A program made the position numbers and the translations under genes. DNA of 64,000 nucleotides from Candidatus Terraquivivens yellowstonensis (GTDB lineage: Archaea; Thermoproteota; Nitrososphaeria_A; Caldarchaeales; Wolframiiraptoraceae): NCBI GenBank assembly GCA_023539445.1, contig JAKCEW010000001.1, positions 139,484 to 203,483 of the forward strand. The letters are read 5' to 3'. Below, one piece after another: positions 1-64,000 of the stretch. Position 1 is the first letter of the stretch. Every line of letters starts with the position of its first letter. The notes beneath the pieces are model-generated. The model did not search any database. It saw nothing but the letters and a program-made list of their open reading frames with translations, and was not told the origin of the DNA.

Positions 1-102
1 AGCTGTAGTCTGTTGAGGAAATTCGTAGATAATGCCCACTTAGGAGACAAGGAATTGCTCCAAAGTTGGACTCTTCACGAGTTGTTAAAACATTTGTTTT
101 AA
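1..102 (+). CDS. 3' end of a truncated CDS, unknown product (…SCSLLRKFVDNAHLGDKELLQSWTLHELLKHLF*)
   Basis: Open frame 1 from the window edge to TAA at 100-102; not in ORF track because no start is present. Confidence 0.4.
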   Translation, partial: SCSLLRKFVDNAHLGDKELLQSWTLHELLKHLF

Positions 103-208
103 CAAGGTAATACCCATAACCTATTGTATATATTACTAAACGTAATACGGGGGCTTTTGGCTGAGAAACGCTCTTTTACTGCCTCTGAGCCAGCATTATC
201 GAGCGGAA

Positions 209-385
209 ATGGCTAGGGAACTCGTAATAGTTGAGTCGAAAGTAAGGCAACTGCTACCAGAGGGCATAAGACTCGCATCAGACGCACTTGAAGGACTCGA
301 CCAAGTGGTCAGAGAAATAATCAAAAAGGCAGTTGAAAGATGCCAAGCAAACGGTCGCAAAACACTGATAAAAGAGGACTTCTGA
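209..385 (+). CDS. Small single-histone-fold protein (DUF1931/NFYB-HMF-like), 58 aa
   Basis: ATG at 209 to TGA at 383-385: MARELVIVESKVRQLLPEGIRLASDALEGLDQVVREIIKKAVERCQANGRKTLIKEDF; C-terminal 'A..NGRKTL..EDF' is typical of histone folds; below ORF-track length cutoff. Confidence 0.7.
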   Translation: MARELVIVESKVRQLLPEGIRLASDALEGLDQVVREIIKKAVERCQANGRKTLIKEDF

Positions 386-502
386 ACGACAAAAACAACT
401 CAATAACTTGCCATAAAGTCAAAAAAAGTTAGCTTGTTATCTCCTCAGCATTTTTTTAGTCAGTTGATTAAATGGAACTCAACCATCGTCGTTGTTCTAA
501 GC

Positions 503-1642
503 TTAATCCACCGCCTTGAACCTCGGTTTTAGCTTCTCCAAGATTGACGGCAATGTTGTGTATTCCATCTCGGATTCTTGGAGTCTCGATGGTTGGAATT
601 CGCCCATCGTCCTAAGATAAATAGCGATCTCCGACGCAAACCTCCGCGAGTAGTCAAAGAATGGATCTTCAAACAAATCTACCGGCTCTTTTCCGTTGAG
701 ACCCACGAGTTTTCCGTTAGAGATTTGCCATCCCATGGCTATCACTCTAGGTGGTCCATCAAAATACGAGACGACGTTCTGTCCCTTCTTGAATGATACC
801 GGCATGAGCGGTCCTATATGCGAGCCACGCATCCAACCACTTACGAGTGTTGGGACTGCAAAGGCACTAAGTACCTCACCGACGGCAGGTAATCCGGCCT
901 GACACCTGACTACCATGACAGGGTCGTCCTTACCTACGTACCTGCCAGCAATGAGGCTTAGTTTTGTCGTGCTGGTCACTGCTGCGGGCTCTCTATCCTT
1001 TGCCCTTAAAACCCTTGCGATAGCATAATGGTTTGTCGTTCCGATCAAACCTATCAAATCATACAACTCTTCGGGCGTCTTTAGCTCAACGGACTTCGAT
1101 TCGATGAGGTCCAACACTTCAAAGATAAACCCTTCATGCATGCTTGGATCGATAACCAGACCTGCTGTATTGTCAGGTGATGCGAATATTCTATATAGTG
1201 GTATATTCCAAGCACCGGGCTCTGTTTTATCTGCGGCAAAGACTATTATGGGCTCTGACTTTCTCTCCTCAAATTCCATCTCCGCAACCCCCGGGCCTAA
1301 GCCTTTGATGTTTCCACTAAAAGCATCGCTCAAAAGGTCCTGTCCTGCGGCGTACAGCTTCATGGGTTTCGATATCTTCTCTGTTATTTCGCGAAATGTA
1401 TCCCATGCAAGGCCGTGTATCTTGGGGTTGTTCGGACCCTTGTTATGTGTCATGACGAGTATTATGTCATCACCACAGTGATTTACGTAACCACTATTTA
1501 TCAACCCCTCCTCTTCTGCATTGATGAGCTTTCGTTCCGCGTATTCTATCATAGCATTATGGGGCTTATGGTGACCCACAACGCTTCCAATGTCCGCCTT
1601 TATAACCGATATTGTTACCTTTGACAGGTTACACCACCACAT
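503..1642 (-). CDS. fbp: Archaeal fructose-1,6-bisphosphate aldolase/phosphatase (FBPase class V)
   Basis: Full-length match by eye: KVTISVIKADIGSVVGHH…, HNKG…IHGLAWDTF; start may be internal TTG. Confidence 0.95.
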   Translation of the reverse strand: MWWCNLSKVTISVIKADIGSVVGHHKPHNAMIEYAERKLINAEEEGLINSGYVNHCGDDIILVMTHNKGPNNPKIHGLAWDTFREITEKISKPMKLYAAGQDLLSDAFSGNIKGLGPGVAEMEFEERKSEPIIVFAADKTEPGAWNIPLYRIFASPDNTAGLVIDPSMHEGFIFEVLDLIESKSVELKTPEELYDLIGLIGTTNHYAIARVLRAKDREPAAVTSTTKLSLIAGRYVGKDDPVMVVRCQAGLPAVGEVLSAFAVPTLVSGWMRGSHIGPLMPVSFKKGQNVVSYFDGPPRVIAMGWQISNGKLVGLNGKEPVDLFEDPFFDYSRRFASEIAIYLRTMGEFQPSRLQESEMEYTTLPSILEKLKPRFKAVD

Positions 1643-1679
1643 TCTTTAAAGTGTATGAAGAAGTATTTATCGTCTTCTG

Positions 1680-3179
1680 TTAAATGTTAGAAAACTTCTG
1701 ATGGATGTCGTCGTTATACTCCCGGTATTTTAAGATAATGGGGCACCAATCCTTTTCTGGGCAATGCCCTAATAGCTTACATTTTTCGCCCATCATAGAT
1801 CCTATGAGCTCATTAACTTTTGACACTGTAGCCCAAAGCCTATATGCTATGCCCCTTTCCTCATGCTGGGCATAACTACACGTCCTTGTCGCAACAAACC
1901 CGATTGGGTAAAGAAGGTTAAACCCATCGTATATCCTGATCACATAAATCTTCACGGCTTGGGGAATAATGTATACAGCGGATGCGGGCGATGCGCCTGA
2001 AGCGATAAGTTCTGCATAAGTTTTTAAGGCCATGCTGATAGTATCCAAAAATCGCTTTCTTAAGTCGGAATTCCTATTGATAGTTGGTGGAACTACGACC
2101 CATCTTTCGACACCCTTTGAAGCCCTGTGCACGGCCGCATATATAGACTCGACGACTGTAGGTACTGTTCTATGTCTGATTGCTTGATGGTATGCCACAA
2201 GTGACATAGGTTCTAGCATGCTTGCATATATTAGGTGGGCAAGCTGTTCCAAGCCTCCCAACTTTATGTGAGAGATGGTCCCCTCGCCCCCTATTATTCT
2301 AAAGTCAAGCAATTTTGGCTCATACGGCAAACCATTTTCTTCTGCAATCTTAGTAATTAGATCTTCATCCTTGAATGGGTTTGGCAAAGGGTACGCGACG
2401 GATCCACCATTAAACTTCATCCTCGCCCTAAAGATTGCTGGGGATACCTTCTCAAGCATATTGCTTATTTTATTCGCGAGGACTGCAATCTCGTTTGGGA
2501 CAAGCATGGATGACTTAGTCTCAAGACCGAGTCTGATTAGCGGGATCATTGATTCGAGGGTTGTGCTGACAAAGAGAGAGGTCTTTATACCAAGCGGTAA
2601 AACATAACGTGCATCCTCAACCGGTATACCCTCATCGCAAAATTGCGAGTAAACCTCAAAACACGTTTTAGCAGAATGCTGGTACGTGTCCTTTAAGCCC
2701 CTCGCATTTATCTCCTCAGGGCATAAAAGGTAAGATGAATCAACCTTTTTCCTTCTTTGCGATTCTTGAAGATAAGATCCAAAGCGTGACGCCACGAGTA
2801 ACATAGAACCTATCCTGCTACATCCCCTAACCTCAAACTGAATTGATACACTTGTCGATAGTGATGCATGACCCCTCTTCGTGGACTCATTATGCATCTT
2901 TGAAGCGAACTTTTCCAAATCCTTTCCTTTATCAAGAAAACTTTGCAACCTCTCTTCAAGTGATACGCCTTCAAAGGTTCCAGCCCCCTCTAACGCGATA
3001 AAAATATCCGGTTCCAAAGTTAAGGTTCTTTGACCTATTGAGACTTCGCTTTTAGGTCCATAAGAGTAGAGATGAACCTCTAAGTCTTCGGGTCTCTGCA
3101 ACTTGCCTCCCACCCAATTATGCTTAGACTTGATAAAAAGCTTACTAAGTACTATTAAATACATATAGCCTACCATCAA
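1680..3179 (-). CDS. Tandem ThyX-like (FAD-dependent thymidylate synthase family) protein, 499 aa
   Basis: N half: RGHASLSTSVSIQFEVRGCSRI…SRFGSYLQESQRR…ARYVLPL; C half: MEPMSLVAYHQAIRHRTVPTVVES…SAVYIIP…; each aligns by eye to one ThyX unit. Confidence 0.75.
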   Translation of the reverse strand: MMVGYMYLIVLSKLFIKSKHNWVGGKLQRPEDLEVHLYSYGPKSEVSIGQRTLTLEPDIFIALEGAGTFEGVSLEERLQSFLDKGKDLEKFASKMHNESTKRGHASLSTSVSIQFEVRGCSRIGSMLLVASRFGSYLQESQRRKKVDSSYLLCPEEINARGLKDTYQHSAKTCFEVYSQFCDEGIPVEDARYVLPLGIKTSLFVSTTLESMIPLIRLGLETKSSMLVPNEIAVLANKISNMLEKVSPAIFRARMKFNGGSVAYPLPNPFKDEDLITKIAEENGLPYEPKLLDFRIIGGEGTISHIKLGGLEQLAHLIYASMLEPMSLVAYHQAIRHRTVPTVVESIYAAVHRASKGVERWVVVPPTINRNSDLRKRFLDTISMALKTYAELIASGASPASAVYIIPQAVKIYVIRIYDGFNLLYPIGFVATRTCSYAQHEERGIAYRLWATVSKVNELIGSMMGEKCKLLGHCPEKDWCPIILKYREYNDDIHQKFSNI

Positions 3180-3194
3180 AAGGTATTGTATAGG

Positions 3195-3386
3195 ATGAGT
3201 GGAATAAGAAGACCCGAAGATATATTACGTGAAAGGCTCGGGGATGTGCCAATACTTGGACAAATTCAGCCAAGACCGGTGCTTTCATCTGACATAGAGT
3301 TACTCATAAAGGAGATTCAGATGCTTAAGACCGAAATCATAAAGATAAAGGCGGCTTTGAAAAAGCACGGTATAGATGTGGAGTAG
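3195..3386 (+). CDS. Conserved hypothetical small protein, C-terminal coiled-coil-like
   Basis: MSGIRRPEDILRERLGDVPILGQ…; divergent from ThyX-like gene. Confidence 0.55.
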   Translation: MSGIRRPEDILRERLGDVPILGQIQPRPVLSSDIELLIKEIQMLKTEIIKIKAALKKHGIDVE

Positions 3387-3389
3387 GCA

Positions 3390-3953
3390 TCATATCGGTA
3401 ATTCTGGTTTGAGTGCCTTAACCAGCGGTTTAAGCTTTAAGAATATTAAACGTAAGACGTTCAGGTCGTCTTTACAGTGACTCTTTATCAACCTGACTGC
3501 AGCCCTGTCGCCCTTTATCGCTTTAACATAAAGAGCGGGGACATCTTGACCTAACGTTGTAACGTCCTTTTTTATTCCGAGAAATTTTGACACATGAAAT
3601 AGGTCCGTCCTGCTAAGCTTGAGATTGTTTCTGACGAGCTCTGCCATGTCGAGATGATAGATAGAAAGCAGAGGTTCCACTTTTAAATTATGCTTTACCG
3701 TCCTAGAGATCAGAAATGGTATGTCGAAACTTTTCCCGTTCCAAGTAACTACTATGTGGTATTTCTCAAGCTTTTCCAGCAATTCATCTAACTTATCCTT
3801 CTCCAGCTCCGGTCTATTCACAGATATGTATCTGAATTTTCCGTCATCTTCCATAATACCGGCTCCAACCATTGTCCCTACATCTGCCTCCAACGATGTG
3901 GCTTCTATGTCAAGGAAACAGATGCTTGGTCCAGATTTTTTATGCTTTTGCAA
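3390..3953 (-). CDS. Predicted RNase H-like 3'-5' exonuclease (PolB exonuclease/YprB-like)
   Basis: FLDIEATSLEADVGTMVGAGI (DxE motif) and VVTWNGKSFDIPFLISR (ExoII-like). Confidence 0.7.
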   Translation of the reverse strand: MQKHKKSGPSICFLDIEATSLEADVGTMVGAGIMEDDGKFRYISVNRPELEKDKLDELLEKLEKYHIVVTWNGKSFDIPFLISRTVKHNLKVEPLLSIYHLDMAELVRNNLKLSRTDLFHVSKFLGIKKDVTTLGQDVPALYVKAIKGDRAAVRLIKSHCKDDLNVLRLIFLKLKPLVKALKPELPI

Positions 3954-4016
3954 AGCATCACACCACTAACAAATCTTGCATTAAGATTATAAAAGTTATC
4001 TAGGCATTATGTCGTC

Positions 4017-4727
4017 CTAGAAGCCACGTTTCTGCTCGTACCATGCCATCCTCAATGTGCCTATCCTGACCTCGGTAAATTTTCGTAAAGTCTTCACAAG
4101 AATCATTGTCTTGCTTAGCGGAGGTTCCGGGAGTTTATGCCCATAATTATCGTATCCAACATACACAAAAATCGGTCTAATGTCTATCAACGATTGCACG
4201 AAGTAATCATCAAAGTCTATGATGGGCTCTATGACCACTCCCTTGTATGGATGCTTTATCTCCTTCATGGCTTCAAGTCTTTCAGAAGGTTTTGGGGCTC
4301 GCGATAATCCGTAGTCACGGTTAGATTCTATAGTCGCAGCTAATACAACATTCATTGGAAACTCTTTCTCAAACTGCAAATACCGGCTAGGATTCTTTGT
4401 AAGGAACATAAACCGCACATATGGTTGTACCCTAACCACGTCTACGATGTTTCGTATCCATTCTTCTGGAACCCATTCACCAAAAAGATCGCCCATGTCA
4501 CATACGAATACTGTCGAACCCCTTCTAAAACGCTTGTTAAGCCTTTGAGGAAGGAATGTGGGCCTAAATACGTTGCTTAAATAAGGCTCTACGCCCATTG
4601 ACGCAAGCCTTCTTGCCAGTCTTACGGCCCAGCAATATGTGCACTGATGATTGCACCCTATGACCGGGTTCCATGTTTCAGTTATTTCGCCAAATGTATC
4701 CTGAGACTCCGTGTTTATCGTAGTCAC
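4017..4727 (-). CDS. Radical SAM-like protein, DUF5131/Gp37-Gp68-like
   Basis: ETWNPVIGCNHQCTYCWAVRLARR (CxxxCxxC) and VFVCDMGDLFGEWVP. Confidence 0.75.
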   Translation of the reverse strand: MTTINTESQDTFGEITETWNPVIGCNHQCTYCWAVRLARRLASMGVEPYLSNVFRPTFLPQRLNKRFRRGSTVFVCDMGDLFGEWVPEEWIRNIVDVVRVQPYVRFMFLTKNPSRYLQFEKEFPMNVVLAATIESNRDYGLSRAPKPSERLEAMKEIKHPYKGVVIEPIIDFDDYFVQSLIDIRPIFVYVGYDNYGHKLPEPPLSKTMILVKTLRKFTEVRIGTLRMAWYEQKRGF

Positions 4728-4825
4728 TACGCAGCCTCACAATCTAAGAAGTTAGACATGCTTTTATCGTTTACTTGTTTGACGCGAGAGGGTAGCATAA
4801 AAGTATAAGTATTGATAACAATTGT

Positions 4826-5536
4826 ATGTCTATGGCGAAGAGTTTGCCGAGACTAATTGAATTTCCAGTTATAGTCATCAATTTCAAAACATATATCGAG
4901 TCGTTGGGTAACGGTGGCATGAAGATCGCAAAGGAGGCAGAACGTGTTTCTAATGAAACTGGCGTATGCGTATGTGTAGCGCCGCAGTTTACAGATCTTA
5001 AAAGCATAGCCAACGCAGTTAGCATTCCAGTCTTTGCTCAGCATGTTGATCCATATCCGCCAGGCAGTTACACGGGTTCGATATCCGTTGAGGCACTCAA
5101 GGACGCAGGTGCGGTTGGTTCTATCCTCAACCATTCTGAGAAGAAGCTACAATTAACAAGTATATTTACTGCTGTAAAAATGCTAAAAGATGCAGGTTTG
5201 CTATCCTTAGTATGTGCTGACGACGTCGAGCCGGCAATGGCTATAGCCGCATTAAACCCGACAATGCTTGCGATAGAGCCTCCTGAACTTATTGGGACCG
5301 GCATACCTGTCTCGAAAGCAAAGCCCGAAATAATATCGGAGAGCGTTCGGCGAATACGTAGCATAAATAGGGAGGTGAAAATTCTCTGCGGAGCCGGAAT
5401 AACTAGAGGAGATGACGTGTATAGGGCTATCGAATTGGGCTCCGATGGTGTTCTATTGGCTAGTGGTGTCGTAAAAGCGAAGGACCCAGGGGCCGTTATA
5501 AGAGAAATGGCTGAAGCAATACTTAGCTTCCGCTAA
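4826..5536 (+). CDS. tpiA: Triosephosphate isomerase, archaeal type
   Basis: VINFKTYIES…VCVAPQFTDL…FAQHVDPYPPGSYTGSIS…LNHSEKK…YEPPELIGTG-like IEPPELIGTG…CGAGITRGDD. Confidence 0.95.
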   Translation: MSMAKSLPRLIEFPVIVINFKTYIESLGNGGMKIAKEAERVSNETGVCVCVAPQFTDLKSIANAVSIPVFAQHVDPYPPGSYTGSISVEALKDAGAVGSILNHSEKKLQLTSIFTAVKMLKDAGLLSLVCADDVEPAMAIAALNPTMLAIEPPELIGTGIPVSKAKPEIISESVRRIRSINREVKILCGAGITRGDDVYRAIELGSDGVLLASGVVKAKDPGAVIREMAEAILSFR

Positions 5537-5912
5537 CGTCTACGACCACTTGTAGAGACTCGCCCTTACTGTTGTATGCGACAATATGTTTCTCGTTCAA
5601 GTATGGTGCTACAACTATAACCAGCACCCTTCCTATCATGTTGTTAAGGTCATCAACCGAGGGCGTTGGTATGCCAGATGGATGGGAATGGGCTACACCA
5701 ATTATAGAGAAGTCAATGGGTAACATATCTAGACGGAACTCAGAGAACCCCCTACCATACACCGATGCGGGCGCCAGCAGAACTTCTTCTAGAATAATGT
5801 CCTGTTTGATCTCCTTACCCCTAAGAAGGACTATGACTTCATTTGGATGGAGGTGTCTAGAAAGTTCTAAAAGGGCGACCAAAACGTCTTTTTTAAGTAA
5901 TACCCTCCTCAT
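5523..5912 (-). CDS. JAMM/MPN (Mov34/Rpn11-like) metalloprotease domain protein
   Basis: JAMM motif GVAHSHPSGIPTPSVDD with upstream E (NEVIVLLRG); 129 aa. Confidence 0.85.
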   Translation of the reverse strand: MRRVLLKKDVLVALLELSRHLHPNEVIVLLRGKEIKQDIILEEVLLAPASVYGRGFSEFRLDMLPIDFSIIGVAHSHPSGIPTPSVDDLNNMIGRVLVIVVAPYLNEKHIVAYNSKGESLQVVVDVSGS

Positions 5913-5976
5913 GAACCGCTAGATTTATAGGTTAAAGGATTTTTAAAATCCTTAACCCCACGCATAGGCTTAGGAG

Positions 5977-7431
5977 TTGGAGGAATACGGTATGTCTGCC
6001 ATAGCGACTGCGATTAATAAGTTCACGAACTTTAGTAGCTGGTTTGATGAGTTAATATTTCAGGCAAGAATCGCCGACAGTAGGTTCCCAGTTAAGGGCT
6101 TCATAGTCTATCTTGAGAACGGCATGTTCATTCTTGAAATGATAAGAAGAAGGTTGGAAGAACTCCTTATTGAGACCGGACACAAGACCATGATGTTTCC
6201 CCTTGTAACTACTGATGAGCTTTTTGCTAAAGAAGCGGAGCATATAAAGGGCTTCTCTTCCGAAGTTTTTGTTATAGAGAAAGCTGGTAATAAGGTGTTG
6301 GAGAAGAAGCTGATAGTACGCCCCACGTCTGAAACAATAATGTATCCTATGTTTAAATTATGGATACGATCGCATGCAGACCTTCCGCTTAAAGTTCATC
6401 AAACAGTAAACGTTTACAGATATGAAACAAAAGCAACGCGACCCTTGTATAGGGCAAGGGAGTTTCCATGGAATGAGGCCCACACCGCACATGCTACTGC
6501 TGCAGAAGCCGAAGAACAGGTGAGAGAGGCAATAGATATATACTCCAGAGTTCTTAAGGAACTTGGTATAAGCTATCTTCTGCTTAAGAGGCCAGATTTC
6601 GATAAGTTTGCTGGTGCGAAGTACTCAATAGCCTTCGATGCCTGGAATCCAGATGGTAAGGTTAATCAAGTTGCTACAGTTCATAACCTCGGTAGAAACT
6701 TCTCAAAGGTATTCGAAATAGAGTTTGAGCAGAAGGATGGTAGCAGAGCATTGGTATATCAACTCTGTTATGGCTTCGGCCTCAGTAGGGTTCTGGCTGC
6801 TGTTATTGCACAGCATGGTGACGATAGGGGTTGCGTATTTCCTCCTAGCATCGCGCCAGTCCAGGTAGTTATAGTACCTATACCGTTCAAAGGATACGAG
6901 GAGCTCATAATGTCATACTGCAAGAAAATTCATGAAAGATTGGCACGAATCTACAGATGTGTGATGGATGACAGAGAAGATGTCACACCTGGTGAAAAGT
7001 TCTATCATTGGGAAATGCTTGGTGTACCAGTGAGGGTTGAGATAGGCCCAAAGGAAGTTTCAAGCGGCAAGGTTACGCTCTTCAGGAGGGATACCTTGGA
7101 GAGAACAGAAGTAGATTTGAACGATATCGAGACACGCGTTGAGGAGCTTATGACAAAAATTTTCACGTCGTTGAAAGAAAGGAGTGCTAGAATAATGGAG
7201 CAGATGGTAGTTGACGCTTATAGTCCGGATGAAGTAAAAAAGGTCTTATCTGAAAGGAAAATAGCGAGGATTGAATGGTGCGGTAAAGAGGAATGTGCTC
7301 TAAAACTCAAAGAAAACGCTGGCGGCGAGATAAGGGGCAGTAGGTTCGACATAGTTGAGGTACCACAAAGAAATTGTATAGTTTGTGGTGAAAAGGCCCA
7401 AGAAGTCGTCTACGTGGCCAAAGCCTACTGA
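5977..7431 (+). CDS. proS: Prolyl-tRNA synthetase, archaeal type
   Basis: Class II motifs: PTSETIMYPMFKLWIRSHADLPLKVHQTVNVYRYE; FPWNEAHTAH; C-terminal Cys residues CGKEEC…CIVCG. Confidence 0.95.
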   Translation: MEEYGMSAIATAINKFTNFSSWFDELIFQARIADSRFPVKGFIVYLENGMFILEMIRRRLEELLIETGHKTMMFPLVTTDELFAKEAEHIKGFSSEVFVIEKAGNKVLEKKLIVRPTSETIMYPMFKLWIRSHADLPLKVHQTVNVYRYETKATRPLYRAREFPWNEAHTAHATAAEAEEQVREAIDIYSRVLKELGISYLLLKRPDFDKFAGAKYSIAFDAWNPDGKVNQVATVHNLGRNFSKVFEIEFEQKDGSRALVYQLCYGFGLSRVLAAVIAQHGDDRGCVFPPSIAPVQVVIVPIPFKGYEELIMSYCKKIHERLARIYRCVMDDREDVTPGEKFYHWEMLGVPVRVEIGPKEVSSGKVTLFRRDTLERTEVDLNDIETRVEELMTKIFTSLKERSARIMEQMVVDAYSPDEVKKVLSERKIARIEWCGKEECALKLKENAGGEIRGSRFDIVEVPQRNCIVCGEKAQEVVYVAKAY

Positions 7432-7433
7432 CA

Positions 7434-8423
7434 TCAGGTTATGTAGGCATCCAAATGACGTAGCCTCTTGGCAGGGTGTGGATGGGTGCTGAATAGTTCC
7501 ATCAAAATGCTTGGTTTCTCTGCTTTAATCCGTTCCACGAGCGCATCTACATCCTCATAACTCCTAACGGTAACCTCGGGGTCCGTGATAAACAACGCCT
7601 TTAATTGTGTATAAGAGGCGATTTTTTCCTTACGGACCCTTCTTGAGGCACTCATTATTCTGACCAAGCCTCTCTGGAGATTTCTTGCGCCGTTTTGCAC
7701 GGAAATCGCGGCATGCGAGTCAGCATAGTACTCCCTTAACCGACTAAAGTAGAATACAAAAAGGTTAAGGATGAAGCTCAGAACCATTAGCCCCACTCCG
7801 ATGAGCACAAGGAGCGCACCGCCTCCCCGCTGGTCCCTAGATGTACTACCAAACCAGCCGGAGTAGTAAAGTATGTAGCCAATGTAATAAATAAGCGCGG
7901 GTATTATGCTTATGATCATCATGAACATGACGTCCTTATGCTTTATATGACCTACTTCGTGTCCGATAACTGCCTCGACCTCTTCACGGGGTAGTGTGGA
8001 TAAGAGACCCCTAGTGACCGCTACGAAGTTGCCTGTAATCGGATTGCCATAGGCAAAGGCATTGGGTAGATCTATCTCTGCCAGCATAAGCCTTGGTTTT
8101 GTACTAAGTCCACTCGTTGCCGAAATTCTTGATAGAGCTTCATGAAGCCAAGGATACTCGTGCGTTTGAAGGGGTCTGACCCTATATATCGCATTAATGA
8201 TGTATGGTGCGATTAACCACTGTAATATATGGAACGCGACCACTATACCAAGTATCGTATATATGCTAAATGGAACTCCAAGCCAAGTTAAAATCGCCAT
8301 CAGAACAAGAGTTGCTAAGCCGATTATTGCAGCCAGTGTACCTAACATTGCAGCCCTCAGTCTTATAAGTGAAACTTTCGCCTTGGGTAGCATAGAAGAC
8401 CCCTGCTTTAAGCAAAATGACAC
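7434..8423 (-). CDS. htpX: HtpX-like membrane zinc metalloprotease (M48)
   Basis: VIGHEVGHIKHKD (HExxH), multiple TM segments, STHPHPAKRLRHL C-terminus. Confidence 0.93.
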   Translation of the reverse strand: MSFCLKQGSSMLPKAKVSLIRLRAAMLGTLAAIIGLATLVLMAILTWLGVPFSIYTILGIVVAFHILQWLIAPYIINAIYRVRPLQTHEYPWLHEALSRISATSGLSTKPRLMLAEIDLPNAFAYGNPITGNFVAVTRGLLSTLPREEVEAVIGHEVGHIKHKDVMFMMIISIIPALIYYIGYILYYSGWFGSTSRDQRGGGALLVLIGVGLMVLSFILNLFVFYFSRLREYYADSHAAISVQNGARNLQRGLVRIMSASRRVRKEKIASYTQLKALFITDPEVTVRSYEDVDALVERIKAEKPSILMELFSTHPHPAKRLRHLDAYIT

Positions 8424-8526
8424 GACTTAAAAAACCTTTAACCATCCTTGTTATGGAAGGCTCGCTCTTACCACAAATACCAGAAACACGTATTTAAAGC
8501 CGCTGAGAAATAAGAGCGAGACTAAT

Positions 8527-8805
8527 TTAAGGGGTAACCTTTCTCTCCTCTCTTGCCCTTACCTTTAAAATACCGTAGTGTATCGCACAACTTATGCAAA
8601 GGTTTTTCGTTATTACGTTCTCGGCAAGATATGCGCCTTGTTGCTTTAACTCCTTTGCGAGGTCTTTGCTTACAAGCGAGACCCTTTTCGTAATCCTTTG
8701 AATCTTACTCCTAGGTACGTAAGCGCCGCAATTATCGCATTGCACCATTGGTTCCTTGCCCTTTGCACCCTTGGCCCTACCTCTACTCTTTCGCTTGAAC
8801 GGCAT
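8527..8805 (-). CDS. rps26e: 30S ribosomal protein S26e
   Basis: MPFKRKSRGRAKGAKGKEPMVQCDNCGAYVPRSKIQRITKR…LCISCAIHYGIL; alternative upstream start at 8841. Confidence 0.9.
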   Translation of the reverse strand: MPFKRKSRGRAKGAKGKEPMVQCDNCGAYVPRSKIQRITKRVSLVSKDLAKELKQQGAYLAENVITKNLCISCAIHYGILKVRAREERKVTP

Positions 8806-9002
8806 GACCCAGCCCTCACAGTATTGGGTGTTTGCGGTCATATAAAACGTTAACCAAGCTTGAATCCGCCTTTATTTCTGCGCTTATGACGATTATCCAT
8901 ACAAAAGTAAACGTTTTAACCCTCCATTAACCATTTTTCTAAGCTAATATAACGGGCAGACAGAAGGTCGAAGTTCATTGAAAACTAGGAGAGATAGATG
9001 TT

Positions 9003-9521
9003 ATGCCAATTAGTTTGAAGGAAAGGATAGAGATGCTCAGGCAAGGCATACTCCACCGTTACGTGATACCTGCCTTAGAAGAAAGAGGTTTTATGGTTAG
9101 TAATTGGAAGAGGCCACAATCCCTCGAGGACATGGTTCTGAGAGATGAGGGCTGGATCCCTTTGTACACTCAGTTCACGACATGGGAGACATATTCTAGA
9201 GATAGCCCGCTATATGTTTATTTCAATACTTTTTATGGGGATGTTTATGAAAAAGCGTACAGGATTTGTTTTGTTGAATTCATAATAAATGTACTCAACT
9301 TCCCTCTTAAGAAGAGCCTCGTTGGAACCTTTACGAGACTTAACGTAAAAGATGGCTACTACTGGAAGGCTAGGATACCTATAGACCTGACATTTCCTGA
9401 GGCTTGTGTTAGCGAAATAGATGGCAAGTACGACGAATTAACGCTACTAATGTCTCGTGAAGGTGTTATAAAGGAACTCATAAATCTTGACAACCAAAAA
9501 GTGTGGCGCAAGATCACCTAA
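9003..9521 (+). CDS. Hypothetical protein, 172 aa
   Basis: Clean ORF, no recognised domain. Confidence 0.5.
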   Translation: MPISLKERIEMLRQGILHRYVIPALEERGFMVSNWKRPQSLEDMVLRDEGWIPLYTQFTTWETYSRDSPLYVYFNTFYGDVYEKAYRICFVEFIINVLNFPLKKSLVGTFTRLNVKDGYYWKARIPIDLTFPEACVSEIDGKYDELTLLMSREGVIKELINLDNQKVWRKIT

Positions 9522-9927
9522 CGACCCTGAGAACCAAGACGGTGTTCGTGTTCTTTACACCTTCTATCTTTCTTATTTCCTCGATGCACTTATTTAACCC
9601 GGCTACGCTGTTTGCGGAGACTATAGCGGCCACGTCGTATTCGCCGGTCAACTCGTAAACACCTTCAACACCATCTAACATAGCAAGTTTCTCGCTTACA
9701 AATGGTGTAGGCACCCCGGGGTCTATCGTGATAAAAGTTATTGCCCTTACAGCATGTCCTTTCTCGACTTCTATAGTGAACCTAGTTATCACGTTATTTT
9801 TAATCAAGTTTTTTACGCGTCGTCTCACGGCACCTTCCGAGAGTCCGAGCTCCTTCCCTATCTCTACAAAAGGTTTCCTTGCATCTTTTTTCAATATCTC
9901 GATTATTTTATTATCAATTTCGTCCAT
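9514..9927 (-). CDS. Lrp/AsnC family transcriptional regulator
   Basis: IDNKIIEILKKDARKPFVEIGKELGLSEGAVRRRVKNL + RAM domain (GVYELTGEYDVAAIV). Confidence 0.93.
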   Translation of the reverse strand: MDEIDNKIIEILKKDARKPFVEIGKELGLSEGAVRRRVKNLIKNNVITRFTIEVEKGHAVRAITFITIDPGVPTPFVSEKLAMLDGVEGVYELTGEYDVAAIVSANSVAGLNKCIEEIRKIEGVKNTNTVLVLRVVR

Positions 9928-9942
9928 AGCAAGTATATTTGC

Positions 9943-9957
9943 TAACGTCCTTCGTTA
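9943..9957. promoter_or_regulatory. Inverted repeat TAACG-TCCTT-CGTTA between lrp-like gene and argG
   Basis: Perfect 5-5-5 dyad 16 nt upstream of the regulator start. Confidence 0.35.
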
Positions 9958-10066
9958 AATACTTTACGGAAACCATTACTAAAAACCTTGAAATTACTTC
10001 AAAAACAACAAAAATATTCTAAATAGTCTTTTTATACAGGGGCATTTTTTCTTTAAAGGACATACC

Positions 10067-11257
10067 ATGAAGGTAGCATTAGCGTATAGTGGCGGCCTCG
10101 ATACGACCGTGATAATTAAATGGCTTCAAGAGAAGTACGGTGCAGAAGTTATAACCGTAACAGTAGACGTTGGTCAGGAGGAGGATTTTGAGGCGATAGC
10201 TGAACGTGCAAAGCTGAGTGGTGCATCGAAGCATTATTACATAGATGCGAAAGAGAGGTTTACAAAAGAGTTCGTGGCGAGGGCCATCAAGGCTAATGCT
10301 CTTTACGAAGGAGAGTATCCGCTAACTGCCGCCCTTAGCAGACCCTTGATAGCTGAGGAAACAGTTAAGGTGGCGTTGAAGGAGAATGCTGATGCTGTAG
10401 CCCATGGATGTACCGGAAAGGGTAACGACCAGATAAGGTTTGAAGTGACATTCGCGGCACTGGCACCCGGAATAAAGATATTCGCACCCGTAAGAGAGTG
10501 GAACATGAGCAGAGACGAGGAGATAGAGTATGCGTTGTCCAGAAAGTTACCGATACATCCCAAGAAAAGCAGATTCAGCATTGACGAGAACCTATGGGGC
10601 AGATCAATAGAGGCGGCAGAGTTAGAAGACCCTTGGATAGAACCTCCACAAGAGGCCTTTAAGCTTGTTGCGCCTTTGGAGAACACTCCAGATGAAGCAG
10701 AAGAAGTCACAATAGGTTTCGAAAAGGGTGTTCCCGTTTCACTAAATGGTGAAGAATTGCCTTTGATCGAGATAATAAAGCGTCTGAACAAAATTGGTGG
10801 AAAACACGGCTTCGGTATAGTAGATCATGTGGAGGATAGGGTCGTTGGAATAAAGTCAAGGGAGGTATACGAAGCCCCGGCCGCACTCATGTTAATCAAA
10901 GCTCATGCCGACTTAGAGAAGATGGCCCTTGGTGGAAGACATCTGATGTTTAAGCAATTAGTTGATAGGCAGTGGTGTTACATGGTCTATGCTGGTTTAT
11001 GGGTTGACCCCTTGATGGACTCGCTTAATGCCTTCATAGATACATCACAAGAGAACGTCACCGGTGAGGTAAGGATAAAGCTGTACAAGGGCTCTGCTAG
11101 GATAGTTGGGAGAAGAGCGGAAAGACCTGTGTACTCAATGGCCATGGCAACGTATTCACGTGAGAGTGCCTTCGATCAAAAGATGGCTGAAGGCTTCGTG
11201 AGGATATGGGGTCTGGAGACAGTCTTAGGTCGAGCGGCACTAAGAAGGAAGGAGTAA
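10067..11257 (+). CDS. argG: Argininosuccinate synthase
   Basis: VALAYSGGLDTTVIIKWL, HGCTGKGNDQIRFE, full length. Confidence 0.97.
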   Translation: MKVALAYSGGLDTTVIIKWLQEKYGAEVITVTVDVGQEEDFEAIAERAKLSGASKHYYIDAKERFTKEFVARAIKANALYEGEYPLTAALSRPLIAEETVKVALKENADAVAHGCTGKGNDQIRFEVTFAALAPGIKIFAPVREWNMSRDEEIEYALSRKLPIHPKKSRFSIDENLWGRSIEAAELEDPWIEPPQEAFKLVAPLENTPDEAEEVTIGFEKGVPVSLNGEELPLIEIIKRLNKIGGKHGFGIVDHVEDRVVGIKSREVYEAPAALMLIKAHADLEKMALGGRHLMFKQLVDRQWCYMVYAGLWVDPLMDSLNAFIDTSQENVTGEVRIKLYKGSARIVGRRAERPVYSMAMATYSRESAFDQKMAEGFVRIWGLETVLGRAALRRKE

Positions 11258-11586
11258 AAATCAGATTAGGCTAAACACAAAAACAGCCTCTGTTGCACCC
11301 TTTATGTCTTCTGACCATTAACATGGATGCCATCAATTCCATTTCTGATCAACCAACGTTGGCCGCCAACCGCCGAAGTGATTGCTGGTTTTCCGGCATA
11401 CATGAACTACAACTGTGCGAGTCCTAGAGCCTTCATTCTGCTCATGATTAGCATAACAACAAGTAGCAATGCCAAAAACATATACAGCTTGGGCTATCCG
11501 TGGGGATTTACGAATATAAAGGCTTTAAGAGAGAAGAGTATAATAACCCTCGTTAAAGGTTAAATTTAGTTACGGTAGGGCTGGCC

Positions 11587-13206
11587 TTGAAGAAGCTAGT
11601 AGCCATTACGATCTTAATCATACTCGTCTGCACGATGTTGGCGCAGTTTACCTTGGCATCCTCTGAAGAAACCTACGAAGTTGTTAGGAACGTTGAGGTA
11701 AGGGACGGTGGTTTAGTATACGTCTCGGACAACCTTTACATCGGTCCGGGTAAGACGGCTGTTGTCGGATTTGATATAGCTTTGAAGGATAACCTAGTTG
11801 CATTTTATGTCGAACAAGCTACAATCGAAGCAAGATATGTGGAGGAACCGCCACATCTGTTCTTAATAGAGATGAAGAATACCGGTGAACAAACCGTCAG
11901 GGCGAATCTAGTAACAATCTTCAAAAACTTGGTAACTGAGGAAGGTTCTAAAACTTTCGTGGCAAATATACCCGTGTTGCCCGTAATCAAGAAAACGGTG
12001 ACATCTTTCTACATGGTAGCGCGCTTTCCGAACGGGAGCAAAGTAGAGCTTCCTAAAAGACCGGGTTTCAACTACACTGCCGCGATGGATGGTGTATTCA
12101 TAGAAGCTAAAGATATAGATCTACTTGCGCCCACGAATGTTTCTGTGAGGTTTAAGAATGATTATTTTTCAATACTTTTCGTCGAGAAAGCTGAAGTTAC
12201 GGTTTCCGTCGGAAACCAGAAAGAGGTATCATTTTATCTCAAAATAGCTAACCATGGCAAATCATCTATAAACGAAATCAAGTTGTTGTTACCAAAATAT
12301 GCGACTTTACTTAATGTTAAGGATAGTCTCGGGGCATTGTCTTACAGTTACACACAGGAAAATGGTGTTTTGAAAGTTAAGACAAGGTGGGAAGTCAAAG
12401 GTGGTGAGAAGGTATCGTTCACGGTCGAGTACCTTGAGCCTTATGCCCAAGAACTAGGGAATACGTTCACTCTGAATTATCCGTCCCTGCTGGATGTAGC
12501 ATACGGAGAATATATCTTAAAAGTTATTTTACCACCTGGCTACGAATTCAGAGAATCTTCACCGGAACCTGAAGAGTTCGTTAAAGACCAGAGCGGCACT
12601 ACGACAATCACCTACATTAGCAGAAGTGTGGTATCTCTCCAACCAAAATCTACTATAAGTATTAGCTACGTTGCAAGCATGAACTTCGTACAATACCTCC
12701 CGTACTTATGGATAGCAACATTCGGTGCGCTTTTAACAACCGTCATAACGTACAAACTTTCTCGTAAACCCAAGGTACCTGTGCCCTCAGAGGAACTTAA
12801 AGAAACGCTCAAGACCTTGACTTCCGATGTACTTGGAATTGTAAGGACATGCAAAAAGTTAGCTTCTTCTATTCCTTTAGATAAAAAATCATTAAGCAAG
12901 TGGTCAAAAAGTACTTACGAAAGCGAACTCGTGGGTATGAAAAGGGATGCAGATAGGATTGGCACATTAAGGAAGAGACTTGGGGGCTTCCCAGAGATTA
13001 CGTCAAAACTTAGCTCCCTTGAAGTGCAAATTATGGAATTATTGGGTACCATGACGGCACTCGGCAGGACTGTGGAAGATTTCAGACTGGGAAGAATAGG
13101 GAAAGCCGCATACGAAAGAATAACAAGGGAGTATACAAAGGACATTTCATCACTCACATCCAGAATAATGGACACGACAAAGGATATAGAAGCATCCTTA
13201 AGATAA
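11587..13206 (+). CDS. Secreted/membrane-anchored hypothetical protein with N-terminal signal peptide, C-terminal TM and cytoplasmic helical tail
   Basis: MKKLVAITILIILVCTMLAQFTLA signal; YLPYLWIATFGALLTTVITYKLSRK TM; beta-rich ectodomain; long charged helical tail. Confidence 0.7.
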   Translation: MKKLVAITILIILVCTMLAQFTLASSEETYEVVRNVEVRDGGLVYVSDNLYIGPGKTAVVGFDIALKDNLVAFYVEQATIEARYVEEPPHLFLIEMKNTGEQTVRANLVTIFKNLVTEEGSKTFVANIPVLPVIKKTVTSFYMVARFPNGSKVELPKRPGFNYTAAMDGVFIEAKDIDLLAPTNVSVRFKNDYFSILFVEKAEVTVSVGNQKEVSFYLKIANHGKSSINEIKLLLPKYATLLNVKDSLGALSYSYTQENGVLKVKTRWEVKGGEKVSFTVEYLEPYAQELGNTFTLNYPSLLDVAYGEYILKVILPPGYEFRESSPEPEEFVKDQSGTTTITYISRSVVSLQPKSTISISYVASMNFVQYLPYLWIATFGALLTTVITYKLSRKPKVPVPSEELKETLKTLTSDVLGIVRTCKKLASSIPLDKKSLSKWSKSTYESELVGMKRDADRIGTLRKRLGGFPEITSKLSSLEVQIMELLGTMTALGRTVEDFRLGRIGKAAYERITREYTKDISSLTSRIMDTTKDIEASLR

Positions 13207-13209
13207 TTA

Positions 13210-14280
13210 TCACGCGTTACTTTCGGATATTGATTTTTTCAACCACTCAGCCACAACTTTTGCAGGATTGACCATCCTTCGCTTAAGTCTATTAGCAAGT
13301 TTCGTTTGAGCATCTCTAACATCGTCAGCATGCTTTAGTACTTTTGAGATTTCTTTTAGCGCACTCTGCCAATTCTTAAAATGCTTTAGAGCGCCAATGT
13401 CTATAAGGTAACGGTGTACGGCAGGAAGCCTTCCCGGATAGAGCGATATAGTAGGCACGCCCATCAATGTGGCCTCTTGCGTCATAGTTCCGCCACCACC
13501 GATGAAAAGCAACGCATAATATAGTATGCTATGATCCGATATCGGTCTATCAAGTACAATGGCATTTTTAACCAAACTTTTTAGCCGCGCTATCTGTTCA
13601 CCATACCTTGGCAACACAACGAGTTTGACATCGTTAAGATTCGATGCCAATTTCTCCACGAGTAACATTATGTATTCTGTATCAACCCCTATAAGGTAGG
13701 ATGCTTGCGTTTCAGGCATTCTTAAGAGGACATAGTTGAACTCATCAATACCTAAATCGTACAATATTCGCTTGTTCGGTCTGAAACCATCTAGCCAAGC
13801 CATGGGATCTAACGCTCTATACTTTAATACTCTGCGACCGTTTATTCCATACTTTATCCACTCGTCTTTTGGAATTATCCATGGTGTGAAAACATAATTT
13901 GAAAGTGGGACGCAGTATCTGTTAACCGGGGACTCTGGTGTGTCTGACAGAAGAATATGTGGAATGCCCAAACCGAAGGATATCCTCGTCATATCAAGCG
14001 AACCGCTTGACACACAGATATCAGGCGAATGATTTTCGATAATGTCAACAAGTTCCGCAGTTCTCCTAACACTTGCCTTAAGCTTTCCAAGAAGAGACCC
14101 ACCACCAAATTCTCCAACAACAATAACGTCACTACGACCAACATCCTCCAATATTGGCGTAAGTTGTTCGTATCTTCTAGAGGTAAGTAACGCTTCTACA
14201 CCGTGCTCCTTTAATGCTTTCTCTATTGACGTAAAAAACCAAAATTGCTTAGGTGTTAGTATGTCAAACCATACCTTCAA
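13210..14280 (-). CDS. DUF354 family / GT-B-like glycosyltransferase
   Basis: MKVWFDILTPKQFWFFTSIEKAL…SLFIGGGGTMTQEATLMGVPTISLYPG-type donor loop. Confidence 0.8.
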   Translation of the reverse strand: MKVWFDILTPKQFWFFTSIEKALKEHGVEALLTSRRYEQLTPILEDVGRSDVIVVGEFGGGSLLGKLKASVRRTAELVDIIENHSPDICVSSGSLDMTRISFGLGIPHILLSDTPESPVNRYCVPLSNYVFTPWIIPKDEWIKYGINGRRVLKYRALDPMAWLDGFRPNKRILYDLGIDEFNYVLLRMPETQASYLIGVDTEYIMLLVEKLASNLNDVKLVVLPRYGEQIARLKSLVKNAIVLDRPISDHSILYYALLFIGGGGTMTQEATLMGVPTISLYPGRLPAVHRYLIDIGALKHFKNWQSALKEISKVLKHADDVRDAQTKLANRLKRRMVNPAKVVAEWLKKSISESNA

Positions 14281-14385
14281 GAATTTTCATCCCCGACTAC
14301 TTAAAAATACATGAAACGTGAGTAATAACGCTTATCTGATAATGAGGAAAAAATTAATAGGTTAGGGGACAAAATGAACGACTAA

Positions 14386-15375
14386 ATGTCCGCTACATTG
14401 TTACTGCTGTTTACTTCGTTTATTATGTCTGCTCTTCTATCTTACGCATTAGTTCCTTTTGTAAAGAATTTGGCCAAGAAGACCGGTCTATTCGGTGTCG
14501 ACGTTCACAAAAGTTGGAGACCGTTAATCCCGAAGATAGGAGGTATAACAATTTTCATCGGTGTTACAGTATCGGTTTTGATAACGTCTTTTTTGTTTAA
14601 CATGCTTGACAATAGAGTTTTAGCGTTCATAATATCGACGGAATTGGCAGCGATTGTGGGTTTATGGGAAGATTTTAGGGAACTGAATCCGGTTTTAAAG
14701 CCAGTGTTATTAGCGTTGGTAGGACTCCCGATAGTTTTTATGGGCGCTTACTATCCGTACCCGAATTTACCATTTGTTGGTAAGAGAGCGTTGACGATAC
14801 TCTATCCGATACTCGTGCCCATAGCCTTCACGGTAGTGACCAACGCCGTTAACAGTATGGATGTACTTAATGGTTCTATGACCTTCACATCGCTCGTAGC
14901 CACATCCACGATTTTTCTAATAACCTTAATTAAGGGTAACATCCTCCCAGCTTATTTATGTGCTGGGCTCATAGGCTCTTTAATGGTCTTTGCGTATTAT
15001 AACAAGTATCCGGCAAAACTTTTCCCTGGAAACGTAGGTAGCTTGTACGTTGGTGCCAGCCTGATATCTGTGGCAATAATTGGTAGTGTTGAGATAGCTT
15101 TACTTGTTGCCATACTTCCCCAGATAACGAATGAGTTTCACATAATATATTCTATGAGAGGTCTTAGGTCTGCAAAGAATTTATCCGAAAGACCCGTTTT
15201 CGTGGAAAACGATATGTTAACCGCGAACCCATCAAAAAAAGCTCCTTTAACACTCGTAAGGATGCTTACATCCAAATGTAGCCTATCAGAAAGTGAAGTA
15301 GTAAAGATGCTTGTTATCATTTCGATATTTTCCGCAATTCTTGCACTCATCACAGAGTTTTTCTTCATAAAGTGA
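14386..15375 (+). CDS. Glycosyltransferase family 4 (MraY/WecA/AglH-like phospho-sugar:polyprenyl-P transferase)
   Basis: KSWRPLIPKIGGITIF…GLWEDFRELNPVLK…NAVNSMDVLNGSM…FPGNVGSLYVGA, multi-TM. Confidence 0.88.
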   Translation: MSATLLLLFTSFIMSALLSYALVPFVKNLAKKTGLFGVDVHKSWRPLIPKIGGITIFIGVTVSVLITSFLFNMLDNRVLAFIISTELAAIVGLWEDFRELNPVLKPVLLALVGLPIVFMGAYYPYPNLPFVGKRALTILYPILVPIAFTVVTNAVNSMDVLNGSMTFTSLVATSTIFLITLIKGNILPAYLCAGLIGSLMVFAYYNKYPAKLFPGNVGSLYVGASLISVAIIGSVEIALLVAILPQITNEFHIIYSMRGLRSAKNLSERPVFVENDMLTANPSKKAPLTLVRMLTSKCSLSESEVVKMLVIISIFSAILALITEFFFIK

Positions 15376-15376
15376 G

Positions 15377-15676
15377 ATGAGCACGATGTCAAATATGAAA
15401 GATAAAATCTTCACCGTATGCATGCTCGCCGTCTTCCTACTTATCGTATGGGGTATGTTCCTTTGCGTACTTTATCTGATGTCGGTTTTTGTAATACCGC
15501 TAAGCATGCCGTACCACGAACCTTTACTGATTTCGATATACAGGATTGGTGTGGCCTTCATAGTCCTTATAGTTTGGGTTATTGCGTGGCACAGGCTTGC
15601 GATATTCTGGTTATACAGGATTTTGAGGAGGAGTAACAGGTATGGAATGTCTAGACAGAACGATAGTCCAAGTTGA
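15377..15676 (+). CDS. Small two-TM membrane protein, hypothetical
   Basis: Two hydrophobic helices; overlaps the following ORF. Confidence 0.5.
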   Translation: MSTMSNMKDKIFTVCMLAVFLLIVWGMFLCVLYLMSVFVIPLSMPYHEPLLISIYRIGVAFIVLIVWVIAWHRLAIFWLYRILRRSNRYGMSRQNDSPS

Positions 15677-16808
15677 TGTTTCCGTTAATGGTATACCGAC
15701 GGCCGTCAAGATAGCTAACTCAGGATATAAGGTAATTTTTGCCACAACGAGTGATTACATTGTATCCCAGTTAAAGGAGTACCGTCCTTCATTGCATAGG
15801 GTACCCAAGCCTATTTTCACGAAACTTTTATTGGAAGGAATGCTTACAGTAACGACAGATTTAGAAAACGCATTAACATCATCAAAAACAGTACTTGTAA
15901 CGAGCCACGCTCTGGGAAGTGAAGAGGAAACAAAAAATGTAATGAACCTCTTTAAACAAATGGCGCCATATATAATGCCAAACTCTTTAATAATCTATGG
16001 TGGGCTGGCCCCTCCAGGAACGATGGAAGAAATTATAGACGTACTTGATAAACACTCGCGGCTCAATGTGGAGAAGGAAATTAACATAACTTTAATTACA
16101 CCTTTGGATGCCCAAGCAGAAGCATGCATAATATGCTCGCCCAACTCTGAAGCAGCTAACCTCACGAAGAAGCTCGTATCGGTTTTTATACCATCAGACA
16201 TGATAAAGCTGTATAACAGGTTTAGAGAGGCGGAGGTAGCTAATCTGTTACTCGTGGCAAGACGGGCAATCACAAAAGCACTGTCCTCTTATGCTTTGCT
16301 GATGTTTAAACAAATGGGTGTTGTAATCGAGAATGTTCTGAACCTTTCTGGATGTAAAGCGGCAACGGCAATAGAGGATGATCCATTATCTGAGATGGTG
16401 ATAAATTATTTGGTATCTGAAGAGAGAAGACTACCGCAAAGGTTAACGTTCATGCGCAACGTCATTCGGATGAGGAAGTTGTTGCTTGAGGCCATTGCTA
16501 CGGGTCTTAAGCGAGAAATTAAGTCGGCATTAAAAAAGAATAAGGATTTGAGGATTGCATGTGTGTTTGAACGCGAATCTGATAAGGAGCTGATGAACAT
16601 CATATTACCAAAAAAGGGGGTTAAAGTTCATTTTTATAGTGTAGACGAGATCGAATCAAAGGTTAATGCAGGTGTAGGGAGAATTATTCCGTTTAGCGCA
16701 AATCTAATAATTTTAGCAGCACAGCCACAAAGCATCTCAGAGCAGATGGTACGCAGGCTGGAGGAAGAAGCCAAGCTTATAAATTTAGGCGGCATCGTCT
16801 CCATTTAA
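15642..16808 (+). CDS. Divergent/degenerate UDP-sugar 6-dehydrogenase-like protein
   Basis: VQVDVSVNGIPTAVKIANSGYKVIFATT aligns with UDP-sugar DH N-terminus but Rossmann glycines missing; VTTDLENALTSSKTVLVTS…. Confidence 0.6.
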   Translation: MECLDRTIVQVDVSVNGIPTAVKIANSGYKVIFATTSDYIVSQLKEYRPSLHRVPKPIFTKLLLEGMLTVTTDLENALTSSKTVLVTSHALGSEEETKNVMNLFKQMAPYIMPNSLIIYGGLAPPGTMEEIIDVLDKHSRLNVEKEINITLITPLDAQAEACIICSPNSEAANLTKKLVSVFIPSDMIKLYNRFREAEVANLLLVARRAITKALSSYALLMFKQMGVVIENVLNLSGCKAATAIEDDPLSEMVINYLVSEERRLPQRLTFMRNVIRMRKLLLEAIATGLKREIKSALKKNKDLRIACVFERESDKELMNIILPKKGVKVHFYSVDEIESKVNAGVGRIIPFSANLIILAAQPQSISEQMVRRLEEEAKLINLGGIVSI

Positions 16809-16879
16809 GTTATTCCAGAAACGTAGAATACATCTTCTACTTTTCGAATAGATAACGCTTAAAAGTAATCTCATGTAAG

Positions 16880-17875
16880 ATGAATGGGCCTGTGAACATG
16901 CGAGAAGTTAGTGTCGCAATAATTGGTGCGGGTTTTTGGGGCAAGAATCATGCAAGAGTACTTAAAGAGATACCTGGTGTCAGGTTAACCCATGTTTGCG
17001 ATATAGAGATAGACAGGGCAAAGGAACTAGCATTGAGGTACGGAATTCCAAAATACACGAGAGACTACAGGGAAGTTCTATCCGATGATGTTGATGCAGT
17101 TATTTTATGTACGCCTTCAACTACTCACGCCGAGATAGCTCTTGCGGTTATAAGAGAGGAAAAGCATGTTTTGATAGAGAAACCTATGGCTACCACTATA
17201 AAGCAGGCAGAAGACATAGTCGCTGAAGCAAGACGCAATAAAAGCATGGTGATGGTCGGTTTCATAGAAAGGTTCAATCCAGCGGTCGAGTTAGGAAAAG
17301 AATTAATAGAAAAAGGTGAGATAGGTCGTATTATACTCTCTTATAGCAAAAGAATAGGTAGCTGGCCTGAGAGAATAGGCGATATAGGTGTCGTGAAAGA
17401 TACGGCTATACACGACATAGACTTGGCGATGTACATCTTTAACGTTGAACCAATCAGTGTATACGCTAAGGGAGGCTCCATAAAACATAAGCTCGAGGAT
17501 CACGTTCAAGCCGTTTTGTCGTTTGAAGGTGACAAGAGTGCATTGATAGAGGCCAATTGGCTTACGCCTAGGAAGAAGCGTGAAATGCATATAACTGGTG
17601 AAGAGGGCGTCATTAGTATACAGTTCATTTCGAGAGAGATTGTCGTAGAAAAGGCTGAAGGTAGCAGATCCCCAATGGTGAAGCAGGTTGAACCCTTAAT
17701 GGCGGAGGTGCAACATTTTATAAACTGTATCAGAAACTATGAGAAACCTTTGGTCAGCGAGGTCGAAGGGCTAAAGGCTACACTCATTGCGGAGGCTATA
17801 CTCGAGTCTATGAAGACGGGAGCTGTTGTAAACCTAGAAGAGTTTAAAGATAGGGAGTTGACTATAACAATTTAA
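16880..17875 (+). CDS. Gfo/Idh/MocA family oxidoreductase (nucleotide-sugar dehydrogenase-like)
   Basis: VAIIGAGFWGKNHARVLKEI; HVLIEKPMATT; EDHVQAVLSF. Confidence 0.9.
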   Translation: MNGPVNMREVSVAIIGAGFWGKNHARVLKEIPGVRLTHVCDIEIDRAKELALRYGIPKYTRDYREVLSDDVDAVILCTPSTTHAEIALAVIREEKHVLIEKPMATTIKQAEDIVAEARRNKSMVMVGFIERFNPAVELGKELIEKGEIGRIILSYSKRIGSWPERIGDIGVVKDTAIHDIDLAMYIFNVEPISVYAKGGSIKHKLEDHVQAVLSFEGDKSALIEANWLTPRKKREMHITGEEGVISIQFISREIVVEKAEGSRSPMVKQVEPLMAEVQHFINCIRNYEKPLVSEVEGLKATLIAEAILESMKTGAVVNLEEFKDRELTITI

Positions 17876-17903
17876 GCTTATACGTGAACATGAAGGTGGT
17901 TTT

Positions 17904-18947
17904 ATGTCTAAGGAATTACGGACAGTTTTTTGGAAAGGCACACAGGTCAAGCTCATAGACCAGAGAAAGCTTCCATCCAAGTTGGTCTACATCAGTTGCA
18001 AAAACTACAGAGAAGTTGCTGCTGCTATTAAAAACATGGCGGTCAGAGGTGCTCCAGCTATAGGTGTAGCCGCGGCAATGGGCATGGCATTGGCGGCTAA
18101 GAGTAGTAAAGGTAAGAGTGTGGAAAAGCTTATGTCAGAACTTGAGAAAGCAAAAAACGTTCTGGCATCAACAAGACCTACGGCTATAAACCTCTACTGG
18201 GCGCTTGAAAGAATCATGAAAGTTGCTAGGGAAGCAGCTAAGAGTGGGGATGCCGAGAAAGTCATCTTGAATGTGTTGGAAGAAGCCAAGAAGATGGCGG
18301 ACGAGGATGTAGAAACAAATAAGGCTATAGGAAAACACGGCTCTACATTAATAAATGATGGTGATACCATATTGACGCATTGTAATGCCGGCTCCCTTGC
18401 AACTGTTGGTTACGGAACAGCCCTCGGTGTAATAAGAGCTGCATTCGAGGAAGGGAAATCCATCTCGGTTATAGCTACAGAGACTAGGCCTAAGCTGCAG
18501 GGTGCAAGGCTGACCGCTTTCGAGCTGAAGATGATGGGAATTCCCTTTAAGCTCATCACGGATGGTATGGTGGGTTATGTTATGCAACAGGGTCTAGTGA
18601 ACAAAGTCGTGGTCGGAGCCGACAGGATTCTGGCAAGAAGCGGCCATGTTGTAAATAAAATAGGTACGCTCACGATAGCCATAGTAGCCAAACACTTTGG
18701 CATACCGTTCTATGTCGCCGCGCCCACTTCCACAATAGACTTTGAGAGTAAGCCAGAGGATGTCGTCATAGAGTTTAGGGACGAGAACGAAGTGCACTAT
18801 ATTGGTAAGACAAGAATAACGCCAAAAGGTGTAAGGGCTATAAACCCGGCTTTTGATATGACGCCTCCCGAACTTATCACAGCAGTTATCACCGAGAAGG
18901 GGATATATGAACCGTCTCGTCTTATGGAGCTTTACAATGTCACTTAG
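17904..18947 (+). CDS. mtnA: S-methyl-5-thioribose-1-phosphate isomerase / aIF2B-family
   Basis: AIKNMAVRGAPAIGVAAAMGMALAA; THCNAGSLATVGYGTALGVIRAA; ETRPKLQGARLTAFEL; VVGADRI. Confidence 0.93.
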   Translation: MSKELRTVFWKGTQVKLIDQRKLPSKLVYISCKNYREVAAAIKNMAVRGAPAIGVAAAMGMALAAKSSKGKSVEKLMSELEKAKNVLASTRPTAINLYWALERIMKVAREAAKSGDAEKVILNVLEEAKKMADEDVETNKAIGKHGSTLINDGDTILTHCNAGSLATVGYGTALGVIRAAFEEGKSISVIATETRPKLQGARLTAFELKMMGIPFKLITDGMVGYVMQQGLVNKVVVGADRILARSGHVVNKIGTLTIAIVAKHFGIPFYVAAPTSTIDFESKPEDVVIEFRDENEVHYIGKTRITPKGVRAINPAFDMTPPELITAVITEKGIYEPSRLMELYNVT

Positions 18948-19052
18948 CATTAGATAAAAAGCGGGTTGGGATATATGCATATAAAACACGTAGGCGCGCA
19001 AAACGAGCTTAATGAGTAAAAACCTTTATCATACAAAGAGTTTCTTTTATTT

Positions 19053-19381
19053 GGTGGCGGCAGGTAGGGCCGGGGAGCTAGCCCTTCCCCCTAGCTCGAA
19101 ACGGGCTATATGCGAGGGCCAGATAACCTAGCGGGGTGTGGAGGGTTTGACAGGAATGCGGGTCGGAAGGGGGCGTGAGGGTGCGCCTACGCGGGGTCCC
19201 GGAGGGATGCAGCCTCTCCGTAGGGAGGGGATAGGCATCCCTTGTGCGCCGAACCGTGTCAGGCTCGGGAGAGAGCAGCACTAAGGCGCAACGGCGCCGC
19301 TGCGTAGTACCGTACCTGATCCTACTTCCGACAAATGCGCCTGTCGGACCCTCTGCTACCCGCTGGGGGCTGCCGCCACCT
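19053..19381 (+). ncRNA. ffs: Archaeal signal recognition particle (7S) RNA
   Basis: Terminal complementarity GGTGGCGGCA…TGCCGCCACC; conserved S-domain motif CCGTGTCAGGCTCGGGAGAGAGCAGCACTAAGG; high GC island. Confidence 0.92.
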
Positions 19382-19437
19382 ATAAGCATTCGTCAAAAGT
19401 TTTGCTTTTTTAGAAGTGCGTTTCTAAAACACGGAAT

Positions 19438-19857
19438 ATGTGTTCCAATTCTTTGAAAATAAAAAAGTATTTAATCGGTTGCTGGGTGTCGATTTTGAAG
19501 ATGAACGGTTTTCGCGACCTTATGAAAATAGGCATCCTCTTAATAGGCATATCGGCCATAATCATAGCATCACTCGCCACGCATGTTTATTTGACGCAGT
19601 TCCTCAGACAGCAACCGCCATTAACGGCCTACTGCTACGATATGGCGATAGTCATTACGGCGGGAAAGGAGTTAAGGGACGTCAGAATATTGGATAACAG
19701 ATCGTCAATACTGCATACATTCCCCAGAATACCTGCCGGCTCCCAAGAGTTTTTCATAGTACCTTCAGAGGGCGTTTATGCTGTCCAAGCTAATGACTAC
19801 AAAGTCGTAGTCCATTGTATGAAATCACAGGTAATGCAACCCCGAACGTATGATTAA
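19438..19857 (+). CDS. Single-TM membrane protein, hypothetical
   Basis: IGILLIGISAIIIASLATHVYLTQFL TM segment; start likely internal ATG. Confidence 0.5.
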   Translation: MCSNSLKIKKYLIGCWVSILKMNGFRDLMKIGILLIGISAIIIASLATHVYLTQFLRQQPPLTAYCYDMAIVITAGKELRDVRILDNRSSILHTFPRIPAGSQEFFIVPSEGVYAVQANDYKVVVHCMKSQVMQPRTYD

Positions 19858-19889
19858 AAACATTTTCCTTTTTTTGATAGGGCGTTCGA

Positions 19890-20537
19890 ATGTTTAGAAA
19901 TATAGGCGAGCTTTTTCAGTATGTGAATAGGTGTTTGGTGTTGAAGGGCATCTGGAAAGCAATGTTTCCGGTAATCATTGTGGCGATAGCAGTCACACTA
20001 TATGTGGTTGGTGCTTTACCGATTCAAGTGTTTGAAAATCCACAAACGGTTACTGAACTCAAGCCACAACTAAAATACAGCGTTATTTCAGTATGCTGCC
20101 CTACATCATACGAAGGTGTTGAGACTGATAAAGTATCACTAGATATCAAAGATGGCTACATCCATTTGGAACACACAATACTTTATCCTTGTTGCGCTGA
20201 GTTTAATGTCACTCTCGATGAAAAATCTCTTAGTCAAGGTGTGATAGCAATCAAAGAGAAGAATGTAGGCGGGTTGTGTAGATGCTTATGTCAATATGTT
20301 ATTGACATTCAAGTTGGGCCATTGCCAAAAGGAAAGTACTTCGTTCAGATATGGGGGGTAGAGTTCCAAGACCAGGAGCCATCCTTACGATGGGCCGAAG
20401 AACTATCGATTGGAAGCGAAAAAGTTTGTAAGGATATGTGTGGTGACGGTGTTTGTCAAGAGCTCGTTTGCATGGCAGTCGGTTGTCCCTGCCCAGAAAC
20501 TCCGGCTACATGTCCTATAGACTGCAAAAAAGGATGA
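19890..20537 (+). CDS. Membrane-anchored, Cys-rich extracellular protein
   Basis: N-terminal TM; C-terminal CKDMCGDGVCQELVCMAVGCPCPETPATCPIDC. Confidence 0.65.
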   Translation: MFRNIGELFQYVNRCLVLKGIWKAMFPVIIVAIAVTLYVVGALPIQVFENPQTVTELKPQLKYSVISVCCPTSYEGVETDKVSLDIKDGYIHLEHTILYPCCAEFNVTLDEKSLSQGVIAIKEKNVGGLCRCLCQYVIDIQVGPLPKGKYFVQIWGVEFQDQEPSLRWAEELSIGSEKVCKDMCGDGVCQELVCMAVGCPCPETPATCPIDCKKG

Positions 20538-20596
20538 GAATCCATAAAGACCTTAAAGTATAAATTGATAAGGCATGAAGATTGTTAAAAAGAAAG

Positions 20597-21091
20597 ATGT
20601 CCGAGGAAGAAACATCAAGAGAATTAGAGTTTCTTAAAGAGAAGCTGGAGACACTCGAGAAGGAGAATGAAAAATTAAGAAACGATTACCTGTACCTGGC
20701 AGCAGAACTTGATAACCTTAGAAAGTACATGATAAAGGAAATGGAGAGAACAAGGAGAGTTGCTATCGAGGGAATACTCATAAAGTTGATAAATGTTTAT
20801 GAAGCGATAGAGAAGGCTACAGAATCTTACAGCGAGCAACAGTCGCCCTTGCTTGAAGGGTTGAAGTTAATTGGCAAAGATGTTCTGAAAATTCTAGAAG
20901 AAGCAGGTGTAAAGAGGATGGAGGTTGTTGGGAAGAAGTTTGACCCATTTCTTCACGAGGCGGTAGAACAAGTTGAGATGGAAAATGTAGAAGATGGTAC
21001 AATCATAGAAGAAGTTATGAAAGGTTATATGCTTGACGACAAGGTTTTGAGACCGCCTAAGGTAAAGGTCGCTAGGAGTAAGAAAGTGTGA
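20597..21091 (+). CDS. grpE: Nucleotide exchange factor GrpE
   Basis: LYLAAELDNLRKYMIKEMERTRR…KKFDPFLHEAVEQVEMENVEDGTIIEEVMKGYMLDDKVLRPPKVKVA. Confidence 0.93.
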   Translation: MSEEETSRELEFLKEKLETLEKENEKLRNDYLYLAAELDNLRKYMIKEMERTRRVAIEGILIKLINVYEAIEKATESYSEQQSPLLEGLKLIGKDVLKILEEAGVKRMEVVGKKFDPFLHEAVEQVEMENVEDGTIIEEVMKGYMLDDKVLRPPKVKVARSKKV

Positions 21092-21098
21092 AAGTGGT

Positions 21099-21458
21099 AT
21101 GCCGATATTCGTTGTTCATGAACATCATGCGAAGAGGGCAGGCCTCCACTACGACTTAAGGCTGGAGATGGATGGTGTTCTGAAATCTTGGGCATTCAGG
21201 AAAGAACTTCCGACAGAAAAGGGTGTGAAAAGGCTTGGTATACAGCAGGAAGACCATGACCTTGATTATGCTTCATTCGAAGGAGAAATATTAGAAGGAT
21301 ATGGTGCTGGGAAGGTGCTGATATGGGATAAAGGTTATTATGAAATCCTAGAGCACGTTCCAGATGAGAAGATCGTTTGTATGTTAAATGGTTCCAAACT
21401 TAAAGGTAAATATGTTTTGTTGAAAACAAAGATGGGGTGGTTGTTTTTTAAGGTTTAA
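21099..21458 (+). CDS. Stand-alone LigD-type 3'-phosphoesterase (PE) domain protein
   Basis: FVVHEHHAKRAGLHYDLRLEMDGVLKSWAFRKELP…DHDLDYASFEGEILEGYGAGKVLIWDKGYYE. Confidence 0.93.
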   Translation: MPIFVVHEHHAKRAGLHYDLRLEMDGVLKSWAFRKELPTEKGVKRLGIQQEDHDLDYASFEGEILEGYGAGKVLIWDKGYYEILEHVPDEKIVCMLNGSKLKGKYVLLKTKMGWLFFKV

Positions 21459-21478
21459 CGAATGCTTATTAACTCTTA

Positions 21479-22294
21479 GTGTGTATTAGACAATGCATGA
21501 CTGGGTTGATACATGAACTCGTTGAGGTGCTCTCCGCTAGGTTCCAGAACGAGCGCTTAGAAGACGTAAGGGTCGGAATATTTTATACGGGCGTGAAGCT
21601 CAGCACGGGCCACGGCGGCATATCTTATACTATGACTAGGAACCTCACAGAGACTATATGTTGTCCAAAAATCCCTATGGCCGGTGAGATTGCTGGTATG
21701 AGGGTTAGCGATGCCATTAAATTGGCAGAAGAAGAGGATACAATATCATCAGCAATCGGCGTGGCTACAATAAATGCCGCATCTCAGTCGTTAATATTCG
21801 GCGAGATGAAAAATCGCTACAACATAATCATTGGCCGTGATGCTCTGGATTTAATCGACATAAACCCTTCTGATAAAGTCGTCATGATAGGTGCTTTTCC
21901 GCCATACATTAAAAAGTTAATGCAGAATGTAAGAAGTTTAACAGTTTTTGATGATAATAAGTCAGCATTGATGGAGTTGGGTTTACCAACAGATCCCGGC
22001 ATAAGCCTTGAAAGTTCGTTGAAGGACGCATCCGTCGCCATAATTACCGGCTCAGCATTTGTGAACAAGACAATAGAAGGACTCCTTGATCTCTTAAGCA
22101 ACGCGAGGGAGGTCTTGGTAATCGGTCCGACGGCTAGCATGCTACCAGACCCGCTTTTCAAGCGCGGTGTAACAGCAGTCGGTGGCATTAAGATAACGGA
22201 CGTCGAAAAGATGCTAAGGGTCATAAGCGAGGCCGGAGGGGCTCGGGCGCTTTTTAAAACTTGCGCTGAAAAGTACACGATATTAAAGTGTTGA
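21479..22294 (+). CDS. DUF364 family protein (Rossmann-like, putative metal-chelation family)
   Basis: GISYTMTRNL…MAGEIAGMRVSDAIKLAEE…SSAIGVATINAASQ…VVMIGAFPPYIKKL…ITGSAFVNKTIEGLLDL. Confidence 0.78.
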   Translation: MCIRQCMTGLIHELVEVLSARFQNERLEDVRVGIFYTGVKLSTGHGGISYTMTRNLTETICCPKIPMAGEIAGMRVSDAIKLAEEEDTISSAIGVATINAASQSLIFGEMKNRYNIIIGRDALDLIDINPSDKVVMIGAFPPYIKKLMQNVRSLTVFDDNKSALMELGLPTDPGISLESSLKDASVAIITGSAFVNKTIEGLLDLLSNAREVLVIGPTASMLPDPLFKRGVTAVGGIKITDVEKMLRVISEAGGARALFKTCAEKYTILKC

Positions 22295-22297
22295 AAC

Positions 22298-22735
22298 ATG
22301 TCCGAGAAGAATGCTGAATATCAGCTTAAGGGAAAGACCGCCCAAGTTTACATGTTTTTGATAAAACGCACAGGAATGCCGATAGGTGTCAGGGAGGTCC
22401 AGAGAGCTTTAGGCTTCAGTAGCCCAAGCATAGCCCATTACCATCTAGAAAAGCTGGTTAGTATGGGACTCGTGAAAAGGACCGAAAGGGGCGAGTACGA
22501 GGTTGTCGAGGTCATTAAGGTTGGCATATTAAAGAACTTTGTCAGGGTAGGTAGGCTCCTTATGCCTAGATATATGTTCTATTCTGTTCTCCTAACCACG
22601 ATGCTCTTCATTTACATCTTGTTATATCCGCAGAATTTCTCGAGCCATAACATCATAGCCCTGACATTCGGCATAATCAGTTGCCTGATACTTTGGTATG
22701 AGACATTTAGGGTTTGGAAGGAGTCTGGGTTGTAA
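22298..22735 (+). CDS. Winged-helix transcriptional regulator with C-terminal TM helices
   Basis: GVREVQRALGFSSPSIAHYHLEKLVSMGLVKRTERGEYEV followed by two TM segments. Confidence 0.75.
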   Translation: MSEKNAEYQLKGKTAQVYMFLIKRTGMPIGVREVQRALGFSSPSIAHYHLEKLVSMGLVKRTERGEYEVVEVIKVGILKNFVRVGRLLMPRYMFYSVLLTTMLFIYILLYPQNFSSHNIIALTFGIISCLILWYETFRVWKESGL

Positions 22736-22792
22736 ATGTTGATTGTTCTAACTGATAGAATTATATCCAAAAAATTAATAGGTTGATGTGGG

Positions 22793-23044
22793 ATGAACGT
22801 CCTAGTAACCAAGATTGTTGTGTTGGTGCTCTTGGCAGTAGCTTTAGGTGTTATGTTAACATTATTACCATTGATCATCCCAAAAAACGAGGTAGTTGTG
22901 AAATCGTTTGGCGAAGCGGAGCCGACGAGAGGATCTGTGGAACATCCGGGGCCATCGGCTATAATTACGGCTACATCCATACTCGTTCCGGGACTGATAG
23001 CAGGGTTTTTAGCCTTTATTTTGACGAAAAGATTCAGCCGTTAA
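22793..23044 (+). CDS. Small membrane protein, hypothetical
   Basis: Two TM segments, 83 aa; conserved direction with neighbours. Confidence 0.5.
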   Translation: MNVLVTKIVVLVLLAVALGVMLTLLPLIIPKNEVVVKSFGEAEPTRGSVEHPGPSAIITATSILVPGLIAGFLAFILTKRFSR

Positions 23045-23139
23045 CTTTCTCTTTGGCGTAAGGTTTAATTTTTGCCTTTGATACTCGCTACATTGGTCTT
23101 AGTAAATAACACTTATCCTTTGTTTGGGGGTGAAGCATC

Positions 23140-24969
23140 ATGCCAGAAAAGATAATAGGCATAGATTTGGGAACGAGCAACTCGGCTGCGGCGGTTGTCA
23201 TAGGTGGAAGACCAGTAATTATACCAAGCTCAGAAGGTGTGACGCTTTACGGCAAAGCATTCCCATCGTATGTGGCTATTACGAAAGATGGACAACTCTT
23301 AGTCGGCGAGCCAGCCAGGCGCCAAGCGGTGATGAATCCAGAAGGGACTGTGACTGCCTTCAAACGGAAGATGGGTACCGATTACAAGTATGTGTTGCAC
23401 GGTAAAGAATTCACGCCGCAGCAGCTTTCTGCATTCTTACTTCAGAAAATTAAGAGAGATGCGGAAGCTTTCTTAGGGGAACCCGTGAAGAAAGCGGTCA
23501 TAACAGTTCCGGCATATTTCAACGATAATCAGCGACAGGCTACAAAGGATGCTGGTACGATAGCTGGTCTAGAGGTCGTCAGAATAATAAATGAGCCAAC
23601 CGCCGCCAGCCTTGCGTACGGTCTTGACAAGCAGGATAAAGAGATGAGAATAATGGTTTTCGATCTTGGTGGTGGAACTCTTGACGTGACTATACTCGAG
23701 TTTGGCGGTGGCGTGTTTGAGGTAAAAGCAACCTCTGGTGATACGCAGCTGGGAGGTACCGACATGGATAAAGTCTTGGTAGATTATATTGTCAATAAGT
23801 TCAAGCAAGACACGGGCATTGATCTCACAAGGGATCCAATGGCAATGAATAGAGTAAGGGAGGCTGCCGAGAAGGCTAAGATAGAGTTATCGACGGTCTA
23901 CGAGACCGAGATAAACCTTCCGTTCATAGCTCAGGACTCTTCAGGACCTAAGCATTTAACAATGACGCTAACAAGGGCAAAGTTGGAAGAACTTGTAAGA
24001 CCGATAGTCGAAAGATGTGCTGGTCCGATGCGACAGGCACTTGCCGACGCAAAGCTTAGGCCAGAAGACATAGATAAGATAATCCTAGTCGGTGGCCCCA
24101 CTCGAATGCCGATTGTTAGAGAGTTTGTTAAGAATTTCATGGGAAAGGAGCCGGAGCGAGGTATAGATCCGATGGAGTGTGTTGCTATGGGTGCTGCGAT
24201 ACAAGGTGCAATAATAGCAGGTGAGATAAAGGATGTGCTTCTATTAGATGTAACGCCACTCTCACTAGGTATAGAAACCTTGGGCGGCATATTCACGAAA
24301 ATCATAGAAAGAAACACAACAATACCTGTAAGGAGAAGTCAGATATTCACAACAGCTGCCGATTTCCAGACGAGCGTCGAGATACATGTCCTCCAAGGCG
24401 AGAGACCGATGGCGGCAGATAACATCTCGCTTGGTAGGTTTGTGCTTGATGGTATACCGCCCGCACCGAGGGGTGTACCAAGGATTGAGGTAACGTTCGA
24501 CATAGATGTAAATGGAATACTCACGGTCACGGCAAAGGATCTAGGTACAGGCAAGGACGTCAGCGTAAAGATAACTGCACCACATAGACTCTCCAAGGAA
24601 GAAATAGATAGGATGATAAAGGAGGCTGAGATGTACGCCGAGCAGGATAGGAAGAAAAAAGAGGAAGCGGAACTTAGAAATGAGGCAGAATCGCTCGTTT
24701 ACACAATCGAGAAAGCTCTCAAAGATTTTGGAGATAAAGTTCCTAACAACGTTAAGTCAAGAGTGGAGGAATCATTGAAGAAACTAAAGAATGCTTTGGC
24801 AGACAAGGATGTTCAAGAAATAAAGAACAGGATGGAGGAGTTGAAGAAGGTAGCACAGGAGATGGGAACGGTGATATATCAACAATCCGCACAGCAAAGC
24901 TCCAATAGCTCAGGCTCTAAGACAATCGATGCCGATTACAAGGTTGTTAACGATAACAAAAAGAACTAA
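23140..24969 (+). CDS. dnaK: Hsp70 chaperone DnaK
   Basis: [61 protein letters not shown]. Confidence 0.98.
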
Positions 24970-25023
24970 AATAGCATCTTAATTGTAGGTTGATATATTT
25001 CGGGCACTTACAGTTTTTAGAGC

Positions 25024-26133
25024 ATGTCGAGCAGGGAGAAGAAAGACTATTACGAGATACTGGGAGTGCCTAGGAATGCAACGAAGGAAGAAATAAAAAG
25101 GGCATACAGGAGGCTTGCGCTACAGTACCATCCGGATAGGAACAAATCGCCGGATGCCGAGGAGAAGTTCAAAGAGATAAGTGAGGCCTATGCCGTTCTC
25201 TCCGACGATGAAAAACGAAGAATATACGACATGTATGGACACGCTGGTTTAAGCGGAGCCTATACTCAAGAAGACATATTCAGGACGAGCACATTCGACT
25301 TCGACGAAATATTTAGAGACCTTGGTTTTGACCTCGACTCGATATTCGAAAGATTCTTCGGTGTTAGAAGAGGCCCACCAAGGGGGAGGGACGTCGTAAT
25401 GGACTTAGAAGTCTCCCTTGAAGAAGCCTTTAATGGCGCTGAGAAGATTATTAGCGTGCCAGTATCTGAAATTTGTAGCGCGTGTGGGGGCTCCGGAGCA
25501 GCGCCTGGCGGTCTTAAGACATGTAAAGTATGCGGTGGAACAGGTCAGAAAGTTGACCGTAGAGAGACAATATTTGGTTTCTTCACTTCTGTTACAACAT
25601 GTCCAGCATGCGGGGGCTCTGGAAAGTTTATCGAGAAGAAATGTCCAACATGTAAAGGTTCTGGTCAAATTAAGGTCATGAAGAATATATCCGTAAAGAT
25701 ACCGAGAGGCGCTGATGATGAGTTAGTGTTAAGAATTCCTGAAATGGGTGAGAGATATGCGGGGGGTAAGCCTGGAGACCTTCTTTTGGTTGTAAGAGTT
25801 AAACCCCATAAACTCTTTACACGAAAAGGTGACGATCTTTATTTAGACCTTCCTGTATCGATATCAGAACTCATTCTTGGTTCAAAGGCCGTGATACCAA
25901 CACTCGATGGTAAGGTAGAGATAAACATACCTAGCGGAACCCCACCTGGACATATCATCACTATTAAGGGTAAAGGAATGCCTAGCATGCAAGGCGGCAG
26001 AGGGGACCTGAAAGTAAGACTCAAAGTGGTTATGCCAAAGAAGTTATCTCATGAGCATAGGAGGTTATACGAACAACTATACGTTCTGGAGAAACCCTTC
26101 ATAGAGGAGGAAAGGAAATCGCTTAAAGATTAA
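25024..26133 (+). CDS. dnaJ: Hsp40 co-chaperone DnaJ
   Basis: [32 protein letters not shown]; four CxxCxGxG-type zinc motifs. Confidence 0.98.
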
Positions 26134-26552
26134 GCTATTTCTGAAATATACATAAGGGGATAATTTCTGAGAGATTTTACAGCCTTCATGCGTGCTTTAA
26201 CCCTTGCTTTACCATACTTAACGTGAACTTCAACATCCATCATGTCGGGGCTTAGTATTCTATAATCAAATTGATGACGTTTTCGAGCACCTAAGCCATG
26301 CGTTTTTATCCTTACCTTTGCATTTACCTTGTATGGTTGGAGCTTTATTGCATCCTCAATCACCCTTTCAAGCCTTCTAAGGTTTTGCAAATTAGCCGTT
26401 ACTGGTATGCCTATGAACTGATGAGCGATTGCACCAAGAGCTATGCCTGCTTCGAAAGCGCACCTCTCCCTATCCGTTAAATCTTTGGAGAAGAATCTTT
26501 CAGCGATTCGTTCTGATTTGCTAAAATTGTACGTCTTTCGCATAAAGCTCAT
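26130..26552 (-). CDS. Archaeal dihydroneopterin aldolase (MptD-like)
   Basis: [23 protein letters not shown]…[22 protein letters not shown], characteristic of the archaeal DHNA family. Confidence 0.72.
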
Positions 26553-27643
26553 CCCCTTCCAAGATATCTTTCTTTTATGTTGCTTACATAAATATAATCC
26601 AAAACCGTACCATAAGAACGATGTATCTCCATATGTTCTACGAGTTCACGCATCTTTCCACCAGCTAAACCATCAGCTATGAGCGCCGCTCCTTGTGCCG
26701 CTTCTTTCACAATTTTAGCGAAGCCCCGTACTTTGTCGACAGGTGCTATGACGGATAGTCTTTTCTCGAGCTCTTCGTATATGCCCGGAACTCTGCTAAG
26801 CCTTCCTGACAGCATTATGGCTTGCGGCTTTCTTATAATAGTTTTCATAGACCAGACGCATTTTTCGATGCCTTCCATGAAAGCCTTCCAAGCAAGTGCA
26901 ACCCTTCTATCCTTTTTGGCTTTTTCAGGAAATTCCTCCGGCATGAGCGATTCGTCACCAACGATGGATCTCACGCCTCCCTTGAATAGGTCTGCTTTGC
27001 TTAGACTGCCAACCAAATATGCTACCTCGCCATCCCATGCACCAGACGTCAAGAAACCAAGGCCTGCCCTTGTACCACCTATTCCGTCAACAACCTTTCC
27101 AGACTCAATTGCCATTATAGCGTTGTAGCCAAAGCCGACTTCAACCAGTATGAATGTGCACTCCTCGTATGGAACCTTATATCTTGATGAATAGTCATGT
27201 ATAGCGAGGGCAGCACAACAGAGCTTATCAGCGGTTCCCATATCAATCGCATTAAACTTCCTATATTCTGGAACCGTTGGAAGATGTATAACGCCCGGTA
27301 GGAAATACATTTTTAGGGGAAAGCTTTTGAGACGTCTAACGGCCTCGGCAAGCCCTGTAAGAACCGGTATCTTTTCATCTTCTTTCTTATGAAGGACCAT
27401 AAGGAAGATGTGCTCTTCTGTTAAATTTTCTAGGCTAACGAGCGGTAGACCATAACCAGAGGGACCAGCGATTAGGTCAAGAGGCTCAGCTTCTTTAAGC
27501 GTCTCGAGTAGAATGTCAGGTCGTTTGGCTACAGTTTCTGATGGTATCGACTTTTCATAGAAAATTTTGAGGTCTTCTAAGCCGCAGAAATCAAAGCTTT
27601 TCGTTCCAGGATCAACACCAACGACCCTTACCAACTCTATCAC
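26549..27643 (-). CDS. DUF1464 family ASKHA-fold predicted kinase
   Basis: VRVVGVDPGTKSFDFCGLED…GPSGYGLPL…AIDMGTADKLCCAALAI…IMLSGRLSRVPGI. Confidence 0.8.
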   Translation of the reverse strand: MIELVRVVGVDPGTKSFDFCGLEDLKIFYEKSIPSETVAKRPDILLETLKEAEPLDLIAGPSGYGLPLVSLENLTEEHIFLMVLHKKEDEKIPVLTGLAEAVRRLKSFPLKMYFLPGVIHLPTVPEYRKFNAIDMGTADKLCCAALAIHDYSSRYKVPYEECTFILVEVGFGYNAIMAIESGKVVDGIGGTRAGLGFLTSGAWDGEVAYLVGSLSKADLFKGGVRSIVGDESLMPEEFPEKAKKDRRVALAWKAFMEGIEKCVWSMKTIIRKPQAIMLSGRLSRVPGIYEELEKRLSVIAPVDKVRGFAKIVKEAAQGAALIADGLAGGKMRELVEHMEIHRSYGTVLDYIYVSNIKERYLGRG

Positions 27644-27790
27644 ATCGTCAGCGCATACAAATTAATGTATAAGTTTTCGTCATCGTTAACCTTAGAGTAA
27701 TCTATGTCAAAAACCTTTATTGTCCGAATTAGACACTTCTCGTAAGATCCTCGGACCCGTTCTAAATTTGGGAAATGTTTATTTTAACCC

Positions 27791-29212
27791 TTGAATCACT
27801 CAAATGTAAACCGTGTGAGTAATATGCGGAAGTTATTAAAACCGACGGCTTACATTGGTGCAGTTCTGCTCGCAGGGATATTCTTTTCGGCTTTTGGTAT
27901 GTCATCGGCACAGATCATATCGTTGGTTGTATTCTCAGGTATAATCGTAGGTGTATTGTTCTATTGGAGGATGAGGTTGGCTTTTGCTCTAGCAGGATTA
28001 AGTATACTTTTTGTTACCGGCGTAATGGATTTATCACATTTCATCGAGTTTGCTGGCTTAGACATAATAGTGTTTCTAATTGGAATGATGATCGTTATAG
28101 GGTTTCTTGAGGAGAGGCGATTCTTCGAAGTGTTACTCGAACGTATCATGGGTTTTGCAAAGGGGAATGCGGTAAAGGCAGTATCTTTGCTTATGCTAAT
28201 GGCGGCATTATCCGCGGCTCTCGTTGACGAAGTAACGTCTATCCTATTCATGATGACAACGGCAATTCACCTTGTGGCACGGCTCAACCTCTCAATAGTA
28301 CCTTTAATGATGATGCTAGTCTTCGCAACAAACATAGGAAGTAGTGCAACAGTTGTCGGGAACCCCGTCGGGGTCATGATAGCGATGAAAGCAAAACTTA
28401 CTTTCATGGACTTCATAAGATGGGCAACGCCTATTGCAGTAGTAGGTCTGGGGCTTTCTATACTTCTGTCCTTTGCTTATTTTAAAGGCTATATAAAGAG
28501 CATGAACGACGCTATGGTTAATGCGAGGCAACAGGTGACCGAAGTTCAGGAGAATGGTAAGACGAAGTTTGACATAATTTCTGTCCTTATGTTCGTAGGG
28601 ACTTTATTAGGTCTAGTGCTGCACAGTCACATAGAATATTATCTTAAATTAGAAAAAAACACGATGCTTGTAGGCGTTGCGATGATCTCCGCGGCCATTT
28701 CGCTTTTATTAATGAAGGATAAGGCGAGGGAACTTGTTGAGAGACGAGTAGATTGGTGGACGTTGACCTTCTTCTTGATCTTCTTTTCATCCGTTGGTAC
28801 GCTTAAGTATACTGGTGTGACAACGAAAATTTCTAATGCCTTGTTAGAATTTACGGGTGGAAATCAGCTTTTGATGTTTTTTCTGTTTAGTGTGATCGTT
28901 GGTCTACTATCAGCTTTTATGGATAACGTTCTCGCAGTGGCCACCTTTATTCCAATGGTATTTGAAATTGGTAGTGCTGGTCTCAACGTTTTCCCGATTT
29001 GGTGGGGCATGTTGTTTGGCGCTACTTGGATGGGAAATCTAACAATGATTGGTAGCACTGCTAACATAGTAGCAGTAGGTATGGTCGAGAGGCAGAGACT
29101 CGGACATGTTAGTTTTCGCGAATGGATAGTGCCCGGTGCTGTGGTATCTCTAGGAACATTCCCTCTCGCTCTTTTTTTGCTATACATTCAGCTACCGTTT
29201 ATGCCCAGCTAA
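27791..29212 (+). CDS. ArsB/NhaD/SLC13-type anion or Na+/H+ transporter
   Basis: 11-12 TM; LVDEVTSILFMMTTAIHL; ATNIGSSATVVGNPVGVMIA; FMDNVLAVATFIP; TMIGSTANIVAVGM. Confidence 0.88.
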   Translation: MNHSNVNRVSNMRKLLKPTAYIGAVLLAGIFFSAFGMSSAQIISLVVFSGIIVGVLFYWRMRLAFALAGLSILFVTGVMDLSHFIEFAGLDIIVFLIGMMIVIGFLEERRFFEVLLERIMGFAKGNAVKAVSLLMLMAALSAALVDEVTSILFMMTTAIHLVARLNLSIVPLMMMLVFATNIGSSATVVGNPVGVMIAMKAKLTFMDFIRWATPIAVVGLGLSILLSFAYFKGYIKSMNDAMVNARQQVTEVQENGKTKFDIISVLMFVGTLLGLVLHSHIEYYLKLEKNTMLVGVAMISAAISLLLMKDKARELVERRVDWWTLTFFLIFFSSVGTLKYTGVTTKISNALLEFTGGNQLLMFFLFSVIVGLLSAFMDNVLAVATFIPMVFEIGSAGLNVFPIWWGMLFGATWMGNLTMIGSTANIVAVGMVERQRLGHVSFREWIVPGAVVSLGTFPLALFLLYIQLPFMPS

Positions 29213-29427
29213 TCCGTTTTTGGCTTTGATACAATAATTAACTTCTCCCCTTCTATATCAACCCATACTTCATGTCCCAGTCTAAGTAACAGTTTGAACA
29301 CATCAGCCCACGGAAACGCCATATGATTAAGAACCTCTATTCGGTAACCACCATACTCCTCCATAACATTTCCGTTATCATCTATGATGTCCTCTAGAAT
29401 TGAATATGGATCTTTTTCATTACTCAA
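29209..29427 (-). CDS. Small hypothetical protein, 72 aa
   Basis: MSNEKDPYSILEDIIDDNGNVMEEYGGYRIEVLNHMAFPWADVFKLL…. Confidence 0.5.
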   Translation of the reverse strand: MSNEKDPYSILEDIIDDNGNVMEEYGGYRIEVLNHMAFPWADVFKLLLRLGHEVWVDIEGEKLIIVSKPKTD

Positions 29428-29548
29428 CTTTTATCTCCGCCTAAATTGATGTATTTTATCCTTTTTAATTTAACCCCAAATAAATAATATAAGCTTACCG
29501 TGAGCTTAAAAATATTTATTTAAGCCCTAATCTTGCAAAGGGATAAAA

Positions 29549-30886
29549 ATGTCATCCGAGAAAGATACCTTACTATACGCTAAGGCGGCATACGAGCGTA
29601 TTCTCAACCTTTTGGAAGAACATCACCGTTTCATCAGAGATTCAATACCTTTGATAGCCAGCGAAAACGTACCGAGTCCGGCCGTAAGGGAAGCTTTAGC
29701 ATCAGACTTTGGTAACAGATATGCGGAAGGATGGCCTGGCGAGAGGATATATGCTGGTTGCAAATACATAGACGAAGTTGAGCTTTTAGCAATAGAGCTT
29801 GGTAAGAAGTTGTTCAAAGCGGAGTTCGTTGATGTTAGGCCGATATCAGGTGTTGTAGCGAATTTGATAACATATACAGCTTTTACGGAACCGGGCGATG
29901 TCATGATGTCTTTGGCCATACAGCACGGCGGTCATATAAGTCATAATAAGCGGAGCTGGGGAGGGACGGCGGGTGCTGTTAGGGGTTTAGTCGTTGAACA
30001 TTATGAGTTTGATGAATACAACTACGAAATCGATTTAGATGCAACCTACAAAAAGCTCAAATCTTTAGCATCTGAAGGAAAGAAACCTAAACTCTTCATG
30101 TTAGGAGCGAGCGTCTTTCTCTTTCCGCACCCAGTAAGGGAGATAGCTGAAATGGCAAAAGAATTCGATGCCCGTGTAGTTTATGACGCTGCACATGTTG
30201 CAGGTCTAATTGCTGGTGGAGTCTTCCAAGACCCGCTGCGAGAAGGTGCTGATGTAATGACAATGAGCACACATAAGACCCTTGCAGGCCCCCAACATGG
30301 AATGCTCTGCTCATGGAACAAATACGAAGAAGCTCTAAAGAAGGCTGCTTTTCCAGGTATGCTAAGCAACCATCACCTTCATGCCGTGGCTGGTGTAGCG
30401 ATTTGTCTCGCGGAAGCCATAGCATTCTATAAGGATTACGCCAGACAGATCGTGAGAAATTCTAAAGCTCTTGCTCAAGCCCTTTACGAGAGGGGCGTGG
30501 ACGTCTTATACGAGCATAAGGGTTTTACGGAATCTCATACGATAGTAGCCGACGTAAGTAAGTATATGAACGGTAAGCAGGCGGAGGAAAAATTAGAGCA
30601 AGCTAAAATAATAATCAACAGGAACCTTATCCCGAAGGATTATAGACTTAAGACTGACTACAGAACGCCAAGCGGGATACGGCTTGGAACGCAGGAGGTT
30701 ACAAGGCTAGGTATGAGGGAGAGTGAGATGGAGTGGATAGCAGAACTCATAACCAAAGTAATAGTTAAGGGTGAGGATCCATCGAAGGTTGCACAGGAGG
30801 TCTCTGAACTTAAGAGACCCTTCAACAAGGTTCACTACTGTTTTTCTTCAAAAACTGAAGCATACTCCTATATACAAATAAGGTAA
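29549..30886 (+). CDS. glyA: Serine hydroxymethyltransferase
   Basis: LIASENVPSPAVREALASDFGNRYAEGWPGERIYAGCKYIDEVE; STHKTLAGPQHG. Confidence 0.95.
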   Translation: MSSEKDTLLYAKAAYERILNLLEEHHRFIRDSIPLIASENVPSPAVREALASDFGNRYAEGWPGERIYAGCKYIDEVELLAIELGKKLFKAEFVDVRPISGVVANLITYTAFTEPGDVMMSLAIQHGGHISHNKRSWGGTAGAVRGLVVEHYEFDEYNYEIDLDATYKKLKSLASEGKKPKLFMLGASVFLFPHPVREIAEMAKEFDARVVYDAAHVAGLIAGGVFQDPLREGADVMTMSTHKTLAGPQHGMLCSWNKYEEALKKAAFPGMLSNHHLHAVAGVAICLAEAIAFYKDYARQIVRNSKALAQALYERGVDVLYEHKGFTESHTIVADVSKYMNGKQAEEKLEQAKIIINRNLIPKDYRLKTDYRTPSGIRLGTQEVTRLGMRESEMEWIAELITKVIVKGEDPSKVAQEVSELKRPFNKVHYCFSSKTEAYSYIQIR

Positions 30887-30891
30887 CTAAA

Positions 30892-32175
30892 TCATACCTT
30901 CTTGGGTTTTAAGACCTCCATGCCATCCATGTAAGGCCGCAAAACCTCGGGTATTATTACAGAACCATCCTTTTGCTGGTAGTTTTCAAGTATAGCAGCG
31001 ATCGTCCTCTCAGTCGCTATCGCTGTACTGTTCAACGTATGTACATATTTCGTCCTCTCCTCATGTGGCATTTCTCTATATCTGATGTTAAGCCTTCTTG
31101 CTTGATAATCAGTGCAGTTGCTACACGACACTATTTCTCTATATCTTCTTTGCGCCGGCATCCATACCTCTATATCGTATTTTTTCGCGGCAACAACTCC
31201 TAGCTCGCCCAAACATATGTTGACCACCCTGTAAGGAAGACCAAGTTTTTGATAGATTTCCTCGGCGTTTGATAGCAGGAACTCGTGCTCTTCCCAAGAC
31301 TGCTCCGGTTTGCAGAATACGAACTGCTCGACCTTCTCGAATTGATGAACCCTAAATATTCCCTTCGTGTCTTTTCCATGCGCACCAGCTTCTTTCCTAA
31401 AACATGGACTTACTCCTGCATACCTTAGGGGTAAACGTCTTCCATCGAGCACTTCGTTAGCATGAAGAGCGGCGAGTGAATGTTCTGAAGTCGCGATAAG
31501 ATAAAGATCTTCCCCCTCGATTTTGTATATCATATCCTCAAAATCCTGTAGACTCGTGACACCTTCAATAACCCATCTCCTGAGCATGTACGGCGTCTGG
31601 TAGATTTCAAAACCCTTCTTTGTAAGTAGGTCCAGAGCGAACCTTATTAAAGCTATATTAAGTTTAACGAGTTCGTTCTTAAGATAATAAAACCTCGCCC
31701 CAGAAGCTTTACTAGCTCTTTCTATCTCTAATAAGCCGAGACCTATGGCGATTTCGTCGTGATCTTTCACCTCAAAGTCAAACTCTGGTATTTTACCCCA
31801 CCTCCTAACTTCAACATTATCCTCCTCACTAGTGCCAGGTGGAACCGATTCGTGAGGTATGTTGGGTATTCTCATCATCACGTAGTTTATTTTGTTCTCC
31901 AGCTCAGCTATTCTATCCTCCAGTCTTGCTATTTCATCCGTAATAATTTTCATTTCCTGCATAAGAGTTATCGGATCCTTCCCCTCTTTTTTCATGTTGG
32001 CTACCTCAAGCGCTACGATGTTTTTTCTATGACGTAGATTCTGTACCTCTACCATGAGACTTCTCCTTTCCTTGTCCCATTCCAAGAGCTCGTCAATCGG
32101 TAAGTTTAGGCCTCTCTTCGTCAGCATGTCCTTAATGAATCCCGGATTATCCCGGATTATCTTAATGTCTATCAT
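30892..32175 (-). CDS. serS: Seryl-tRNA synthetase
   Basis: MIDIKIIRDNPGFIKDMLTKRG; TSEHSLAALHANEVLDGRRLPLRYAGVSPCFRKEAGAHGKDTKGIFRVHQFEKVEQFVF. Confidence 0.97.
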   Translation of the reverse strand: MIDIKIIRDNPGFIKDMLTKRGLNLPIDELLEWDKERRSLMVEVQNLRHRKNIVALEVANMKKEGKDPITLMQEMKIITDEIARLEDRIAELENKINYVMMRIPNIPHESVPPGTSEEDNVEVRRWGKIPEFDFEVKDHDEIAIGLGLLEIERASKASGARFYYLKNELVKLNIALIRFALDLLTKKGFEIYQTPYMLRRWVIEGVTSLQDFEDMIYKIEGEDLYLIATSEHSLAALHANEVLDGRRLPLRYAGVSPCFRKEAGAHGKDTKGIFRVHQFEKVEQFVFCKPEQSWEEHEFLLSNAEEIYQKLGLPYRVVNICLGELGVVAAKKYDIEVWMPAQRRYREIVSCSNCTDYQARRLNIRYREMPHEERTKYVHTLNSTAIATERTIAAILENYQQKDGSVIIPEVLRPYMDGMEVLKPKKV

Positions 32176-32330
32176 GGCATTTTATAGCAAACCAAAACGC
32201 TTTACTCTATATACTTTTTGATCCTTAATGCCATAATACATGCTGGCCATTAATGATGTAGGGAAATTCATCAAAACTTTTTAATCACCAGTCATATTTT
32301 TGAATATGAAGAATTGCTTGGTGGGGTAAA

Positions 32331-33545
32331 GTGTCCATAAAGATTGGCCTTATAGGTAAGACAAATACTGGCAAGACGACGTTTTTTAACGCGGCAACGC
32401 TTCAATCGGCTGAAGTTTCTACATATCCCTTTACAACAAAGCGTCCGAATTACGGAATAGCGAATGCTATAACTCTCTGTGTATGCAGGGAATTCAACGT
32501 TAAGGACAATCCCAAAAATTCAAGATGTATTGATGGCTGGAGACACATACCGATTGAGTTAATAGATTTGCCTGGCCTAATAAAGGGTGCGTGGGCAGGA
32601 AAGGGGCTTGGAAACCAATTTTTGGCAATAGCATCAGAGGCTGACGCTCTTCTACATGTTGTTGATGTGTCTGGTAGTGTTGACGAAGAAGGTAGGTTAA
32701 CAGAACCAGGCCAAGGAAATCCGATAGCTGACGTTTACGATGTTGAGGAAGAGTTGGTTATGTGGTTCCTTAAACTTCTGGATAAATCCGAGAGTAGGAT
32801 AATCAAGGACATAAAGTCTGGAAAATCTTTAGAAGAAAGTGTAGCGGACATTTTGAGGGGGGCAAAAATAACAGCTGAACACGTGAGGGTTGCGCTAAAG
32901 CAAAGCGGTTTAGAGAATAAAGATTTTGAGAACTGGACTGGTATGGATGATAAAAAATTTGCAGAAAAATTGAGAGAGGTTTCGAAACCTACCATAATAG
33001 TTGCCAACAAAATAGACATAGAAACGGCATCAAAAAACTTTAGGCTACTAGTGGATCAATTTCCTGATAAGATAGTTGTTCCATGCAGTGCCGAAGCGGA
33101 GTTATTGTTAAGGAGAGCTGAGCAAAAGGGTTACATAAGGTATCTGCCAGGTGAGGAAACCTTCGAGATAATTCAGGAAAGTTCATTAACGGATAAACAG
33201 CGTTGGGCTCTGGATTTTATCAGGGATAAGGTCTTAAAGGAATATATGAGGACGGGCGTTCAATTCGCAATAAACGTAGCAGTCTTCAAGCTCCTGAGAA
33301 TGAATACGGTCTATCCGGTATACGATGTAACAAAATTGACAGATAGGCATGGGAACGTGTTGCCTGATGCATATTTGCTCCCAAGCGGCTCCACCGTAGC
33401 GGACTTGGCAAAAGAGATACACAGTGAACTAGCAAAGGGACTCTTGTACGCAATAGACGCCAGAACTGGTCTAAGGTTGCCTGCCGACTATCAACTCAAA
33501 GATAGGGATGTTCTATCAATAGTGTCAACCACCAAGAGAGGTTAG
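32331..33545 (+). CDS. Obg/YchF-family GTPase with TGS domain
   Basis: IGLIGKTNTGKTTFFNAATLQSAEVSTYPFTTKRPNYG; DLPGLIKGAWAGKGLGNQFL; VANKID. Confidence 0.93.
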   Translation: MSIKIGLIGKTNTGKTTFFNAATLQSAEVSTYPFTTKRPNYGIANAITLCVCREFNVKDNPKNSRCIDGWRHIPIELIDLPGLIKGAWAGKGLGNQFLAIASEADALLHVVDVSGSVDEEGRLTEPGQGNPIADVYDVEEELVMWFLKLLDKSESRIIKDIKSGKSLEESVADILRGAKITAEHVRVALKQSGLENKDFENWTGMDDKKFAEKLREVSKPTIIVANKIDIETASKNFRLLVDQFPDKIVVPCSAEAELLLRRAEQKGYIRYLPGEETFEIIQESSLTDKQRWALDFIRDKVLKEYMRTGVQFAINVAVFKLLRMNTVYPVYDVTKLTDRHGNVLPDAYLLPSGSTVADLAKEIHSELAKGLLYAIDARTGLRLPADYQLKDRDVLSIVSTTKRG

Positions 33546-33584
33546 AAATTTCATTAAAAGTTCGATAAACTTCATCCTCATTTT

Positions 33585-34277
33585 ATGGTGCATCATATGG
33601 ATGTCAAATGTAAGCAACTTCGTACAAGAGCAGTGATTTTCGACTTAGATGGTACGCTGATCGAATTCAAGATTAGGTTTAATGATGCAAAGCTTGAAAT
33701 AATCTCAAGGTTAAGAGAGTTGGGGATTGACATAAGGAACCTTTCACCAGAAGATTCTATCCAAACGATAATTTCGAAGGTGACATGCATGAATGGGGTT
33801 GCAAATAGGGAGTTTAATGAACGTGTTAGGTCTGAGATTTTTAAGGTTATGGAAAAGTACGAACTTGAGGCGGCATCAAACCCATCACCTAAAAGCGATG
33901 CGTTAAAAGTTCTTGAGAGTCTAAGGTCTATGAACATTATGGTGGCGGTAGCGACAAATAGTTGCAGGAAGGCCTCGTTGTTGACACTCCAAAAATGTGG
34001 CATGCTCGCTTATATTCATGCTGTAGTAACTAGGGATGATGTTGAAAGGATTAAACCAGCAAACGACTTACTAAAGAGGGCGCTAGACTTACTCGGAGTA
34101 TCTCCAGAAGAGGCGGTTTACGTTGGCGATACCGTATATGATATAGAAGCCGCAAAGAGCATGGGTATGAAATCCGTAACAGTCTTGGGAGGTGCTCATC
34201 CGGAGAGCATGTTGGCCGAGAAGAAGCCGGATTTTATCATAAAGTCCTTATCTGAACTTCTAAACATCCTTCAATAA
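33585..34277 (+). CDS. HAD-superfamily hydrolase (phosphoglycolate phosphatase-like)
   Basis: AVIFDLDGTLIEFK; VGDTVYDIEAAKSMGMKSV. Confidence 0.9.
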   Translation: MVHHMDVKCKQLRTRAVIFDLDGTLIEFKIRFNDAKLEIISRLRELGIDIRNLSPEDSIQTIISKVTCMNGVANREFNERVRSEIFKVMEKYELEAASNPSPKSDALKVLESLRSMNIMVAVATNSCRKASLLTLQKCGMLAYIHAVVTRDDVERIKPANDLLKRALDLLGVSPEEAVYVGDTVYDIEAAKSMGMKSVTVLGGAHPESMLAEKKPDFIIKSLSELLNILQ

Positions 34278-34282
34278 TAGGT

Positions 34283-34750
34283 CTAAATCTTTACACAGTC
34301 AAGGTTTGATTGTGCAGTATCGCCGACCTTTATGCACTTATTCTCAGAGATTATGTGAACGACTTCACAACCATTTTCGAGTAACTTTTCGGCTATAAAT
34401 CGACGGTGGCAACCTGACGGTCCAACTTCAAGGCACATAATACAAACCCTGCCCTTTTTTGCAAGCTCAATCAAAACCCCCAGCCCCTCTTTAAACGCCT
34501 CACTCTCGGTGTAGGCTTGATAGCCACCTCTCCTATACCCGCCGAGGCGGTCGCCTAGCCATACATATTCTATGCCCACTCTCGGCAACCACTCCTTAAG
34601 ATATTCGAGCTTAAAATGCTCCGTTTTTGAGGTCGGCCAACGCCTGACATCAACCAAAATCTGGATAGCGTGCTTTTTGAGAAGGTTTATGAATGTTTCT
34701 TTACTCCTGTTGCCATGACCTATTGTATATATTGTTAACCTTCCGCTCAT
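34283..34750 (-). CDS. DUF488 family protein
   Basis: LTIYTIGHGNRSKETFINLLKKHAIQILVDVRRWPTSKTEHF; CLEVGPSGCHRRFIAEKL; internal ATG start avoids overlap with the 34824 gene. Confidence 0.88.
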   Translation of the reverse strand: MSGRLTIYTIGHGNRSKETFINLLKKHAIQILVDVRRWPTSKTEHFKLEYLKEWLPRVGIEYVWLGDRLGGYRRGGYQAYTESEAFKEGLGVLIELAKKGRVCIMCLEVGPSGCHRRFIAEKLLENGCEVVHIISENKCIKVGDTAQSNLDCVKI

Positions 34751-34823
34751 GATGGAACGACTTCCAAAAATATTGGTCGACTCAAATATATATTGCCCCC
34801 TAAGGTTTTCCAAATAGAGAGAC

Positions 34824-36620
34824 GTGTGTATGAAAATCGTACCGGATACTAGCATAGTGATAAATGGCAAGCTTACGGAATATCTTCAGTCAGGGGAGCT
34901 GAAGGAATGCGAGTTAATAGTTCCCCTCGCGGTCGTCGACGAACTTCAGGCTCAAGCATCAAAAAAACGCGAGCCTGGTTTCATCGGTCTGAACGAGCTT
35001 AAAAAGATTAGGGAAATTTGTGCAGAAAAAAATATACCTATAAAATTTTCTGGCGAAAGGCCTTCGTTAGAGGATATAAAGCTAGCGAGGAGTGGTAGGA
35101 TAGACGCATTAATAAGGGATGTTGCTAAGAATGAAGGTGCAACACTCTTTACATCAGATTATGTGCAAGCTTTAGTGGCCGAAGCTGAAGGAATACCAGT
35201 ACGCTACATACCTGTCGAGCCAAAGAAGCTTGAACTCTTATTCGAAAAATACTTCACACCCAATACACTAAGCCTTCACCTTAAGGAAGGTGCACCACCA
35301 ATGGCTAAAGTAGGAAAACCAGGGAACTTAACGTTGGTTAAGCTTAGGGATGAACCGTGCACTCAACAAGAAATATCCGAGATAATAAATGGGATAATCG
35401 AGGCGGCTAGGTCGAGGGAAGATGGTAGTATAGAAATAGTTAGAAGTGGTGCTGTTGTTATACAACTAGGGCCTTACAGGATAGCAATAGCGAGACCACC
35501 GTTCTCTGACGGTCTCGAGGTGACGATAGTTCGTCCAATTGTGAAGCTTACGCTGGAAGACTATCACCTCTCCCAGCGGCTTATGGAGAGGTTGAAAAGC
35601 AGGGCCGAAGGTATACTAATAGCAGGCCAGCCTGGTAGTGGAAAGACGACTTTCGCCTCCAGCCTTGCGGAGTTCTATGCAAGACAAGGAAAAATAGTGA
35701 AGACACTTGAATCACCGAGGGACTTACAGGTAGGCCCCGAGATTACTCAGTATGGGCCATTAGAAGGTGACTTTGAGAAGACAGCAGAGATATTGTTACT
35801 CGTAAGGCCGGACTATACAGTCTTTGACGAAATTAGAAAGGAAAAGGACTTTCAGATATTTGCTGATATGAGGTTAGCTGGTGTTGGTATGATAGGTGTC
35901 GTTCATGCTAGCAATACGGTTGATGCCATACAACGCTTCATAGGAAGGGTTGAGTTGGGTATGATACCGCATATAATTGATACCGTGATATTTTTGAAAG
36001 ATGGTGAAGTGAAGCAAGTTTACGAGTTAAGTCTCACGGTCAAAGTTCCGACAGGGATGGTCGAAGCAGACTTGGCGAGACCAGTGGTTGAGGTAAGAGA
36101 TTTTGAGACTGGAAAACTAGAGTATGAGATTTATACGTTTGGTGACGAGAATGTTATAGTCGCCGTATCGGATGTTAAACGAAAGCTGAGCAACATAAAG
36201 GAGAGAATATTGGCAGCCGTAAGCCGTTTTGACCCAGACGCCCAAGTGGAAGTTGTATCAACGGATAGGGCTATAGTGAGAGTAAGCAGCGAGAACATAC
36301 CGAGACTTATAGGAAGGAGGGGCGAGACTATTAAGAGGTTAGAGGAAGAACTTGGCATAAGGCTGGATGTGGAGTTGCTTACTCCGACTATGGGTGAGGA
36401 GGTTCAATTCAAGGTTGTCGAGTCAGGAAAGACAGTTGATATACTCTTTGATGAGAATATAATAGGCAAGACAGTAAATATCTACGTAGATGGTGAACAT
36501 ATACTAACCGCCATCGTAGGTAAAAAGGGTAAGGTAAAGGTCTCAAAGCATAGCAGCAGTGGTAAGGCCTTGATGAGCGCTCTGGCAACTGGGAAGAAGA
36601 TAAAAGCATTCAAGATGTAG
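34824..36620 (+). CDS. PIN domain + PilT-like ATPase + KH domain protein
   Basis: IVPDTSIVINGKL (PIN); ILIAGQPGSGKTTFASSLA (Walker A); NIPRLIGRRGETIKRLEEELGIRLDVE (KH GxxG). Confidence 0.93.
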   Translation: MCMKIVPDTSIVINGKLTEYLQSGELKECELIVPLAVVDELQAQASKKREPGFIGLNELKKIREICAEKNIPIKFSGERPSLEDIKLARSGRIDALIRDVAKNEGATLFTSDYVQALVAEAEGIPVRYIPVEPKKLELLFEKYFTPNTLSLHLKEGAPPMAKVGKPGNLTLVKLRDEPCTQQEISEIINGIIEAARSREDGSIEIVRSGAVVIQLGPYRIAIARPPFSDGLEVTIVRPIVKLTLEDYHLSQRLMERLKSRAEGILIAGQPGSGKTTFASSLAEFYARQGKIVKTLESPRDLQVGPEITQYGPLEGDFEKTAEILLLVRPDYTVFDEIRKEKDFQIFADMRLAGVGMIGVVHASNTVDAIQRFIGRVELGMIPHIIDTVIFLKDGEVKQVYELSLTVKVPTGMVEADLARPVVEVRDFETGKLEYEIYTFGDENVIVAVSDVKRKLSNIKERILAAVSRFDPDAQVEVVSTDRAIVRVSSENIPRLIGRRGETIKRLEEELGIRLDVELLTPTMGEEVQFKVVESGKTVDILFDENIIGKTVNIYVDGEHILTAIVGKKGKVKVSKHSSSGKALMSALATGKKIKAFKM

Positions 36621-36878
36621 TTATATTTGCTTAGATTTCAGCTTGAATTCCGTACCAGCACAGTGAACTTCACCTTTTACTCTTCTTATAAATGAAACAC
36701 ATGCAAAGCAATCCAAAAAAGGCACGTAGCGACCGATGACTGGACAGTTGACACATTCTTTCTTCATGTTAGACAACATCTTCTTACTAATGGCTCCCTT
36801 CAAAATCTCTAGGCTTTCTTTGGAAGGCTTCGGGGGTTTTTCTGCTTGTTCAACCTTTACTAAGTATTTTGTCTCCAA
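36621..36878 (-). CDS. Small Cys-rich hypothetical protein
   Basis: MLSNMKKECVNCPVIGRYVPFLDCFACVSFIRRVKGEVHCAG. Confidence 0.55.
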   Translation of the reverse strand: METKYLVKVEQAEKPPKPSKESLEILKGAISKKMLSNMKKECVNCPVIGRYVPFLDCFACVSFIRRVKGEVHCAGTEFKLKSKQI

Positions 36879-37013
36879 GCACGCGCACCATTTACTACGA
36901 GGATCTACTAAGACTTTAAAATGAAAGCTTTTTTTAATATACTTTTACGTTGCACCCCCTGAATATAGAAAATATATGCAGACTCAGCAGGACGAATAAT
37001 AGATTTGTTATAA

Positions 37014-37895
37014 TCAAGAGACTGTCTCTTTTGAGACAAGGAATATTCCGACAATGGTGGCGATTGCCCCGATGATAAAAATCGGGTGAGGTACCTCCGA
37101 GAACAGCAAAGCCGCAAGCGAGGAGGCAACTACTGGCTCGAGTAGGGCACTCGTAGCCGCTTGGGAGGGTGTTAGGCCTTTTAATGAGTAAAAATGTAGC
37201 GTGTGACCCAATGCTGTGGGAAGAAGTGCTAGAGCCACCAAAACAATAAGCTCGGAGAGACCGGGGATATAAAGATTGTTGCCAGATATGCAAATGACAA
37301 GAAACATGACCCCAGCAGCAACGATATATATGAATGGTAAATAGACCTTTTTTCTCAAAGACTTTCCCAAGTTCAAGTAGAGCGCCCAAAAGAAGGCGGC
37401 AACCAATGCCTCCAAATCACCTATTAGGTTTCCAGGAGCTAAAGAGGCAGTTGACAATGCTATCAAGAATGTTCCAGCGAAGCTGATGGATAAGCCGACT
37501 AGTGCTACGAAGGTTGGTCTTATACCGAAGAACACTAAGCTTATGATCATAGCGAATATGGGTGTAGTATTCACCAAAGTTGTTGCATTCATTATCGTTG
37601 TATTCTTAACGGCTGATATGAAGAAAATGAAGTGAAGACCTAGAAGTATGCCGAGCGGTACAGAATATTTAAAGTGAGACATGATTTCTAAGATACTGGG
37701 TCTAGAGAGTACGTAGCTAATTACCGCCAAGAAGGCGGCCGCCATCATTAATCTGTAAAAGCCTATAGTAGCTGCGTCAAGCATAGGGAGAAATCTTATG
37801 AATATGGAGGCTGTGCCGAAGAGCGCGCCACCTGATAATGCCTTCGCTAACGAGGCTCCTTTGGCCCCTCTAAGCCGAAAACGCCATGAATCCAT
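37014..37895 (-). CDS. EamA/DMT superfamily transporter
   Basis: 10 TM; two EamA-like repeats; GGALFGTASIFIRFLPMLDAATIGFYRLMMAA. Confidence 0.88.
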   Translation of the reverse strand: MDSWRFRLRGAKGASLAKALSGGALFGTASIFIRFLPMLDAATIGFYRLMMAAAFLAVISYVLSRPSILEIMSHFKYSVPLGILLGLHFIFFISAVKNTTIMNATTLVNTTPIFAMIISLVFFGIRPTFVALVGLSISFAGTFLIALSTASLAPGNLIGDLEALVAAFFWALYLNLGKSLRKKVYLPFIYIVAAGVMFLVICISGNNLYIPGLSELIVLVALALLPTALGHTLHFYSLKGLTPSQAATSALLEPVVASSLAALLFSEVPHPIFIIGAIATIVGIFLVSKETVS

Positions 37896-37979
37896 GCCTG
37901 CCCTTTCGAGTACTGTAGGTTAAAACAGTTTAAACATAAAAAATATGATAGTAAAAATTTAAGCGTTGTTATGCTGAGT

Positions 37980-38300
<321 letters not shown>

Positions 38301-38471
38301 TCACTTAGAACAAATTGAAAAATAAGCAATATTTAAATTGTTTTCCAGACTTTATTTCTCGTTTAAGGTAATTGCATAACTAGATATCTGTTGCGCCCCA
38401 AAGAACAAACTCCTTAGAAGATAAATAATTGGTAGGGAAGTCCGAAGAGACAAAGCCCGTGCCTAAACGTA

Positions 38472-39263
38472 TTAGGTCTGCGGTCCGATGACATATGTTA
38501 CTTGAACACTTACAGATACGCTAGTCACACCGGCTACGATTGTGCTGCCCATGGTTGGTGTCAAGTACTCCGATTTATAGATTGGTTCATACCAATCGGT
38601 TATGGAAGCCGTCTTGACTCTTATGATCTTAAGACCGAGCGGCCTAAGAAGAGCATCAGCCTTAGCCCTAACATCTTCCAGCGCACTTTCTATGAGCTCA
38701 AGCTTAATTTGCTTTGCCCTATGCTCAGAGAGATAAAAGTTCAAATTGTATATCCGATTGGCTCCAGCTTTAATGGATTCGTCAACAATTTTTTCAGCTA
38801 TGTCTAACTTATTGGTAGTGACGGTCAACATGTTGATTACTCTGAAACCTATAACATCCCCGCCCTTTTCGTCATATAGAGGATAGATATTGTACGTTGA
38901 CGTTGAAATTTCATCATCTGCTAGACCCATGGCTTTTAATGTGGATATTACATCACTCATTATCTTAGTATTCTCATTAGCGGCATCTGTGACAGTTTTT
39001 GCAAAAGTTTCAACACCAAGCGTAACAGTGAACATATCTGGTGCTACGTAAATCTTAGCAGAACCTGTGAATGTCACAGTATCCTCCTCTTTTTGTTGTT
39101 GAGTAGCTACCTCTCCACCACCCGCTATGACAATTACGTTCGTTACAATTGCAATTATTGCAACAGTGGCTAGCAGGCCTAAGACTGTATAAACAATGGC
39201 ATCTCGTGTACCGGCTTTTACGTCCACACCATTCACCTCAAGATTCATTACATTAAGAAGCAT
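38472..39263 (-). CDS. SIMPL/DUF541 domain membrane-anchored protein
   Basis: TM then TVTFTGSAKIYVAPDMFTVTLGVETFAKTVTDAANENTKIMSDVISTLKAMGLADDEISTSTYNIYPLYD. Confidence 0.9.
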   Translation of the reverse strand: MLLNVMNLEVNGVDVKAGTRDAIVYTVLGLLATVAIIAIVTNVIVIAGGGEVATQQQKEEDTVTFTGSAKIYVAPDMFTVTLGVETFAKTVTDAANENTKIMSDVISTLKAMGLADDEISTSTYNIYPLYDEKGGDVIGFRVINMLTVTTNKLDIAEKIVDESIKAGANRIYNLNFYLSEHRAKQIKLELIESALEDVRAKADALLRPLGLKIIRVKTASITDWYEPIYKSEYLTPTMGSTIVAGVTSVSVSVQVTYVIGPQT

Positions 39264-39285
39264 TTATTTCTAGAAATCAGAACAC

Positions 39286-39903
39286 TCATGCCCTATCGTT
39301 TCGGTACTTTATTTTCTCATTTTGCAGGTTTTTCCTTATTATGTTGATGTCCGAAACTATTTTTTTGAGCTCCTCGAAAGTTTTAGAGATTCCTAACCTT
39401 GGAATCATATCCGATGCCATGTTCCTGACAAACTCGTTAATGCTCCAAGGATAAACTATCCAAGCGTTGATATTTTCGACGTAGAAATCGGGAATGAAAG
39501 AAGTATGAGGTTTGATATGCAAAGTTGCAGTCTTGAGTTTCTTTGGTTCGAACCCCTTAACATATTGGACTATGTGCCTCATAGTATCACCAGTATCGGC
39601 TACATCATCAACTACGAGAACATCCCTATCCAACAAAGAATTTAATGAAAGGGGTTGATATATCATGATCGTCTCCCTTTCTTCAACTCCTGTGTAGGAT
39701 CTGCAACCTATTGTGTAGACCTCACGCATATTTAAGACGTCAGAGAGCATAGTAGCTATTATCGCTCCCCCTCTAAGAATCCCTATAAGCATGTTTGGCT
39801 CATATATGGAAGAGATTTGCTCAGCCAGCTTATGAACAAGCATTTCTATATCGGACCAGTTTAGAGTCAGGTATCGACGGCCGTCAATTACCCTTAAATC
39901 CAT
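39286..39903 (-). CDS. Purine phosphoribosyltransferase-like protein
   Basis: MLIGILRGGAIIATMLSDVL; VLVVDDVADTGDTMRH (PRPP motif). Confidence 0.88.
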   Translation of the reverse strand: MDLRVIDGRRYLTLNWSDIEMLVHKLAEQISSIYEPNMLIGILRGGAIIATMLSDVLNMREVYTIGCRSYTGVEERETIMIYQPLSLNSLLDRDVLVVDDVADTGDTMRHIVQYVKGFEPKKLKTATLHIKPHTSFIPDFYVENINAWIVYPWSINEFVRNMASDMIPRLGISKTFEELKKIVSDINIIRKNLQNEKIKYRNDRA

Positions 39904-40039
39904 GTAAAAACTTCTTCAGCCTTAAATGTAAATATATCGCTGAACTTTAATATCTTATAATAAATTTTTCCCTTGTTTCAAACTCTGTATTGTTTAACAA
40001 ACACATCATTTAAATTCAAGCAACCCCTATGATGGGGCC

Positions 40040-40783
40040 GTGAGTTTCATTATGGACATCGCCGTGGAGGTCTCAGAAGTCACAAAAATCTTCGGTAATT
40101 TTCGTGCTTTGGATGGGTTAAGCTTTGAAGTAAAGTCTGGAGAAGTATTTGGACTCATAGGTCCTAATGGAGCAGGAAAGACAACGGCTTTACGGATAAT
40201 TTCAACACTTCTTCTGCCCACTTATGGTACTGTAAAAATTTTTGGACTGGACGTTGTGAAAAATGCTGCTACGATTCGTAAAATCATTTCTTACCTTCCG
40301 GAGGAAGCTGGTGCTTACAGGTACTTATCGGGTTGGGAATACTTAGAATTCATGGCTAAGTTTTACACGAAGGATGATGAAAAGGTACGTGAAATGGTTA
40401 ACGAGGCTGCCAGAATATCTGGGTTAGGTGAGAGGCTGAAAGATAAAACGGGCACTTATAGCAAAGGTATGAAACGCCGCCTTCTAGTAGCAAGGGCACT
40501 TATGAACAAGCCGAAGCTGGCTATTCTTGATGAACCCACCAGTGGTTTGGACGTCATTCATTCCTACCACGTTAGGGAAATAATAAAGAAATATGTTAAA
40601 GATTACGGGGTAACTGTCATCCTCTCAAGCCACAATATGCTCGAGGTTGAGCATGTTTGCGATAAGGTTGCCTTGATAAATAAGGGCAAGGTGATAGCCG
40701 AGGGAACACCACGAGAACTCGAAGAAAAATTTGAAAGTGAAAACTTGGAGGAGGTCTTCGCCAAGGTGGTCAAGCTTGCTTAA
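40040..40783 (+). CDS. ABC transporter ATP-binding protein
   Basis: GLIGPNGAGKTTALRII; YSKGMKRRLLVARAL; LAILDEPTSGLD. Confidence 0.95.
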   Translation: MSFIMDIAVEVSEVTKIFGNFRALDGLSFEVKSGEVFGLIGPNGAGKTTALRIISTLLLPTYGTVKIFGLDVVKNAATIRKIISYLPEEAGAYRYLSGWEYLEFMAKFYTKDDEKVREMVNEAARISGLGERLKDKTGTYSKGMKRRLLVARALMNKPKLAILDEPTSGLDVIHSYHVREIIKKYVKDYGVTVILSSHNMLEVEHVCDKVALINKGKVIAEGTPRELEEKFESENLEEVFAKVVKLA

Positions 40784-42065
40784 AGGATTTAGAAACTTTT
40801 TGCTGAAGGAACTTAAGGAATTTGCCAGAGATCCGAAAATACTCCTAGGAATAGTTATAGTTCCTCTCGTACTGTTTTCAGTTTTAGGCGGATTAATGAG
40901 TTATGCAATGCAGTCTGCAGAAGAGAGTACAATAAGATCCAACTTTGTTGTTATAAACAACGATTGCGAGAATTGGTCTTACACTTTCATAAAATTCCTT
41001 TCAAGTTCAGGATCTAAAGTCTTTGTCGAAGAAAATGTTGAGTTAAACGACGGAAAACTCATAGAACTTTTATCAAAGTACAACGTAACTCAAGCTTTGG
41101 AGATTCCAAAAGGCTTCAGTGCGAATATAACGGCACATGCAAAAAATCCTAACATAACGGCCTCCGTTAAATTTTACGTCCACATCACAACCACAAATAT
41201 TTTCGATGCTACTAGATACTTACCGATAGATGCCACAATTTCACAATTTAACAGAGCACTGGCACCCGACGTTCTTAACATTGAAAAGTCAACAATCATT
41301 AAAGGAGAGATCAAACATAACGTTGATCCTGCCACGGTGTCAGGATTGATGGTATCTCAGTCCGTTTTCATACCCATCGCTATAATAATTCTGCTCTTCT
41401 ATTCTATACAATTGGCAGCAACGTCTGTGGCGATCGAGAAAGAGGAAAAAACTTTAGAAACACTCTTGACGTTGCCGATAGACCGTCTCACGATACTGTT
41501 CGGTAAACTTGTGGGTTCTATGATAATTGCTGCGATTGGTGCGGTAACGTACATAGCCGGTTATGCATATTTTATGCAATCGTTAATCAGCAAAACTACT
41601 CCAAATTTTGTTATGGATTTGGTCTCGCTAGGTTTGGTCCCTTCCTTTTTGGGTTATGTGCTTCTAGGTGCATCGCTTTTTGTCACAATACTTTCAGCTT
41701 TAGCTTTAGCCGTTATTCTTTCAGCTTTCGCAGGTGACGTTAGGAGTGCTCAATCGCTTGTTGGTTTCATCTATCCCATCATCTTCCTCTCAACTTTTGC
41801 TTTGATGTACATAGATGCTGGCGCATTGCCCTATGCACTTAGGCTGGTTCTGTACGCGATTCCCTTTAGTCACCCAATAATAGTTTCAAAAGCAGTAATA
41901 ATGGGGGATTATGTAACACCAACCCTTAGTATATTTTATGTCTCATTCTTTACGCTAGCCCTCATGTATGTGGCCTCCCGACTTTTCGCCACAGAGAAGA
42001 TCTTGACTGCAAAACTGAAACTCAAATGGTTTACAAAATATGGCAAAACTACCGGAGAACCGTGA
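40731..42065 (+). CDS. ABC-2 type transporter permease
   Basis: KELKEFARDPKILLGIVIVPLVLF; IEKEEKTLETLLTLPIDR; multi-TM; overlaps the ATPase gene. Confidence 0.9.
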   Translation: MKVKTWRRSSPRWSSLLKGFRNFLLKELKEFARDPKILLGIVIVPLVLFSVLGGLMSYAMQSAEESTIRSNFVVINNDCENWSYTFIKFLSSSGSKVFVEENVELNDGKLIELLSKYNVTQALEIPKGFSANITAHAKNPNITASVKFYVHITTTNIFDATRYLPIDATISQFNRALAPDVLNIEKSTIIKGEIKHNVDPATVSGLMVSQSVFIPIAIIILLFYSIQLAATSVAIEKEEKTLETLLTLPIDRLTILFGKLVGSMIIAAIGAVTYIAGYAYFMQSLISKTTPNFVMDLVSLGLVPSFLGYVLLGASLFVTILSALALAVILSAFAGDVRSAQSLVGFIYPIIFLSTFALMYIDAGALPYALRLVLYAIPFSHPIIVSKAVIMGDYVTPTLSIFYVSFFTLALMYVASRLFATEKILTAKLKLKWFTKYGKTTGEP

Positions 42066-42083
42066 GAACCATGCACATTAAAG

Positions 42084-42187
42084 TGGGGCCGCTGGGATTC
42101 GAACCCAGGATTTCCAGCGCCCCAGGCTGGAGTGTTCTACCCCGCAACGACTCTGCGGAGTCATAGACCATGCTAGACCACGGCCCC
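42084..42187 (-). tRNA. tRNA-Pro(GGG) with a 28-nt non-canonical intron (about 42134..42161)
   Basis: GGGGCCG/CGGCCCC acceptor; T-arm CTGGGTTCGAATCCCAG; anticodon stem-loop CCAGC-CTGGGGC-GCTGG; extra 28 nt between the D-arm and anticodon arm. Confidence 0.92.
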
Positions 42188-42232
42188 TTAGTGGCATAGT
42201 TCTTCGCAGCTATATTTCAAATTTTTTATGAA

Positions 42233-43219
42233 CTAAAGAGCCTTAAAAACGGATTTGGGTGGTGGATCCATTGCCGCCAATATTGCTCCTATAAGGGGCG
42301 CATCATGGCCCAATGGTGTGGGAACGATATCTGGAACCCTATTAATTGCGTATCGTTCTACGAACGGCTTAAGCTTCTCCACTACCAGGTCGACATTGTT
42401 GAGGGCTACGCTACCTCCTATTGATATCACGGATGGGTCGAATACGTCCACAACGTTTGCGACACCAACTCCGTTTATTTCAGCAACAGTGTCAATGAAT
42501 GTGAGTGCGAATTCGTCACCAGCCCTCGCGTAATCAAATATATCTTTAGCTGAAACGGTATGTATTCCCTCCTTTAACTTACGAGCGAGCGTCGAATTCA
42601 CATTGTCGTATTTACTTTCCACAAGAAACTTGGCGAACTTAGGCATAGAATTTCCACCGCAATAAGCCTCCCAATGTCCCTTTTTTCCACAGCCGCATAT
42701 CATTCCCATGCTCATATCTACAACTGTATGCCCTATCTCAGCTGCGTTCCCATCCTTTCCTAAAAGGAGTCTGCCGTCGAGTATTACGCCGCCACCGATC
42801 CCAGAACTCATAGTGATGTAAACGACATCATCAACGTTCTTTCCGGCTCCAATACGTTTTTCAGCAATTGCAGCGGCATTGCAATCATTCAGAAGAATAA
42901 ATGTGGCATCGAAATAATTGCAGAGAACATCCGCTATAGGAACAACATCGTATGGCATATTAGCGGGCCTGATTATCGCTCCTTTTTTTATATCTAAAGG
43001 GCCTATGGCCGCAATAGATACTTTAGATATTAAGCGCCTACCTCCATGTTTAGCAGATAATGCGTCGCAAAGCTCAAGCACCTTCATAGGAACTGCCTTG
43101 GCGTCGGGAGCTTTTGGAACAGGCGTACTTGCCTTTTCGAGTATGTGACCCTGCGAGTCAGCAATAGCTACTCGTATAAATGTACCGCCGATGTCCGCAG
43201 CCAAGATAAGTTCTTCCAT
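42233..43219 (-). CDS. ROK family sugar kinase (glucokinase-like)
   Basis: ILAADIGGTFIRVAIAD; GIGGGVILDGRLLLGKDGNAAEIGHTVVD; CGCGKKGHWEAYCGG. Confidence 0.93.
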   Translation of the reverse strand: MEELILAADIGGTFIRVAIADSQGHILEKASTPVPKAPDAKAVPMKVLELCDALSAKHGGRRLISKVSIAAIGPLDIKKGAIIRPANMPYDVVPIADVLCNYFDATFILLNDCNAAAIAEKRIGAGKNVDDVVYITMSSGIGGGVILDGRLLLGKDGNAAEIGHTVVDMSMGMICGCGKKGHWEAYCGGNSMPKFAKFLVESKYDNVNSTLARKLKEGIHTVSAKDIFDYARAGDEFALTFIDTVAEINGVGVANVVDVFDPSVISIGGSVALNNVDLVVEKLKPFVERYAINRVPDIVPTPLGHDAPLIGAILAAMDPPPKSVFKAL

Positions 43220-43220
43220 C

Positions 43221-43949
43221 TTAAACCCGTCTCCTATCTCTCAAAAGCTGTTGTAGGATGGGTATTTCCTTTACTTTTTCGGCAGACAAATCCTCCCAGT
43301 ATATGCCGCTAGGTTTTGCCTTACGTGGCTTAACTTCATAGAAACTGTTCCTAGTTACTATATAGTCAACTGGTACGTCGTAACGATCGTGCGGTACATA
43401 TTCAACGATTTGGAGTTCATGTACTGTCGTTGCAACGGGAACGCTATCATTAACTTTCCCGAGCTCCCTCAATATAGCATATTCTATTTCACCGTAACCC
43501 TCGCCTTTACCAAGCCTCCAGCCCTCTCGGGATACGGCTACAGAACCTAGAACGATTAGGTCTATGCTGGGGGCCTCAGATGGTGAGATTGATTTACCAA
43601 ACTTAAAGCTACCCTTTATAGTGGCAGCCTCATCTACACTATTGCTAGGTATCTTTCTAGGGTCTAATAACAGAAAACCGGAACTTAACCTCGGAGTTGG
43701 CATCAGAAGCACCTTTCCGTCCCTTAATGCCGCACGTCTGACCTCAAGCTGAGGTGAATCTGGATTTACCTTTACAACCTCGGCTTTTCTGTATATGGGC
43801 GCACGACATAACATATGCGCAGCTTCCTCGGCACCCACAAAGTTTGGTATTCTTCCAAATATGGGCTTTGGAAATCTTGCTACGCCTCTTTCTTCAAGCA
43901 ATCTCCATACAGTTTTTCTTATTTCGTCTTTTGATACGCTTGTGCACAT
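43221..43949 (-). CDS. 5-formyltetrahydrofolate cyclo-ligase family protein
   Basis: IRKTVWRLLEERGVARFPKPIFGRIPNFVGAEEAA; GWRLGKGEGYGEIEYAIL; ATTVHELQIVE. Confidence 0.88.
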   Translation of the reverse strand: MCTSVSKDEIRKTVWRLLEERGVARFPKPIFGRIPNFVGAEEAAHMLCRAPIYRKAEVVKVNPDSPQLEVRRAALRDGKVLLMPTPRLSSGFLLLDPRKIPSNSVDEAATIKGSFKFGKSISPSEAPSIDLIVLGSVAVSREGWRLGKGEGYGEIEYAILRELGKVNDSVPVATTVHELQIVEYVPHDRYDVPVDYIVTRNSFYEVKPRKAKPSGIYWEDLSAEKVKEIPILQQLLRDRRRV

Positions 43950-44031
43950 TTAGCATTACTCAACCCGTTCTTCAGATATTACATCCTATTTATACATCGC
44001 CTGACGTTAAGCAGTCGTAAATTATCGGACT

Positions 44032-44397
44032 CTATTCCAACTTTATCGTCTTTAAGTTTTCGCGCTTAGGTATGACACATATGAACTCAGCGTCTTCAGG
44101 TCCGGGATTCGAGTACCAATGTGGTACGTTCGGTGGTATGAATATGACGTCGCCAGGTTTAACATTATATGTCATATCACCTATACCCACCAAATAGTTC
44201 CCTTTCAAGACGTATTGCTCATGCTCTACGTCTGGATGCATGTGTTTTAATATCCTCCCCCCAGCCTTTATCACAAACTTTCTCATCTCAAAGTTTTCAG
44301 CACCATCACGTCTACTTATCAACCACTTCATCTCAGTCCTCACAGCATCGGGAACACTTTCCCATTTTATACTATCGCTACTTTTGACAGACATCAT
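44032..44397 (-). CDS. Cupin-domain protein
   Basis: GGRILKHMHPDVEHEQYVLKGNYLVGIGDMTYNVKPGDVIFIPPNVPHWYSNPGPEDAEFICV. Confidence 0.92.
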   Translation of the reverse strand: MMSVKSSDSIKWESVPDAVRTEMKWLISRRDGAENFEMRKFVIKAGGRILKHMHPDVEHEQYVLKGNYLVGIGDMTYNVKPGDVIFIPPNVPHWYSNPGPEDAEFICVIPKRENLKTIKLE

Positions 44398-44432
44398 TGA
44401 TGTTTTGCAATAATGCGGCTAATAAATGTTAT

Positions 44433-45149
44433 TCATAGCCCGAGACTCCTCATTAGATTGTTAAAGTTTTCGTCTGAAATATGCTGCTTGTATTTTTTCA
44501 CGAGATCAACATCTTGCGTCTTTATTCCTAAGATTTGTCTAATGGATGATGCGATTTTACCATACATTATATAGCTGAAAAATGACGTAACATTCGACAC
44601 CCTCCTAGTGATGCTGGCGTTGCTGAAATCTATAATGACGGGCTTAAGCTCCTCATTAATTATCACGTGCTTGGATGCATCAGAAAGCTCACCATGGTCT
44701 AGACCAATGCGGTCGAGTTTGTAACAATCTTCAAAACATGACCTAAGGACCTTCCTCAACTTTTCAGAAGATTCGACGTCCAAAGAAGAAACCCAAGAGC
44801 TTATATCAGAACCATGAATATACTCCATAATTATGAAATCTTTCGTGTAAGAAAAAATACGGGGTCCAACGTTAACGTTATTGGCAATCTTAAGCATTTT
44901 CGCCTCAAATTCCATAGATTCAACGGGTGAATCGCTTCTCCGCATTTTTATAGCGACCAGCCTACCTTCCGATGTGCCAACTAGGACTATACTCCTGAAA
45001 CCCTTTCCAGCAAGCAGTAGTCCGTTTTCAGTCACCATTAACGAGTCTATACCCAAAGACTCTAACATTTTGACCCTTTTCATACCTTCTTCCAAATTAC
45101 ACGAAGGATAATGCAAAATAGATATAAAATGCGTATGTTCTCTGAGCAA
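44433..45149 (-). CDS. Predicted Ser/Thr protein kinase (archaeal COG2112-like)
   Basis: GLDHGELSDASKHVIINEELKPVIIDFSNASITRR. Confidence 0.78.
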   Translation of the reverse strand: MLREHTHFISILHYPSCNLEEGMKRVKMLESLGIDSLMVTENGLLLAGKGFRSIVLVGTSEGRLVAIKMRRSDSPVESMEFEAKMLKIANNVNVGPRIFSYTKDFIIMEYIHGSDISSWVSSLDVESSEKLRKVLRSCFEDCYKLDRIGLDHGELSDASKHVIINEELKPVIIDFSNASITRRVSNVTSFFSYIMYGKIASSIRQILGIKTQDVDLVKKYKQHISDENFNNLMRSLGL

Positions 45150-45160
45150 TTGTTCTAGAG

Positions 45161-46582
45161 TTATTGGTCGTGCTTGGTTAAGAATGATGGCCTCGCCTCC
45201 AAGAACTCAAAAAGAAACTTACGGAAACTAATATTTTTTGAAGCAAGTCTAGCAAGTTCATCATTGGATTTGCATATTTTAGCGTGCTTAACGGCCTCCA
45301 TAAGTCCGGCCGAAACACTTACGTCACCTCTTGCTAACCTCATCCTAATTATATCTTTTACTGAAGTCTTGGCTCTTGATTTAAGCACGTAAAGTCTTAA
45401 ACCGCTAATCCACGGACCAGCAACAGTATCTTGTGCCGTAGAGTGCTTTTTGACGAACTCCAATGCGTTAGCCAGATACGTTGGTGGACCATGGTGGACG
45501 TAACAGGTGGGTAAATTTAATTCCTGAAGTTCAAAAAGCATGATACACATATTGCCCTCGGACCATGCATCGTACCTGAACGTCTTAAAACCTTCATATT
45601 CTAAAGCCCTACAAATTCCCTTTAATGTATGTTTTATCTCACCCCAAAGAACGTCTGGTGGTTTCTGCTGAACTTTCAATCTCAGTCCTAATATGCATCT
45701 ACCCCTTAGCGCCCTTCTTATTTCTGTCATCATTATGCGCCCATTGGTGCGCTCGGGAATGTAAAAAAACTTCTCACTCGGCGAATCAAGAAACAATTTT
45801 GATGCAAGGATGAATTCCGATAACTTCGTATCGGTTATGGCAGCGGCAACGTTCCTTTTTTTGTCAACAGGGTCGATAACTAAGATGTGCGGTCTACCAA
45901 AAGCCTCTAAAGCCTCCCTCTTATCTGTATAATGTCCCTCGATGTCTACATATATAGGAGGTCTCCAATTTGAAGCGGCTTTTAGGGCATTATAGAAATT
46001 ACCATAATTTATCGTGAGGAGTTCTGCGAGGTAGCCGCTGAAACCACCAATCCTTATCTCTGCTCCATAGACGCCGCAACCAAGCATGAAAGATTTCATC
46101 AATCTAATCTCGTCAGCAAGCGCTTCAGTAAGCTTCGATTTGATGTACTCAGTATGATAAGGTGTTCTATCAACAGCACTCAGCCACATGCCGCACTCAA
46201 CTTTGTAGCATGCGACGATGTTAACTCTCACACCGCTGATTATGCCCTCTACGTAAGGATGCTCGGCATATCTGACCTCCGTTTTTCCACCAAACTTCTT
46301 AATAACACCATTACCTATCTCTAGGATTGTCTTCTCCAAACTGTCCTTATCCACATCTTTTGAGAATTGAACAAACACGTCTATCTCTTCCCTACCTCTT
46401 ATCCATGTGCCCTTAGCCACCGAACCTTCGAGTCTGGCGTCAAGTATTCCTTCATAATTATTTGACAAGTCCCTCACAGTTTTCAGTAACTCATTAGCTA
46501 GCCGCATAAGCCTCTCTGATTCTATGAGTGAAGGTCTTATCTTCTGCAAAACTTCTGCCGTAACCTCTTCTACACTCTTCAA
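45161..46582 (-). CDS. cca: Archaeal CCA-adding tRNA nucleotidyltransferase
   Basis: LDARLEGSVAKGTWIRGREEIDVFVQFSKD; YAEHPYVEGIISGVRVNIVACYKVE; MKSFMLGCGVYGAEIRIGGFSGYLAELL. Confidence 0.95.
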   Translation of the reverse strand: MKSVEEVTAEVLQKIRPSLIESERLMRLANELLKTVRDLSNNYEGILDARLEGSVAKGTWIRGREEIDVFVQFSKDVDKDSLEKTILEIGNGVIKKFGGKTEVRYAEHPYVEGIISGVRVNIVACYKVECGMWLSAVDRTPYHTEYIKSKLTEALADEIRLMKSFMLGCGVYGAEIRIGGFSGYLAELLTINYGNFYNALKAASNWRPPIYVDIEGHYTDKREALEAFGRPHILVIDPVDKKRNVAAAITDTKLSEFILASKLFLDSPSEKFFYIPERTNGRIMMTEIRRALRGRCILGLRLKVQQKPPDVLWGEIKHTLKGICRALEYEGFKTFRYDAWSEGNMCIMLFELQELNLPTCYVHHGPPTYLANALEFVKKHSTAQDTVAGPWISGLRLYVLKSRAKTSVKDIIRMRLARGDVSVSAGLMEAVKHAKICKSNDELARLASKNISFRKFLFEFLEARPSFLTKHDQ

Positions 46583-46585
46583 ACA

Positions 46586-47158
46586 TTATTCACCCTCAAC
46601 TACCAAGAGATTGCTGTAGATGGGACCTTTCGACGTCAAGACACTTCTTTTAAGGAAGAGTCTATCTATAGATTGTACCCCGAAATCTAGATATGCTAAG
46701 TCTTTGATGAACGATAGAAGCCTTGCCTTGTCCTTTACAGATCTGACCCTACCTATCGTAAGATGCGGCGTAAATTCTCTCTCCTCGGGTCTGAAACCTA
46801 TTGGTTCCAATAACTTCACGAGTTGTGAGTGTATTGACCTTAGTGTATCGGCGGGGTCTTCCACGCCTACCCATATTACGTTAATTCTTCCGCCTCCTGG
46901 AAAGTATCCCAAGCCCTTCAACTTTATGCTAGACCTACTAAATTTTACTTTCTTTACTGCCTCCATAACCTGTCGAAGCTTTTGTTCCGTTATCTCTCCT
47001 AAGAACCAAAGCGTTAAATGAAGGTTGTGTGGTTCAACGAACTTAATGTCAGCGCCAACCGTCTCCATTTTAGATTGGACATCCAGTATCTTTTCAACGA
47101 TTGTAGTATCGTTTACCTCGACGGCTATGAAGCATCTAATCAAGTCCTGCGGATTCAT
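46586..47158 (-). CDS. thpR: RNA 2',3'-cyclic phosphodiesterase (2'-5' RNA ligase family)
   Basis: HNLHLTLWFLGEI and FTPHLTIGRVRS (two HxTx motifs). Confidence 0.95.
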   Translation of the reverse strand: MNPQDLIRCFIAVEVNDTTIVEKILDVQSKMETVGADIKFVEPHNLHLTLWFLGEITEQKLRQVMEAVKKVKFSRSSIKLKGLGYFPGGGRINVIWVGVEDPADTLRSIHSQLVKLLEPIGFRPEEREFTPHLTIGRVRSVKDKARLLSFIKDLAYLDFGVQSIDRLFLKRSVLTSKGPIYSNLLVVEGE

Positions 47159-47168
47159 TATGCATACC

Positions 47169-47846
47169 TCACGACATACTCTGACGTAACTCTACTAATT
47201 TATCCGCTAGTAATATAGCGTTCTCCTTAAGCTTATTTTCCGTGTTATTAACCCAAATAGCCTTTATGGATCCCCTTTCTATCAATAACCTGTAGAGCTC
47301 CCTTACTTCTTCCTGTAAGCGTGAATCAAGCTCATAGGATAAGTCGGCTGAATGCGCCTTGCTAGATTTTGATATGGCACGTCTTAACCTCACCTCTTCC
47401 TCCACATCAACAATTATGTATATATCTGGTCTAACAAATATGTCCTGACCTAAATTCTCAAACAATTTGAGAAGTTTTTCAACATCTTCAAAATTTGCTG
47501 CCTTTCCATGCTTGGTTTTTAGGATCGCAATTCCATAAACTATCGAGCATAGGTAATATCTATCTATAAACTCGAAATGTGGCCTAAAATTATCTATCTG
47601 CATTCTTATGAGCTTAGAATCGTCAGCTGTGTTGGCGGCAAAGAGAAGCATCCTAGTAAACCCATCAACCCCTTGCGTGTTTCCATACTCTAAAGCAAAC
47701 CTGCCCGTCTGAGTATCTCCTGGTGTCTTATAAGTCTCGACACGGTAACCTTTTTTTGATAACAAATCCTTCACGGCACACATCAAGCTCGTCTTTCCAG
47801 AGCCGTCAGTCCCTTCCCAAACCACGATTAAGGTTTCTTTAGACAA
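47169..47846 (-). CDS. Thymidylate kinase-like protein
   Basis: VVWEGTDGSGKTSLMCAVKDLL; FIDRYYLCSIVYG. Confidence 0.85.
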   Translation of the reverse strand: MSKETLIVVWEGTDGSGKTSLMCAVKDLLSKKGYRVETYKTPGDTQTGRFALEYGNTQGVDGFTRMLLFAANTADDSKLIRMQIDNFRPHFEFIDRYYLCSIVYGIAILKTKHGKAANFEDVEKLLKLFENLGQDIFVRPDIYIIVDVEEEVRLRRAISKSSKAHSADLSYELDSRLQEEVRELYRLLIERGSIKAIWVNNTENKLKENAILLADKLVELRQSMS

Positions 47847-47981
47847 ACGCCATTCACCATTTAAACGAGGCCTTTCTCCGAATCCTCATACACTCTATAT
47901 AAGCTTACTTAGCAAAAGAGGTTTAGCAACTCAGAAACATTTATCGAGAACCACCTTTTAAGACATCACGGGTGACGGACA

Positions 47982-48173
47982 ATGTCCGAGCAACGTATAT
48001 TATATGAGTGTGTCTGGTGTAGGAGGGTATTCGAGAAGGACAAGTTATCGAAGGTCTCTGAGACGAGATGCCCATACTGCGGCTTTAATGTCATCAAAAA
48101 ATCGAAGGCTGGAAGGACGAAGCTTATAGAAACATCAAAGATAGATACAGAGAGCAAAGGTCTCATCAGCTAG
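47982..48173 (+). CDS. rpoP: DNA-directed RNA polymerase subunit P (Rpo12)
   Basis: YECVWCRRVFEKDKLSKVSETRCPYCGFNVIKKSKAGRTKLIETS. Confidence 0.85.
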   Translation: MSEQRILYECVWCRRVFEKDKLSKVSETRCPYCGFNVIKKSKAGRTKLIETSKIDTESKGLIS

Positions 48174-48853
48174 CTAATGAGGGGATAAACTTCTTCGAAT
48201 ATGCATTGTACGAAATCCTCCTCCGGCATCTTGGTAAATGATGTAACAACGCAGTTTCGTGTCAATCCCATTACTGCGCTGTTCCTTCTGCTTGTAAAAA
48301 CTATGTACCATATCTTCCCGTGTGCTAGGTATTCTTCATATAAGGGCGAATTCTTGAGTGCATCACCATAAAGCGCAAGCTTGTTCACGGAAGGTATGTC
48401 AATGTTGTCAAAGTATATGACTTTTGTTCCCTCTGGATTTCTTTCGTGAAACTCTTGAAGTGTTTCAGGCTTAATGTTCGCCTCAACTATTGCCTTATAA
48501 GATAAGAATAGTAGTTGGCTAAGCATGGATGCTATTGCATTAGCAAAATGCTTCTCTTGAACTACCGTAAGTAGCAATTTATCCTTAAGCTTGCTGAATA
48601 TTATTCTAGCATCTACAGTCTTAAGTACGGGTCTAAGTTTACCACGCTGGTTGACATAGATTAGCTTATCCCTGCTTATTATGCCTGATAAATGTTCACC
48701 CTCGATTTTGAGGTCTCTCACTTCCACTAACAACTCGAATTCTTCTTCACCCTCCTTCTGAATTTCAACGGACCTATAATCCCTTAATTTATCCGCTAAT
48801 TCCTCTAACGATGTGTCGACTTTAATCCTGAATATCTTGGCAGCTAGCGGCAT
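48170..48853 (-). CDS. Conserved hypothetical protein, 227 aa
   Basis: Long clean ORF; no domain recognised. Confidence 0.55.
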   Translation of the reverse strand: MPLAAKIFRIKVDTSLEELADKLRDYRSVEIQKEGEEEFELLVEVRDLKIEGEHLSGIISRDKLIYVNQRGKLRPVLKTVDARIIFSKLKDKLLLTVVQEKHFANAIASMLSQLLFLSYKAIVEANIKPETLQEFHERNPEGTKVIYFDNIDIPSVNKLALYGDALKNSPLYEEYLAHGKIWYIVFTSRRNSAVMGLTRNCVVTSFTKMPEEDFVQCIFEEVYPLIS

Positions 48854-48908
48854 CCCAAACAGCCGAGAACTTTAAGAATCCATAGCCTATTTTACCTTTT
48901 AATTGTTG

Positions 48909-48924
48909 ATAAACACGTGTTTAT
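48909..48924. promoter_or_regulatory. Perfect 16-bp palindrome ATAAACACGTGTTTAT, candidate operator
   Basis: Direct reading; 56 nt upstream of the 48853(-) start. Confidence 0.4.
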
Positions 48925-49007
48925 ATTAACAACTTACCCAACAAGACTATCTGCGTCCTTGGCTTTTTGTGTAAGTAAAAGAGACCTCCAGAAATTAATA
49001 GGTAAGC

Positions 49008-49274
49008 CTAAGGGGTGGTATACTCTACCAGTTTAGCCTCCTTAAGCTTACCGATTAATTCTGAGAGTGCCTCCTTTACTTCCCCTGTATCCCTGTTCAC
49101 TGCCTCTGCAATCTCTTTGGTAAGCTCATCGAATGTCTTACCATCGCATACGTTCCAAATGTATACGACAATTTCGCTCGCGATATAGGCTTCATTGTCT
49201 TCGTTAACTAGTAGCAGTTTTCCCTCTTCATCCCTTAATGCTGTACCCTTACGGGTTATCCTGATACTTTCCAT
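49008..49274 (-). CDS. PqqD-like (RiPP recognition element-type) small protein
   Basis: KLLLVNEDNEAYIASEIVVYIWNVCDGKTFDELTKEIAEAVNRDTGEVKEALSELIGKLKEAKLVE. Confidence 0.72.
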   Translation of the reverse strand: MESIRITRKGTALRDEEGKLLLVNEDNEAYIASEIVVYIWNVCDGKTFDELTKEIAEAVNRDTGEVKEALSELIGKLKEAKLVEYTTP

Positions 49275-49696
49275 GAACTTTCTATAAAGTCATACTATTT
49301 AAAGCATTCCTTCGGACTAATTCTGCAGAACATACCATGCGTATGACTCCTTCAAACGATTTTTCCTAAAAATAATAGGCATACAACCGTGATGATTTTT
49401 CAATTCCGTGAAATTTATGTTGAAAATTCTGAAGGCAGCTTGTCGTACTGCCTAATCAGTATAACTTTCGCCGATTCTGTAGCCTAAAAGATACCCAGCG
49501 TTACCGTAGGAAGGAAAAGCGCATTCAAAGCCAATACGTTCTTTTTGACCTGTATTTAAGAAATGTTTCGGTAACATGGCTAAGTCGTACAAGTAAGTTG
49601 ACGACCGCCGCATGCCCCATGTTAGGGTAACGCGAAGGCATGGTATTTATGTGTCTAATTGACGAAAAATTGATTTTTTAATTTTTAAAAAACCGG

Positions 49697-49715
49697 CAAA
49701 ATGATGTGCATTTTG
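49697..49715. promoter_or_regulatory. Inverted repeat CAAAATG-ATGTG-CATTTTG, candidate operator upstream of asparagine synthetase-like gene
   Basis: Perfect 7-5-7 dyad, 56 nt upstream of ATG at 49771. Confidence 0.4.
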
Positions 49716-49770
49716 TATAAATGCTTAATAATAAGTCATTTTATTGACACAATAACAAAGGTGTAACCTG

Positions 49771-50760
49771 ATGGAGAAGCTAACATTCGCCGAATTGGAA
49801 AAACTGGAGAGGTCCTACCTTCTTGTTAGGACTCCAAAAATGAAGACCGTGCTGAAGGTACAAGCTGAAATATTTAAGGGGATAAGGGATTATTTAGATT
49901 CGGAAGGCTTTACGGAACTCTTGCCACCGATAATAGGTCCAGTTACGGATCCTGGTATAAGGGGGGCTAAGCAGGTTACAATAGATTTCTACGGCAAAGA
50001 GTACAAAGTGATGAGTAGCGCAATACTTTACAAACAGATGATGGCAACGGCTCTAGGAAAGATATACTTCTTTTCGCCCAACGTTAGGCTCGAACCGCTT
50101 GAGACGGCTTACACTGGTAGGCACCTCGTGGAGTTCGTTCAAGTAGACGTCGAAGAGGCATATGTTGATTATCATGGTGCGATGAGGACGGCCGAGAGAC
50201 TGTTAGCACACACACTTGGCTACGTTAAAGATGCCTGCCTTAGACAACTTGAGGAATTAGGTAGGGACTTAAAGGTATACAAACCGCCATATCCTAGGCT
50301 GACCTATTCCGAAGCTTTGGAAATACTCGCTAAGAACGGACATCGTATTAAATACGGTATTGAGATACCTTGGGAAGCGGAAGAACTGTTATCGAAGCTG
50401 ATGCCCGAGCCCTTCTTCATAATGGAATACCCGAAAGGTTCAAGAGGTTTCTACGATATGGAAGATCCTGCGAGACCTGGGATACTTAGAGATTTTGACC
50501 TACTCTATCCCGAAGGTTACGGCGAAGCAGTATCCGGAGCTGAGCGCGAATACACTTACGAGAAAGTAGTTGAAAGGATGCGTGAGAATGGTGAGGATCC
50601 AGCTAAGTATGGTTGGTATCTTGAAATGCTTCGAGAAGGCATAGTACCTACGTCTGGATTTGGAATAGGGGTAGAAAGGCTCACTAGGTTTATATGCGGT
50701 TTAAGAACCGTTTGGGAAGCAAGGCCTTACCCGAAGGTGGCAGGAATATATTCGCCATAG
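49771..50760 (+). CDS. Archaeal asparagine synthetase A-like (AsnRS-related, lacking anticodon-binding domain)
   Basis: Class II aaRS core (TGRHLVEFVQVDVEEAY; GFGIGVERLTRFICG) without N-terminal OB-fold. Confidence 0.85.
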   Translation: MEKLTFAELEKLERSYLLVRTPKMKTVLKVQAEIFKGIRDYLDSEGFTELLPPIIGPVTDPGIRGAKQVTIDFYGKEYKVMSSAILYKQMMATALGKIYFFSPNVRLEPLETAYTGRHLVEFVQVDVEEAYVDYHGAMRTAERLLAHTLGYVKDACLRQLEELGRDLKVYKPPYPRLTYSEALEILAKNGHRIKYGIEIPWEAEELLSKLMPEPFFIMEYPKGSRGFYDMEDPARPGILRDFDLLYPEGYGEAVSGAEREYTYEKVVERMRENGEDPAKYGWYLEMLREGIVPTSGFGIGVERLTRFICGLRTVWEARPYPKVAGIYSP

Positions 50761-50795
50761 TTCAAAAATAATTTAATATACAACACATAATATAG

Positions 50796-51620
50796 TTGAC
50801 GAACATGGTATCTGCCGCCGAGGTCTTAAAGATTAATGCGAGCGAGACCAAAGCATTAATCCTTGAATTCTTAAGGAATTTACTCGAAGAGTCTGGTGCA
50901 GATGGTTATGTCTTGGGTCTGAGCGGTGGTGTCGATTCTTCAGTTGTGGCTAAACTTTGCGTTGAAGCGGTTGGACGGAAAAAAGTACTAGGTCTTTTTA
51001 TGCCCTCCGATACGACACCCCAAGAGGATGCACTGGATGCGGAGCGTTTTGCATCTATGCTGGATATAGAATATGAAGTTATAGACATCACATCGATTTC
51101 GGATTATTTGGCCAATATATGCAAGCACGGGCCTCAGGCATCGGTCTTGGCTAAAGGCAACATAAAGCCTAGGGTCAGAATGACCCTGCTGTATTATCAC
51201 GCGAACATATTGAATAGGCTGGTAGCTGGTACGGGAAATAGAAGCGAACTCTTAATTGGGTATTACACAAAATACGGAGATGGTGGCGTTGATTGCCTAC
51301 CGATTGGCAATCTGTACAAAACACAAGTGAGACAACTAGCAGAACATTTAGGAATACCGTCGAACATAATTTGGAAGACACCAACAGCCGGACTTTGGAA
51401 AGGTCAGACGGATGAAGGTGAGATAGGCTTAAAGTATGAACAGCTTGATTTGCTTCTATATTACTTGTGCGATTTGGGCATGGATATCGAAGCGGCATCG
51501 AAATTAGTTAATATACAAACGGAACTGGCGAAGAACGTTCTTATGCGTATAAAAAGGAGTGAACATAAAAGACGGCCTATACCAATGCCACCTATTCCCG
51601 CTCCGCTCATGCAGAGATAA
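50796..51620 (+). CDS. nadE: NAD+ synthetase (NH3-dependent)
   Basis: GYVLGLSGGVDSSVVAKLCVEAVG; GTGNRSELLIGYYTKYGDGGVDCLPIGNLYKTQVRQLAEHLGIP. Confidence 0.96.
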   Translation: MTNMVSAAEVLKINASETKALILEFLRNLLEESGADGYVLGLSGGVDSSVVAKLCVEAVGRKKVLGLFMPSDTTPQEDALDAERFASMLDIEYEVIDITSISDYLANICKHGPQASVLAKGNIKPRVRMTLLYYHANILNRLVAGTGNRSELLIGYYTKYGDGGVDCLPIGNLYKTQVRQLAEHLGIPSNIIWKTPTAGLWKGQTDEGEIGLKYEQLDLLLYYLCDLGMDIEAASKLVNIQTELAKNVLMRIKRSEHKRRPIPMPPIPAPLMQR

Positions 51621-52056
51621 TGTACTCGAAATCTTCTTGAGTTATGGCCTTTATGCTCCCCCTAAAGCACCTGATATAGTTAGGTTTGCCTTTAAGGAAG
51701 CTTAACGTTGAAGCAAATTCTTCTATTGGTTTTAATTTTGGCCAGAACTCGGCAACCTTGAAGTCCACGGCAAGCTCAAAGAATATTGAAGGTTTGCCAA
51801 AAGCATAGAACATTTGGTCTGGTGTAAGCGGGTGAGGCTCTGTGGCCAGTTCTCCCCAACCACAGAAACCCCTCCCCTCAATACTTGTGGCATAGAAGAC
51901 AGCCTTATCCCCTGGTTTAAGTTTCTTGATCCCACGTGTATTTTTGTTAAGCATCCAAAACTTGTTCTCAACCCTGTTTTTGATGATTGTTATTGCTGAA
52001 ACAACGTTCCTGTCATACTTATGATCCTTGGCTATAAATATCCAGTAATTTACCAC
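51607..52056 (-). CDS. EVE domain-containing protein
   Basis: MVNYWIFIAKDHKYDRNV…LKPGDKAVFYATSIEGRGFCGWGELATEP. Confidence 0.85.
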   Translation of the reverse strand: MVNYWIFIAKDHKYDRNVVSAITIIKNRVENKFWMLNKNTRGIKKLKPGDKAVFYATSIEGRGFCGWGELATEPHPLTPDQMFYAFGKPSIFFELAVDFKVAEFWPKLKPIEEFASTLSFLKGKPNYIRCFRGSIKAITQEDFEYIISA

Positions 52057-52099
52057 AAAGTTTTACACATGCAGAAAAAAATATTTAAAATTTTTGCGG

Positions 52100-53929
52100 T
52101 CATAAAACTGTAACGGATTTTGCAAGGTTCCTGGGTTTGTCTGGATCTAAGCCCCTCTCAACTGCTAAGTAATATGCCAAGAGCTGGAACGGCAACACAT
52201 AGATAATCGGGCTTAACAATTCATGAACGTCCGGCAAGCCAATATAATCATCCGAGATTTCCATCAACTCTTTATCATCCTTGCTACCTATGGTTATTAT
52301 CTTTGCACCTCTGGCTTTCATCTCTTCGATATTCCCAATGATGGCCCTCCTAGTCTCATCCTTTGGACATACGAAGAACACCGGTACGCCCTTTTCTACA
52401 ACGCTTATAGGTCCGTGCTTACTCTCGCCCGCAGGATATGCTATGCATGGTATGTAAGAAAGTTCCATGACCTTCAGTCTACCCTCAAACGCCGTTGCGG
52501 TACTTATCCCTCTACCAAGGAATATGAAAAACTTCTCTTTGGCATACTTCTTTGCCAACTCCTGCATATGTTCTTTCGTTTCTTCAAGAACATAATAGAC
52601 CGTATCAGGTACCTCATACAATCTCTCTTTAAACTCATCCATCTCATATTGTGCTATCTTGCCCCTTTTCTTTGCTAGCCTTAGGGCAAGTTGAGCAAGT
52701 ACGATAAGTTGAGACGTGAAAGTCTTTGTCGCCGCAACACCGATTTCCGGCCCAGCGTTTTGTAGCAAGTAAGCCCTAGAGATTCTCGTCAAAGTTGATC
52801 CAACGACGTTTGTTATCCCAAGTATCGTCGCTGCCCTTAGTCTGGCAAACTCGAGCGCATTCAAAACATCAGCAGTTTCGCCGGACTGGCTTACAGCTAA
52901 TATAACAGTCCCTATATCTATGGAATGACCATAATTTTCTATAAACTCTGATGCTATCACCGGGTATGTTGTAAGTCTAGCCAGTTTTGAGAACATATAA
53001 GAGGCGGCAAGGCATGCATGGTATGACGTCCCAGCCGCTATCATGAAAACTTTCTCGCCTCTATCTAAAAACTCCGTCAGAAGGTCCACGTAGGTGTCTT
53101 GCAATCTAAGGGCACTCCTTATGGTTAGAGGTTGTTCAAATATTTCTTTTAAAGTATAATGCGGAAAGCCTTGTTTCTCAGCCATCTCCAAAGTCCAATT
53201 GAGCACAATTGGATTTCTAATGACCTTTGTACCATCTTTAACGCGGTAAATTTCATAAGATTTCGCGGTGACGACAGCAACCTCTCCATTTTGGAGGATG
53301 ACTGCCCTATTGGTCTCGTCTATAAAGGCAGCAGCATCTGAAGCAACGAACATACACCCCTCGCCTATCCCTATTAGGAGTGGCATGTCTTGCTTAGCAA
53401 CCAAAATCTTATCGGGCTCTCCAACATATATGGTGGCAAGAGCATAAGATCCGCTCAATCTTTTTATTGCGTTAACAAAGGCTGAGAAAAAATTCTCCCC
53501 CCTCTTTAAATTCTCTTCCAAAAGGTGAGCGACAATTTCTGTATCCGTCTTCGATACGAATTTATGATTGAGATCAAGTAGTTCTTTCTTGAGTTCCATA
53601 AAATTCTCTATTACCCCGTTGTGTACTACTGCCAGCTTATTATCACAATCTGTATGTGGATGGGCGTTAACCTTTGATGGGGCACCATGTGTTGCCCACC
53701 TTGTATGCGCTATGCCTATATTGCCGGGCATATCGTTGAAATTCAGTCTTTCGTTAACTTCATCTATTTTCCCTTGGTCTTTTTTTACATAAAGAATACC
53801 ATTAAATATCGTGGCCATACCGGCCGAGTCGTATCCCCTATACTCTAGGCGCTTAAGTGACTTGTAAAGTATGCCAGCAACAGCCCTGCCGTCTGTTACG
53901 CAACCTGTTATACCGCACATGTTTTTCAC
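52100..53929 (-). CDS. glmS: Glutamine-fructose-6-phosphate aminotransferase
   Basis: MCGITGCVTDGRAVAGILYKSLKRLEYRGYDSAGMA; two SIS domains; C-terminal DKPRNLAKSVTVL. Confidence 0.97.
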   Translation of the reverse strand: MKNMCGITGCVTDGRAVAGILYKSLKRLEYRGYDSAGMATIFNGILYVKKDQGKIDEVNERLNFNDMPGNIGIAHTRWATHGAPSKVNAHPHTDCDNKLAVVHNGVIENFMELKKELLDLNHKFVSKTDTEIVAHLLEENLKRGENFFSAFVNAIKRLSGSYALATIYVGEPDKILVAKQDMPLLIGIGEGCMFVASDAAAFIDETNRAVILQNGEVAVVTAKSYEIYRVKDGTKVIRNPIVLNWTLEMAEKQGFPHYTLKEIFEQPLTIRSALRLQDTYVDLLTEFLDRGEKVFMIAAGTSYHACLAASYMFSKLARLTTYPVIASEFIENYGHSIDIGTVILAVSQSGETADVLNALEFARLRAATILGITNVVGSTLTRISRAYLLQNAGPEIGVAATKTFTSQLIVLAQLALRLAKKRGKIAQYEMDEFKERLYEVPDTVYYVLEETKEHMQELAKKYAKEKFFIFLGRGISTATAFEGRLKVMELSYIPCIAYPAGESKHGPISVVEKGVPVFFVCPKDETRRAIIGNIEEMKARGAKIITIGSKDDKELMEISDDYIGLPDVHELLSPIIYVLPFQLLAYYLAVERGLDPDKPRNLAKSVTVL

Positions 53930-54164
53930 ATATCGGGCTTTCTAGGACTTGATAAGCTTAATTATATTCAACCTATTAGAATAAGGACGGCCAAAAATTC
54001 TAAAGACTTCGTACATATCATTCGATAAACTAGAAAACCGTTCTCTTAAGCACCAAACGGTAGATTCATAAGATTATTAGGGTATAACGCGTGAACTATG
54101 CGGAGGCAGGATTGATAAAAAGGTATTAGTCTTTGCTGAATTCCTTTCCTCTGGGTCGTAGGAC

Positions 54165-54953
54165 TTGGTAAGGTTTTCCTTAAGACGTATTCAAGAAAGG
54201 CTTGTCCCAAAATCCGAAAACCAAAGCCAAGGTAATATAGACACCCAAAATTATGAAATTCTGGTACAAAAGATTGAGGACTCTTTAACAAACCTGTCCG
54301 TCCAGGTTAATAAGCTACGGATGAGGTATCAGAATATGCTATCTAGAAGCAAAGAGTATTTTGAAAGATGTATAGATGCTTTAGTTGCTAGGGACAATGA
54401 AAGGGCCAAGATGTATGCTGTTGAAATAGTAGAAATAAAAAGGCTGGCTGACATAGTTGTGAGATGTTGCCTAGTCCTTGAGCAGATAAAGGTTAGGCTT
54501 GAAACAATATTAGAACTGGGCGAAGTGATGGGTCTGATAGTCCCATTAACCTCAATAATAGAGGCAGTTGAAAAGGAAGTATCGCTTGTCGTTCCCGAGG
54601 CATCGAATAGTCTCAGGGAACTCGCGGAGACCATAGAAGACTTCACTTCCTCATCTTCAGCATATGTTGATACAACACCGACCGGTGATGTTCAGATCAA
54701 TAAAGACGCAGAAAGCATCCTAGAAGAAGCAAGAAGAATAGCAGCAGAGCAGGTGAGGAAGAGCTTCCCAGAAGTGCCAGTTCTGACAGAAGAAGAACGC
54801 ATGGTTTACTCCTACATCATGAAGTGTGGTGATGAGTTAGACATAACAAAGTGTGCGTCAGAACTTGGACTTAATGTATCGCAAGTGAAGGTTGTTATAA
54901 GTAGCCTTCAAGAAAAAGGGTTAATAGAGGTGCAAAGTACCGAGATGACATGA
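54165..54953 (+). CDS. cdvB: ESCRT-III-like cell division protein CdvB (with C-terminal winged helix)
   Basis: N-terminal basic helix, Snf7-like charged helices, FPEVPVL linker, C-terminal wH EEERMVYSYIMKCGDELDITKCASELGLNVSQVKVVISSLQEKGLIEV; convergent with cdvC. Confidence 0.87.
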   Translation: MVRFSLRRIQERLVPKSENQSQGNIDTQNYEILVQKIEDSLTNLSVQVNKLRMRYQNMLSRSKEYFERCIDALVARDNERAKMYAVEIVEIKRLADIVVRCCLVLEQIKVRLETILELGEVMGLIVPLTSIIEAVEKEVSLVVPEASNSLRELAETIEDFTSSSSAYVDTTPTGDVQINKDAESILEEARRIAAEQVRKSFPEVPVLTEEERMVYSYIMKCGDELDITKCASELGLNVSQVKVVISSLQEKGLIEVQSTEMT

Positions 54954-54967
54954 AATATTTTAAGTTT

Positions 54968-56089
54968 TTAAGTTGCGTACTTGGCCGCCCATTCTTCCAA
55001 CTTCTTGAGGTTTTCCATAATTATTGATGACTTCCTCTTACTAATGACCTCTAAGAAATCCTGCATTTCTATCGCTCTAGGCTCCGTCTTTTCAGCGTTA
55101 CCTTCTTCAAAAAATTCCCTAGCGACCTTCAGTTGGACTTCCATACAAATATCGTGAATATCGGCCGCTGAATATCCTTCCGTCATGACTGCAAGTTGCC
55201 ATGTATCAACGGATTGGCCGAGTTTAAGGTCTTTGGTGTAGTAAGAAAATAAGGCAGCCCTAGCATTAAGATTTGGTAAAGGAACGTATATTCGCTTCTG
55301 AAAACGTCTGATGAATGGTTCATCAAGCATCCAAGGTTTATTTGTCGCTCCTATCACATACAAGTACTCCTTCTTACCCTTCTCGGTTAGACTATCCATC
55401 TCCTTTAGTAGCTGATTCCTTGCCCTAGCCTCACCGCCTACCTCGATATATCTAACAGATGTCAGCGAATCTATTTCGTCTATAAATATTATAGCTGCGC
55501 CCTGCTTTTTGCAAGCATTCCTAGCTGTCGCGAAAAGCTGTGCTATGTTTTTCTCGGACTCTCCCAACCATTTTGACATAACTGTTGCAGCATCCACGTA
55601 GAAGAATGCAGCATCCATTTCATTAGCAACGGCGGCGCCCACTAGTGTCTTACCGCAACCAGGAGGCCCAAATAACAGTATACCAGTAGGCCATCCTAAG
55701 GGGAATAATTCCGGCTTCAACTTTGGGTATACTATGCTTTCCCTTATCGCCCTCTTAACCTCGTCTATTCCTATTATGTCTTCCCAGTTAACTCTAGGCC
55801 TATCCTTAAGTATCCATTCAGTCCCCTCTTCAACACCGGCGGCCTTAGCATCCCCCTCAGAAACAATAACCCTTTTTGCATCTATAAGCTGAAGCCTTCT
55901 TTGGTATTCGCGAATCTTCTCAAGATACACCGAACGTATTGTTTCGTCTTCTGTCATGAAATAAAGTTTCGTCAGAATGTCAATAGTCTCTTTGTACTTT
56001 ACGTAGGCCTTTTCTTTTGCACCTATCCTATCTAAGTAAACGGCTTCCTTAGCCTTTTCAGCTGCCATTCTTTCAAGCTCGTTAAACAT
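54968..56089 (-). CDS. cdvC: Vps4-like AAA ATPase CdvC (MIT + AAA)
   Basis: MIT-like N-terminus; ILLFGPPGCGKTLVGAAVANE; IIFIDEIDSLTSVR; RRFQKRIYVPLPNLNARAALF. Confidence 0.95.
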   Translation of the reverse strand: MFNELERMAAEKAKEAVYLDRIGAKEKAYVKYKETIDILTKLYFMTEDETIRSVYLEKIREYQRRLQLIDAKRVIVSEGDAKAAGVEEGTEWILKDRPRVNWEDIIGIDEVKRAIRESIVYPKLKPELFPLGWPTGILLFGPPGCGKTLVGAAVANEMDAAFFYVDAATVMSKWLGESEKNIAQLFATARNACKKQGAAIIFIDEIDSLTSVRYIEVGGEARARNQLLKEMDSLTEKGKKEYLYVIGATNKPWMLDEPFIRRFQKRIYVPLPNLNARAALFSYYTKDLKLGQSVDTWQLAVMTEGYSAADIHDICMEVQLKVAREFFEEGNAEKTEPRAIEMQDFLEVISKRKSSIIMENLKKLEEWAAKYAT

Positions 56090-56244
56090 GACCCAACCAA
56101 AAACCCCAAAAGGTTGCTAATATAATCTTCTACAGATCAAAGGTTGACAATTCTGGGCATAACTCGCGTATAATGCCCATGTATAACCGTTAATATGCGC
56201 GGGTTGTGCAATTTTATATAGTTTTTTAACAAAATCATGTCGTT

Positions 56245-57579
56245 ATGATGGAACAGTACGAGGCAATTAAACGTCGACTCAAGTTCAGACGGGACCTGAT
56301 TCATAAGAAGCATGAGACTCCACAGTTGGAGAAAAAATGCCGAGAAGAGGGTCTAAATTTTCTATACAAACTCTCGGCCCTAGCTTTCTTGGTTAGTTTC
56401 AATAAACACCCCTCACTCAGGATGAGAAATACTCTGTCAACAATCTTGGAGCTTTTGGAAGTGTACGAATATATGCTACGCGGTCTATCTAGGAACCCGC
56501 TTTGTTTGAATTATGAGAGACTCCTCGGACTAGGCTACATGAAACGAAAGCACTGGGTATATGCCGCCTACATAGGCTTAATAAGCTCGCTACCGGTTTT
56601 GTACAAGGTTAGCCCTTACAACGACATTATCCGTGCAGCTATAGCAAAAACATCTTTTGGTACCAGCGTAAAACTGCTCGATAACCTAAATGATAACGTT
56701 CATGAGTTGGATGTAGCGCTTACATCTCTAAGAAATCTATTATCCGCCTACACTAGAGGTGTGTACGAGCCAAACGTAGATCGTGAGAATGAGGTGGCGA
56801 GAGCTGAGAATTCCGCATTAGAGATCGGGACTTGGATATACGCGATGATTAACGCGAATGGAAGCAAGCCGAACGATACGTTTGAAATCTACGTTAAAGA
56901 CGTCAGAAAATTAATAATGGGACAAATAGATTCTCTATCGCATAAGGATAAAAAAAGGAGCGAAATACCTACGATGAAAGATTACATGGAATATATTTTA
57001 GAGAAGAACATAGGCGACGTTTGGTTCGATATAGATCTCTGTTTCTTCGAGAAAGGATTAGGTGGTTTAACGTCCGGTGAAATGACGGCTCTCACGTTGG
57101 TGAAACAAGGTGTGTCATTAGTGTTCAAAGCGGCAGGATTATACGATGACGTCGTGGACGCTTACGATGATATAACATCGAACTCCATTAATAGTGCTAT
57201 ACTTCTCGCCATAGAAAGAGGTCTGTTATCGTATGATGATCTCCGTGTAATTGAACCAGCAAGGACTTTCAAAATACTTTCAAAGGCTGGAATTTTTAAC
57301 GATATAATTAGAATGGGTGACGCTATGCATGTAGCAGGTTTAAACATGATAAAGGAGGGTCTAAAATATCCAGTCGGTCAGCTTATAGATGGTGACGCGC
57401 TATTAAACATATGCGACTTCATCCGACTCTTTTCTATAAGAAAGTACTTGATAAGGGAGAAGAAATTCCGTCAATCGTTGGCATTTATAAGATCTCCAAA
57501 TCCATCCACTACGCTTCCGAAGGACTTAAGTTTGCTATGGAATACAATAAGAGAAAAATCCATGCAGGTGTGCCATTAA
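56245..57579 (+). CDS. All-helical protein, possibly a divergent class I isoprenoid-synthase-like protein
   Basis: Asp-rich motifs KLLDNLNDNVHELD and AAGLYDDVVDAYDDITSN in an all-alpha context; no other family recognised. Confidence 0.4.
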   Translation: MMEQYEAIKRRLKFRRDLIHKKHETPQLEKKCREEGLNFLYKLSALAFLVSFNKHPSLRMRNTLSTILELLEVYEYMLRGLSRNPLCLNYERLLGLGYMKRKHWVYAAYIGLISSLPVLYKVSPYNDIIRAAIAKTSFGTSVKLLDNLNDNVHELDVALTSLRNLLSAYTRGVYEPNVDRENEVARAENSALEIGTWIYAMINANGSKPNDTFEIYVKDVRKLIMGQIDSLSHKDKKRSEIPTMKDYMEYILEKNIGDVWFDIDLCFFEKGLGGLTSGEMTALTLVKQGVSLVFKAAGLYDDVVDAYDDITSNSINSAILLAIERGLLSYDDLRVIEPARTFKILSKAGIFNDIIRMGDAMHVAGLNMIKEGLKYPVGQLIDGDALLNICDFIRLFSIRKYLIREKKFRQSLAFIRSPNPSTTLPKDLSLLWNTIREKSMQVCH

Positions 57580-57642
57580 AAGGTGTTTATACGCGGATTT
57601 GATAAAAAAGATAAATCCTACTAATTATTTTATGTTACGAAG

Positions 57643-59085
57643 ATGAAAAAATTTTTTGTGGGGCACGAAATATTTGATGAAATAGCTGACATTTATTATG
57701 GCTCAGCGATACTTGTTTTGGATGACGGATACGGTGAAGCATTACGTCTTCTCATGAACTTGGTGAAGACCCAAAGACCAATGAGGTTAATGACCGGATG
57801 GACTCACTCGCCAGCGGAAAATGTGAGATTTATAACACCATCGAGTCTGAACGATGTAAGTATAGCAGTTAACGAATTGAGGAGAGGCGCCCAAGAGAGT
57901 GTGCTGATCCACGAATATTTGCCAGACATTTTAATAAAGTACGAGCATGACACAATATTGAAGCTGCTGGAAACATGGAAGCACGAAATACAAAACAACA
58001 GGACTGTTGAGTTCTACTTGCTACCAAAAGGAGCTTTTCCCGAGATGGAGAAAAAGATTCTGGCAATTTTTGATGGAGGTCTAGAAGTCAGGTTATCGCA
58101 TGCAAAAAGGTTGAGCGTGCACGAATTCGTACTTATAAAATGTTGTCGTCCAGAATGGAATTTAAGACCTGTGAGATACGAATACAAGGATGATAGAGTT
58201 TTGATAGAATGGTATGGCGAGATGACCGACAAGTTGATACGGCTCTCGCCCGAAATGGTGGACGAAAAAATAAGATATTATAAGGCGAACATCAACCGTT
58301 TGAAATTAAAAATAGTACGTAAAGAATTGACGGAACCTATTACGGAATACTTATGGCTTTTTTCATATTTCGATGACGCTTCCCTTCTTGACGTTAAGCT
58401 ACTCTTCCCTGAAAACTTCGATAATTTGTTAAAGAAAATAGCCGTCTGGGAATTACAAGGATACCTGCGCGTCATTGAGTTTGAAGGAGAACCAACTAAA
58501 TATATTGAGCCAGTAAAGAATGAGCAGATGAGTTTTAAGACGAGACTCGCTTTGAGATTGCCTCCATGGTTCTTCTTCAGATTTCTGGGCATAAAGGAAG
58601 GTGCAAGAGTTCCGGGTAGCGTTTATAACATAGAAGGAAAAGTCATGCTCGAATTCATAAAGAACTTGGTTTGTGGTGATGAGACCGAATACAAGGAGGC
58701 GATTGAAAGGTTGATGAAGATTAAGGAGGATTTTCATCAGATAATAGGTAGACAGAGGGCCTTAGAAGCAATTCGAGAAATAGGCGAAAACCCGATGAAG
58801 AAACTTGACGTGAAATACTTACCAAAAATAATGATGTTAACACTTTACTTCGGATTTAGGTTAAAATGCGAGGTGGAAACAGTCAGTAGCAATGTTTTCA
58901 GAGTAAGGGTTCCTGATTGCTTCCTTTGTAAAGACGCAGTATCTGAAATTCCAATATGCGCGGCCATTACTGGAGCTCTCTCAGGGGCAGCCTCTGTTGT
59001 ATTCAAGGAGCCAGTACATGCAAAAGAGATAAAGTGTAAAGCTACTGGGCATGATGAATGCGTATTCGAACTTAGGGTCGGTTAA
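57643..59085 (+). CDS. Degenerate RecA/KaiC-like domain + C-terminal V4R domain protein
   Basis: GSAILVLDDGYGEALRLLMNLV (Walker A lost); C-terminal V4R-like CAAITGALSGAASVVFKEPVHAKEIKCKATGHDECVFELRV. Confidence 0.65.
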   Translation: MKKFFVGHEIFDEIADIYYGSAILVLDDGYGEALRLLMNLVKTQRPMRLMTGWTHSPAENVRFITPSSLNDVSIAVNELRRGAQESVLIHEYLPDILIKYEHDTILKLLETWKHEIQNNRTVEFYLLPKGAFPEMEKKILAIFDGGLEVRLSHAKRLSVHEFVLIKCCRPEWNLRPVRYEYKDDRVLIEWYGEMTDKLIRLSPEMVDEKIRYYKANINRLKLKIVRKELTEPITEYLWLFSYFDDASLLDVKLLFPENFDNLLKKIAVWELQGYLRVIEFEGEPTKYIEPVKNEQMSFKTRLALRLPPWFFFRFLGIKEGARVPGSVYNIEGKVMLEFIKNLVCGDETEYKEAIERLMKIKEDFHQIIGRQRALEAIREIGENPMKKLDVKYLPKIMMLTLYFGFRLKCEVETVSSNVFRVRVPDCFLCKDAVSEIPICAAITGALSGAASVVFKEPVHAKEIKCKATGHDECVFELRVG

Positions 59086-59806
59086 TACCAATTATATTCA
59101 AAATATCCATGAGGTTTCTGGACTTGATGACATAGTGAGCGTTTTTCTTTACATGCCTTTTAGCAAGCCAGAGTATTAGACGTAATTTTGCTTGTTCAAA
59201 AGTATTCAATTTTAACTTTAGGAGTTCACGCTCTAAACATCCTGAGTCAAACATTATGCTTGTACCTACAAGCCTAAATAGCGGTATATTAGAAGCATCA
59301 TCTCCAATAGCGGCGCACTCGCTAAGCAAAATACCGTGCCGCGAGGCTATCTCGGAAAGGATTCTGCCCTTGTTCTCGAAGTTAACTATAGGGTGCTCTA
59401 TGTTAACAAAGACTCCGTTTTCGATCCTTACATGTGTACCAACAAAAAAATCAAGCCCAAGCCTCTTCCCCAAAATCTCCAGAAAATACTGAGAAGCGCC
59501 AGTGCTTATAGTTCCTACAATTATGCCCTTATCCTTCATAATCCTTACAGCCTCTTCTGCACCACGCATTAATGGAACTTGCATAAGCAAATTCTTAACG
59601 TATTCCTCTTTAACACCAATGAATAGTTGTAATGCTTTCTCCATCGCTTGATTAAAGTTTATTTTTGAGGTCACAAGGTCTTTATATATTGAGATAAGTT
59701 TATCACCGAAGCCAAGCCGCTCGGCAACGAAGATGGATACGTAACCATCAACCAAAACGCCATCACAATCAAACACGACGAGTTTAGGTATAGTTTTTCT
59801 TAACAC
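59072..59806 (-). CDS. HAD-superfamily phosphatase (SerB/PSP-like)
   Basis: KLVVFDCDGVLVDGYVSIFVAERLG; GTISTGASQYFLEILGKRLGLD; AAIGDDASNIPLFRLVG. Confidence 0.9.
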   Translation of the reverse strand: MLRKTIPKLVVFDCDGVLVDGYVSIFVAERLGFGDKLISIYKDLVTSKINFNQAMEKALQLFIGVKEEYVKNLLMQVPLMRGAEEAVRIMKDKGIIVGTISTGASQYFLEILGKRLGLDFFVGTHVRIENGVFVNIEHPIVNFENKGRILSEIASRHGILLSECAAIGDDASNIPLFRLVGTSIMFDSGCLERELLKLKLNTFEQAKLRLILWLAKRHVKKNAHYVIKSRNLMDILNIIGINRP

Positions 59807-59982
59807 GGGCGTTCACTTTTTACACGCATGCATGATATTTATTTTTATTTTTACCAATAACAGAGAGAATCGCGTAACCAGTAAGACCTCCAGCAAAGTT
59901 CTGTAATATCTACAATAATGCAGGTGGTGAACCATGGACGAATCAAGCCGCCTTTTCTTTATCACCTCTTTTTTAATGAAAA

Positions 59983-60057
59983 TGGGGCCGCTGGGATTCG
60001 AACCCAGGACCTCCTGGGCCCAAGCCAGGTGTCATAACCATGCTAGACTACGGCCCC
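59983..60057 (-). tRNA. tRNA-Pro(TGG), intronless
   Basis: GGGGCCGTAGTCTAGCATGGTTATGACACCTGGCTTGGGCCCAGGAGGTCCTGGGTTCGAATCCCAGCGGCCCCA cloverleaf. Confidence 0.96.
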
Positions 60058-60235
60058 TAAGAGTCTTACTCATAGCAGCTTTATTAATCCTTTTACGCGA
60101 TAGTCCCTTTTGAGTTATGTATTTTAATGCCAAATATTCATAGCAGATTTCGCATCATTTTACACCAAAAAATGAACCCTATTTTGGGAAAATATTGTAC
60201 TAAAGGTTAAATACTATCTTTGCTAAAATTTTTAT

Positions 60236-60460
60236 GTGACGCTCACAAGCATTACAAAAATTCAAAGGAAGCCAGCTTACGATAAAAGGACCGGGAAAAA
60301 ATACGAGTATCATGTAATAGCAATACCTAGAGCGATCTCAGAGGACAGTCAGTATCCTTTTAATGTCGGTGAAAAAGTAAAGATCAGCGTAGAACCAAAC
60401 AAGAAGAAAATTATAATAGTCAAGCTCAAAGAGTCGGCTCCAAAAAGAAAAAAGGGTTAG
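60236..60460 (+). CDS. Small SpoVT/AbrB-like basic protein
   Basis: KYEYHVIAIPRAISEDSQYPFNVGEKVKISVEPNKKKIIIVKL; GTG start. Confidence 0.5.
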   Translation: MTLTSITKIQRKPAYDKRTGKKYEYHVIAIPRAISEDSQYPFNVGEKVKISVEPNKKKIIIVKLKESAPKRKKG

Positions 60461-60481
60461 TGTTGTTAGCTAGGGAAATGA

Positions 60482-60577
60482 TGGGACCGGTGGGATTCGA
60501 ACCCACGACCTTTCGGTTATCAGCCTCGTCGCCGCTTTAACGGCTCGAACGCTCTAACCATGCTGAGCTACGGTCCC
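60482..60577 (-). tRNA. tRNA-Ile(GAT) with a 21-nt non-canonical intron (about 60525..60545)
   Basis: Acceptor GGGACCG/CGGTCCC; T-arm GTGGGTTCGAATCCCAC; anticodon arm TTCG-[intron]-G-CTGATAA-CCGAA. Confidence 0.93.
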
Positions 60578-60726
60578 TGATATTGTTCTACCTAACGGCT
60601 GATTTTTAAGTTTTCAGATAAACATAATATTCCTTTCCACTAAAGATAGGTTACCAGCCATAAACAAATGAAAAGTATAAAACTTCTGCGGCTAATGTTG
60701 CTACGATTAAATTAGGTGTATGATGA

Positions 60727-61362
60727 ATGCGCCTACTTAAGGTTAGCAGAGAAGCGATAAGGTTGGCCTCTATTATAGTTAAAGATGGCGGTCTTGTAGT
60801 ATATCCTACCGATACGGTCTACGGTCTGGGATGTAATCCATTCGATGATGCAGCAGTTTCTAGGGTTTTCTTATTGAAAGGACGCGGAGATATTCCAGTT
60901 CCAATACTGGGCGACTCCATAGAAAGCCTTGAGAAGATAGCGAAGTTTGACGACGTCGCTTACGAATTTTGCTTAATATTTTGGCCGGGAGCGTTATCGG
61001 TCGTCTTACCAAAAAAATTACCGCTAGAAAAGGTAACGTGCGGAAGCCCAACGGTTGCCGTGAGGATTCCGGCGAGTCAGGCCGCGATAGAACTGGCAAG
61101 ACTTTCAGGGGGTTTACTCGTTGGAACCAGTGCAAATATCAGTGGTATGCCGCCAGCTTGTGACGTCTCAGAGTTGGATAAACGTGTGGCAGAAGGTGTT
61201 GATATAGTGTTGGATGGAGGGAGGTGCCTCCATTGCGTAGCTTCAACCATAGTAAAAATAGAGGATAGAACCATAAAGGTGTTAAGGGAAGGTGCCATAT
61301 CTTTAAACATGATAAAGGAGAGGGTCGCCAAAGCAGGACTTAATGTAAAATTCGTTGAGTGA
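60727..61362 (+). CDS. Sua5/YciO/YrdC threonylcarbamoyl-AMP synthase
   Basis: IIVKDGGLVVYPTDTVYGLGCNPFDDAAVSRVFLLKGR; TVAVRIPASQAAIELARLSGGLLVGTSANISGMPP. Confidence 0.95.
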   Translation: MRLLKVSREAIRLASIIVKDGGLVVYPTDTVYGLGCNPFDDAAVSRVFLLKGRGDIPVPILGDSIESLEKIAKFDDVAYEFCLIFWPGALSVVLPKKLPLEKVTCGSPTVAVRIPASQAAIELARLSGGLLVGTSANISGMPPACDVSELDKRVAEGVDIVLDGGRCLHCVASTIVKIEDRTIKVLREGAISLNMIKERVAKAGLNVKFVE

Positions 61363-61941
61363 TTATCTGGATAAGAGCGAAATGGCAACTTTTTCTATTA
61401 AAAAAAGCTCGAGGGCTTTAAACTTACTATCAGCCTGTATGGACCTTAAGGCCTGATCGGGCACCTCATAAATTTTCGACAATTCGTCGAGTATGTAAGT
61501 GTTCTGGTTGTCAATAAACGATACTAGCTTACAACCCAATAATGCCTCAAGTCTTGACTTTGCCGCCTCGATATCTTCTGCATTCTTTGATACGATGCAG
61601 ACACCAACCCTCTCGGTTTCGTAAGATATACCCACGAGCTCTATCGCCCTACTTATTTGGTCTTGAGCCGATAATCTAACGAGGAATTCTACCTCGAGCC
61701 TCTTGGCAACGTTCATTTTGGACTCCCACGCAGTTATTGCTGCACTTACCGCGGCTGCCACGTAAAGAGCAGATATTACTCTATTGGCGTTAAAGAACTG
61801 ACAAATGGATGGTCTTAGCAACTCGTAAACTTCATTTAATCTCTCTAAAAGTTTTCTCAAGTCTTGCTTTTCTATCTTCGTTTCATAGACTCCGACAAGT
61901 AAGTCAGAGGTGGCCGTAAAATAGCTCAACTTAACCACCAT
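61363..61941 (-). CDS. KEOPS complex subunit Cgi121
   Basis: FFNANRVISALYVAAAVSAAITAWESKMNVAKRLEVEFLVRLSAQDQISRAIELVGIS. Confidence 0.8.
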   Translation of the reverse strand: MVVKLSYFTATSDLLVGVYETKIEKQDLRKLLERLNEVYELLRPSICQFFNANRVISALYVAAAVSAAITAWESKMNVAKRLEVEFLVRLSAQDQISRAIELVGISYETERVGVCIVSKNAEDIEAAKSRLEALLGCKLVSFIDNQNTYILDELSKIYEVPDQALRSIQADSKFKALELFLIEKVAISLLSR

Positions 61942-62197
61942 GGATTACGGGTATTATCGTTAGCGTATCTCCATCCAAGACCAAAGTCTCTAAACCCTTG
62001 CTGAGCGAACGGACATCAGAGCCATTAAGTAGTACAAGGAAGCCCGGCCTAAGTTTTCCATCTTCTAATAAAATATCTTTTAATTCCTTGGGAAGTATCT
62101 TGAGCACTTCAATAATTGTCATATGTCCATCTATCTTAAGCTCGAGCATGTTTTTGCCCACGACAGACTTCACATGCCCTACTAGCTCCACCTTCAT
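61931..62197 (-). CDS. MoaD/ThiS/Urm1-like beta-grasp protein with C-terminal Gly-Gly
   Basis: KVELVGHVKSVVGKNMLELKIDGHMTIIEVLKILP…LVLLNGSDVRSLSKGLETLVLDGDTLTIIPVIHGG. Confidence 0.88.
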   Translation of the reverse strand: MKVELVGHVKSVVGKNMLELKIDGHMTIIEVLKILPKELKDILLEDGKLRPGFLVLLNGSDVRSLSKGLETLVLDGDTLTIIPVIHGG

Positions 62198-62307
62198 ATG
62201 AATCGCACCACTACGAGGTTAGGTTTTCAGTGAGGTGTATGTTCTTCATAGAGCTTGCGCTCTCGGTGCAGGTCAGCCTCATCACACACTAAAAAATTGT
62301 ACAGGTC

Positions 62308-62583
62308 TTATTTTGGTTTTTCGGAAGTAACGTCAGCTTGGGCTGCAGCGCTCTCCGCCTTCAGTTCGGCCTCTTTTTTTGCCTGTAGCTTAACCAGTGA
62401 TGTGAGATATCCAGCAATGCGGTTCGCTAGCCTCTTAGAAACCCCGCTCACGAATACTTCTCGCACGAGTTGTTTGTTCTTCTCAAAATCCATGCTTACC
62501 CTATCTTGGTAAAGCTCCAAGATTTCTTTGGCGAGCCTTTTGACCTTCCTAGTCCTTACCTTGCCCATCTTAGACAATCCCAA
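62308..62583 (-). CDS. rps17e: 30S ribosomal protein S17e
   Basis: MGKVRTRKVKRLAKEILELYQDRVSMDFEKNKQLVREVFVSGVSKRLANRIAGYLTSLVK. Confidence 0.92.
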   Translation of the reverse strand: MGLSKMGKVRTRKVKRLAKEILELYQDRVSMDFEKNKQLVREVFVSGVSKRLANRIAGYLTSLVKLQAKKEAELKAESAAAQADVTSEKPK

Positions 62584-62613
62584 AAATGACTAACTAAAAA
62601 ATATAACGGAAGC

Positions 62614-63435
62614 TTACTCCCAACCCTTTGGGAGTTCGAGCTTGCCTTTTACGTGCCCCATTGGTATTAACTCCACTTTCTTTGAACTAGAAATCCCCAA
62701 TACCCCCTTTTTAACTAATGCCCTCCTGAGAAGTTGGATTGCCTTAGCAGGGTCGACACCTTTAGGACATACAGCGCTGCAGGAAGCTGCGAAGTGGCAC
62801 CTCCAGCAACCATGCTCGGAATCTATAGCCTCGAGCCTTTGCTCGAAGCCAAGGTCTCTAGGGTCAGAGATAAATCGGTATGCCCTATTCAGAATCATTG
62901 GTCCAAGGTAAAGTGGGTCCGTTGCAGAAACCGGACATGCAGAGCTACACATCCCACATTCTATACAATCAGCAAACTGAATATATCCTAGAAGTTCCTC
63001 CTCTGTCTGCTTATATGTTCCGGTTGGGTTCAAAAGTTCCTCTACGTCGTGCCTGATTATGTAAGGCTTCACCTGCTTTTCTTTCTGGAAAAGTTCACTG
63101 AAGTCTGTTACGAGGTCTTTGATGATGCGGTAATTCTTGAGCGGTGCGACTTTTATGACGTCGCTATTAAGCTCAAGGACTCTCGTGAAACAAGCAAGCA
63201 TCTGTCTGTCGTTGATCATCATACCACATGAACCGCAAACAGCCTGCCTGCATGAGTATCTAATGGTCAGTGTCGGATCCTGTTCTTCCTTTATCTTAAG
63301 CAAGGCATCGAGAACAGTCGTACTCTTGTTCACTTTTACCTTGTATTCTTGCCACCTCGGCACAAAGTCCGTCTTGGGATTGAACCTGAAAACCCTAAAC
63401 TTTACCTCAACCTCCTTATCGGTAGACATGCGCAC
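62614..63435 (-). CDS. sdhB: Succinate dehydrogenase/fumarate reductase iron-sulfur subunit
   Basis: IRYSCRQAVCGSCGMMINDRQMLAC; CIECGMCSSACPVSATDPLYLGP; CWRCHFAASCSAVCPKGVDPAKAI. Confidence 0.96.
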   Translation of the reverse strand: MRMSTDKEVEVKFRVFRFNPKTDFVPRWQEYKVKVNKSTTVLDALLKIKEEQDPTLTIRYSCRQAVCGSCGMMINDRQMLACFTRVLELNSDVIKVAPLKNYRIIKDLVTDFSELFQKEKQVKPYIIRHDVEELLNPTGTYKQTEEELLGYIQFADCIECGMCSSACPVSATDPLYLGPMILNRAYRFISDPRDLGFEQRLEAIDSEHGCWRCHFAASCSAVCPKGVDPAKAIQLLRRALVKKGVLGISSSKKVELIPMGHVKGKLELPKGWE

Positions 63436-63756
63436 TCACCCCACTGGCCAGAATAAGTTTAGGAAAACTTGTAGACCGTAAATGTATAGGGCTATGCCCA
63501 CTAAGAATATTATCCATGTTATGGCCTTTGCGGCACATCTTCCGGGTATTAGCTCTATGAGTATTGCCCTAACGCCGTTTAGCATATGATATAGAAGTGC
63601 TGATAACAAGATGATAAGGTTCAAAGGATACAAGATGCTTTCATGTATGGCGGTACCGATACCCGGGAGGTTGTTCGCTACTAGATGAATGAATCCTGTT
63701 ACCAGTATAATGAGACCAGAGACATAATGCAAGAACATCCTTTTTGACTCCTTCAA
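63436..63756 (-). CDS. Succinate dehydrogenase membrane anchor subunit
   Basis: Three TM; LLYHMLNGVRAILIEL heme-ligand helix; adjacent to sdhB. Confidence 0.85.
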   Translation of the reverse strand: MKESKRMFLHYVSGLIILVTGFIHLVANNLPGIGTAIHESILYPLNLIILLSALLYHMLNGVRAILIELIPGRCAAKAITWIIFLVGIALYIYGLQVFLNLFWPVG

Positions 63757-63760
63757 AGAA

Positions 63761-64000
63761 TCACCCCGCCTGTATCACCAAAGCCACATAAGACCATATG
63801 AGGATGAATATCACGAACAAAGCGAGAATCACCATCACGAGATACCTCTGGGAGCCATAGAGCGTACCTTTCCGGTAAGGATATACCGCTCTAATAGGTC
63901 TTCCTATCAAAAAGCCATGTTCTGTCAGTACAAGTCTGAGCCCGTTTAGCGTATGGTATACTACGAAAATCCCTAAGATAACATCTCCCCATCCACCAGG
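63761..64000 (-). CDS. Succinate dehydrogenase cytochrome b subunit, partial (5' end beyond window)
   Basis: PGGWGDVILGIFVVYHTLNGLRLVLTEHGFLIGRPIRAVYPYRKGTLYGSQRYLVMVILALFVIFILIWSYVALVIQAG*; HTLNGLR motif; open to window edge and absent from ORF track. Confidence 0.85.
   Translation of the reverse strand, partial: PGGWGDVILGIFVVYHTLNGLRLVLTEHGFLIGRPIRAVYPYRKGTLYGSQRYLVMVILALFVIFILIWSYVALVIQAG

Follow-up and report, generated by a model that had tools for sequence, protein, structure and literature searches.

A RecA-like pseudo-ATPase fused to a V4R domain is paired with a predicted isoprenoid-synthase-fold protein across archaeal lineages

In the genome of Candidatus Terraquivivens yellowstonensis, a gene for a RecA-like pseudo-ATPase fused to a V4R domain (here c0) stands next to a gene for a protein with a predicted class I isoprenoid-synthase fold (c1), and the two genes occur together in several archaeal lineages. 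The predicted folds, conserved motifs, co-occurrence and neighbouring genes fit an isoprenoid-handling module, in which c1 would act on a prenyl diphosphate and c0 would bind an isoprenoid through its V4R domain. We see an even chance that the pair is a single unit of isoprenoid metabolism, with c1 a divergent class I synthase and c0 its dedicated non-catalytic partner. Positions are given in the window, the whole 64,000-nucleotide stretch of DNA that was analysed (Table 1).

Table 1. Features of the pair and its immediate neighbours, in window coordinates
Feature	Position	Strand	Evidence
CdvB (context only; genus-specific neighbour)	54165..54953	+	NCBIfam CdvB1/B2 6.5e-30, CdvB 1.2e-24; both below curated cut-offs
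CdvC/Vps4-like AAA ATPase (context only)	54968..56089	-	NCBIfam CdvC 3.3e-140, below curated cut-off
c1, class I isoprenoid/terpene-synthase-fold protein (predicted), 444 aa	56245..57579	+	AlphaFold2, Foldseek, co-occurrence with c0
c1 first Asp-rich motif KLLDNLND, residues 143–150, DNxxD replacing DDxxD	56671..56694	+	27 homologues; profile alignment to prenyl synthases
c1 second Asp-rich motif DDxxDxxxD, residues 301–309	57145..57171	+	Invariant Asp in 27 homologues
c0, pseudo-RecA/KaiC + winged-helix-like + V4R protein, 480 aa	57643..59085	+	ORF call, Pfam, AlphaFold2, Foldseek, motif scan
c0 N-terminal RecA/KaiC-fold domain without Walker A, about residues 1–222	57643..58308	+	Foldseek KaiC CI, motif scan, alignments
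c0 winged-helix-like stretch, residues 223–290, three helices then strand	58309..58512	+	DSSP of model; secondary structure only
c0 long helical linker, residues 298–380	58534..58782	+	AlphaFold2 model
c0 V4R domain, residues 420–478	58900..59076	+	Pfam E=3.9e-15, invariant columns, MJ1460 and MopR matches
SerB-like HAD phosphatase, convergent with c0, 14-nt overlap	59072..59806	-	Pfam Hydrolase 1.4e-13; neighbourhood

c0 joins a RecA-like fold without a P-loop to a V4R domain

The AlphaFold2 model of c0 has a mean pLDDT of 86.1 and a pTM of 0.65. Its N-terminal α/β half adopts a RecA-like core fold in this predicted model, with KaiC CI as the best Foldseek match (E=5.8e-8; target-normalised TM 0.61) and other RecA-family proteins also among the matches. 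The Walker A motif GxxxxGK[ST] is found in none of 31 c0 homologues, whereas the same motif scan finds it in all 11 of the KaiC-like ATPases encoded near the pair. In alignments, the P-loop position is held by a conserved LDExxxEA or similar sequence within a strand–loop–helix, and an invariant His (H90 in c0) closes the Walker B-like strand. Three helices and a strand follow at about residues 231–279, weakly modelled in places; by the DSSP assignment of the model, this part of c0 looks like a winged helix. No HTH family matched in any c0 homologue scanned.

The C-terminal V4R domain scores 56.1 bits against a Pfam cut-off of 31 (PF02830) and was matched in all 19 c0 homologues scanned. Six residues of the domain are invariant in alignments of the family (C426, C429, C439, E462, C465 and C473), and the V4R Cys/Glu signature is present in all 19 homologues checked. 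C439, E462, C465 and C473 stand at the zinc positions of MopR/DmpR/PoxR-type V4R domains. The spacing of C439, C465 and C473 (26, 8) is identical to that of the zinc cysteines of DmpR, Cys151, Cys177 and Cys185 (PMC7264223), and to that of C206, C232 and C240 of MaMsvR, conserved V4R cysteines implicated in redox-dependent DNA binding (PMC3729527). Given these residues and their spacing, the c0 V4R looks functional as a V4R domain, a kind of domain for which binding of hydrophobic ligands has been proposed or demonstrated (PMC2253512, PMC10933270).

Among the V4R proteins matched, a search with c0 reaches MJ1460 at E=5.3e-7, ahead of Thorarchaeota TRAPPC3 at E=0.0016; by this ranking c0 is not closer to TRAPP/Bet3 than to other V4R proteins. 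The c0-family profile matches MJ1460 at E=2e-5 and MopR at E=0.013, profile positions 426–472 falling on MopR chain positions 144–190. The MsvR model NF053755, which spans HTH and V4R, matches the V4R region of c0 at E=5.5e-11, with a score of 42.6 bits against a whole-protein cut-off of 220. The original prediction, made from the sequence alone, had described c0 as a KaiC/Rad55-like domain with a lost P-loop followed by a C-terminal V4R domain. Structure comparison, motif scan and Pfam bear out both halves, and ‘RecA-like pseudo-ATPase fused to V4R’ is a correct description of the protein.

c1 has a class I isoprenoid-synthase fold in its predicted model

The AlphaFold2 model of c1 (pLDDT 87.0, pTM 0.87) shows the all-alpha class I fold. 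Its best Foldseek match in the PDB is tolypothrichol synthase, a class I terpene synthase (E=6.6e-5); aristolochene and 1-epi-cubenol synthases also match, an archaeal GGPP synthase comes further down, and the 50 best matches listed are terpene and prenyl synthases. Both Asp-rich metal motifs of the class are present, the first as a variant of DDxxD. Across 27 homologues, K143, L145, D146, N147 and D150 of the first motif and D301, D302, D305 and D309 of the second are invariant, as are Q227, W260, D264, R394 and R399 elsewhere in the protein. A profile alignment to 30 canonical prenyl synthases covers 236 columns and is marginal (P=0.03); in it DNxxD falls on DDxxD, the GQ motifs coincide and the second Asp motif comes close to DDxxD, and in this weak alignment the Asp, GQ and K motifs run in the canonical order.

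Sequence models do not recognise the protein: c1 has no Pfam, NCBIfam or PHROG match, and a profile search against solved structures returned nothing at E<=10. For PF19086 (Terpene_syn_C_2) and PF00348 (polyprenyl_synt), neither of which c1 matches, the best single homologue reached 0.0095 and 0.061, respectively, short of the cut-offs. Counting against an isoprenoid module are the lack of a significant sequence-profile match to any solved synthase, the marginal profile alignment and the fact that the host genome already encodes three UbiA proteins besides two ordinary polyprenyl synthases. Judged by its predicted fold and motifs, c1 would be a divergent isoprenoid-diphosphate enzyme.

The two genes are conserved together

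Separate profile searches place c0 and c1 in an identical set of 16 of the 398 Thermoproteota genomes sampled, so that every c1-bearing genome among them also has c0. The 16 genomes fall into seven genera and, being related, represent fewer than 16 independent events. Named pair loci come from Terraquivivens, Caldarchaeum, HR01, Nitrososphaerales, Methylarchaceae, Bathyarchaeota and Hecatella; outside Thermoproteota, the distribution refers to sampled loci only. In the same family, 16 sister-genus genomes lack the pair.

Of the 27 mapped loci, 18 have the two genes side by side and 9 have a single gene between them; the order is tandem (15 loci), convergent (11) or divergent (1). The intervening gene encodes UbiA in four loci, all of them Caldarchaeum/HR01, a HAD hydrolase in three and a geranylgeranyl reductase, exceeding the TIGR02032 cut-off, in two; these labels come from a family scan of one or two members per cluster, extended by cluster membership. 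The predicted pairing of c0 with an isoprenoid-synthase-like gene thus proves to be conserved well beyond Terraquivivens; in the window, c1 lies upstream of c0 with a gap of 63 nt rather than the 64 nt first given. The main clades are the same in the c0 and c1 trees, with differing deep branches, and the two proteins remain together at 26–34% identity.

Exceptions come from c1 loci that have no c0 in the same stretch. Three of these are close to the end of a contig, and two of the three have c0 elsewhere in the genome. Two Theionarchaea genomes carry two copies of c1 and many small V4R proteins with no full-length c0, so c0 is not needed everywhere; in both, a UbiA gene directly follows one c1 copy, with no c0 nearby. 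The c0 profile gives 16–17 matches in each Theionarchaea genome (loci L067–L070), nearly all to its V4R end. A single-protein search of genome contigs with c0 gave no relatives. A phage origin is not indicated, a phage collection and PHROGs having given no match.

Neighbouring genes point to isoprenoid metabolism

Around the pair, the SerB-like HAD family recurs in 14 loci and KaiC-like ATPases with a Walker A motif in four lineages, and a UbiE-type methyltransferase gene adjoins c0 in the Caldarchaeum/HR01 group. Taken with UbiA and geranylgeranyl reductase, this recurrent company points to isoprenoid metabolism. Caldarchaeum loci also contain a separate TrmB-type regulator. Many UbiA-rich relatives lack the pair, so it is no general requirement for quinones.

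Some 4 kb from the pair, the window encodes B- and C-type subunits of succinate dehydrogenase (62614–63756), which hints at possible quinone use by the organism. Besides c0, the host genome yielded a single further V4R, located at a contig end (C5:241066-241224), about 5 kb from a gene for the complex I 49-kDa subunit, and Caldarchaeum c0 paralogues (L051:8551-9957 and L052:8682-10019) stand between two genes for NuoL/Mrp-type antiporter subunits.

The cdvB and cdvC genes beside the pair had been read as a possible link to ESCRT functions. As neighbours they are real, flanking the pair in all six Terraquivivens genomes; the functional link finds no support. No other lineage among the loci examined has a cdv gene beside the pair, and sister genera have cdvBC without it. 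The cdv neighbourhood is therefore a genus-level feature, an ESCRT role is unsupported, and we reject a Cdv role on this lack of conserved linkage. In the three sister-genus genomes examined (L201, L203 and L204), cdvB–cdvC lies beside thiolase and 3-ketoacyl-synthase-type genes, which, judging by sequence, resemble the opening steps of the mevalonate pathway. Even with this faint isoprenoid connection added to the adjacency in Terraquivivens, there is next to no chance that the pair works with CdvB and CdvC in membrane remodelling.

Proposed function and alternatives

From the domain make-up, predicted folds, motifs, co-occurrence and neighbourhood we infer an enzymatic activity for c1, a ligand for c0, physical contact between the two and an end product that is quinone-like or another prenyl lipid. 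In c1, DNxxD and DDxxDxxxD would hold a prenyl diphosphate together with Mg2+, and the protein would release an elongated or rearranged prenyl compound. In c0, the V4R would offer the hydrophobic substrate or product a pocket stabilised by zinc, and the RecA-like domain, deprived of the usual ATP binding, would serve oligomerisation or partner binding. In this way c0 would sense or carry a hydrophobic ligand within an archaeal pathway for prenyl lipids or quinones, either gating c1 or passing its product to a UbiA-type prenyltransferase; methylation by UbiE and saturation by geranylgeranyl reductase could then follow in some lineages. The UbiA and UbiE neighbours suggest a quinone as the end product, with other prenyl lipids equally possible.

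Other roles for c0 draw on the same V4R domain. Its likeness to MsvR keeps a regulator in play: c0 could be a one-component transcription factor of MsvR/XylR style, with the V4R sensing an isoprenoid or redox state and the winged-helix-like part binding DNA to control c1 and the pathway. The NF053755 match, the cysteine spacing shared with MaMsvR and the three helices and strand after residue 231 are what such a protein would show, but the whole-protein MsvR score is far off, HTH matches are absent from the homologues and Caldarchaeum loci have a TrmB-type regulator of their own. We consider a transcription factor unlikely and prefer a protein-partner role for c0, because the 1:1 co-occurrence is strict and convergent order, as in 11 of the 27 loci, is common, and both suit a partner better. 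A still poorer prospect is that c0 only carries lipids or prenyl groups, in the manner of TRAPPC3/Bet3 or BchJ, and has no regulatory role. TRAPP relatives with hydrophobic cavities do belong to the V4R family (PMC10933270), Thorarchaeota TRAPPC3 is within reach of c0 searches, and UbiA adjoins the pair in Caldarchaeum and c1 in Theionarchaea; a simple carrier would nevertheless leave the large pseudo-RecA and winged-helix-like parts of c0 unexplained.

The adjacency itself could also be hitchhiking, two unrelated genes spread together by transfer, as the patchy distribution and the sister-genus genomes without the pair might suggest. Yet adjacency persists through changes of orientation, every gene in between is an isoprenoid or HAD gene, and c0 and c1 have stayed together over a large divergence, which leaves this explanation a very slim chance. 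A partnership of c0 and c1 in isoprenoid metabolism is the reading that we carry forward. Its boldest form is one that we offer tentatively and would sooner doubt than assert: c1 would found a new archaeal family of class I prenyl/terpene synthases, in complex with a pseudo-RecA–V4R isoprenoid gate or carrier, and the two would define an undescribed pathway to a prenylated (quinone-like or terpenoid) membrane lipid common to Caldarchaeales, Nitrososphaeria, Bathyarchaeia and relatives.

The single domains are of known kinds. For the combination of V4R with a pseudo-ATPase, for the unlabelled synthase family and for the strict pairing, the databases and open papers that were searched gave no earlier description. 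Full-text searching of open-licence literature, judged by titles, counts and abstracts, brought up no account of the pair among papers dealing with terpene synthases of archaea or with V4R together with KaiC or isoprenoids. If the proposal is true, an isoprenoid enzyme family missed by current models would be added, V4R would gain a concrete lipid-linked partner in archaea, and the pair would offer an inexpensive way to flag an unknown lipid among uncultured archaea.

Comparison with known systems

c0 shares with KaiC, RadA and ArlH, RecA-superfamily ATPases (PF06745), a RecA-like fold by structure comparison; unlike them, it has no sequence-level match to the family, and the homologues tested have no Walker A motif. 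With the V4R family (PF02830: MJ1460, MopR/DmpR/PoxR, MsvR and TRAPPC3/Bet3), which is probably the prokaryotic root of a vesicle-tethering subunit of eukaryotes (PMC2253512), it has in common an above-cut-off domain, the zinc-type Cys/Glu residues and the cysteine spacing. What sets c0 apart is the fusion of its V4R to a RecA-like pseudo-ATPase; the AAA+ domain of MopR is absent, and no N-terminal HTH like that of MsvR is recognised. For c1, the known counterparts are the class I isoprenoid synthases, that is, terpene cyclases and trans-prenyltransferases (PF00348, PF19086), with which its model and weak alignment share the all-alpha fold, the two Asp motifs and the order of GQ and K, and from which it differs by DNxxD in place of DDxxD and by escaping every Pfam and NCBIfam model. 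Finally, archaeal UbiA, UbiE and geranylgeranyl reductase genes for lipids and quinones are neighbours of the pair in Caldarchaeum, Bathyarchaeia or Theionarchaea, but are unlinked to it in Terraquivivens.
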